Positions 1 to 38,310 of a stretch of 38,310 nucleotides of DNA are shown piece after piece. Every line of letters starts with the position of its first letter. Positions within the stretch are counted from its first letter, which is position 1. Both the position numbers and the translations under genes were made by a program. The notes under the pieces were generated by a model, which searched no databases, was not told the DNA's origin, and saw nothing but the letters and a program-made list of their open reading frames with translations. The stretch is from Caldifarciminota bacterium (GTDB lineage Bacteria; Hydrothermota; Hydrothermia; WGAB01), in assembly GCA_027069855.1 (NCBI GenBank), contig JALXEF010000149.1:1-38310 (forward strand), given 5' to 3'.

Positions 1-100
1 GGCCCTACCTGAACCTCGGCGGGGAGACCGCGCCGGTCGATCTCAACGACCTGGATGACGACATCCGCTGGGGGCGCATTCCCGCGGCGGCCCGGATGCG

Positions 101-1219
101 CTACCCGCCCTGGACCACGAGGATGCGCTGGGCCCGGCGGAAGGCCAGGGCACCCGCCACGGCCAGGGCGACCGCCCAGAAGACCTGGGTGAGCAGCGGG
201 CGCCACAGCGCCTCCACCGGGAAGGTCTCCACAAACAGGCTGGCAGGTACATGGCTCATGCCCTGAAACGGCAGCAGCAGCACCACGCCCCGGATCCAGC
301 GCGGCCGGAGCCCCAGGGCCATCATCACGCCAAACTCCCGGGTCCGTTCCACCACATTCATGTACAGGGTGCTGAGCACGATGAGCGCCACCAGAAAGAG
401 CAGCATGTCCACGGTGATCCAGCCGCTGCCGGAATCCAGCTTCAGGTACTGGTCGATCTCCGGGTGGTCCTCCTGCCAGGTCAGCACCAGAACCGAGGGG
501 CCCAGGAGTTGCCGCAGACGGCGGGCTGTTGCCTGGGGGCGCATCAGATTGGTGGTCCAGAGGGCGATCTCGGTCACCTGATCCGGCATGGCCAGAAAGG
601 TTTGGGCGGTTTGGAGATCCATCAGGGCCAGGAAGGGGTCGGCGTCGGGATTGCCCGAGCGGTACAGCCCTACAATCGCAAAGAGGTCCACGGCCAGGGA
701 GCCATAGGCGTCCTGGGTGATGAGCACCACGGTGTCGCCCACGGCGAGGTCCAGGCTCCGGGCCACCTTTTCGCTGAGGAGCAGCGCGTTTTCGCCGGGC
801 CGGGGCCGCCGCCCCTGAACCACAAACAGGGGGCTCAGGGTGCTATCGGCAGTCCATCGCAGGGCCATCAGGCCCACGCCCACCGAGTTGGGGCCCACGG
901 AAAGAAGGGCACCGGTTCGGATCCGGGGCGCCACCGCCACCACCGAGGGCACCCGGCGGATCCGTTGTTCCGTTTCCGGGCTCAGGGTAAGGCTGTGCCA
1001 CAGGGTGGGGGTGTCCTTGTACTCCGGGTGGTACAACTGGATCACGCCGTATCGCCCGCTCTGAAGCAGGTTCCTGAGCATGGAGGTGTGGCTCCCCTCA
1101 ATGAGGGCGAAGTACACGAACACCAGCATGCTGCTGAGGCTCACGGCCACCAGGGTGACCACCATGCGGGTCCGATGGCGCCAGAGGTTGCGGAAGGACA
1201 TCTTGAGGAGCAGGCTCAT
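101..1219 (-). CDS. FtsX/MacB/LolE-like ABC transporter permease
   Basis: 372 aa; N-terminal MSLLLKMSFRNLWRHRTRMVVTLVAVSLSSM typical of MacB/LolE-type permeases; central periplasmic domain; TM segments near the C-terminus with NVVERTREFGVMMALGLRP motif. Confidence 0.88.
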   Translation of the reverse strand: MSLLLKMSFRNLWRHRTRMVVTLVAVSLSSMLVFVYFALIEGSHTSMLRNLLQSGRYGVIQLYHPEYKDTPTLWHSLTLSPETEQRIRRVPSVVAVAPRIRTGALLSVGPNSVGVGLMALRWTADSTLSPLFVVQGRRPRPGENALLLSEKVARSLDLAVGDTVVLITQDAYGSLAVDLFAIVGLYRSGNPDADPFLALMDLQTAQTFLAMPDQVTEIALWTTNLMRPQATARRLRQLLGPSVLVLTWQEDHPEIDQYLKLDSGSGWITVDMLLFLVALIVLSTLYMNVVERTREFGVMMALGLRPRWIRGVVLLLPFQGMSHVPASLFVETFPVEALWRPLLTQVFWAVALAVAGALAFRRAQRILVVQGG

Positions 1220-1224
1220 GGCCC

Positions 1225-1947
1225 CTACGGCCCTCCGCGGGTGCTGATTTCCTCCAGCCGGGACACCTGGAACCAGGAAGCCCGCATGGGCACATCAAAG
1301 CGCACATCCACAAGCCGCAGCACGGTTTTGTGGCCCGGCCGGTTCAGGGGCACGGCTTCCATTACGGTGGGCAGGCGTCGGCCGTGAAGGGTTTTGACCT
1401 CCCGGAAGGTGATCACCCGCACCTCTTCGCCGCGGGCGTTGTAAAAGTGCTCCACGAGGGGCAGGTTGGGGAGCAGCATCTCCAGCACGATGCGATCCCA
1501 CACCACCGGCGCATCGGGCTTGGGCCGCAGTTCCAGGGTGATGGTGTCTCCCTTCTGTTCCAGGATGCGGGGTTCGTAATCCTGGCTGATGGAGCTGCTG
1601 CGGGCCACATCGTCGTTGGTGAAATCGCTGCCCATCCAGGAGTTCATCATCATGGACGGGGGGATGCGGACGGTGCGACGCACACGGGGCAGGTACATCC
1701 AGAGGTCGGTTTTGATCTTGAGGAACACGGTGCCCCGGTCCTTGGGAGGTGCCAGGACCACCACCAGCGAGCGGTCTTCGCGGCGATCGTCCCAAAAGCG
1801 GAACCGCAGGGTGCGCTGGAACCGGGGCCGGTGGATCTCCATCTCGTACTCCCCCACCGAGGTCTGGCTCCGCAGCAGGTTCTCCACCCGCTGCACCAGG
1901 AGGTGGGGATCCAGGGCCAGCGTGATGGCCAGAAGGAGCGGCAGCAT
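1225..1947 (-). CDS. LolA-like outer membrane lipoprotein-sorting family protein
   Basis: Start trimmed to ATG at 1947 (MLPLLLAITLALDP signal-like). Contains DLWMYLPRVRRTVRIPPSMMMNSWMGSDFTNDD, the hallmark of the LolA-like family associated with lipid/lipoprotein transporters. Confidence 0.85.
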   Translation of the reverse strand: MLPLLLAITLALDPHLLVQRVENLLRSQTSVGEYEMEIHRPRFQRTLRFRFWDDRREDRSLVVVLAPPKDRGTVFLKIKTDLWMYLPRVRRTVRIPPSMMMNSWMGSDFTNDDVARSSSISQDYEPRILEQKGDTITLELRPKPDAPVVWDRIVLEMLLPNLPLVEHFYNARGEEVRVITFREVKTLHGRRLPTVMEAVPLNRPGHKTVLRLVDVRFDVPMRASWFQVSRLEEISTRGGP

Positions 1948-1952
1948 GATAC

Positions 1953-3044
1953 CTAATGGTACAGCGACAGGCCCACGAGCAGCGAGCGGAGCCGGGCCTC
2001 GGCCGGGGTTTTCCAGAGCCCGGCGGTGGCCCAGAACCAGAGGCGCAGGGAGGAGGTCCACCAGTAATGGGCCTCCAGCCACACAAGACCGGCGGCGTGG
2101 TCCAGGTTTTTGTCCAGGCCCACCTGGCCGCCCCAGCGCAATCGCTCGGTGCCGAGGAGGCCGAGGAACCGGAGCCCCTCCTGGCCCATCACCTGGAACT
2201 CGGGCCGGTCGGAGGTCAGCAGGATCAGGTCCAGGGTCCAGTCGCCCCAGGTGCGGGTATAGGACATCTCATAGGCTCCGTTCCGCGGGGCCTCCACGCT
2301 CTGGATCGCGGGTTCATCCGGCATGAACCGCTGGGTTTGCCACCAGAAGGCGAATTCCCATCGCAGCACGCCCTGCAGCAGGTTGTGTTGAAGCCCCAAT
2401 CCCAGGTGCCGTTCGTCACGGGCCTGGAGATACTGCACCAGGCCGTCCATCCAGGGCAGGTAAAGCCGCAGGATGCCGCCCCTGCGGAGGGTATCCCGGG
2501 GCGTCGGAATCCAGAACAGGCGGCCCTCGGCGCGGGCACCCCGGAACACCGTCTGCAAGCCGTCCACGCCGGAAAAGGCCAAAAAGGGCCCCACCCGGGG
2601 CACGGGCCTCAGGGGATCCAGCACCGAAAGCCAGGGATTCAGGCCCAGGGGCACGGGAAACCGGCCGGCCTCTACAGCCAGCATATGCCACTGGTACTCC
2701 AGCGACAGGGCCTCTACGGCCAGAAGGCACAGGGATTGCTGAACCTTGCCGCCGCTCAGGCGGCTGTGGTGCCACAGGGTATCCACCGACGAAAACCAGG
2801 AGGCCACCGGGACCAGGTTCGCGGTGCCCAGCACCAGCGACGGTTCTCCGCGGGAGGCCACCGCGCCCAGCGCCCCACGAAACCGGAGCACCAGGGCATC
2901 CCGCAGCAGCCAGGTGCCCGAGTATTCGGCCATCAGATCGCCCTCCAGGGTGGTTTGCTTCAGGTTCCAGGCTGGGATCTGGAGGCTGTGGCGGCCGGCG
3001 ATGCCGTGCAGTTCCAGGGCAGAGATCAACAGCAACCAGAGCAT
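1953..3044 (-). CDS. putative outer-membrane beta-barrel protein
   Basis: 363 aa, hydrophobic N-terminus, alternating aromatic/hydrophobic strands, ends ...LLVGLSLYH; start overlaps upstream stop as TGATG; clustered with LolA-like and FtsX permease. Confidence 0.6.
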   Translation of the reverse strand: MLWLLLISALELHGIAGRHSLQIPAWNLKQTTLEGDLMAEYSGTWLLRDALVLRFRGALGAVASRGEPSLVLGTANLVPVASWFSSVDTLWHHSRLSGGKVQQSLCLLAVEALSLEYQWHMLAVEAGRFPVPLGLNPWLSVLDPLRPVPRVGPFLAFSGVDGLQTVFRGARAEGRLFWIPTPRDTLRRGGILRLYLPWMDGLVQYLQARDERHLGLGLQHNLLQGVLRWEFAFWWQTQRFMPDEPAIQSVEAPRNGAYEMSYTRTWGDWTLDLILLTSDRPEFQVMGQEGLRFLGLLGTERLRWGGQVGLDKNLDHAAGLVWLEAHYWWTSSLRLWFWATAGLWKTPAEARLRSLLVGLSLYH

Positions 3045-3820
3045 CAGGGTTCCCCTCCATCACAGGCCAGCCAGGTCCACACCACCCGGTTCCACTCTTT
3101 GGGTCCGTGGACCTTCACGAACCGGTCCACATAGGGTGCCATCGCCTCGTCGGCGGGCTGGTCGCCCAGGGCCAGCACCCGGGCGTGGGGGTGCCGGGCC
3201 CGCAGAGCCCGTACCAATGCCTCGGCCACGGTGCCCTTGTCGTAGGGTGCCACGGTGACAAAAAAGCGGCCCCGGCCGACCCGGAACCCGGCCTCCCGAA
3301 AGGCCTGAACCACCTGGGAGCGCACCTCCGGAGAGATCCACAGGGGCGGAATCCCCCGGCGCCGGCGCGCTTTTTCGGCGAGCTCCGGGGAAAGGCCGGT
3401 GATACGGACCCACTCCTTTGCCGAAAGCTCGGTGGCGAAGCGTACGGTGCCTTTGGGGAAGCGTTCCAGGAGTTGCCGGATCCGCTCGGTTGCCGAACCG
3501 ATCTCCTGTTCCCACACCCGCCACCCGGGGGCCTCCCGAGCCGTTCCCTGGAACCGATAGCCGTACCGGTCCAGCACCCGGGGTTTGAGCCAGGCGGGCT
3601 GGGCCTCCCGGAAGGCGATGCCGAAGCCGTTTTCGTAGGAAAAGGCCGGAGGCAGCGCCAGTTCCCGGCTCCAGTAGGCCATTTCGGGCAGGGTTTTGCT
3701 GGACACGGGCACGAGCAGAGCCCCTTTTTTTCGGCAACACTCCAGGGCGGGGCGGGCGGCGTCAAACCGGTACGCGGAATCCAGCAGGGTTCCGTCCAGG
3801 TCGGAAAGGATCATGCGCAT
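3044..3820 (-). CDS. HAD-superfamily hydrolase, mannosyl-3-phosphoglycerate phosphatase-like
   Basis: MRMILSDLDGTLLDS HAD motif I, VSSKTLPEM and ALGDQPADEAM motifs; MPGP-family-like (HAD-IIB). Start trimmed from ORF-track start 4195. Confidence 0.78.
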   Translation of the reverse strand: MRMILSDLDGTLLDSAYRFDAARPALECCRKKGALLVPVSSKTLPEMAYWSRELALPPAFSYENGFGIAFREAQPAWLKPRVLDRYGYRFQGTAREAPGWRVWEQEIGSATERIRQLLERFPKGTVRFATELSAKEWVRITGLSPELAEKARRRRGIPPLWISPEVRSQVVQAFREAGFRVGRGRFFVTVAPYDKGTVAEALVRALRARHPHARVLALGDQPADEAMAPYVDRFVKVHGPKEWNRVVWTWLACDGGEP

Positions 3821-3828
3821 CGGCCAGT

Positions 3829-5262
3829 TCAATACGCGCCCTCCATGAGGAGGATCACCTTGAAGGTTTTGAGCAGGATCATGAAGTCCAGCCAGGGCGA
3901 CCAGTTGAGCACATACCAGCTGTCCAGGAACACCCGGGTGGGGTAGTCCACATGGCTCCGGCCGGAAACCTGCCAGAGGCCGGTGATGCCGGGCTTCACC
4001 TGGGTGTAGAACTTGGCGTTTTCGCCGTAGTAGGTGTCCAGTTCCTCCTGAAGCACCGGCCGCGGCCCCACGAAGGACATCTCGCCCTTGAGGATGTTGA
4101 ACAGTTGGGGCAGTTCGTCCAGGGAGGTTTTGCGCAGGAACCGGCCGTAACGGGTCACCCGGGGATCGTTTTTGAGCTTGAAGGTTTGCTCCCACTCCCG
4201 GCGGGCTTCGGGGTCGCGCTCCAGGAGCTCCTTGAGCACCTTATCGGCGTCCTTGCGCATGGTGCGGAACTTGAACACGCGGATCTTTTTGCCGTTTTTG
4301 CCCACCCGTTCGTGGGAAAAGATGGGCCAGGCCCGGGTGTCGATCCAGGCCACGATCGCGAGGATCGCCATCAGGGGCAGGAGCAGCGGCAACAGGAGCA
4401 GGGCAAACAGCCGGTCGGCCAGTTCCTTGATCAGCACGCTTACCGGGTCGCGCAGGCGGTTCTGGTGATGCACCATGAGGAAGTTCTTGAAGAACAGCGG
4501 GCACAGCTGGGCGTTCAGGATGGCGAACCCCCGCAGCGGGGGCACCACCAGGATGTTGCGCACCCAGCGGCTCACCTCGGCGTACAGGGCCGAGATCCGT
4601 TCCCGGGAATGGGGCGGCGTGGCGATCACCACGGTATTGACCCCCTGCTCGCGGCTCAGGCGGGCCAGGTCCTGGAGGTTCACCACCGGAATGCCGTCCA
4701 CCTGCCGGGGTGGATCCTCCGGCGAGGCGTTGCGGAGCACCACGGCCACCGGCTGAAAGCACAGATGGGGTTCCTTCTTGAGGGCCCGGTGCACCTCCTG
4801 CACATCCTCCCGGGTGCCGATGAGCACCACGGGTTCCCGGCAGATGCGGAGGCTATAGAGCAGGCGTTGCACGAGATCGCGCTCCACCGGAAACACGAGA
4901 AGCGCCATGGCGAGCCAGCCCACAACGCAGAAGGCGGCCTGTTGCCACGGTGCCCCGGCATACAGCAGGAACAGGAAGATGACCCCATAGGCGGCCACCA
5001 GGGCCCGGTACAGCCGCCGCATCTCCTCCCACAGGCCGTAGCGGTTGGTGTACAGGCCGTGGAGCATAAAAAAGAGCACGATCACCACGGGAAACAGGAG
5101 CCATTGGGTGGTGCGGGGGGTGATCGGGTGCAGCCCGGCCAGGCCCGGAATATGGTGCAGCACCCAGAAGGCCAACCCGGCCAGGGAGAAACTCACGAAG
5201 AAGGCCAGAACATCGGCGATTAGCAGCACCAGCACCTGCAGCACATGGCGGAACACGATCAT
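3829..5262 (-). CDS. undecaprenyl-phosphate sugar phosphotransferase (polyprenyl glycosylphosphotransferase, WbaP/WcaJ-like)
   Basis: 477 aa; multi-TM N-terminus, CoA-binding-like middle, C-terminal bacterial sugar transferase motif FKFRTMRKDAD...RFLRKTSLDELPQLFNILKGEMSFVGPRP...KPGITGLWQVSGRSHVDY. Confidence 0.92.
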   Translation of the reverse strand: MIVFRHVLQVLVLLIADVLAFFVSFSLAGLAFWVLHHIPGLAGLHPITPRTTQWLLFPVVIVLFFMLHGLYTNRYGLWEEMRRLYRALVAAYGVIFLFLLYAGAPWQQAAFCVVGWLAMALLVFPVERDLVQRLLYSLRICREPVVLIGTREDVQEVHRALKKEPHLCFQPVAVVLRNASPEDPPRQVDGIPVVNLQDLARLSREQGVNTVVIATPPHSRERISALYAEVSRWVRNILVVPPLRGFAILNAQLCPLFFKNFLMVHHQNRLRDPVSVLIKELADRLFALLLLPLLLPLMAILAIVAWIDTRAWPIFSHERVGKNGKKIRVFKFRTMRKDADKVLKELLERDPEARREWEQTFKLKNDPRVTRYGRFLRKTSLDELPQLFNILKGEMSFVGPRPVLQEELDTYYGENAKFYTQVKPGITGLWQVSGRSHVDYPTRVFLDSWYVLNWSPWLDFMILLKTFKVILLMEGAY

Positions 5263-6389
5263 GGGCGTTCTCCCCGTTGCCAGGCCCGGTGCTCCTGGAT
5301 CCAGGTTTCCACGGTTTTCCGGTAGGTTCGGAGGAACACTTCGCGGGAAAAGCGTTCGGCGTTCCGGCGGATCGCGGCGGGGTCAAAGGTGTCTTCCCTC
5401 TGGAGGAATCGCTGCACGGCCTCCCGGACGGCCGCCGCGGTTTGCTCCTCAAAGAAGAGGCCGGTTTGGCCGTCCACGACAGTTTCCCGGGCGCCGCCCC
5501 GGCCGTAGGCGATCACCGGGGTGCCGCAGGCCTGGGCCTCCACCGGCACGATGCCGAAGTCTTCCAGGGCCGGGAACACCAGGGCCCGGGCCCTGCACAG
5601 CACCTCCTGCAGGGCCTGGTGATCCAGGCGGCCGGTGAACTCAATGTTACGGGCGCCCCGGGCCAGTTTGTGGAGCCGGGCGCGTTCCGGCCCGTCGCCC
5701 ACCACCACGAGCTGCAGATCGGGCATCTCGCGGAAGGCGGCCACCACCAGATCCATCCGCTTGTAGGGCACGAACCGTGAAACGGCCACGAAGTACCGGT
5801 CCTTTTGGGGGGTGAGGGGAAACCGGTCGGTGCGCACCGGCGGGTAGATCACCGTGGCCTTGCGGCCGTAGGTTTTCCAGATCCGGCGCGCCACATAGCG
5901 GGAATTGGCGATGAAGTGGTCCACCCGGTACACGGTGCTCAGGTCCCACTGGCGGATTTTGTGGAGCGACCGGGCCGCCAGGAAGCGCTTTACCGGCGAA
6001 AGGGTTTCCAGGTAATCGTGGTACAGATCCCAGGCGTAGCGGATGGGGGTGTGGCAATAGCAGATGTGGAGCTGGTCGGCGTTGCGGAGCAGGCCCTTGA
6101 TGAAGGAGTGGGAGCTGGACAGGATCACCTCGTAGGGGCGGAGATCCAGGGATTCCACGGCCCGGGGAAACAGGGGAAACAGGTACCGGTAATAGCGATG
6201 GATCCCCGGCCAGTGCTGGAGCCAGGAGGCATGGAGGGTGCGGTGTTCAAAGGGGGTGCCCTTCAGGGCCGGGGGGTGGTAAAACAGGGTGTACAGCGGA
6301 GCCTGGGGGTAGAGTTCGCCGATGGCGGCCACCACCTCTTCGGAACCTGTGAGATCCACCAGCCACTCGTGCACCAGCGCAATGTTCAT
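5259..6389 (-). CDS. glycosyltransferase family 4
   Basis: 376 aa; ALVHEWLVDLTGSEEV, FVAVSRFVPYKRMDLVVAAF, EDFGIVPVEAQACGTPVIAYGRGGARETVVDGQTGLFF. ATGA overlap with downstream gene. Confidence 0.9.
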   Translation of the reverse strand: MNIALVHEWLVDLTGSEEVVAAIGELYPQAPLYTLFYHPPALKGTPFEHRTLHASWLQHWPGIHRYYRYLFPLFPRAVESLDLRPYEVILSSSHSFIKGLLRNADQLHICYCHTPIRYAWDLYHDYLETLSPVKRFLAARSLHKIRQWDLSTVYRVDHFIANSRYVARRIWKTYGRKATVIYPPVRTDRFPLTPQKDRYFVAVSRFVPYKRMDLVVAAFREMPDLQLVVVGDGPERARLHKLARGARNIEFTGRLDHQALQEVLCRARALVFPALEDFGIVPVEAQACGTPVIAYGRGGARETVVDGQTGLFFEEQTAAAVREAVQRFLQREDTFDPAAIRRNAERFSREVFLRTYRKTVETWIQEHRAWQRGERP

Positions 6390-6407
6390 TCACCCACCCT
6401 TTCGTGC

Positions 6408-7379
6408 CTATTCCTGGGATCGGTGGGGAGTGGAGGTCGTTTGTTCCTGTTGCCGGAACCACTCTACGGTTTTCCTCAGCCCCTCCTGGAGCGAGTGCTG
6501 GGGCTTCCAGCCCCACTCGCGCCAGGCCTTGGAGGCGTCCAGGTACACGCGGAACACCTCGCCGGGCCGGGGCGGATCGTACCGGGCCTCCAGGGGATAG
6601 CCGGTAAAGCGTTTAAGGTGGTAAAAGATCTCCTTCACCGTGGTCCCCTGGCCGGTGCCCAGGTTGAAGATGGGAGCCGTGGGGTGCCCGTTTTGCACCG
6701 GGGCCTCCAGGGCCAGCACATTGGCCTCCACGATGTCGTCCACGAACACGAAGTCGCGTTCCTGGTTGCCGTTGCCGTAGATGATCACGGGCTGCCGGCG
6801 CAGCATGCGCTGGGTAAAGATGGCCACCACCCCGGCCTCGCCGTTGGGGTCCTGGCGCGGGCCGTAGACATTGCCGTAGCGGAGCACCACATAGCGAAAG
6901 CCGTGGGTCATGTAAAAGCTGTACAGGTAGTGCTCCACGGCGAGTTTGGCCACGCCGTAGGGAGACAGGGGATGGGCGGGATCGCCCTCCCGGCACGGAA
7001 GCCGCACGGGTTCGCCGTACAGGGCGCCTCCGGTGGACACATAGATGAACCGGCGCACGCCGAACTCCAGGCTCCACTGGATCACCCGCAGGGCGCCCAG
7101 CACATTGACCCGGGCGTCCTCCTCCGGGTTCTGGGTGGACTTCACCACGCTGATCTGGGCGGCATGGTGGTTCACGATTTCCGGGCGGAACTCCCGGAAC
7201 ACCTCCCGGAGCCGGGGATCCAGGATGTCCATCTGATAAAACCGGGCCCCTTCGGGCACGAAGTGGAACGAGCCGGTGGACAGGTCGTCCACCACGGCCA
7301 CCTCGTGGCCCAGTTTCAGGTACCGTTCCGCCACCTGGGAGCCGATGAAGCCCGCGCCTCCGGTAACCAGGATTCTCAT
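6408..7379 (-). CDS. NAD-dependent sugar epimerase (UDP-glucose 4-epimerase-like, SDR)
   Basis: 323 aa; MRILVTGGAGFIGSQVAERY, YGVAKLAVEHYL (YxxxK), RYGNVYGPRQDP. Confidence 0.9.
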   Translation of the reverse strand: MRILVTGGAGFIGSQVAERYLKLGHEVAVVDDLSTGSFHFVPEGARFYQMDILDPRLREVFREFRPEIVNHHAAQISVVKSTQNPEEDARVNVLGALRVIQWSLEFGVRRFIYVSTGGALYGEPVRLPCREGDPAHPLSPYGVAKLAVEHYLYSFYMTHGFRYVVLRYGNVYGPRQDPNGEAGVVAIFTQRMLRRQPVIIYGNGNQERDFVFVDDIVEANVLALEAPVQNGHPTAPIFNLGTGQGTTVKEIFYHLKRFTGYPLEARYDPPRPGEVFRVYLDASKAWREWGWKPQHSLQEGLRKTVEWFRQQEQTTSTPHRSQE

Positions 7380-7404
7380 CGGGTTTCCTCCAGCCTTTGG
7401 GGTG

Positions 7405-7447
7405 CAACAAAAACCCTGCCCGAGGGATCCAATGCCCCCGGCAGGGT
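7405..7447 (-). terminator. Rho-independent terminator
   Basis: Perfect 8-bp stem ACCCTGCC...GGCAGGGT (7413-7420 / 7440-7447) with further internal G/C pairing; minus strand reads ACCCTGCCGGGGGCATTGGATCCCTCGGGCAGGGTTTTTGTTG. Lies downstream of the GT2 gene. Confidence 0.85.
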
Positions 7448-7485
7448 CATCCGTCGGATTACGGGTCGTTGGTGGTGCTCAGAGG

Positions 7486-8235
7486 TCATCCACCGTTAAC
7501 GGGCGCCGATCTCGTCCTCCTGTTTCGCTGAAGGCGGAGTCCTTCAATCCGAAATTTCCAAACCCGCCATGCCGCCTCCCAGATGATCCGTTTGGACATC
7601 TTGGAGGCACCCTTCCGGCGTTCCCAGAAAACGATCGGAATCTCCACAATTTTAAAGCCCAGATACCATGCGCGAACGGTCAATTCTATCTGGAAAGCAT
7701 AGCCGTCGGATTCCAGGTTGTCAAGGCCAACGGCCTCCAGCACTTCCCTGCGGATGGCCTTGAAGCCGCCGGTCAGGTCGCGCAGGGGCACCCCGGTGAC
7801 CAGGGCCGCGTAGCGGTTGGCCGTGTACGAGAGCATGAGCCGGCGCAGGGGCCAGTTGACCACGCTCACGCCGTTGAGATACCGGGACCCCAGTACCACA
7901 TCGGCCTCCTTCAGGGCCTCCAGGAACCGGGGGATGTCGGCCGGATCGTGGGAAAAGTCGGCGTCCATTTCCATGACGGCGTCGTAGCCGTGGGCCAGGG
8001 CGTACTTGAACCCCGCCACATAGGCGGTGCCCAGCCCCTGTTTGCCCGGCCGTTCCAGGAGATGCACCCGGGGCTCGGTTTGCTGAACCTCGCGCACGAT
8101 GTCGGCGGTGCCGTCGGGCGAGTGATCGTCCACCACCAGCACCTCCACTTTAGGCGCCTTTTCCAGCACGGCCTTCAAAAGGTCACGGATGTTCTCGGCC
8201 TCGTTGTAGGTCGGCACCACCACCAGGATCTTCAC
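7486..8235 (-). CDS. polyprenol-phosphate mannosyltransferase-like GT2 (dolichol-phosphate mannose synthase-like)
   Basis: 249 aa; MKILVVVPTYNEAENIRDLLKAVL, VVDDHSPDGTADIV, MEMDADFSHDPADIPRFL, DLTGGFKAIRREVL, VFWERRKGASKMS. Confidence 0.9.
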   Translation of the reverse strand: MKILVVVPTYNEAENIRDLLKAVLEKAPKVEVLVVDDHSPDGTADIVREVQQTEPRVHLLERPGKQGLGTAYVAGFKYALAHGYDAVMEMDADFSHDPADIPRFLEALKEADVVLGSRYLNGVSVVNWPLRRLMLSYTANRYAALVTGVPLRDLTGGFKAIRREVLEAVGLDNLESDGYAFQIELTVRAWYLGFKIVEIPIVFWERRKGASKMSKRIIWEAAWRVWKFRIEGLRLQRNRRTRSAPVNGG

Positions 8236-9383
8236 GGACGCACCTCCCGGGCCTCGGGGTACTGCCGGGCGAAGTATCGTTCGGCGTGATGGTAAATCCG
8301 GGCCAGCAGCGTGTCCAGCCCCTCGCCGGTCAAGGCCGATACGAACACGCTGTCCGGATACCGCTCGCGGAGCCGCTCCAGCAGGCCGGTTTCCAGCAGA
8401 AGGTCCAGCTTATTGAACACCACGATGCGGGGTTTCCGGGCCACGCCGATCTCCTCCAGCACCTGTTCCACCACGGCCATGCGTTCCTCCAGCCGGGGAT
8501 GGGACACATCCACCACATGGGCCAGGAGATCGGCCTCCTGCACCACACCCAGGGTGGCCCGGAAGGAGGCCACCAGGTGGTGGGGCAGGTTCTCAATGAA
8601 CCCCACGGTGTCCGAGAGCACGATGCGGATCCGCCGGTCCGGGTGGTACAGCACCCGGGTGACCGCGTCCAGGGTGGCGAACAGCTGGTCTTCCACCAGC
8701 ACCCCGGCGCGGGTCAGTTGGTTCATGAGGGTGGACTTGCCGGTGTTGGTGTAGCCCACCAGCGACACCTTGAAGATATGCTGGCGGCGTTTCCGCTGCA
8801 GGGCCCGGGTGCGTTCAATGTCCCGGAGTTTCCGGCGGAGGAAGGCGATGCGGTCTTCAATCCGCCGGCGGTCGATCTCCAGTTTCTTTTCGCCGGGGCC
8901 CCGGGTGCCGATGCCGCCGCCGAGCCTGGACAGCTCGGTGCCCCGGCCCACGAGTTTGCTGAGCCGGTACTCCAGCTGGGCGAGTTCCACCTGGATCTTG
9001 GCCTCGGCGGTGCGGGCGTGCTGGGCGAAGATGTCCAGGATCAGTTCGGTGCGGTCGATCACCTTGACGCCGATGGCGGCTTCCAGGTTGCGGTGCTGGC
9101 TGGGGCTCAGTTCCCGGTTCACGATCACGAGGTCCAGGCCGAAGGTTTCCACGATGCGGCGGATCTCCTGCACCTTCCCCCGGCCCAGCAGGTACGACGG
9201 ATCGGGCTTCTCGCGGATCTGCAGGATCTTTTCAAACACCTCGGCCCCGGCGGTGCGGGCCAGTTGTTCCAGTTCCTCCAGGCTGTCCATCTCCCGCCAG
9301 CGGTCCTGGGAGGAGGTGGCGAAGCCCACGAGCAGAGCGCGTTCCTTTTTCTCCTGTTGCTGAACGGCCTCGGGTACCCTCAT
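8232..9383 (-). CDS. hflX: GTPase HflX
   Basis: 383 aa; GGGIGTRGPGEKKLEIDRRRI, VSLVGYTNTGKSTLMNQLTRA, FATLDAVTR, DTVGFIENLPHHLVASFRATL, FNKLDLL. Confidence 0.95.
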   Translation of the reverse strand: MRVPEAVQQQEKKERALLVGFATSSQDRWREMDSLEELEQLARTAGAEVFEKILQIREKPDPSYLLGRGKVQEIRRIVETFGLDLVIVNRELSPSQHRNLEAAIGVKVIDRTELILDIFAQHARTAEAKIQVELAQLEYRLSKLVGRGTELSRLGGGIGTRGPGEKKLEIDRRRIEDRIAFLRRKLRDIERTRALQRKRRQHIFKVSLVGYTNTGKSTLMNQLTRAGVLVEDQLFATLDAVTRVLYHPDRRIRIVLSDTVGFIENLPHHLVASFRATLGVVQEADLLAHVVDVSHPRLEERMAVVEQVLEEIGVARKPRIVVFNKLDLLLETGLLERLRERYPDSVFVSALTGEGLDTLLARIYHHAERYFARQYPEAREVRP

Positions 9384-11773
9384 CCTGCGTGGATCCAGGG
9401 CTCCGTGCGGTCTTCGCGCGGAATCCTGGAGGTTTTCTCCCTGCGGGGGAAGGGAAACACCTGGCGCACCAGTTGTTCCAGGGTTTCCACGAAGGTGATT
9501 TCCAGGTCTTCGGTGATCTCGCGTTCCATCTCCTGGACATCCGGGCGGTTGGCGGCCGGCAGGAACACCCGCTTGATGCCGTAGCGCTTGGCGGCCAGCA
9601 GCTTCTCCTTGAGGCCGCCCACCGGCAGAAGGTCGCCCGACAGGGTGATTTCGCCGGTCATGGCCAGTTCTCCGGACACCGGGATGCCGGTGAGGGCCGA
9701 CACCATGGCCACCAGGATGGTGACCCCGGCGGAGGGCCCGTCCTTGGGGATGGCCCCCTCGGGCACATGCACATGCAGGTCGTAGCGGGTGTAGAAGTCC
9801 TCGGGCAGTCCGAGTTCCTTGTAGTGCGCCCGCACGAAGGTCAGCGCGGCTCGGGCCGATTCCTTCATGACCTCGCCCAGTTGGCCGGTGAGCTCCAGGT
9901 TGCCCTTGCCCTGCACGGCCTGGGCTTCCACCCGCAGGAGTTCTCCGCCGTACTCGGTCCAGGCCAGGCCGTACACCGCGCCCACGGGCAACTCGGGCTT
10001 GGCCTCCAGCACCCGTTTCTTGGGCAAGCCCAGGTACTCCCGCACCTTCTTCGGGGTGATCCGGGCGCGTTTCTTGCCGGTTTCCTGGAACTCCCGGGCC
10101 ACCTTCCGCAGGATCCGCGCGATGTTCCGTTCCAGGTCGCGCACGCCGGACTCCTGGGTGTACTCCCGGATGATCTTGAGGATGGCGGCGTCGGTGAACT
10201 GCACGCTTCCTTTGGGCAGCCCGGTTTCCTCCAGTTTCTTGGGGATCAGGTGCTCACGGGCGATGTGGAGTTTCTCAAAGTCCAGGTAGCCGCGCACCGG
10301 GATCAGTTCCATCCGGTCGCGGAGCGGCCCGGGGATGCCGTAGATGGAGTTGGCCGTGGCGATGAAGAGCACCTCGGAAAGGTCAAACTCCACCTCCAGA
10401 TAGTGGTCTACGAAGTGGCGGTTGACCTCGGGGTCCAGCACCTCCATGAGGGCCGCCTGGGGGTCACCGCGGAAGTCGCGGCCCAGTTTGTCGATTTCGT
10501 CCAGCAGGAACACGGGGTTCTTGGTGCCGGCCCGGCGGATCTGCTGGATGATGCGGCCGGGCATGGCACCCACATAGGTGCGGCGGTGCCCCCGGATCTC
10601 GGCCTCGTCGTGCACGCCGCCCAGGGACATGCGCACGAACCGTCGGCCCAGGGCTCGGGCGATGGACTTCGCGAGCGAGGTCTTGCCCACGCCCGGCGGC
10701 CCCACGAAGCAGATCACCTCGCCCCGCAGCCGGCCCTTGAGCTTGAGCACGGAAAGGTACTCCAGAATGCGGTCCTTCTGTTCCTGCAGGCCGTAGTGGT
10801 CTTCGTCCAGGATTCGGCGGGCATGGGCGATGTCCAGGTTGTCCCGGGTGCGGTGCGACCAGGGGAGGGACACGAGCCAGTCAATGTAGTTCCGGAGCAC
10901 CGTGGCCTCCGGGGAGATCGGCGGGGTCTTGCGCAGTTTGTCCAGTTCCTTGAGGGCCTTCTTTTCCACCTCGGGCGGCATGCCGGCGGCCCGGATCTCC
11001 TTTTCCAGCTGGGAAAACTCGTCCTCCTCCTCGCCCAGTTCCCGCTGGATCTCCCGCATTTCCTGTTGCAGGAAGTACTGGCGCTGGCTCTTGGTGATCT
11101 CCGCCCGCACCCGCTCCTGGATCTCCTGTTTGAGTTTCAGGAACTCGATCTCCTGGATGAGTTTGCGGATCACGGCGTCCAGCTGGCTCAGGATGGATTC
11201 CATTTCCAGGATGCGCTGGCGTTCGGGCGTTTCAAAGGGCAGGTGCAGCACCAGGTGGCTCACCAGGTACTGGGGATCGTCCACGAGATTCAGCAGGTTC
11301 ATGGCCAGTTCCTCGGGCAGGCGGTGGGAGTTCGGCAGGCGCAGGTACTCGCGCAGGTACTCGCGGATCATCCGCACGAGGGCCGACACGCGGGGGTGTT
11401 CCAGGTCGGTGACCGGGTAGGGTTCCACCTGGGCCAGGTACATGCCGTCGTGGAAGGTAAGCCCCCGCAGGCGCACGCGTTCCTTGGCCTGCACGAAGGC
11501 ATGGAGGCTGCCGTCGGCGTCCCGCATGTTCTGCAGGAACTGGCCCAGCACCCCCACCTCGTACAGGTCTTCGCGTTCCGGCCGTTCCTTTTCGGCGTCC
11601 CGCTGGGCGATGAAGACCACGGGCTCGTTCATGGACAAAGCGTGCCGGGCCGCCTGCAGGGAGAAGGGCCGGGCGATGAGCACCGGCACGGTGGCCTCCG
11701 GCAGCAGCACCAGTTCCCGCAGCGGAATCAGGGGATACTCACGGATTTTCTGTTCCATCGTCACGGTTCTCAC
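9380..11773 (-). CDS. lon: ATP-dependent protease Lon
   Basis: 797 aa; N domain [14 protein letters not shown], Walker [16 protein letters not shown], catalytic PKDGPSAG, C-terminal [14 protein letters not shown]. Alternative ATG start at 11758. Confidence 0.97.
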
Positions 11774-13020
11774 GCCCGCTTGCGGCGGGCACCCCGCACC
11801 AGGCGCGGGGCCGACTTTTTGAGGATGGCATCGCGATCCACCACCACTTCCACCACATCCCGCTCCGAAGGAATCCGGAACATGGTGTCCAGGAGCACCT
11901 CCTCCAGGATGGCGCGGAGCCCGCGGGCGCCGGTGCCCCGGGCCAGGGCGATCTCGGCGATGGCCTCCCGGGCCTCGGGGGTCACGGTCAGGGTGATGCC
12001 CTCCATCTGGAAGAAGGCCTCAAACTGCCGGAGCACCGAGTGCTTCGGCTCGGAAAGGATCCGCACCAGGTGCTCCCGGCTCAGGGGGTGCAGTGTGGCG
12101 ATCACCGGCAACCGGCCGATGAACTCGGGGATAAATCCGTACTTGATCAGGTCTTCGGGCTGCACCTGGTGGACCCACTCGTCGTCGGAGGCAGCGGACC
12201 GGGCGGTGCCGTCGGGGTCAAAGCCCATGCGGTTCCGGCCCAGCCGGGCCCGCACGATTTCCTCCAGGCCCGAGAAGGTGCCCCCGAGGATGAACAGGAT
12301 GTTGGTGGTGTCCACCTGGATAAAGGGCTGTTCCGGGTGTTTCCGGCCGCCCTGGGGCGGCACATTGGCCACGGTGCCCTCCAGGATCTTCAGCAGGGCC
12401 TGTTGCACCCCCTCGCCCGACACATCGCGGGTGATGGACGGCGAGTCGGACCGGCGGGCGAGTTTGTCCACCTCGTCCAGGTAAACGATGCCCACCTGCG
12501 CGCGTTCCACCTGGTAATCGGCCACCTGCAGGAGCCGCACCAGGATGTTCTCCACATCCTCGCCCACATATCCCGCCTCGGTGAGGGGTGTGGCGTCGTA
12601 GATGGCGAAGGGCACCTTCAGGAGTTCGGCCAGCGTGCGGGCCAGCAGGGTTTTGCCGGTGCCCGTGGGGCCGATCATCAGGATGTTGGCCTTTTCAAAG
12701 TACACATCGTGCTTGTGGTACAGCACCCGTTTGTAGTGGTTGTACACAGCCACGGAGAGCACCTTTTTGGCGTGCTCCTGGCCCACCACATGTTCGTCCA
12801 GGTAGGCCTTGATGGCCTCGGGCGTCGGCGGCTTCAGCAGCCCGATCTCGGGATCCACCTGGGGCTCCTCGTGCAGGATCTCCCAGGCCACCTTCACGCA
12901 ATCGGCGCAGATGTAGCCCTCGGCCCCGGAGATCAGCCGCTTGACCTCGCTGGCGGGGCGTTTGCAGAAGGAGCACCGGGGTTCGTCGGGCTTGTGGCCG
13001 GGTCGTTTCCGCTCGCTCAT
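11770..13020 (-). CDS. clpX: ATP-dependent Clp protease ATP-binding subunit ClpX
   Basis: 416 aa; N-terminal C4 zinc finger [26 protein letters not shown], Walker [43 protein letters not shown]. Confidence 0.97.
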
Positions 13021-13643
13021 GCGGTTTTCATCTCCTTGCGGTACCTGATCACATCGTCGATCAGCCCGTACTCGCGGGCCTCCTCGGCCGACATGAAGAA
13101 GTTCCGGTCCGTGTCCTTTTCAATCTTTTCCACGGGCTGGCCGGTATGCTTGGACAGGATCTCGTTCAGGATTCTGCGGAGCCGCATGATCTCCCGGGCG
13201 TGGATCTCAATGTCCACGGCCTGGCCCTGCACGCCTCCCCAGGGCTGGTGGATCATGATGCGGGAATGGGGCAGGGCGAACCGTTTGCCCGGGGTGCCTG
13301 CGGCCAGGATCACGGCCGCCATGGAGGCCGCCAGGCCCACACAGATGGTGGAAACCTGGGGCCGGATGTACTGGATCGTATCGTACACCGCCAGGCCGGC
13401 GGTGATCACGCCGCCCGGCGAGTTGATGTAAATGTAAATGTCCTTGTCCGGATCCTCGGATTCCAGGAACAGCAACTGGGCGATCACCAGGTTCGCCACA
13501 TGGTCGTCAATGGGGGTTCCGATGAAGAGGATCCGTTCCTTCAGGAGCCGGGAATAGATGTCGTACACCCGTTCGCCCCGGCCCGTTTGCTCAATCACAT
13601 AGGGCACATACTGGCCCACCGTTTCCAGGTGCTTCTCGCTCAC
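13017..13643 (-). CDS. clpP: ATP-dependent Clp protease proteolytic subunit ClpP
   Basis: 208 aa; [66 protein letters not shown] with Ser/His catalytic residues. GTG start within GTGA overlap. Confidence 0.97.
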
Positions 13644-14881
13644 TCCACAATCACCTCCAGTTTCACCTGCGATTTCAGCAGGTCCAGCGCCTTGCGGCGC
13701 CGGATCACCGACTTAATATGCTCAATGCCCCCGCTTTTTTCCAGTCGTTTGCGGTAGGTTTTGGGGTTCACCCGGTACTCCTGGGCGCGTTTTTCCACCT
13801 CGGCATCGATCTCCTCGTCGGTGGGTTCCAGGTTGAACTCCTGGGCCACCCGGTCCAGCAGGATCTCGCGCCGCAGCGTGCGTTCGGCCAGGCTCCGCAG
13901 CAGGGCCTCGGGATCGTCCACCTGCTGGAGCACCTCGTCCCGGATCTGCTTGCGGTAGAGTTCCATGTACTCCTTCACCAGGCTCTCGGGCAGTTCAAAC
14001 TTAATGCGCTCGTAGAGTTGCTGCACGATCTCGTCTTCCAGTTGCCGTTCCGATTCCTCCTGGGCGGCCTTTTCCAGGTCCTGGCGGATCTGTTTTTCCA
14101 GGTCCTCCAGCGATTCAAAGCCCAGGTTCACGGCGAACTCGTCGTCCACCGGGGGCAGTTCCACCTTTCGGATCTCGCGGATCCGGTACACCAGGTGGCG
14201 CGGGGTTTCGTTGCCCTCGGCGTCCACCAGGGTGATGTCCACCTCCACGGTGTCGCCCACCTTTTTGCCCAGGAAGGCGTTGATGATGCGCTCGTCGGTT
14301 TCCCCGGGCACCATGGGCAGGTAGGAGTTCTTGGCCTTTTGCACCACCTTGTCCTGTTCGTCGCGCTCCTCGTAGTCCACGAACACGTAGTCGCCCGCCT
14401 CCACGGTGGCGTCCTCGGGCTTTTTCACCAGTTCGGCCAGGCGCGACCGGAGCCGTTGGATCTCGGTTTCCACATCCGCCGAGGTGATCCGCCGGATCAC
14501 CTTCTTCACCTCCAGGGTGGAGGCCGGGGGAATCTCAAAGTTCGGGATCACCTCAAAGGTGATCCGCACCCGGTATCCGGTATCCGTTTCCTTGACCTCT
14601 TCCACCCGGACCGTGCCCACCACCTGAAGTTTGCGGGCCTCGGCCTCCTGGCGGAGTTTCTCGCCCACCGCCTGTTCCAGGGCCTCCTGGTCAATGGACG
14701 CCCCGTAGAGTTTCTCGATCAGGGGGATGGGCGCCTTGCCGGGCCGGAACCCCTTTAAGCGTACCTGTTGCTGCACCTTCCGCAAGACCCGATTCCGGAC
14801 CTTCTGGAGCTCCTCCTTGGTGATCTCCAGTTCCAGTTCGCGCTTGGCAGAAGGCGACATATCCCCAATGATCTTGGCCAT
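13640..14881 (-). CDS. tig: trigger factor
   Basis: [19 protein letters not shown] ribosome-binding signature; PPIase-like centre and helical C-terminus; start at ATG 14881 preferred over GTG 14890 because AAGGA is spaced appropriately. Confidence 0.92.
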
Positions 14882-14938
14882 CTGGGTCACCGTCCTTGCT
14901 TAAGAGTGTGCGATTTCGGGCTTAGAGGGCTGCTAATT

Positions 14939-15904
14939 TTACAGTTTCCGGAGCTCCTCCGTGAGTTTGGGAACGGCCTTGAAAAGGTCCTCCACGAGGC
15001 CCGCATCGGCCACCTTGAAGATCGGGGCCTCGGGGTCCTTGTTGATGGCCACGATGAACTTGGAGTTCCGCATGCCGGCGAGGTGCTGCAGGGCGCCGGA
15101 AATGCCGATGGCGATGTACAGCCGCGGGGTGACCACCTTGCCGGTCTGGCCCACCTGGTGGCTGTGGTCAATCCAGCCGGCGTCCACGGCGGCCCGCGAC
15201 GCGCCGATGGCCACGGTTTCGCCGGTGATCCGGGCGATTTCCCGGGCCAATTCCCGCAGCAGCTCAAAGGCCTCGGGCCCGCCCAGGCCGCGACCGCCGG
15301 ACACGATGATGTCGGCCTCGGCCACGTCCGGCTCGCCCTTTTCCTTTTCGTGGATGTCCAGCACCTTGACGGTGTCCTGGGCCGGGGGCTCTACGGTGAC
15401 CACTTCGGTGCCTTCCACCGGCGCCTCGGCCACATTCAGGCTCTTGACCTTGAAGGCCACCACAAAGGGTTTCGCCTGCAGGCGGAGCGTGGCAAACACC
15501 TTGCCCGTGTACACGGTGCGGCGGATCTCCAGGGCACCGTCCACGAGCCGGGCTTCCATCGCCTCGCTCACGGCGGGCACTCCCAGGGCCGCGGCCACCA
15601 GGCCCACCAGTTCCCGGCCGTTCTTCGTGCCCGGGAACAGCAGGGCGTCGGGCTGCTCCTTTTCCACCACCTGCAGCACCAGGTCGCGGAAGGCGTTGGG
15701 CGTGTAGTAGGACAGCGCATCGCTCTGGGCGTGGTACACCCTGTGGGCGCCGTACTGCCCCAGGGCCTGGGGATCCTGGAGATTCACCCCCACCGCCACC
15801 ACCTGCTGGCCCCATTCCCGGGCCGCGGTAAACAGTTCCAGCGAAGCCTTTTTGGGCTCTCCCTGAAAGGCGTCAATGAATACCAGCACCTTGTTCATGG
15901 CCAT
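14939..15904 (-). CDS. etfA: electron transfer flavoprotein alpha subunit
   Basis: 321 aa; C-terminal FAD-binding ETF-alpha signature IVSGGRGLGGPEAFELLRELA...GASRAAVDAGWIDHSHQVGQTGKVVTPRLYIAIGISGALQHLAGMRNSKFIVAINKDPEAPIF. Confidence 0.96.
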   Translation of the reverse strand: MAMNKVLVFIDAFQGEPKKASLELFTAAREWGQQVVAVGVNLQDPQALGQYGAHRVYHAQSDALSYYTPNAFRDLVLQVVEKEQPDALLFPGTKNGRELVGLVAAALGVPAVSEAMEARLVDGALEIRRTVYTGKVFATLRLQAKPFVVAFKVKSLNVAEAPVEGTEVVTVEPPAQDTVKVLDIHEKEKGEPDVAEADIIVSGGRGLGGPEAFELLRELAREIARITGETVAIGASRAAVDAGWIDHSHQVGQTGKVVTPRLYIAIGISGALQHLAGMRNSKFIVAINKDPEAPIFKVADAGLVEDLFKAVPKLTEELRKL

Positions 15905-15910
15905 GCCTCC

Positions 15911-16666
15911 TCAAAGCACCTTCTTTTCCCGAAGCACCTGCAGCAGTTTTTCCACATTGGCCGGGAAGTCTTCCTGGATCACAACCCCTGCCTCCTTGGC
16001 GGGCGGCATCTCGAGTTTGACCAGGGAAAGGGCCACCTCCTCCAGCGACACCGGTTTCTCCTCAATGGGCTTGCGCTTGGCCATCATGATGCCCCGGAGG
16101 GTGGGCAGGCGCGGTTCGTTCAGGCCCTTTTCGGTGGTCACGATGGCCGGCAGGGGGGCTTCCACCTCCACGGCGCCGTCGTCGGTTTCGCGCTCGGCCT
16201 TGAGGGTGCCGTCGCCGAGTTCCAGTTTCACCACATAGGAAACGATGGGCACCTGCAGGAACTGGGCCAGGTATGGCCCCACCAGGCCCTGGTTGTCGTC
16301 CACGGCCTCCTTGCCCATCAGGATGAGGTCAAACCCCTCTTCCTTCACGAAATCCGCCAGGGCCCGGGCGGTGGCCACGGCCGGCACAAAGGGCCGGTGC
16401 TCGGTTTTCAGGTGCACGGCCCGGTCGGCGCCCAGAGCGAGGGCGTTCCGCAGGGTCTCCTTCACGCCGTCGTCGCCCAGGGAAACGGCCACGATCTCGG
16501 CATCCACGCCCCTTTCCTTGATCCGCAGGGCCTCTTCAATGGCGAACTCGTCGTAGGGGTTGAGGACATAGCTCAGGTTGTCGCGTACGATGTCGGTGCC
16601 CTCGGGGTTCGCCTGCACGGGAATCCCCGTATCCGGTACGCGTTTGATGAACACCACGATCTTCAC
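15911..16666 (-). CDS. etfB: electron transfer flavoprotein beta subunit
   Basis: 251 aa; MKIVVFIKRVPDTG, LNPYDEFAIEEALRIKE, LILMGKEAVDDNQGLVGPYLAQFL, GLNEPRLPTLRGIMMAKRKP. Confidence 0.95.
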   Translation of the reverse strand: MKIVVFIKRVPDTGIPVQANPEGTDIVRDNLSYVLNPYDEFAIEEALRIKERGVDAEIVAVSLGDDGVKETLRNALALGADRAVHLKTEHRPFVPAVATARALADFVKEEGFDLILMGKEAVDDNQGLVGPYLAQFLQVPIVSYVVKLELGDGTLKAERETDDGAVEVEAPLPAIVTTEKGLNEPRLPTLRGIMMAKRKPIEEKPVSLEEVALSLVKLEMPPAKEAGVVIQEDFPANVEKLLQVLREKKVL

Positions 16667-16681
16667 GGCTCTCTCCTCCTT

Positions 16682-17881
16682 TTACGGACGAACCACCGAC
16701 ATGGCCACGGCCATGCCACCCCCGATGCACAGGGTGGCCAGCCCTCGTTTGGCGTTCCGCTGTTTCATGGCGTACAGCAGGGTCACCAGAACCCGGGTGC
16801 CGCTGGCCCCGATGGGATGACCCAGGGCGATGGCACCCCCATGGACATTGACCTTGCTCCAGTCAAAGCCCAGGGCCTTGCCGTCGGCCAGGGTCTGGGC
16901 TGCAAAGGCCTCGTTGATCTCAATGAGGTCAAAGATGCTCACATCCTGGGCGTCCAGGAGGGCCAGGAGCTTTTTGACCCCCTCAATGGGCGCGAAGAAC
17001 ACCTCGGTGGGCTCCACCGCGGCAGCCGTGTAGGCCTCGATTACGGCCAGGGGCTCCAGGCCCAGGGCCAGCGCCCGATCCTCGGACATGACCACCACGG
17101 CCGCAGCCCCGTCGTTCAGGGTGGAACTGTTGCCAGCCGTCACCTTGCCGTTCTTGGTGAACACCGGCGGCAACTTGGCCAGTTTCTCCAGGGAGGTGTC
17201 CCGACGCGGGCCCTCGTCGGTGTCCACCACGGTCACCTGGCCCTTTCGGCCGGGGACCTCCACCGGCACGATCTCCTCTTTGAACCACCCGTTGTCAATG
17301 GCCTGAATGGCCTTTTGATGGCTCTGGAAAGAGTACTCGTCCAGTTCCTCCCGGGTGAGGCCGGCCTTCTCGGCCGTATAGTCGGCAAGAGCCCCCATAT
17401 GCTGGTGCGTAAAGGCGTCCCATAGGCCGTCCCAGATCATGAGGTCCACGAGTTTGGCATCGCCGAACTTCTGGCCCTTGCGCAGTTCCTTCACGAAGAA
17501 GGGGGCGTTGCTCATGGATTCCATGCCGCCGGCCACGATGATATCCGCCTGGCCCAGCTGGATGGACTGGGCCGCCAGCATCACCGACTTGAGCCCGGAC
17601 CCACAAACCTTGTTGACCGTATAGGCGGGCACATGGGCCGGGATGCCGGCCTTGATGGCGGCCTGCCGGGCCGGCCCCTGGCCGACGCCGCCCTGCAGCA
17701 CATTGCCCATGATGACTTCCTGCACCTCGGCGGGGTCCAACTGTATCCGGTTCAGGGCCTCGCGGATGGCCACGGCGCCCAGTTCGGGCGCACTCAGGGG
17801 AGATAAGCCGCCCAGAAACTTGCCAATGGGCGTTCTTACGGCGGAAACGATGACCGCACGACGCTCACCGTGGGTACACAT
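16682..17881 (-). CDS. acetyl-CoA C-acetyltransferase (thiolase)
   Basis: 399 aa; VSAVRTPIGKFLGGLSPLSAPELGAVAIREAL, NKVCGSGLKSVMLA catalytic Cys, VHGGAIALGHPIGASGTRVLVTLL, LCIGGGMAVAM. Confidence 0.96.
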   Translation of the reverse strand: MCTHGERRAVIVSAVRTPIGKFLGGLSPLSAPELGAVAIREALNRIQLDPAEVQEVIMGNVLQGGVGQGPARQAAIKAGIPAHVPAYTVNKVCGSGLKSVMLAAQSIQLGQADIIVAGGMESMSNAPFFVKELRKGQKFGDAKLVDLMIWDGLWDAFTHQHMGALADYTAEKAGLTREELDEYSFQSHQKAIQAIDNGWFKEEIVPVEVPGRKGQVTVVDTDEGPRRDTSLEKLAKLPPVFTKNGKVTAGNSSTLNDGAAAVVVMSEDRALALGLEPLAVIEAYTAAAVEPTEVFFAPIEGVKKLLALLDAQDVSIFDLIEINEAFAAQTLADGKALGFDWSKVNVHGGAIALGHPIGASGTRVLVTLLYAMKQRNAKRGLATLCIGGGMAVAMSVVRP

Positions 17882-17954
17882 GGAAAACCTCCTTGTTGAT
17901 CAACGGAATATCATACAGCCGAACGGCCGCAGCAGGCCGCAGCACCCCTGAGAT

Positions 17955-18551
17955 TCACGGCCTTTGCGACATCCCGGACCGCACCCAGCGTTCGTAGGGG
18001 CGATCCAGGGCCTTTTTCAGGCCGATCAGCGCCAGATAACCGGCCGTCCGCACCACCTGGGCCAGGGGCGCCCCGCCTACCGGCAGCCAGAGCAGAACCA
18101 CGGAACTCAGCCCCACGACCAGGCCCAGTTCCAGGGAACGGGTGGCGGCATAGAGGAAGGCGATGACCGCCAGGGCCTTGAGCGTGGCGGCCGGAAACTG
18201 AACCAGCAGGAACCCCAGGGCCGTAGATATCCCCTTGCCGCCCCGGAACTTCAGGAACAGGGGGTACTGGTGGCCGAAGAGCACGAAGATCCCGGGCCAC
18301 CATCGGGCGGCGGGCACGGGAATCCACTGCAGCGCCAGCCACCCCACGGCAGCCCCCTTGGCCCCGTCCAGCAGGGCGCACAGAAGCCCCCAGAACCAGC
18401 CGGCATGGCGCCCGCAGTTCTGGGCGCCGACATTGCCGTCGCCCACCCGTCGGAGATCCACCCCGGCCCGCCAGCGGGCCACCCACGCCGAGAAGGGCAC
18501 CGAGCCCACCAGGTAGGCCAGCGCACTCAGGGCCCAGAGCCTCCACACCAT
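17955..18551 (-). CDS. plsY: acyl-phosphate:glycerol-3-phosphate acyltransferase PlsY
   Basis: 198 aa TM protein; YLVGSVPFSAWVARW...VDLRRVGDGNVGAQN, LFGHQYPLFLKFRGGKGISTALG motif. Confidence 0.9.
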   Translation of the reverse strand: MVWRLWALSALAYLVGSVPFSAWVARWRAGVDLRRVGDGNVGAQNCGRHAGWFWGLLCALLDGAKGAAVGWLALQWIPVPAARWWPGIFVLFGHQYPLFLKFRGGKGISTALGFLLVQFPAATLKALAVIAFLYAATRSLELGLVVGLSSVVLLWLPVGGAPLAQVVRTAGYLALIGLKKALDRPYERWVRSGMSQRP

Positions 18552-18645
18552 GCCCCTATCTTACGCCCGAGGGTGGGGTGTATACTCTGGCGAAACCTGG
18601 CTTATATGGTCAGGTGAGTACCTTTTGGAAACAAAGGAGGCTTCC

Positions 18646-19989
18646 ATGCGATTCCCGCGCCCGTGCGGCCTGGCCCGCCTCGGCCTGCTCCTGGCCTTCG
18701 CCTCGGCCCTGGCGGCCGGGGTTTCCTTCAGCGACCCCGTTTTTGTGGACACCCTGCCCTTCGGCACCCGGGATCTCCTGGTGGCCGACGGCAACCACGA
18801 CGGCCAGGAGGATCTGCTGACAGTCCGGCAGGGCATTTTGCTGCCGGGCCTCTGGATCTACCCGGGCACTGCCAGTCCCCTCTTCGGGCCGATCCAGCCC
18901 ATAGACCCCTCGGTGAACCACCCGTTGCACCTGGCAGTAGCCGATGTGAACCAGGACGGCCTGGAGGACCTGGCCCTTGCGGCCCAGGAGCCCGAGGGCC
19001 TGTTCTGGTACCCGGGCACCCCCGACGGGTTCCAGCCCCGCACGCCGGTGGATACCACCACCGGCCCCCTGGAGGCCTTGGCCCTGAAGGACCTGGACGG
19101 CGACACGACGCCGGAGCTGGTGGCCGTCGGAGACCTCTACCTGGCCGTGTACCGGTTTCAAAACGGCACCTGGCCCCGTACGCTCCTGCCCGTGCTCTCG
19201 GAATACTACGACCTGGCCGTGGCCGATCTGGATGGCAACGGCTTCCTGGACCTCGTGGTGGCCAGCGTTGGGATCTACCTGTTCATGAACCACAACGGCG
19301 CCTTCACCTACGATTCGCTCCGCAGTGCCTCCATCGGTGAGTTGGGTGTGGTGATCGCGGTGGCAGCAGCCGACCTCAACGAAGACGCCTCCCCGGACCT
19401 CGTGGTGCTTTCCTCCTCAGGCACCCGCTGGTTCCCCAACCTGGGCAACGGGTTCTTCGGAGAAGCGCAGGAGCTGGGGAATCCGCCGATCGGGCACCCC
19501 CGGGTGTTTCCGGTGCCGCTGGACGCCGATGGAGACACGGACCTCGTGGTGCTGGAGCCCGGCGCCAACCGGCTCCTTTGGTACGAGAACCTGGGCAACG
19601 GCGCCTTTAGCCCGGCCCAGGTGCTGGTGCAGTCCGATCCGGGCGGGCTCCGGGCGGCCCGCCTCGCCGACCTCAACGACGACGGCCTGCTGGATCTGGC
19701 CCTGGCCGATCCCCTTCGGTACCGGTTGCAGGAGCCCCTGAGGGTGGAGGAATCTCCGGGTGCCGCGGCACCGCCCGGGATGGTGCGGCTTTCCCGGCGG
19801 TCCTGGCGCCTGGAGGTGTCCGAGCCCTCGGTGCTCCGGGTGTTTACCGTGGCCGGGCGAAAGGTTTGCACCCTGCACCTTTCCCCGGGTACCCACACCC
19901 TCACGCTCCCGGCGGTTCCCGGCGTTTATCCCGCGGTGCTCCAGGAAGGCCGCCGGCGCCGGGCGTTGCAGTTCCTGGTATTGCCATAA
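18646..19989 (+). CDS. secreted FG-GAP/VCBS-repeat protein with T9SS-type C-terminal tail
   Basis: Start at ATG 18646 after AAAGGAGG; signal peptide; repeated DxNxDGxxDL/DLDGNGFLDLVVA motifs; C-terminal LRVFTVAGRKVCTL...PGVYPAVLQEGRRRRALQFLVLP. Confidence 0.85.
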   Translation: MRFPRPCGLARLGLLLAFASALAAGVSFSDPVFVDTLPFGTRDLLVADGNHDGQEDLLTVRQGILLPGLWIYPGTASPLFGPIQPIDPSVNHPLHLAVADVNQDGLEDLALAAQEPEGLFWYPGTPDGFQPRTPVDTTTGPLEALALKDLDGDTTPELVAVGDLYLAVYRFQNGTWPRTLLPVLSEYYDLAVADLDGNGFLDLVVASVGIYLFMNHNGAFTYDSLRSASIGELGVVIAVAAADLNEDASPDLVVLSSSGTRWFPNLGNGFFGEAQELGNPPIGHPRVFPVPLDADGDTDLVVLEPGANRLLWYENLGNGAFSPAQVLVQSDPGGLRAARLADLNDDGLLDLALADPLRYRLQEPLRVEESPGAAAPPGMVRLSRRSWRLEVSEPSVLRVFTVAGRKVCTLHLSPGTHTLTLPAVPGVYPAVLQEGRRRRALQFLVLP

Positions 19990-20046
19990 AACGCGCCTTC
20001 TTTTGCCGGCAGGCCTGCACCCGTTCTCCCACGCGCCGGGCCGCAC

Positions 20047-20052
20047 TATAAT
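20047..20052 (+). promoter_or_regulatory. putative -10 box (TATAAT) upstream of tRNA-Leu
   Basis: Exact TATAAT about 29 nt upstream of tRNA 5' end; no strong -35 recognised. Confidence 0.5.
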
Positions 20053-20080
20053 ATCCCCGCCGGACCGATACCCATCTCTT

Positions 20081-20166
20081 GCCGGAGTGGCGGAACGGCA
20101 GACGCGGCGGATTCAAAATCCGCTGGGGGCAACCCCGTGAGGGTTCAAATCCCTCCTCCGGCACCA
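20081..20166 (+). tRNA. tRNA-Leu (anticodon CAA), CCA encoded
   Basis: GCCGGAG...CTCCGGC acceptor pairing, D-stem GCG/CGC, anticodon stem GCGGA-TTCAAAA-TCCGC, long variable arm, T-loop GGTTCAAATCC, terminal ACCA. Confidence 0.96.
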
Positions 20167-20189
20167 TAGTTTTTTAGGAGGCAGCCTGT

Positions 20190-22013
20190 ATGTGTGGCAT
20201 CGTTGGTTATATCGGCCCCAAGGATGTGGACTCTGTGATCCTGGTGGGCCTGGAAAAACTGGAATATCGGGGATACGACTCGGCAGGCATCGCCGCCATC
20301 CACCGGGGAAAACTCCTGCTGCGGAAAAAGGCCGGCCGCATCAAAAGCCTGTACGAACTCGTGGAAAACGCCCAAATTGAAGGGCATGTGGGTATCGGCC
20401 ACACCCGCTGGGCCACCCACGGCCGTCCCAACGACGAGAACGCCCATCCCCATGTGGACTGCAAGCACCAGATCGCCGTAGCCCACAACGGCATCATTGA
20501 AAACTACGAGGTCCTGCGGGCCGAACTGGAACAAAAGGGGCACACCTTTTCCTCGGATACCGACACCGAGGTGATTCCCCACCTCATTGAGGAGTACTAC
20601 GAGGGCGACCTGGTGGAGGCCGTGCGCAAGGCCATCCGCCGGCTGGAAGGCTCCTTTGCGTTGGCCATCGTGTCGTCCCTGAATCCGGAGATCCTCATCG
20701 GTGTTCGCAAGGGCAGCCCGCTGATCCTCGGGGTGGGCAACCGCGAGAACCTGCTGGCCTCCGATATTCCAGCCCTCCTGTCGCACACCAAGCGCATCAT
20801 CGTGCTGGAAGACGGCGAGATGGCCGTGCTCACCGCCGACGGCTACGAGATCACCGACTTTGACGGCAACCCCGTGGACAAAGAGGTGCGGGTGGTGGAG
20901 TGGGACGCCGACATGGTGGAAAAGGACGGCCATCCCCACTTCATGCACAAGGAAATCCACGAGCAACCCGATGTGATCCGCAAGAACCTTGAGCGCTACC
21001 TGAAGTGGAACGAGTTCACCCTGCTCAAGGACTTCAACCTGCGGCGCCTGCTTTTGAACAAGTCCAAGATCCTGTTCCAGGCCGCCGGCACCTCCCTGCA
21101 CGCCGGCATGGTGGGCAAGTATCTTCTGGAATTCCTGGCCCGGACCCCGGCCGACGCCGAGTTCTCCTCGGAGTTCATTTACCGGTCGCCGGTCATTGAC
21201 CACAAAACGCTCCTCGTGGCCATCAGCCAGTCGGGGGAGACCATTGACACGCTGTCCGGCATCCGCATGGCCCGCGAGGAGGGCCTGGAGGTGCTTTCCA
21301 TCGTCAATGTGGTGGACTCTTCCATTGCCCGGGAGTCGGACTATGTGATCTACATCCACGCCGGGCCGGAGATCGGTGTGGCCTCCACCAAGGCCTATAC
21401 CGCCCAACTCCTGATCCTTACGCTGCTGGCCCTGGAGCTCGGCACCCTCAAGGGCTTCATCTCTGAGGAGGAGGCCCAGGCCTATCTGCGGGAACTCAAA
21501 ACCCTGCCCGGCAAGGTTGAGCGGATCTTGTCCCAGGAGGAGAAGATCCGCAAACTCGCCGAAAAGTACTACAACTTCAACAACTTCATGTTCCTGGGCC
21601 GGGGCATCAACTATCCCACGGCCCTGGAGGGAGCCCTGAAACTCAAGGAAATCTCCTACATCCACGCCATCGGCTACGCCGCCGGCGAAATGAAGCACGG
21701 TCCCATCGCCCTGGTGGACGAAAACCTGCCGGTGGTGGTCATCAACCCGCGCACCTCGGTGTTCCGCAAAACCCTGTCCAACATGAAGGAAGTGCAGGCC
21801 CGGGGCGGCCGGATCATCCACCTGACCACGGAGGGCACCACCGAGGGCCGGGACATCGCCGAAGACACCATTGAAATCCCCGAAACCCTGGAGCCCTTCA
21901 CCCCGATCCTGGCCATTGTTCCCCTGCAACTCCTGGCGTACCACATCGCCGTGCTTCGGGGCTGCGATGTGGACAAACCCCGGAACCTGGCCAAAAGCGT
22001 GACGGTGGAGTGA
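20190..22013 (+). CDS. glmS: glutamine--fructose-6-phosphate aminotransferase (isomerizing)
   Basis: 607 aa; MCGIVGYIGPKDV...LEYRGYDSAGIA, GIGHTRWATHG, SQSGETIDT, ends KPRNLAKSVTVE; AGGAGG Shine-Dalgarno 8 nt upstream. Confidence 0.98.
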   Translation: MCGIVGYIGPKDVDSVILVGLEKLEYRGYDSAGIAAIHRGKLLLRKKAGRIKSLYELVENAQIEGHVGIGHTRWATHGRPNDENAHPHVDCKHQIAVAHNGIIENYEVLRAELEQKGHTFSSDTDTEVIPHLIEEYYEGDLVEAVRKAIRRLEGSFALAIVSSLNPEILIGVRKGSPLILGVGNRENLLASDIPALLSHTKRIIVLEDGEMAVLTADGYEITDFDGNPVDKEVRVVEWDADMVEKDGHPHFMHKEIHEQPDVIRKNLERYLKWNEFTLLKDFNLRRLLLNKSKILFQAAGTSLHAGMVGKYLLEFLARTPADAEFSSEFIYRSPVIDHKTLLVAISQSGETIDTLSGIRMAREEGLEVLSIVNVVDSSIARESDYVIYIHAGPEIGVASTKAYTAQLLILTLLALELGTLKGFISEEEAQAYLRELKTLPGKVERILSQEEKIRKLAEKYYNFNNFMFLGRGINYPTALEGALKLKEISYIHAIGYAAGEMKHGPIALVDENLPVVVINPRTSVFRKTLSNMKEVQARGGRIIHLTTEGTTEGRDIAEDTIEIPETLEPFTPILAIVPLQLLAYHIAVLRGCDVDKPRNLAKSVTVE

Positions 22014-22014
22014 T

Positions 22015-22872
22015 ATGCTGCGCAGCATGACCGGCTACGGCGAGTACGAGGAAGACACCGGCGACGGCAAAATCCGGGTGGAGGTACAGTCCCTCAACAG
22101 CCGATTCCTGGAGGCCCAGGTGTTTACACCCCCGGAACTGGAATCCCTGGAGCCCCTGCTTCGTCAGCTTATCCAGAAGAAGGTCAAACGCGGCCGGGTG
22201 CGCCTGAAGGTGCAGGTGGACACCCATGCCCTGCCGGTTCCCTTTGATTTTGAGCGGGCCCGCCGGGTGCTGCAGCAGTTTGAACAGGAACTCTCGGACC
22301 TGAGCCGGATCCAGTTGACCGTAGACCTGGCGAATCTCTTGAAACTTCAAGAATTCCGTCGTACCCGGGAACTGCCCGCCGCCCTGCGGGAACGATTGCT
22401 CCGGGCCGTACGACGGGCCCTGGACCGCCTGGTGCAGGCCCGCCGCGAAGAGGGCGCCAAACTCCAGGAGCAGATTGAGAAACTGCTGCGCCGCATTGAA
22501 CACCGGATGAAACGCATCGCCAGCCTGAAGAAACGCGAAATCCAGGAAAAACGAGAGAAAACCCGCCAGGAACTGGAGGCCTCCCTGGAGGAGGTGGACC
22601 CCGACTTCCTGGCGCACCAGTTGCTCAGTGTGTCCAACCGGCTGGACATCTCGGAGGAGTTGCAGCGCCTGGAGAGCCACCTGGAACGGTTCCGCAAGAT
22701 TCTGCAGGGGCGCGCGCCCTCCGGCCGGCAACTGGAGTTCTTGGCCCAGGAAATCCATCGGGAGGTGACCACCATCTCTCAGAAAAGCAGCAGTCCAAAG
22801 ATCGTGGAACTCACCATTGAAATCCGGGAGGATGTGGAAAAACTCAAGGAACAGTTGAGGAATGTAGAATGA
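22015..22872 (+). CDS. yicC: YicC family protein (putative endoribonuclease)
   Basis: 285 aa; MLRSMTGYGEYEED...VEVQSLNSRFLEA, C-terminal LEFLAQEIHREVTTISQKSSSPKIVELTIEIREDVEKLKEQLRNVE. Confidence 0.93.
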   Translation: MLRSMTGYGEYEEDTGDGKIRVEVQSLNSRFLEAQVFTPPELESLEPLLRQLIQKKVKRGRVRLKVQVDTHALPVPFDFERARRVLQQFEQELSDLSRIQLTVDLANLLKLQEFRRTRELPAALRERLLRAVRRALDRLVQARREEGAKLQEQIEKLLRRIEHRMKRIASLKKREIQEKREKTRQELEASLEEVDPDFLAHQLLSVSNRLDISEELQRLESHLERFRKILQGRAPSGRQLEFLAQEIHREVTTISQKSSSPKIVELTIEIREDVEKLKEQLRNVE

Positions 22873-23486
22873 AGCACCATCCCCTGCTTCTTGTCATCGC
22901 AGCCCCCTCGGGCACCGGCAAAACCACGGTGATCAAGGGGCTCCTGAAACGGGACCCCCACCTGGCCTATTCGGTTTCGGCCACCACACGGAAACGGCGC
23001 AAGGGCGAGGTTTCGGGCCGCAGTTACATCTTCATGAGTCGGGAGGAGTTTGAACGCAAAATCCAGGAGGGCTACTTCCTGGAATGGGCCGAAGTGTACG
23101 GCGAGTACTACGGCACACCCCTGCCCCCCATTGAAAAGAACCTGGAAAAGGGCAAGGACATCGTGCTGGACCTGGACATCCAGGGCAAACGGGCGCTGGA
23201 ACAGAAGTTCGGGAACCGGGTGGTGAGCGTTTTCCTGTTGCCTCCCAGCCTGGAGGAACTGCGGCGGCGCCTGGAACTCCGCGGCGCGGATTCGCCGGAA
23301 CAGCTCCAGCTGCGCTACGAAATGGCCCGCCAGGAGCTCCGCTGGGCCCTGGAGTGCGACTATGTGGTGCTCAATGACCAGCAGGAACTGGCCGTGGAGC
23401 GGGTCTGGACCATCCTGAAGGCCGAACGCATGCGGCGGTTCCGGGTGATCCATCCTCTCCTTGAAAACCTGCAGGGCGCCTCGTAA
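22869..23486 (+). CDS. gmk: guanylate kinase
   Basis: 205 aa; VIAAPSGTGKTTVIKGLLKRDP, YSVSATTRKRRKGEVSGRSYIFMSREEF, DLDIQGKRAL; ATGA overlap with yicC. Confidence 0.96.
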   Translation: MKHHPLLLVIAAPSGTGKTTVIKGLLKRDPHLAYSVSATTRKRRKGEVSGRSYIFMSREEFERKIQEGYFLEWAEVYGEYYGTPLPPIEKNLEKGKDIVLDLDIQGKRALEQKFGNRVVSVFLLPPSLEELRRRLELRGADSPEQLQLRYEMARQELRWALECDYVVLNDQQELAVERVWTILKAERMRRFRVIHPLLENLQGAS

Positions 23487-23499
23487 AATTTCACGGCAC

Positions 23500-23572
23500 G
23501 CCAGGGTAGCTCAGTTGGTAGAGCACGGGACTGAAAATCCCGGTGTCCGCGGTTCGATTCCGCGCCCTGGCA
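23500..23572 (+). tRNA. tRNA-Phe (anticodon GAA), CCA not encoded
   Basis: 73 nt; GCCAGGG/CCCTGGC acceptor, GCTC/GAGC D-stem, CGGGA-CTGAAAA-TCCCG anticodon arm, CGCGG-TTCGATT-CCGCG T-arm, discriminator A followed by CTTTC rather than CCA. Confidence 0.96.
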
Positions 23573-23584
23573 CTTTCTTTTTCT

Positions 23585-24664
23585 ATGCCCTCCCGCCGGG
23601 AGTTCCAAAAACGGCTCCTCTCCTGGTACCTGTCCCATCGGCGGGACCTTCCCTGGCGTAAAACCCGGGATCCCTATGCCATCTGGGTTTCGGAGGTCAT
23701 GCTCCAGCAAACCCGGGTGGAGACCGTGCTCCGGTACTTTCCCCGTTTCATGGAGGCCTTTCCCACCCTGGAACACCTGGCCCGGGCCAGCCTGGACGAA
23801 GTTCTCCGCCTGTGGCAGGGCCTTGGATACTACGCCAGGGCCCGCAACCTGCACCGGGCGGCCCGCGAAGCGCTGGAGCGCTTCGGTGGCTTTCCCTCCA
23901 CCTACGAGGAATTCCGGTCCCTGCCCGGCGTGGGCCCGTACACGGCCGCGGCCGTGTGGGCCATCGCCTTCGGCGAACCCTATCTGCCCCTGGACGGCAA
24001 TGTGCGGCGCGTGCTTTCCCGCTGGTTCGACCTGGATACCCTGCGGCCCAAACCTTATTACGAGCGCGGCCAGCCCCTGCTCCAGGGTTTGGAGCCCGAC
24101 GAGGTATCCCCGATGGCCCAGGCCCTGATGGAACTCGGAGCCCTGGTGTGTACCCCTGCCCGCCCGGCCTGCGACCGCTGCCCGGTACGGGATCTCTGCC
24201 TGGCCCGGCAACGGGGCACCGTGGACCAGCGCCCGCCGCGCCGGTCGCGCCCGCCCCGGCCCCACCACCAGGTCGTGCTCGCCTATTTGACGGATCCCGG
24301 GGGCCGGGTTCTGCTCACCCGCCGGCACCCGGAGGGCTTTCTGGGCGGCCTCTGGGAACTGCCCGGCGGCAAGGTGGAACCCGGGGAATCCTTGGAACAG
24401 GCCCTGCGCCGGGAACTCCAAGAGGAGGTGGGGATCCGGCACCTGGAAAACCTCCGGTACCACGGCTCGGTTCGGCACGGCTACACCCACTTTTCCGTAA
24501 CCCTGCATCTGTTCTCGGCCGAGACCGCCGAGGAGCCCCGCTGGCTCCGGGGGCCGGTGGCCTATGCCTGGGTGTCGCCGGAACGCTTCTCGGAGTATCC
24601 CATGCCCCGGGGCACCGAAAAGGCCCTGCAACTGCTTCCCAACCTCCACCTGGGGCTCCAATAG
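23585..24664 (+). CDS. mutY: A/G-specific adenine glycosylase MutY
   Basis: [59 protein letters not shown] (HhH-GPD), C-X6-C-X2-C-X5-C Fe-S motif [18 protein letters not shown]-terminal NUDIX-like [28 protein letters not shown]. Confidence 0.95.
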
Positions 24665-24688
24665 CCGACCCTTAAAATTTCCGCCGTC

Positions 24689-26218
24689 ATGGAACTTACG
24701 GTACGCCTGGTGGCCGCCACGCCCCGCCCCCTGGACACGATCGCCGCCGCCGCCCGTACCTGCTACTCCTCCAGGGGCCTGGTGCTGCCCGAGGCGGTGA
24801 CCGGCCCGCGCCACAACCCCCGCCACGAACAGAAACGCCAGCGCCGCAACCGACTGGTGCAGGATCTGTATCGCTCGGGCCACCACACCACCATCCAGCA
24901 TGTGCAGTTCCAGTTCGCCCTGAGCGGCGTATCCCGGCTCCTGGTGTGGAGCCTGCTCCACGACCACCCCTTTTACAACTCCGAGCAGGTGAGCCAGCGC
25001 TATGTGGAGGTGCAGCCCGAGAACATGGCGTTGCCGCCGGACCTGCCGGCCGGTTTCCACAACGCCTACGGCGAGGTGCTGGACTTCCTGATCGGGCGAT
25101 ACCGCGACCTCTCGGCCCTGCTGGAGCCCGTGGCCCGGGCCGAGCTCCAGAAACGGTTCCCCCACCGCGATTTTCAACAAAAACGCTGGGCCCATCAGGT
25201 GAAAACCCGCGCCTGGGAGGTGGCCCGGTATGTGCTGCCCCTGGCCACCCAGGCGTATCTTCACCACACGATCTCGGCAGTGACCCTGCTCCGGTACCAC
25301 CGTACTGCACTCCTCGGCGACGCTCCCGCCGAGGCCCGGCAGGTGGTACAGGCCATGGTGCAGGCCGTGCTGGAGCAGGAACCGGAGTTCGCCCTGCTGC
25401 TGGAAGACCCTTTGCCCCGCACCGGCCCGCCGCCCGGCGAACCCCTCCTCCGGGAATCCGAAGCCCGGCAGTTTGATACCGCCCTGGAGGGGCTCCAGAG
25501 CCGTCTGGTCAACCCCAACCCGGCCCTGGAAACCCTGCTGGCCGATGCCTACCGCACCGCCACCGGCCGCCCGACTTTGCCCCAGGACGAGGCCCTGGCC
25601 GAAATGCTGGATCCCGCCCGCAACCCTCTTCTGGCCGAGCCCCTGAACCTCACCTATCACCTGAAGGCCACCCAGCCCCTGCACCACGCCTGCTGGACCT
25701 TCCAGAAGAAACTCAGCCACACCGCCGACTCCCAGGATCAGCGACACCGGATGACCCCCGGCTCCCGGCCGCGCCTGCGGCTCCCCGAGTTCCCCGACTA
25801 CCTTACCCCCGCCCTGGTGCAACAGGACCCCCGGGCCGAAGCCCTGTACCACGACACGCTGCAGGAACTCTGGGATCGCCTGCTCCGGCTCCATCGGCAG
25901 GGCCTGCGCCCGGCCCACCTCCTGTATCTTTTACCCAACGCCGTGGCCGTGCGCTTTTACGAGAGTTTCAGCCTGCTGGCCTTCCGCCACAAGGTGGCCA
26001 TGCGCCTGTGCTACAACGCCCAGGAGGAGATCTGGCGGGTGACCCTGCAGGAAGTTCAACAGATCGCCCGGGTGAACCCCGGCATCGCCCGGTACCTGGG
26101 GCCTCCGTGCCGGCTGCGGCAGCGGGCCGGCAAAACCCCCTTCTGCCCGGAGGGTAGCCGCTACTGCGGGGTGCCGGTGTGGCAACTTCCTCTGGAACAG
26201 TTTGAGCGCGTGCTATGA
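24689..26218 (+). CDS. tandem (two-domain) ThyX-like FAD-dependent thymidylate synthase family protein
   Basis: 509 aa; N-half AAARTCYSS...SGHHTTIQHVQFQFALSGVSRLLVWSLLHDHPFYNSEQVSQRYVE and AWEVARYVLPLATQAYLHHTISAVTLLRYHR; C-half LHHACWTFQKKLSHTADSQDQRHRM and LLYLLPNAVAVRFYESFSLLAFRHKVAMRLCYNAQEEIWRV, each resembling ThyX. Confidence 0.78.
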   Translation: MELTVRLVAATPRPLDTIAAAARTCYSSRGLVLPEAVTGPRHNPRHEQKRQRRNRLVQDLYRSGHHTTIQHVQFQFALSGVSRLLVWSLLHDHPFYNSEQVSQRYVEVQPENMALPPDLPAGFHNAYGEVLDFLIGRYRDLSALLEPVARAELQKRFPHRDFQQKRWAHQVKTRAWEVARYVLPLATQAYLHHTISAVTLLRYHRTALLGDAPAEARQVVQAMVQAVLEQEPEFALLLEDPLPRTGPPPGEPLLRESEARQFDTALEGLQSRLVNPNPALETLLADAYRTATGRPTLPQDEALAEMLDPARNPLLAEPLNLTYHLKATQPLHHACWTFQKKLSHTADSQDQRHRMTPGSRPRLRLPEFPDYLTPALVQQDPRAEALYHDTLQELWDRLLRLHRQGLRPAHLLYLLPNAVAVRFYESFSLLAFRHKVAMRLCYNAQEEIWRVTLQEVQQIARVNPGIARYLGPPCRLRQRAGKTPFCPEGSRYCGVPVWQLPLEQFERVL

Positions 26219-26874
26219 GTTCGGCCGAAATCTTTGACACGCTGGCCCAGCGCTACGACCGCTGGTACGACGGTCCCCTGGGGCAGTCCGTGTTTCCCTA
26301 CGAGCGGGAAGCCCTGGCCCGGGCGGCCGAAGGCGCACCCCGGCCCTGGCTGGAGGTGGGCGTGGGCAGCGGCCGGTTCGCCGAGGCCCTGGAGATTCCG
26401 TATGGCGTGGACCCGGCCTGGAACCTGCTGAAACTCGCCAGAGCCCGCGGGATTCAGGTGGTGCAGGGCGTGGCCGAGGCCCTGCCCTTCCGCGACGGCG
26501 CCTTCGGCACCGTGTTCCTGATCGTCACCCTGTGCTTCCTGGACGACCTCCAGGCGGCCCTCCACGAGATCGCGCGGGTGCTCCGGCCCGACGGCGCGGT
26601 GATCACCGGCCTTGTGCCCGCCGACAGTCCCTGGGGCCAGTTCTATATCCAGAAACGCGCCCAGGGCCATCCCTTTTACCGGGCAGCCACCTTTTACACT
26701 GTGGCCGAACTGGATGCCCTGGCCCTCAAGGCCGGCTTCGTGCGCACCCGCGAGGTGTCCACCCTGTTCTCGCCGCCGGGCCAGCCTGTGCTTCGTGATC
26801 GGGTAGAGGAGACCCTGGACCCCTACGCCGGGTTCATCGCCCTGCGCTGGCACCGCATCGCCGCGGACCGCTGA
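26215..26874 (+). CDS. class I SAM-dependent methyltransferase
   Basis: 219 aa; LEVGVGSGRFAEAL, GVAEALPFRDGAFGTVFLIVTLCFLDD, ALHEIARVLRPDGAVITGL; ATGA overlap with ThyX-like gene. Confidence 0.88.
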   Translation: MSSAEIFDTLAQRYDRWYDGPLGQSVFPYEREALARAAEGAPRPWLEVGVGSGRFAEALEIPYGVDPAWNLLKLARARGIQVVQGVAEALPFRDGAFGTVFLIVTLCFLDDLQAALHEIARVLRPDGAVITGLVPADSPWGQFYIQKRAQGHPFYRAATFYTVAELDALALKAGFVRTREVSTLFSPPGQPVLRDRVEETLDPYAGFIALRWHRIAADR

Positions 26875-26925
26875 CCTGTTTTTCTCTTGGCCCCCGGCCG
26901 CCCAGCCCTCACAATAAAGGCCACC

Positions 26926-28299
26926 ATGAAGCCCCTGGACCGCCTGATCCTGGACCTTCAGAGAGCCCTGGGTGAGGACCGCGTGCGCACCGACGAGGAA
27001 CACCGCCTCACCTATGCCTGCGACGAATCCGGCATCCCCGAACTTTACCTGCCCGATGTGGTAGTACATCCTCAATCCACCCACGAAGTGAGCGTAGTGG
27101 CAGCCCGGGCCTACGACCTGGGGATTCCCCTGGTGCCCCGCGGAGCCGGCACCGGGGTCACCGGCGGTGCCCTGGCGGTGCACGGTGGCGTGCTCGTGGT
27201 TTTTGACCGCATGAACCGGATCAAAGAGGTGCAGGTGGGCGACCTCACCCTCATTACCGAACCCGGCGCCATCACCCTGGAAGTTCACGAAGCCGCCGAG
27301 GCCGAAGGGCTCTTTTACCCGCCCGACCCGGCCAGCCTGGATTCCTGCAGCATCGGCGGGAATGTGGCCGAAAACGCCGGCGGACCCCGCGCCCTCAAGT
27401 ACGGGGTTACCAAACACTATGTGCTGGAACTGGAAGTGGTGCTGCCCGACGGCTCCGTGCACCGCTTCGGCCGGCCCACCAAGAAGTGGGTGACGGGCTA
27501 CGACCTCGTGTCCCTGATCACCGGCAGCGAGGGCACCCTGGGGTTCATCACCGAAATCACCCTGCGCCTTGTGCCCAAACCGCCGCACCTGGAAACCCTG
27601 CTCGTACCCTTCCCGGATGTCCGGAGTGCCTCGGTGGCCGTCACCGAGATCCTGCGGGCCGGCATCCTGCCCCGCACCCTGGAACTCATGGACCATCGGG
27701 CCATAGAGGTGGTGCGGGAGAAGGCTCCCCCGAACCTGCCCCCGGAAACCGGTGCCCTGCTCATCTTTGAGCAGGACGGCAAGGAGCAGGAGGTGTGGGC
27801 CGATGTGGAACGGGCCGCCGAGATCTTTGAGAAGCACGGTGCTCTGGACCTGCTGGCGGCCCAAACCGAGGCGGAACGCGATCGCCTGTGGCGGGCGCGC
27901 CGCAGCGTGCTCACCGACCTGCAGGAGTCCTATCCCATCGTGCGGTCCGAGGATCTGGTGTTTCCGAGAACCCGGATCCCAGAGGCCGTGGAAATGGCGT
28001 ACCGCGTGGAACAGGAAACCGGCGTCCCCCTCTGTACCTTCGGGCACATCGGCGACGGCAACCTCCATGTGAATCTGCTGTACTCGCCCGAACAGCAGGA
28101 ACAGGTGAACCGGGCCCTGCAGCTGCTGTACCAGGGCACGGTGGCCCTCGGCGGCACCATCTCGGGGGAACACGGCATCGGGCTCCTGAAACGGCCGTTT
28201 CTTGCCGTGGAGCAGCCGGCGGAACTGATCGGGCTTCAGCGGCAGATCAAGGCCCTGTTCGACCCCAAGGGCCTGATGAATCCCGGCAAAATCTTTTAA
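26926..28299 (+). CDS. FAD-linked oxidase, glycolate oxidase/D-lactate dehydrogenase GlcD-like
   Basis: Start trimmed to ATG 26926; LVPRGAGTGVTGGAL, SLDSCSIGGNVAENAGGPRALKYGVTKHYVLELEVVLPDG, GEHGIGLLKRPFL, ALFDPKGLMNPGKIF. Confidence 0.93.
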   Translation: MKPLDRLILDLQRALGEDRVRTDEEHRLTYACDESGIPELYLPDVVVHPQSTHEVSVVAARAYDLGIPLVPRGAGTGVTGGALAVHGGVLVVFDRMNRIKEVQVGDLTLITEPGAITLEVHEAAEAEGLFYPPDPASLDSCSIGGNVAENAGGPRALKYGVTKHYVLELEVVLPDGSVHRFGRPTKKWVTGYDLVSLITGSEGTLGFITEITLRLVPKPPHLETLLVPFPDVRSASVAVTEILRAGILPRTLELMDHRAIEVVREKAPPNLPPETGALLIFEQDGKEQEVWADVERAAEIFEKHGALDLLAAQTEAERDRLWRARRSVLTDLQESYPIVRSEDLVFPRTRIPEAVEMAYRVEQETGVPLCTFGHIGDGNLHVNLLYSPEQQEQVNRALQLLYQGTVALGGTISGEHGIGLLKRPFLAVEQPAELIGLQRQIKALFDPKGLMNPGKIF

Positions 28300-28356
28300 G
28301 CCCTAAGCCGAGAAAGCCCCTTCTTCGCTACTTCGGGGTTGTGGCCGTAAAACGCA

Positions 28357-28381
28357 GCCTGTTTCCCGGAACAGGTGCTTC
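28357..28381. terminator. possible bidirectional hairpin between convergent genes
   Basis: CCTGTT-TCCCGG-AACAGG stem between glcD (+) and trm1 (-); minus strand is followed shortly by GCGTTTTACG. Weak. Confidence 0.35.
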
Positions 28382-28402
28382 AAAGAGTGCGGTGCCGGGG
28401 GA

Positions 28403-29593
28403 TTATGCCGGCCGCACCAGCTGGCGGAACACCTCTGCCACCTCGGCGTAAGGGGCCGTGGTTTTGAAGCCCGTGCCGTGGAAATGGGTGCGGCGAGCGG
28501 CGTATCCGCGTTGCCTTAGCGCCTCCAACACCTCCGCCAGGGGAGGCTGGGACAGGTCCAGCCGGTCGGCCACGGCCGTGGTGGTATAGAAGAAGGGAGG
28601 CAGGCCCACTTCCTCCCGCATCCGGCGAATCACCCGGAAAAAGCGGCGCGACAGGGTGCCGAGGTTTCGGCCGGCCGTTTCCATGGCCTCCAGGAACCCG
28701 GGGTGATGCAGGTCCCAGAGCCACAGCGGGCCGGCCACCCAGGCCTCCTCCCCACACCGGGGGCACCGATTGCACAGGTCCTTGCCCGAAAAGGGCACCG
28801 ACCACACCGTGTGGCAGGCCGGGCAAATCCCGAGAAACCCCTCGCTCCGGGGGTCCAGATCGTAGCGGCCGTGGATCGTGAAGAAAAAGCCCCGGAGGGC
28901 ATAGCCGTCAAACAGGGTGAACAGGGGGATCACCCGGAACTTCCGGCGGGCGCCGGCCCGCACCACAGTGCGTACGAACACCCGGGCCCCGGTTTCATGG
29001 CAGAATTCGGTTTGCACCGTGAGAGCCGCATAGTGGTTGAAGGCGCTCCGGCGATCAATGCCGCAGAGGGCGGCGAGGTCCGTGGCCGTGATGTACAGGA
29101 AGCCGCCGTCGCGCACGGCGTGGAAGGCCGAGTCCAGGAAGGGCACGGGCGAGCCGAAGGCATCCAGGTCCAGCACATGGGGAAACAGTTCCTCCAGTTT
29201 CAGCGTGTAGTGGAAGTTGTTGGCCTCCATGTGGTAGAACCGGATCCGGCGGTCCAGGCCCAGCCGTGCGGCGTTGTGGCGGGCGGTTTCCAGGGCCGGG
29301 GTGCTGATATCGTTGAGCAGGGCCTCGGCCACGCCGCCCACCTCCAGGAAATAGCGGAGCGACCGGATGCCGGTGCCGGCGAAGGTTTCGGCCACCACCA
29401 GGGGTTCGGGCACCGGCAGGCGATAGAGCTCGGCGCCCTGGGGGGTGGTAAAGGTCAGGCGGGCCTGCTGCAGGGCTGCGATAGCGGCCACGCCGAAATC
29501 CCGGGCCAGGCGCCCCCGTTCCCGGAGAAAGACCTCCGGGTGCAGGAGTTCCACGGTCACGCGGCCTTCGTGGTATGTGGGATGGTGCTCCAC
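28403..29593 (-). CDS. trm1: tRNA (guanine-N2)-dimethyltransferase Trm1
   Basis: 396 aa; VAETFAGTGIRSLRYFLE, LDLDAFGSPVPFLDSAFHAVRDGGFLYITATDLAALCG, GPLWLWDLHHPGFLEAM, C4 zinc-like CPAC...CNRCPRC, KTTAPYAEV. Confidence 0.9.
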   Translation of the reverse strand: MEHHPTYHEGRVTVELLHPEVFLRERGRLARDFGVAAIAALQQARLTFTTPQGAELYRLPVPEPLVVAETFAGTGIRSLRYFLEVGGVAEALLNDISTPALETARHNAARLGLDRRIRFYHMEANNFHYTLKLEELFPHVLDLDAFGSPVPFLDSAFHAVRDGGFLYITATDLAALCGIDRRSAFNHYAALTVQTEFCHETGARVFVRTVVRAGARRKFRVIPLFTLFDGYALRGFFFTIHGRYDLDPRSEGFLGICPACHTVWSVPFSGKDLCNRCPRCGEEAWVAGPLWLWDLHHPGFLEAMETAGRNLGTLSRRFFRVIRRMREEVGLPPFFYTTTAVADRLDLSQPPLAEVLEALRQRGYAARRTHFHGTGFKTTAPYAEVAEVFRQLVRPA

Positions 29594-29599
29594 GGAGCC

Positions 29600-29863
29600 T
29601 CAGCGGATCTCGGTTACCCGGTCCAGGTGTTCCTGGGCCTCCCGGTAATCGGGCCGGAGCGAAAGGGCCTTTTCAAAGTAGGCCTTGGCCTCGTCGCGGC
29701 GGTTCCGGATCTCCGCGATCAACCCGAGAAGATAAAACCCCTCGGCCGAGGTCGGATCCTGTTGAACCAGCTGTTTCAGGATCCGCTCGGCCTCGTCCAG
29801 GTTTCGGTTCAAAAAGTAGAACTTGGCTTCTTCCAGAAGCTGGTGAGACTCAGTCTTCTCCAT
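29600..29863 (-). CDS. small TPR-repeat protein
   Basis: 87 aa; AKFYFLNRNLDEAERILKQLVQQDPTSAEGFYLLGLIAEIRNRRDEAKAYFEKALSLRPDYREA. Confidence 0.82.
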   Translation of the reverse strand: MEKTESHQLLEEAKFYFLNRNLDEAERILKQLVQQDPTSAEGFYLLGLIAEIRNRRDEAKAYFEKALSLRPDYREAQEHLDRVTEIR

Positions 29864-30545
29864 GGGCCTTCCTCAGCTTTTCAATGTCTTCGTTGGATCC
29901 CAGAACCACCAGGATATCGCCCTCGTGGATCTCCTCCTCGGGCGTGGGCGATACGATGGTCACCTCCTTGAAGTCCAGGGTGCCTTCGGCCTCTTTGAGT
30001 TCGGGCATCTTGCGGCGGATGGCGATGACTGTGACGCCGAACCGGTTGCGGATCCGGAGGTCCTTCAGGGTTTTGCCGGCGAACTCCTCCGGTGCCGCGA
30101 TCTCCACAATGGAAAACCCGGGGGTGAGTTCCAGGTAGTCGAACACCATCGGAGAGGCCAGGGATCGGGCCACACGCTGGCCCATGTCGCGCTCCGGGAA
30201 CACCACCCGATCGGCCCCCACCTTGCGGAGAATCTTGGCATGGATGGTACTCAGGGCCTTGGCCAGCACCCGGGGCACCCCCATCTCCTTCAAGAGCACC
30301 GTAATCAGGATGGAGGACTCCAGGTCGCCGATGGCCACGATCACCCAGTCAAAATCCCGGAGCCCCAGGTTCTTGAGGGCCTTTTCCTGGGTGGCGTCCA
30401 GCACGAGGCCCTGGGTTACAAAGGGCTCTATCTCGGCCACCGGCTCCTCGTCCTGGTCCACGGCCAGCACCTCATGGCCCAGGTCGGCCAGGGTGCGGGC
30501 CACGGCCGAGCCGAAGCGTCCCAAGCCGATCACACAAAACTGCAT
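29850..30545 (-). CDS. ktrA: potassium uptake regulatory subunit KtrA/TrkA-like (RCK/TrkA-N, TrkA-C)
   Basis: 231 aa; MQFCVIGLGRFGSAVARTLADLGHEVLAVDQDEE..., C-terminal TrkA-C-like domain GDILVVLGSNEDIEKLR. Confidence 0.93.
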   Translation of the reverse strand: MQFCVIGLGRFGSAVARTLADLGHEVLAVDQDEEPVAEIEPFVTQGLVLDATQEKALKNLGLRDFDWVIVAIGDLESSILITVLLKEMGVPRVLAKALSTIHAKILRKVGADRVVFPERDMGQRVARSLASPMVFDYLELTPGFSIVEIAAPEEFAGKTLKDLRIRNRFGVTVIAIRRKMPELKEAEGTLDFKEVTIVSPTPEEEIHEGDILVVLGSNEDIEKLRKAHGED

Positions 30546-30548
30546 GGT

Positions 30549-31901
30549 TTACCCCACAATGTAACTGCCCTCTACATAGCGGACGGTTTGATGCTCCCGA
30601 CGAAAAACCCAGGCGGCCAGCGACAGCACGCCGATCCGCCCGATCAGCATGATGACAATCATAACCCCTTTGCCCAGCGTGGAAAAGTCAGCCGACAGGG
30701 AAACATTGGCCAGGTGCTGCGAGCCATAGGAGAGGCCCACGGTGCCGAAACCGGACACCACCTCAAAGAGCACGGGCAGGAACCCCACCTGCTGGATCAG
30801 GGCCCGTTCGGTCCAGGTGAGGATCCAGGTGCCCAGGAGGATCGTGGAGGCCGCCATGGTCACAATGATGAGGGACCGCTGCAGGGATTCCAGCGGCAAC
30901 GCATTGCCGAGGATCACGGGCTTTTCGTTGCCCCGGAGCCAGGCCCGCACCCACAGAAACAGGGCGGCGAAGGTGGTGGTTTTGATGCCGCCGGCCGTGC
31001 CGCCGGGCGACCCCCCGATGGTCATCAGCAAAAGCACCAGAAACACCGAAGGCACGCTGAAGGCCGACACATTCAGGGTGTTGAAGCCGGCGGTGCGGGG
31101 TGTGGCGGCCATGAAAAAGGCGTTCAGGATCTGGTAGAACCAGGGCAGAGAAGTCCGAAGGCCCTCGGCCAGAAAGAGCACAAAGGTACCTACGACGAGG
31201 AGCAGCAGGGTTATCCGAAGGACCACCCGGGTGTGGAGTTCCAGTTTCCGTTTGGCCCGTCGGACATAGCGGAAATAGAGGTCCTGCAGCACGAAGAATC
31301 CCAGCCCGCCGGTGATGAACAAGAAGGGCACCACCAGAAGCACCACCGGCTGCTGCGTAAAGGAGGCCAGATTGTCGGAGAAAGAAGAAAACCCGGCGTT
31401 GCAAAAGGCCGAAACACTGATGAACACCCCGTGGGCGGCGCTCATGGGCCATCCGAAGCCGTGGCGGTGAAAGGCCCAGGCCAGCAGCAGGGCGCCGCTC
31501 ACCTCAAAGGCCAGGGTGAGCTTCAGCACCCGCCGCACGAAGTGGCTGATCTGGCCCAAGGTGAGCTCGGGAAAGGATTCGGCCATGGTGAGCCGCAGCG
31601 TGAGGCTTCCTTTTCGTCGCAGCAGGAACAGGATGGTGGTGGCAAAGGTCATGTACCCGAGTCCCCCCAGCTGGATCAGGGTGAGGATCACCCCCTTGCC
31701 GAAGGCCGTGTAAAAGGTGGCGGTGTCCTTCACGATGAGCCCGGTGACACACAGGGCCGAGGTGGAGGTGTAGAGGGCGTCCACCGGGCTCAGGGTGCCG
31801 TGGTGGGCAAAGGGCAAAAGCAACAGCAACGCCCCGAAAAGGGAGATGCCTCCGTACCCCAGCACCAGCAGCGTGAGGGGATTCAGCCGCCTGAAATCCA
31901 C
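30549..31901 (-). CDS. ktrB: potassium uptake channel subunit KtrB/TrkH-like
   Basis: 450 aa; DALYTSTSALCVTGLIVKDT, SVSAFCNAGFSSFSDNL, RTAGFNTLNVSAF, GGSPGGTAGGIKTTT, FEVVSGFGTVGLSYG filter-like repeats. Confidence 0.94.
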   Translation of the reverse strand: MDFRRLNPLTLLVLGYGGISLFGALLLLLPFAHHGTLSPVDALYTSTSALCVTGLIVKDTATFYTAFGKGVILTLIQLGGLGYMTFATTILFLLRRKGSLTLRLTMAESFPELTLGQISHFVRRVLKLTLAFEVSGALLLAWAFHRHGFGWPMSAAHGVFISVSAFCNAGFSSFSDNLASFTQQPVVLLVVPFLFITGGLGFFVLQDLYFRYVRRAKRKLELHTRVVLRITLLLLVVGTFVLFLAEGLRTSLPWFYQILNAFFMAATPRTAGFNTLNVSAFSVPSVFLVLLLMTIGGSPGGTAGGIKTTTFAALFLWVRAWLRGNEKPVILGNALPLESLQRSLIIVTMAASTILLGTWILTWTERALIQQVGFLPVLFEVVSGFGTVGLSYGSQHLANVSLSADFSTLGKGVMIVIMLIGRIGVLSLAAWVFRREHQTVRYVEGSYIVG

Positions 31902-31917
31902 GGGGTTGTTCCCCCGG

Positions 31918-32742
31918 TTAGAACCCGATGTTGACGCCCAGGCCGTACAGGGTGTACTTGCCGGCGAAGGTCACCTCGCCGAAGCCGCTCACCAGAGGGA
32001 ACACCGAGAGCCGCACCCCCAGGGTGGTCTTCAGGAAGGAGGGGGCCTCCAGGTTCAGGAGGTCGTGATAGGGGTCCTGTCCCACCCGGAACTGGGCGTC
32101 GGCGCTGCCGCTGACATAGCCGATCCCGAGGTAAGGTTCCAGGATCAACAGGTTCTTGGACGCGGTCAGGTAGATGGCCGTGGCCCGGGCCGAGGCCTTC
32201 ACCCGGATGGTATCCTGGATTTCCCCGCTGTAGGACCCCACCTCGATAGGGGTGATGTTGCCGTAGAGCACCACGAGCGACAGGGCGGGCGACCACAGCC
32301 TGTCGCGCAGGATCCCCACCCGGGCCCCCATGGCCCAGTAGGTGGGCATCTGGAGGATCTGGTCGCTGATTTTATTGAGGAAGGAGAGGGTGCTGAACCG
32401 GGCCAGGAGATCCACGCTGCCCACCCCACCGATCAGGGGCGTCAGCGACATACCGCCGTACACACCCAGCTGGGCGTACAGGTACGGGTACGGCAGCCAG
32501 AGGCTGGTTTCCTCGCCTTCGTGGGCCGGGTCCTGAAAGGTCACGCGGGTGAAGGACGAGGCCACACCGACCCGGAAATGGGGCAGGCCGCCCAGGGTGT
32601 TGGCGGCGCTCACCTGGTCGGCGCTCATGACCAGAGAAAGGGCCGGGGCCAGGTCGTTGACCGCCTGGCGGGACAGGGCTTCAAAATCCGTTGCCGCACT
32701 CAGGGAAGTGGCCAGAATCAACGCCCACACAAACCGTTTCAT
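31918..32742 (-). CDS. putative outer-membrane beta-barrel protein (DUF6588-like)
   Basis: Start trimmed to ATG 32742; signal peptide MKRFVWALILATSLSAATDFEALSRQAVNDLAPALS; alternating beta pattern; C-terminal ...GLGVNIGF ending in F. Confidence 0.65.
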   Translation of the reverse strand: MKRFVWALILATSLSAATDFEALSRQAVNDLAPALSLVMSADQVSAANTLGGLPHFRVGVASSFTRVTFQDPAHEGEETSLWLPYPYLYAQLGVYGGMSLTPLIGGVGSVDLLARFSTLSFLNKISDQILQMPTYWAMGARVGILRDRLWSPALSLVVLYGNITPIEVGSYSGEIQDTIRVKASARATAIYLTASKNLLILEPYLGIGYVSGSADAQFRVGQDPYHDLLNLEAPSFLKTTLGVRLSVFPLVSGFGEVTFAGKYTLYGLGVNIGF

Positions 32743-32837
32743 GGGTTCCCTCCGTTTTCCGTTTATCTTACAGCAGGCCGTTGTGGGTCCCAAGGTATAA
32801 CAGGGCGTCCGCACCTCAATACCGAATCCCCGTTATA

Positions 32838-32867
32838 CGAATCCAGATTCGTACGAATCTGGATTCG
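32838..32867. repeat. perfect 30-bp palindrome CGAATCCAGATTCGTACGAATCTGGATTCG
   Basis: Checked base by base as self-reverse-complementary; an additional CGAATCC lies at 32823-32829. Located between prfB stop and the OMP gene start. Confidence 0.95.
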
Positions 32868-32896
32868 GCAGCGGCTCCGCGCCTGAGGGGATCGGC

Positions 32897-33992
32897 CTAC
32901 GCCTTTTCTTTGGCCTTGCGCTGCTTCAACTGCTGCAAAAGATAGGCCCGGATGAAGCCGTCCAGGTCGCCGTCCAGCACCGCGTCGGCGTTGCCCACCT
33001 CGTAGCCGGTACGGTGATCCTTCACCATCCGATAGGGGTGCAGCACATACGACCGGATCTGCCGACCCCAGGCGATTTCCCCCTTCTCCTGCTCAATGTC
33101 CTTGAGTTTCTCGCGCTCCTTCTGCTTGTAGTACTCGTACAGGCGGGCCCGCAGGATCTTCAGAGCGGTTTCCTTGTTCTGGTGCTGGGAGCGTTCCGAC
33201 TGGCAGGTGACCACGATGCCGGTGGGCAGGTGGGTGATCCGCACGGCGGTTTCGTTCTTCTGCATGTGCTGGCCGCCGGGCCCGGAGGACCGAAAGGTGT
33301 CGATCTTCAGTTCGTCGTCCCGGATTTCCACCTCCACCTCCTCGGTTTCCGGGTACACGAACACCGAGGCGAAGGAGGTGTGGCGCCGCCGCGAGGCGTC
33401 AAAGGGCGAGATGCGCACGAGCCGGTGCACGCCCCGTTCGGCCTTCAGGTAGCCGTAGGCATAGGGTCCCTCCACCAGCATGGTGACATCCTTGATGCCG
33501 GCCTCCTCGCCGGGCTGCAGGTTCAGCACCTTGTACTTGAACCCCTTGCGCTCAAACCAGCGGGTGTACATGCGGAAAAGCATCTCGGCCCAGTCCATGG
33601 ATTCGGTGCCCCCGGCGCCGGGATGAATGGAAACGATGGCGTTGCGCTGGTCTTCCTCGGTAAAGGTGATCCGGAGTTCCAGGTCGTTCAGGCGCTGTTC
33701 CAGGCGCCGGAACTCCCGTTCCACCTCGGGGGCCAGGCTTTCGTCCTCCTCGGCCAGTTCCTCCAGTTCCACGAGGTCCCGGAGTTCGCGCTCCAGGGTT
33801 TCCAATTCCTCCAGGTCCCTGCGGAGCGCCGCCATGCGCGCCATCACCCGGCGCGCCTCGGCCTGGTTCTGCCAGAAATCCGGCTTCCCCGAGGCTTCTT
33901 CTAAAGACTGGAGTTCCCGACGCAGCCGGTCGGGGTCAAAGATACCTCCTGATTTCCAGGAACCGCTGAAGCAGTTTCTCTGCGCGTGCCAT
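32897..33992 (-). CDS. prfB: peptide chain release factor 2, expressed by programmed +1 frameshift
   Basis: Main frame contains GAGGTESMDWAEML (GGQ-type region SSGPGGQHMQKNETAVRITHLPTG) and ends at 32897. Upstream minus-strand ORF ATG at 33992: MARAEKLLQRFLEIRRYL-TGA, with AGGAGGTATCTTTGAC at 33950-33935, then +1 frame DPDRLRRELQSLEEASGKPDFWQNQAEARRVMARMAALRRD joining the ORF-track frame. Confidence 0.95.
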
Positions 33993-34001
33993 AGCCGCTG
34001 A

Positions 34002-34007
34002 ATTATA
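34002..34007 (-). promoter_or_regulatory. putative -10 box TATAAT immediately upstream of prfB
   Basis: Minus strand TATAATTCAGCGGCTATGG: exact TATAAT, 9 nt before the prfB ATG; no good -35 recognised. Confidence 0.4.
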
Positions 34008-34013
34008 CGGGGC

Positions 34014-35849
34014 CTACCGCAACAGGTGGAGGAACCGCACCGTTTTCCTCAGCCCTGAAGGGCTTTCCACCTGCAGGAAGTACACGCCGGGCGCCAGGGA
34101 AGGCAGGGCCAGGGTGAACCGGTGGGGCCCCGTTTGAAACCGGGCCTGGTGCCCCCATACCCGGGCTCCGGTCAGGTTGAACACCTGGAACCGATAGACA
34201 CCGTCCCGGGGAATCTCGAGGAGCAGCGGCAACCGGGACCCGGCAAAGGGAGCCAGCACCTGAACCCTCAGGTCTCCGGAGGTCACCGGAGGTGTGGTGC
34301 CCTCGTGCACGCCCACAGGCCGCACTTCCACATCGTCAATGTACCACCCCTCATACTGCACGCTGGCATCAGAGGTGAAGTGGAACACGATCCGGACAGG
34401 GCTCCCGGCGTAGTTGTCCAGAGGATAAGACTCCTGGACCCATTGAGTCATATGGCCGTTGAAGGTGTCCACGACAATGCGACGGTCAGGCGAGCCGGTT
34501 TGCAGGTACAGGTAGCCAAAATCGTAGGCGATCTCCATGTCGTACCAGTGCCAGAAGGTGAGAGTGTCGTGGGCACCCACCAGGATCCAGGGGGAAGTCA
34601 TCAGAATGTTGGCGTTGGCCGTATAGGTCCATAGGCCCTCCAGTCCGTTGTACTTGCTGTGATTGGGTGAATAGGAACGGTGGGTGGTCACATGCCAGGT
34701 ACCCGTGTTGCTCCAGCGATCTCCGTTTTCAATATCATCGCTGAAACCGGAATAAGGCAGTATGTAGAAGGGAAGGCTGTCTTCAAAGGCGATGCTGTCG
34801 CTGGTGAGTATGCTAAGGTGGAGATAAACAAAGTAGGAGTCCGGGCAAGTGGGATCCAGCTGGATCTCGATAGGCTGATCACTGAAGACCGGTTGGCCCA
34901 AGGGGATTTCCATGTAGGTTACTTGTCCTTGAAGAACCGAAATATAAGGGTCTGTGGAAGTGAGTTGGACAGTGACATTGGAGGCATCAGACCGACCGTC
35001 GTTGTAAAGCGCGATGTACAGCTGACCGGTTTCCCCAGGCCGCAGTACCTGGTCGTTGCCGTCCTCCACGTAGTAATGGTGGAAATGCAGATCCGGTTCC
35101 GGGAAAACATAGGCCATGGCCGACTGGTACACTCGCTTGCCGGCGCCGTCGTCCTGCACAAAGGCCACAATAGCACAGTTGCCTGCCACCCAGGTGGGAT
35201 CCACGGAGAACTCCTGGGTGTCCACTACCGTGATCCCAGCTCCAAGGGTCAGGGGAATTCCTTCGGCATCCGGGAGCATGTCGCGCATAATTTGATGGTG
35301 TTCGGTTTCTCCATTGGGTGCGTTGTATTGGATGTCGCTTTCCACCAGAGCAATCCGGAGCTTGGGAGCCACGAAGTCCACCACCGAGTCCACGGTGATG
35401 GTGGTGATGACCTGGCCGGTGCGGCTCGGTGGATCATAGGTGATGTCCAGATCCATAATAAGGGGGCTTGATACCTGAAGTTCTTGCTGAATCAGATTCT
35501 CCCAGGTGGAAGCTTGGTATCCAGCATCAATGCTGCCGTCAATGTACAGGTGGGGGGTGTAGTCGGCACCGTAGTAGTTGATCCGGCGGGTGTTCTCCTC
35601 AATGTTGGCCTGGTAAAAGGGGTCGCTGGAGGAAGGCCACCACGCATGGTATCGAATCACCGACATCTCGTTGTAGTGAGCCTCGTAGATCTGGGTGAGC
35701 ACCTGATTGGCGTTGGCACAGCCAGAACAGGCGGTGTTGGTGATGATCTCGGCCAGCACGCGACGGGGTGCGGCGGTCAGGTTTGCACTCCACAGAAGCA
35801 TTACCCCGGCCATCAATCCGGGGAGTACCAGGACCTTAGATCTGGACAT
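34014..35849 (-). CDS. secreted Omp28-like (thioredoxin-fold) protein with T9SS-type C-terminal tail
   Basis: 611 aa; signal peptide; EIITNTACSGCANANQVLTQIYEAHYNEMSVIRYHAWWPSSSDPFY...YTPHLYIDG typical of Omp28-related proteins; C-terminal YRFQVFNLTGARV...LAPGVYFLQVESPSGLRKTVRFLHLLR. Confidence 0.8.
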   Translation of the reverse strand: MSRSKVLVLPGLMAGVMLLWSANLTAAPRRVLAEIITNTACSGCANANQVLTQIYEAHYNEMSVIRYHAWWPSSSDPFYQANIEENTRRINYYGADYTPHLYIDGSIDAGYQASTWENLIQQELQVSSPLIMDLDITYDPPSRTGQVITTITVDSVVDFVAPKLRIALVESDIQYNAPNGETEHHQIMRDMLPDAEGIPLTLGAGITVVDTQEFSVDPTWVAGNCAIVAFVQDDGAGKRVYQSAMAYVFPEPDLHFHHYYVEDGNDQVLRPGETGQLYIALYNDGRSDASNVTVQLTSTDPYISVLQGQVTYMEIPLGQPVFSDQPIEIQLDPTCPDSYFVYLHLSILTSDSIAFEDSLPFYILPYSGFSDDIENGDRWSNTGTWHVTTHRSYSPNHSKYNGLEGLWTYTANANILMTSPWILVGAHDTLTFWHWYDMEIAYDFGYLYLQTGSPDRRIVVDTFNGHMTQWVQESYPLDNYAGSPVRIVFHFTSDASVQYEGWYIDDVEVRPVGVHEGTTPPVTSGDLRVQVLAPFAGSRLPLLLEIPRDGVYRFQVFNLTGARVWGHQARFQTGPHRFTLALPSLAPGVYFLQVESPSGLRKTVRFLHLLR

Positions 35850-35898
35850 AGAACGACCTCCAGGGTTTTCCGGGTTTGCAATGCCGTGATTGTACAGG

Positions 35899-35924
35899 AA
35901 GCCCGGCGCGACCGCGCCGGGCTT
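35899..35924. terminator. strong hairpin, possible terminator of the beta-helix gene
   Basis: AAGCCCGGCGC-GACC-GCGCCGGGCTT, perfect 11-bp stem in the gap between two minus-strand genes; lacks a clear U-tract. Confidence 0.55.
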
Positions 35925-35946
35925 CAGATCCAGGCAGTCTTCCGGC

Positions 35947-37653
35947 TCAACGGATCACCACGATCCGCCGGCTCACGGGGTTCTTCGGGCCCTCCAACCG
36001 CAGCCAGTACACCCCCGAGGGGTAGCCTGAAAGGTGGAGACGCCTCTTCTGTGTCGACGGGGCTCCCGCTACGGACCACCGGCCCACCCTGCGCCCGGTG
36101 GCATCGTACAGTGTCAATAGGCCGACGCCGTGGTCCGACAACTGGTACATCACCTGTACCTCCCCTTTGGTGATCTGCGGGACCACCCGAAACAGGGCCG
36201 CTTCCGGTCCCGCGCCCTCTGCCACCGCCACCGGGGCCTGGGGCAACTCATAGGCTCCGATGTCCACCACCGCCACATTGTCGCCGTCACCGTCTCGTGG
36301 TCGCGTGATCCCATCAAAATCCAGGGCCGCCGGGGTAGCGGGGTCACCGGCATCCACACAGGGGCTCAACGGCAGGGTGTCCAGGCGGAAGTCCAGCGCC
36401 AGTGTGTCGCGGAGCAGAGGATTGGTGTCCAGGGAATGGGCGTCCTGGCCGGTACCACTCTGATACGCCGCAAAGGTGGTGTACTCCGTGTTGTTCCAGA
36501 CGAACAGGCTGGCATGGGGCTCGCTGCTGGGTTTCCAGCAGTTGTAGTCCAGGGTGTTGTTGACATTGCCGCCCCACGAGGTGAGTAGGATCCCCTGGGG
36601 GCCGGCATACACGATGTTGTTCCGCACCAGGTTGTCGGAGGCGTACTGGATCACCACTTCGCCATCGCCGTCCGCCAGCACCTGGTTCTTGAACAGGGTG
36701 TTGTTCTCAAACACGCAGTTCTGCACCCGGCCCGCCGAGGCGTCGTACCCTCCGAAGATCAGGCCCGGTTTGTCGTTGTAGTAAATGAGGTTGGCGCGGA
36801 CGGTACAGGCCTCGGCCACATAACCGGCGTTTTCACAGCCCACCTCGATGCCCATGTCGCAGTGGTGAACCCGGTTCTGCTCCACCACCACCTGCTGGGC
36901 GCCATCTATGTAAATCCCCGCAGCGTATCCACCGCCGTAACTGGCCCGGGCGTTGTACACCTCGTTGCCCCGAATCACACCGCGCTTGGCTACCTTTCCG
37001 GCCACCTCGCCGCCGATGGCGTCGATCCCGATGTTGTCCACATCATGGATCAGGTTGTTCTGGATCACGAAGTCAAACACATTGCCGTTGACCACCAGGG
37101 CTTCGCTCTCTGCAGGATAACAGTCGTGGATATGGTTGCCCTCAATCGTGATGTGGGTCACGCTGTCGTTCACATGGGCATACACGGTGATCCCCATGCC
37201 GTCCGGCCCCTTCATGTTGTAGATCTCGTTGTTGCGGATCTCAATGTAATCGCCCGCATCTTCCACGAAGATGCCGCTTGCCAGGGTGTCGTTGCGGATG
37301 GTGAACCCCTCAATCTTGATGTAGTCCTGGCTGTTGATGTAGATCATGTGCTCGCCCGGTGTGCCGCCGGTGCCGTCAAGAATGGGGGTCTCGCCGGGAT
37401 AAGCGGTGAACACGATGTACTGGCCGGGTGCGCCGCTCACATTGATCTGCACCTGCTCGTAGTACACACCGTCCCGCACAAACACCGTGTCCCCCGGCCC
37501 CGCCTCGTCGGCCGCCTTCTGGATTGTGGCCCAGGGCTGATCGATGGTCCCGGGGTTGTCGTCGTCGCCCGAAGGCGACACATAGTAGTTCGTGGCCAGG
37601 GCTCCGGTTACCATCAGGAGCCCGATTCCCACATAACCAACCCATCGCCGCAT
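35947..37653 (-). CDS. secreted right-handed parallel beta-helix protein with T9SS-type C-terminal tail
   Basis: 568 aa; signal peptide; NYYVSPSGDDDNPGTIDQPWATIQKAADEAGPGDTVFVRDGVYYEQV (DUF1565-like), repeated NxIHD/NxVYN turns; C-terminal LTLYDATGRRVGRW...YPSGVYWLRLEGPKNPVSRRIVVIR. Confidence 0.87.
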   Translation of the reverse strand: MRRWVGYVGIGLLMVTGALATNYYVSPSGDDDNPGTIDQPWATIQKAADEAGPGDTVFVRDGVYYEQVQINVSGAPGQYIVFTAYPGETPILDGTGGTPGEHMIYINSQDYIKIEGFTIRNDTLASGIFVEDAGDYIEIRNNEIYNMKGPDGMGITVYAHVNDSVTHITIEGNHIHDCYPAESEALVVNGNVFDFVIQNNLIHDVDNIGIDAIGGEVAGKVAKRGVIRGNEVYNARASYGGGYAAGIYIDGAQQVVVEQNRVHHCDMGIEVGCENAGYVAEACTVRANLIYYNDKPGLIFGGYDASAGRVQNCVFENNTLFKNQVLADGDGEVVIQYASDNLVRNNIVYAGPQGILLTSWGGNVNNTLDYNCWKPSSEPHASLFVWNNTEYTTFAAYQSGTGQDAHSLDTNPLLRDTLALDFRLDTLPLSPCVDAGDPATPAALDFDGITRPRDGDGDNVAVVDIGAYELPQAPVAVAEGAGPEAALFRVVPQITKGEVQVMYQLSDHGVGLLTLYDATGRRVGRWSVAGAPSTQKRRLHLSGYPSGVYWLRLEGPKNPVSRRIVVIR

Positions 37654-37669
37654 CGGAACCTCCCTGTTC

Positions 37670-37687
37670 TGTTAGTGCCCACTAACA
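37670..37687. promoter_or_regulatory. palindromic operator-like site TGTTAGTG-CC-CACTAACA
   Basis: 8-bp perfect inverted arms with 2-bp spacer, about 17 bp upstream of the beta-helix gene start and next to a TATTCT -10-like hexamer (minus strand). Confidence 0.5.
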
Positions 37688-37935
37688 AAGCAGAATACAC
37701 CCCCGGGGCGCCTTGCTCAATGTCTCCTTAAAGAACTATCTTGGCCTGCGAAGTAGAACCTGTTGGGTTCACCGTAAAGGTTCGTGCGGGTTTTGGCGCG
37801 TCGTGCCCTGGTATTACCTTGGAATCACTGCCAGGGAGGACCTGGAGTCCGAAACCCCTCCTGGAAGAAGAGCCCATCCGAAATTCGGGATCCATTGCTG
37901 ATGCATTGTGCTCCAATACCTCTCCCCTCAGGGTA

Positions 37936-38100
37936 CTGATGTGCGATAACCCCTTGTGGTTCAATAACTTCCTCCCTCTCAGGAGCGGAGCGTTTCTGAG
38001 TCCCTGCTCACCAACAACTTTCTCTCCCTCTCGGGGCTGATTTACTCGGGGCTGATTTACGCCAACCCCTTGTGGCTCAACAACATCCTCCCCTCAGGGG
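37936..38100. repeat. degenerate tandem repeat units (CTGATNTNCGNNAACCCCTTGTGGYTCAAYAAC...CTCAGG)
   Basis: Units at 37936 and 38052 align closely over about 47 bp, with partial units at 37997 and 38037. Confidence 0.65.
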
Positions 38101-38222
38101 GAGGATTGAGGTGGGGGTGCTCCGCAGAAGCCGCTACAGCGGCGACGGCCGGTTCTTGGAGTGCGGTGCCTCGGCACCGCTTTGAACCCCTCCCCTCAAT
38201 CCCCTCCCGCCAGGGGCGGGGA
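38084..38222. repeat. inverted pair of REP-like hairpin elements flanking two further hairpins
   Basis: Copy 1 (38084-38121) CCTCCCCTCAGGGGGAGGATTGAGGTGGGGGTG; copy 2, inverted (38184-38222), reverse complement CCCCGCCCCTGGCGGGAGGGGATTGAGGGGAGGGGTTC; between them GCCGCTACAGCGGC (38130-38143) and GCGGTGCCTCGGCACCGC (38163-38180). Confidence 0.7.
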
Positions 38223-38305
38223 CGATTTGGTGTCTGTGTCGTCCTGGTATATGTTTACACTCTGGAGGGGGGAACTCCCAGGAGATCGTGAAGGAGGTGT
38301 AGGTC

Positions 38306-38310
38306 GTGGA
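38306..38310 (+). CDS. possible start of a gene truncated by the window edge
   Basis: AAGGAGGTG (38291-38299) followed 6 nt later by GTG at 38306. Only a ribosome-binding-site argument. Confidence 0.3.

What the first reader, a model, noticed from the sequence alone, without database searches (positions are those of the whole stretch)
28403..29593. Trm1 tRNA dimethyltransferase in a bacterium
The ORF carries the Trm1 signature blocks and C-terminal zinc-type Cys motif. Established: Trm1 is typical of archaea and eukaryotes and rare in bacteria, with Aquifex aeolicus the known case (modifies G26 and also G27). Seen here: the window's tRNA-Leu has G26 and G27, while tRNA-Phe has A26, so only the former is a plausible substrate. 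It is coupled in position with ktrB-ktrA-TPR.
Basis: partly seen in the sequence, partly recalled or inferred. Interest (0 to 1): 0.6.

Follow-up and report, generated by a model that had tools for sequence, protein, structure and literature searches.

The report
Bacterial Trm1 tRNA guanine methyltransferase gene
This bacterium of the candidate phylum WOR-3/Hydrothermota really does carry Trm1, a tRNA-methylating enzyme usually linked to archaea and eukaryotes; it belongs to a bacterial branch of the family distinct from the one studied in Aquifex, so it is a modest but real extension of a known enzyme's range.

Summary
In detail: window 28403-29593 (-) is a full-length Trm1 (Pfam TRM E=8e-73; AlphaFold pLDDT 94; best Foldseek hits are the Aquifex and Pyrococcus Trm1 crystal structures). 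It is the genome's only Trm1. The genome belongs to WOR-3/Hydrothermota. Trm1 is in 22 of 40 genomes of its class and in none of 107 in the phylum's other classes; a same-family genome keeps the order ktrB-ktrA-TPR-trm1, so it is not a contaminant. The tree joins Hydrothermota with Armatimonadota Trm1 (100/99), apart from archaeal plus Aquificota Trm1; a Hydrothermota-plus-Aquificota clade is rejected (AU p=0.0003), so Aquifex G26/G27 specificity cannot simply be carried over. Catalytic F, R, D, F and four Cys are kept, but motif IV is D-A-F instead of D-P-F and the N-terminal loop FLRE instead of FYNP. Most likely function: m2G/m2,2G at G26. A known enzyme in a poorly documented bacterial clade.

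The parts
28403..29593 (-). trm1: tRNA (guanine-N2)-methyltransferase, Trm1 family, 396 aa; class I methyltransferase domain plus C-terminal Cys4 domain
   Evidence: Pfam TRM 8e-73; PDB 3axs/2dul by sequence and fold; AF2 pLDDT 94.0
29153..29170 (-). codons 142-147 (D-L-D-A-F-G): motif IV, D144-A145-F146 aligned with P. horikoshii D138-P139-F140
   Evidence: alignments
29519..29530 (-). codons 22-25 (F-L-R-E): F22 aligned with P. horikoshii F27; FYNP or FFNP in nearly all other Trm1
28754..28825 (-). codons 257-280, CxxC...CxxC zinc-type motif
   Evidence: Cys 257/260/277/280, all four kept in 10/18 Hydrothermota and 44/47 archaeal rows
29600..29863 (-). TPR protein, 87 aa, upstream neighbour in the putative operon
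   Evidence: Pfam TPR_2 6.9e-12; same place in L069, 65% identical
29850..30545 (-). KtrA/TrkA-type K+ uptake regulator
   Evidence: Pfam TrkA_N 2.2e-31, TrkA_C 1.1e-16; conserved in L069, 65%
30549..31901 (-). KtrB/TrkH-type K+ channel subunit
   Evidence: Pfam TrkH 9.1e-58; conserved in L069, 53%
20081..20166 (+). tRNA-Leu(CAA), G26 G27: candidate substrate
   Evidence: ARAGORN, position table
23500..23573 (+). tRNA-Phe(GAA), A26 C27: not a G26 substrate
   Evidence: ARAGORN, position table

Best explanation
The gene encodes a working Trm1-family enzyme that uses S-adenosylmethionine to put one or two methyl groups on the exocyclic N2 of guanine 26, at the hinge between D-stem and anticodon stem, of the roughly half of the cell's tRNAs that have G26. 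This would hinder misfolding and stiffen the tRNA core. It belongs to a bacterial Trm1 clade (Hydrothermota plus Armatimonadota) separate from the Aquifex/archaeal group; whether it also takes G27 is unknown. Shown: homology, fold, conserved catalytic residues, class-wide distribution, tRNA position table. Inferred: activity, target position, mono- versus dimethylation, structural role.
For: Full-length match to Trm1 by profile and, with the family alignment, to both solved Trm1 structures at E 1.5e-124 and 8e-115; AF2 model pLDDT 94, pTM 0.93 superposes on 3axs (TM 0.85/0.87) and 2dul (0.79/0.85), next best fold only TM 0.42; residues aligned with P. horikoshii F27, R36, D138, F140 are kept; gene present in 22/40 class genomes, including all sampled members of several families, without stops inside; 22/42 own tRNAs have G26.
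Against: Motif IV proline, invariant in 49/49 archaeal and Aquificota rows, is Ala here; FYNP is FLRE; TIGR00308 equivalog cut-off missed. G26 frequency is the same in a Trm1-less class-mate, so the tRNA set gives no independent sign of use. I found no biochemical data for any member of this clade.
Confidence: 0.75

Rival explanations
1. Multisite enzyme like Aquifex Trm1: methylates both G26 and G27, recognising the tRNA from the T-arm.
For: Best single PDB match is Aquifex Trm1; seven own tRNAs have G26G27 and six more have G27 without G26.
Against: Aquificota Trm1 falls with archaeal Trm1 and this one elsewhere; a Hydrothermota+Aquificota clade is rejected, p-AU 0.0003. Close fold says nothing about site choice; PMC4033218 stresses that sites are hard to predict from sequence.
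Confidence: 0.12
2. Neofunctionalised Trm1 relative: the D-A-F motif and changed N-terminal loop mark a different target base or position, or a switch to mono-methylation.
For: Pro of motif IV replaced by A/V/S in 10/18 Hydrothermota and 9/10 Armatimonadota rows, never in 49 archaeal/Aquificota rows; equivalog cut-off missed.
Against: Residues equivalent to Pyrococcus F27, R36, D138, F140 are kept; f8 relatives keep D-P-F inside the same clade.
Confidence: 0.1
3. Recent transfer or contaminant contig: the gene comes from an archaeon and is not part of the organism's own machinery.
For: Trm1 is mainly archaeal; within the phylum it is limited to one class.
Against: Same operon order in an independent genome at 53-65% protein identity; 18 Hydrothermota sequences group with Armatimonadota, not archaea; monophyly of the Hydrothermota rows is not rejected (p 0.25); GC3 of trm1 0.849 against 0.81-0.87 in most neighbours; no plasmid, phage or viral-contig relatives.
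Confidence: 0.02

Closest known systems
Aquifex aeolicus Trm1 (PDB 3axs/3axt; Awai et al. 2009, 2011)
   Same: Bacterial, same two-domain fold (TM 0.85), Cys4 motif, F27/R36/D138/F140-equivalent residues
   Different: 26% structural identity; Aquificota Trm1 falls with archaeal Trm1, not with this clade; Aquifex has FYNP, NRD and D-P-F, here FLRE, ARD and D-A-F; G27 activity shown only for Aquifex
Pyrococcus horikoshii/furiosus Trm1 (PDB 2dul, 2ejt, 2eju, 2ytz)
   Same: Fold and catalytic residues; makes m2G26/m2,2G26
   Different: Archaeal; the P. horikoshii sequence lacks the Cys4 pattern; motif IV D-P-F
   Same: Joined with Hydrothermota Trm1 at 100/99 support; nine of ten also have D-A-F
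   Different: About 33% identity to the window protein (HR15); FFNP or FYNP kept; activity unknown

Membership tests
Trm1 (tRNA guanine-26 N2-dimethyltransferase) family, PF02005 | Full-length profile match above the curated cut-off | tested here: met
   246.2 bits vs 27, residues 18-390
Trm1 (tRNA guanine-26 N2-dimethyltransferase) family, PF02005 | Class I methyltransferase domain plus Trm1-specific C-terminal domain fold | tested here: met
   AF2 pLDDT 94; Foldseek 3axs TM 0.85/0.87, 404 columns
Trm1 (tRNA guanine-26 N2-dimethyltransferase) family, PF02005 | Phe27, Arg36, Asp138, Phe140 (P. horikoshii numbering) in the active site | tested here: met
   F22, R31, D144, F146
Trm1 (tRNA guanine-26 N2-dimethyltransferase) family, PF02005 | Proline in motif IV (D-P-F/Y): a strong trend in characterised members, not an accepted defining feature | tested here: not met
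   D-A-F here; A/V/S in 10/18 Hydrothermota and A in 9/10 Armatimonadota rows. Membership is kept on fold, profile and the other catalytic residues
Trm1 (tRNA guanine-26 N2-dimethyltransferase) family, PF02005 | Makes m2G/m2,2G at position 26 | not testable with these tools
   Needs an enzyme assay or tRNA analysis; 22/42 tRNAs offer G26
NCBIfam TIGR00308 TRM1 equivalog | Score over the curated equivalog cut-off 280.65 | tested here: not met
   228.6 bits: not filed under this equivalog
Aquifex-type multisite Trm1 | Groups with Aquificota Trm1 | tested here: not met
   Hydrothermota+Aquificota clade rejected, p-AU 0.0003
Aquifex-type multisite Trm1 | Methylates G27 as well as G26 | not testable with these tools
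   No biochemical data

The most novel reading that the evidence does not exclude
Hydrothermota and Armatimonadota share a separate bacterial Trm1 lineage whose relaxed motif IV (D-A/V/S-F) and altered N-terminal loop go with a changed product or target, for example mono-methylation only or a site other than G26.
Probability: 0.12. Interest if true: 0.5.

Novelty: new member of a known kind. Interest (0 to 1): 0.3.

Why it matters
Reviews still treat Aquifex as the bacterial exception for Trm1 (PMC6313347). The genome survey shows a second bacterial lineage in the candidate phylum WOR-3/Hydrothermota and in Armatimonadota, which means m2,2G26 may occur in more bacteria than assumed, and offers a natural motif-IV variant for testing what the proline does in N2-guanine methylation.

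Tried and rejected
G26 as a signature of Trm1: rejected, G26 share is 52% (own), 53% (same-family, Trm1 present), 49% (class-mate, Trm1 absent). Ktr coupling as a general functional link: rejected beyond the family; no KtrA/KtrB/TPR hit beside trm1 in the other class loci, most of which have only 1.5 kb flanks; elsewhere in the class trm1 lies by other genes: GlcD and sigma-70, MnmE, radical-SAM/TRAM proteins, a release factor. Single-protein scan of named genomes found nothing and a 16-row alignment was too diverse to scan with; a 5-row alignment worked. Mobile origin: no relatives on plasmids, phages or viral contigs. 'Acidobacteria J001' as a third bacterial phylum: dropped, because its genome falls in the same GTDB phylum as the Aquificaceae one. 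Cyanobacterial and eukaryotic Trm1 could not be fetched for the tree.

Full report
What was claimed.

The gene. The ORF on the minus strand is 396 aa with a GTG start. Pfam TRM matches residues 18-390 at E=8e-73. The two solved Trm1 enzymes are the only PDB sequences found with the single protein: Aquifex aeolicus 3axs at 1.5e-42 and Pyrococcus horikoshii 2dul at 1.3e-38; with a 28-row family alignment they reach 1.5e-124 and 8e-115, and the next best is 1e-5. AlphaFold2 gives pLDDT 94 and pTM 0.93, and Foldseek returns 3axs (TM 0.85/0.87) and the 2dul group, then a drop to TM 0.42. There is no doubt about the family. NCBI's TRM1 equivalog cut-off is not reached (228.6 against 280.65), so automatic annotation may miss or hedge it.

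Active site. By the profile alignment, residues F22, R31, D144 and F146 correspond to F27, R36, D138 and F140 of P. horikoshii Trm1. From my own knowledge of the P. horikoshii structure paper (not held in the library), F27 and F140 line the methyl pocket and their alanine mutants are inactive. Four cysteines (257, 260, 277, 280) match the Cys4 motif. Two departures stand out. Motif IV is D-A-F; the middle residue is proline in 49 of 49 archaeal and Aquificota-type rows but A, V or S in 10 of 18 Hydrothermota rows and A in 9 of 10 Armatimonadota rows. The N-terminal FYNP is FLRE here and FFRE in the nearest relative, while other members of the class keep F-x-N-P.

Whose genome. The window is contig 149 of a 2.14 Mb, 178-contig genome. 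The organism is therefore a WOR-3/Hydrothermota bacterium. The exact class name was not told by the tools.

Distribution. Full-length or contig-cut Trm1 is in 22 of 40 genomes of the class and in none of 107 genomes of the other classes, where only short matches to a generic methyltransferase stretch appear (counts by me from the tables). It is present in every sampled member of families f1, f2, f5, f7 and f8 and absent from f3, f9, f10 and f11. Ten of 151 sampled Armatimonadota genomes have it. About half of sampled Aquificota do: 50 of 101 with long matches, my count. The tool's 14 control genomes include a match in Synechococcus elongatus. Reviews in the held library describe Aquifex as the exception among bacteria (PMC6313347; PMC4033218). 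I found no paper in the held library on Trm1 in WOR-3 or Armatimonadota, which is weak evidence of absence.

Phylogeny. A careful 77-row tree splits Hydrothermota plus Armatimonadota (28 rows, 100/99) from archaea plus the Aquificota-type sequences (49 rows). The window protein pairs with G001 (100/100) and sits in a seven-row Hydrothermota clade (97/92). Holding all Hydrothermota together is not rejected (p-AU 0.25). Joining Hydrothermota with the two Aquificota rows without Armatimonadota is rejected (p-AU 0.0003), but a joint Hydrothermota+Armatimonadota+Aquificota side is not (p-AU 0.156). So a single old bacterial Trm1 group is not excluded; what is excluded is that this gene is a simple sister of the Aquifex one. 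With four more Aquificota sequences the picture is unchanged. The sequence titled Acidobacteria J001 belongs to the same GTDB phylum as the Aquificaceae genome. Branches are long, and cyanobacterial and eukaryotic sequences are missing.

Substrates. I tabulated all 42 tRNAs found: 22 have G26, 19 A26, one U26; seven have G26 and G27; six have G27 without G26. As a control I did the same for G001 (Trm1 present: 24 of 45 G26) and for G009, a class-mate without a full-length Trm1 (22 of 45). The share of G26 does not follow the enzyme in this small comparison, so it cannot be used as evidence for it; it only shows that substrates exist.

Neighbourhood. ktrB, ktrA, TPR and trm1 are packed with 3 nt, -14 nt and 6 nt between them, and the same order is found in G001 at 53-65% identity. 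This suggests one transcript in this family. In other families trm1 lies next to other genes, several of them for translation or tRNA modification: MnmE, radical-SAM/TRAM methylthiotransferase-like proteins, a release factor, also sigma-70 and GlcD. No functional link to potassium transport should be read into it. GC3 of trm1 (0.849) is like that of its neighbours.

Mechanism. Most likely SAM-dependent N2-methylation of G26 on G26-bearing tRNAs, once or twice. The chemistry and fold are carried over from homologues; the site and degree of methylation are inferred. Confidence 0.75. The Aquifex-like G26/G27 activity (0.12) and a changed target (0.1) are the rivals; a direct assay on three transcripts would decide.

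Verdict. Observation confirmed, interpretation partly supported; ordinary as an enzyme, mildly interesting as a member of a bacterial Trm1 clade with an unusual motif IV.

Noticed in passing
window 32897-33992 (-): Release factor 2 gene (prfB) with the classic programmed +1 frameshift: 18 codons from ATG at 33992, then AGGAGG-TAT-CTT-TGA-C near 33950-33935, followed in the +1 frame by the main ORF 32897-33847.
   Followed up: partly
window 24689-26218 (+): A 509-aa ThyX-type protein with two Pfam Thy1 stretches, about twice the usual length; the two halves are too diverged to align by BLASTP.
   Followed up: partly
L107 (RFFP01000014.1, 'Acidobacteria bacterium isolate J001'): The genome named Acidobacteria falls in the same GTDB phylum as an Aquificaceae genome; the public organism name looks wrong.
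   Followed up: partly
L278-L281 and other Aquificota genomes: Aquificota Trm1 comes in two score classes against Pfam TRM (about 490-400 and 365-300 bits); the six sequences checked form one clade in the tree.
   Followed up: no
L046, L045 (f8 genomes): A GlcD-like FAD oxidase sits next to trm1 in f8 genomes and also next to trm1 in the window (there convergent), perhaps a remnant of an older gene order.
   Followed up: no
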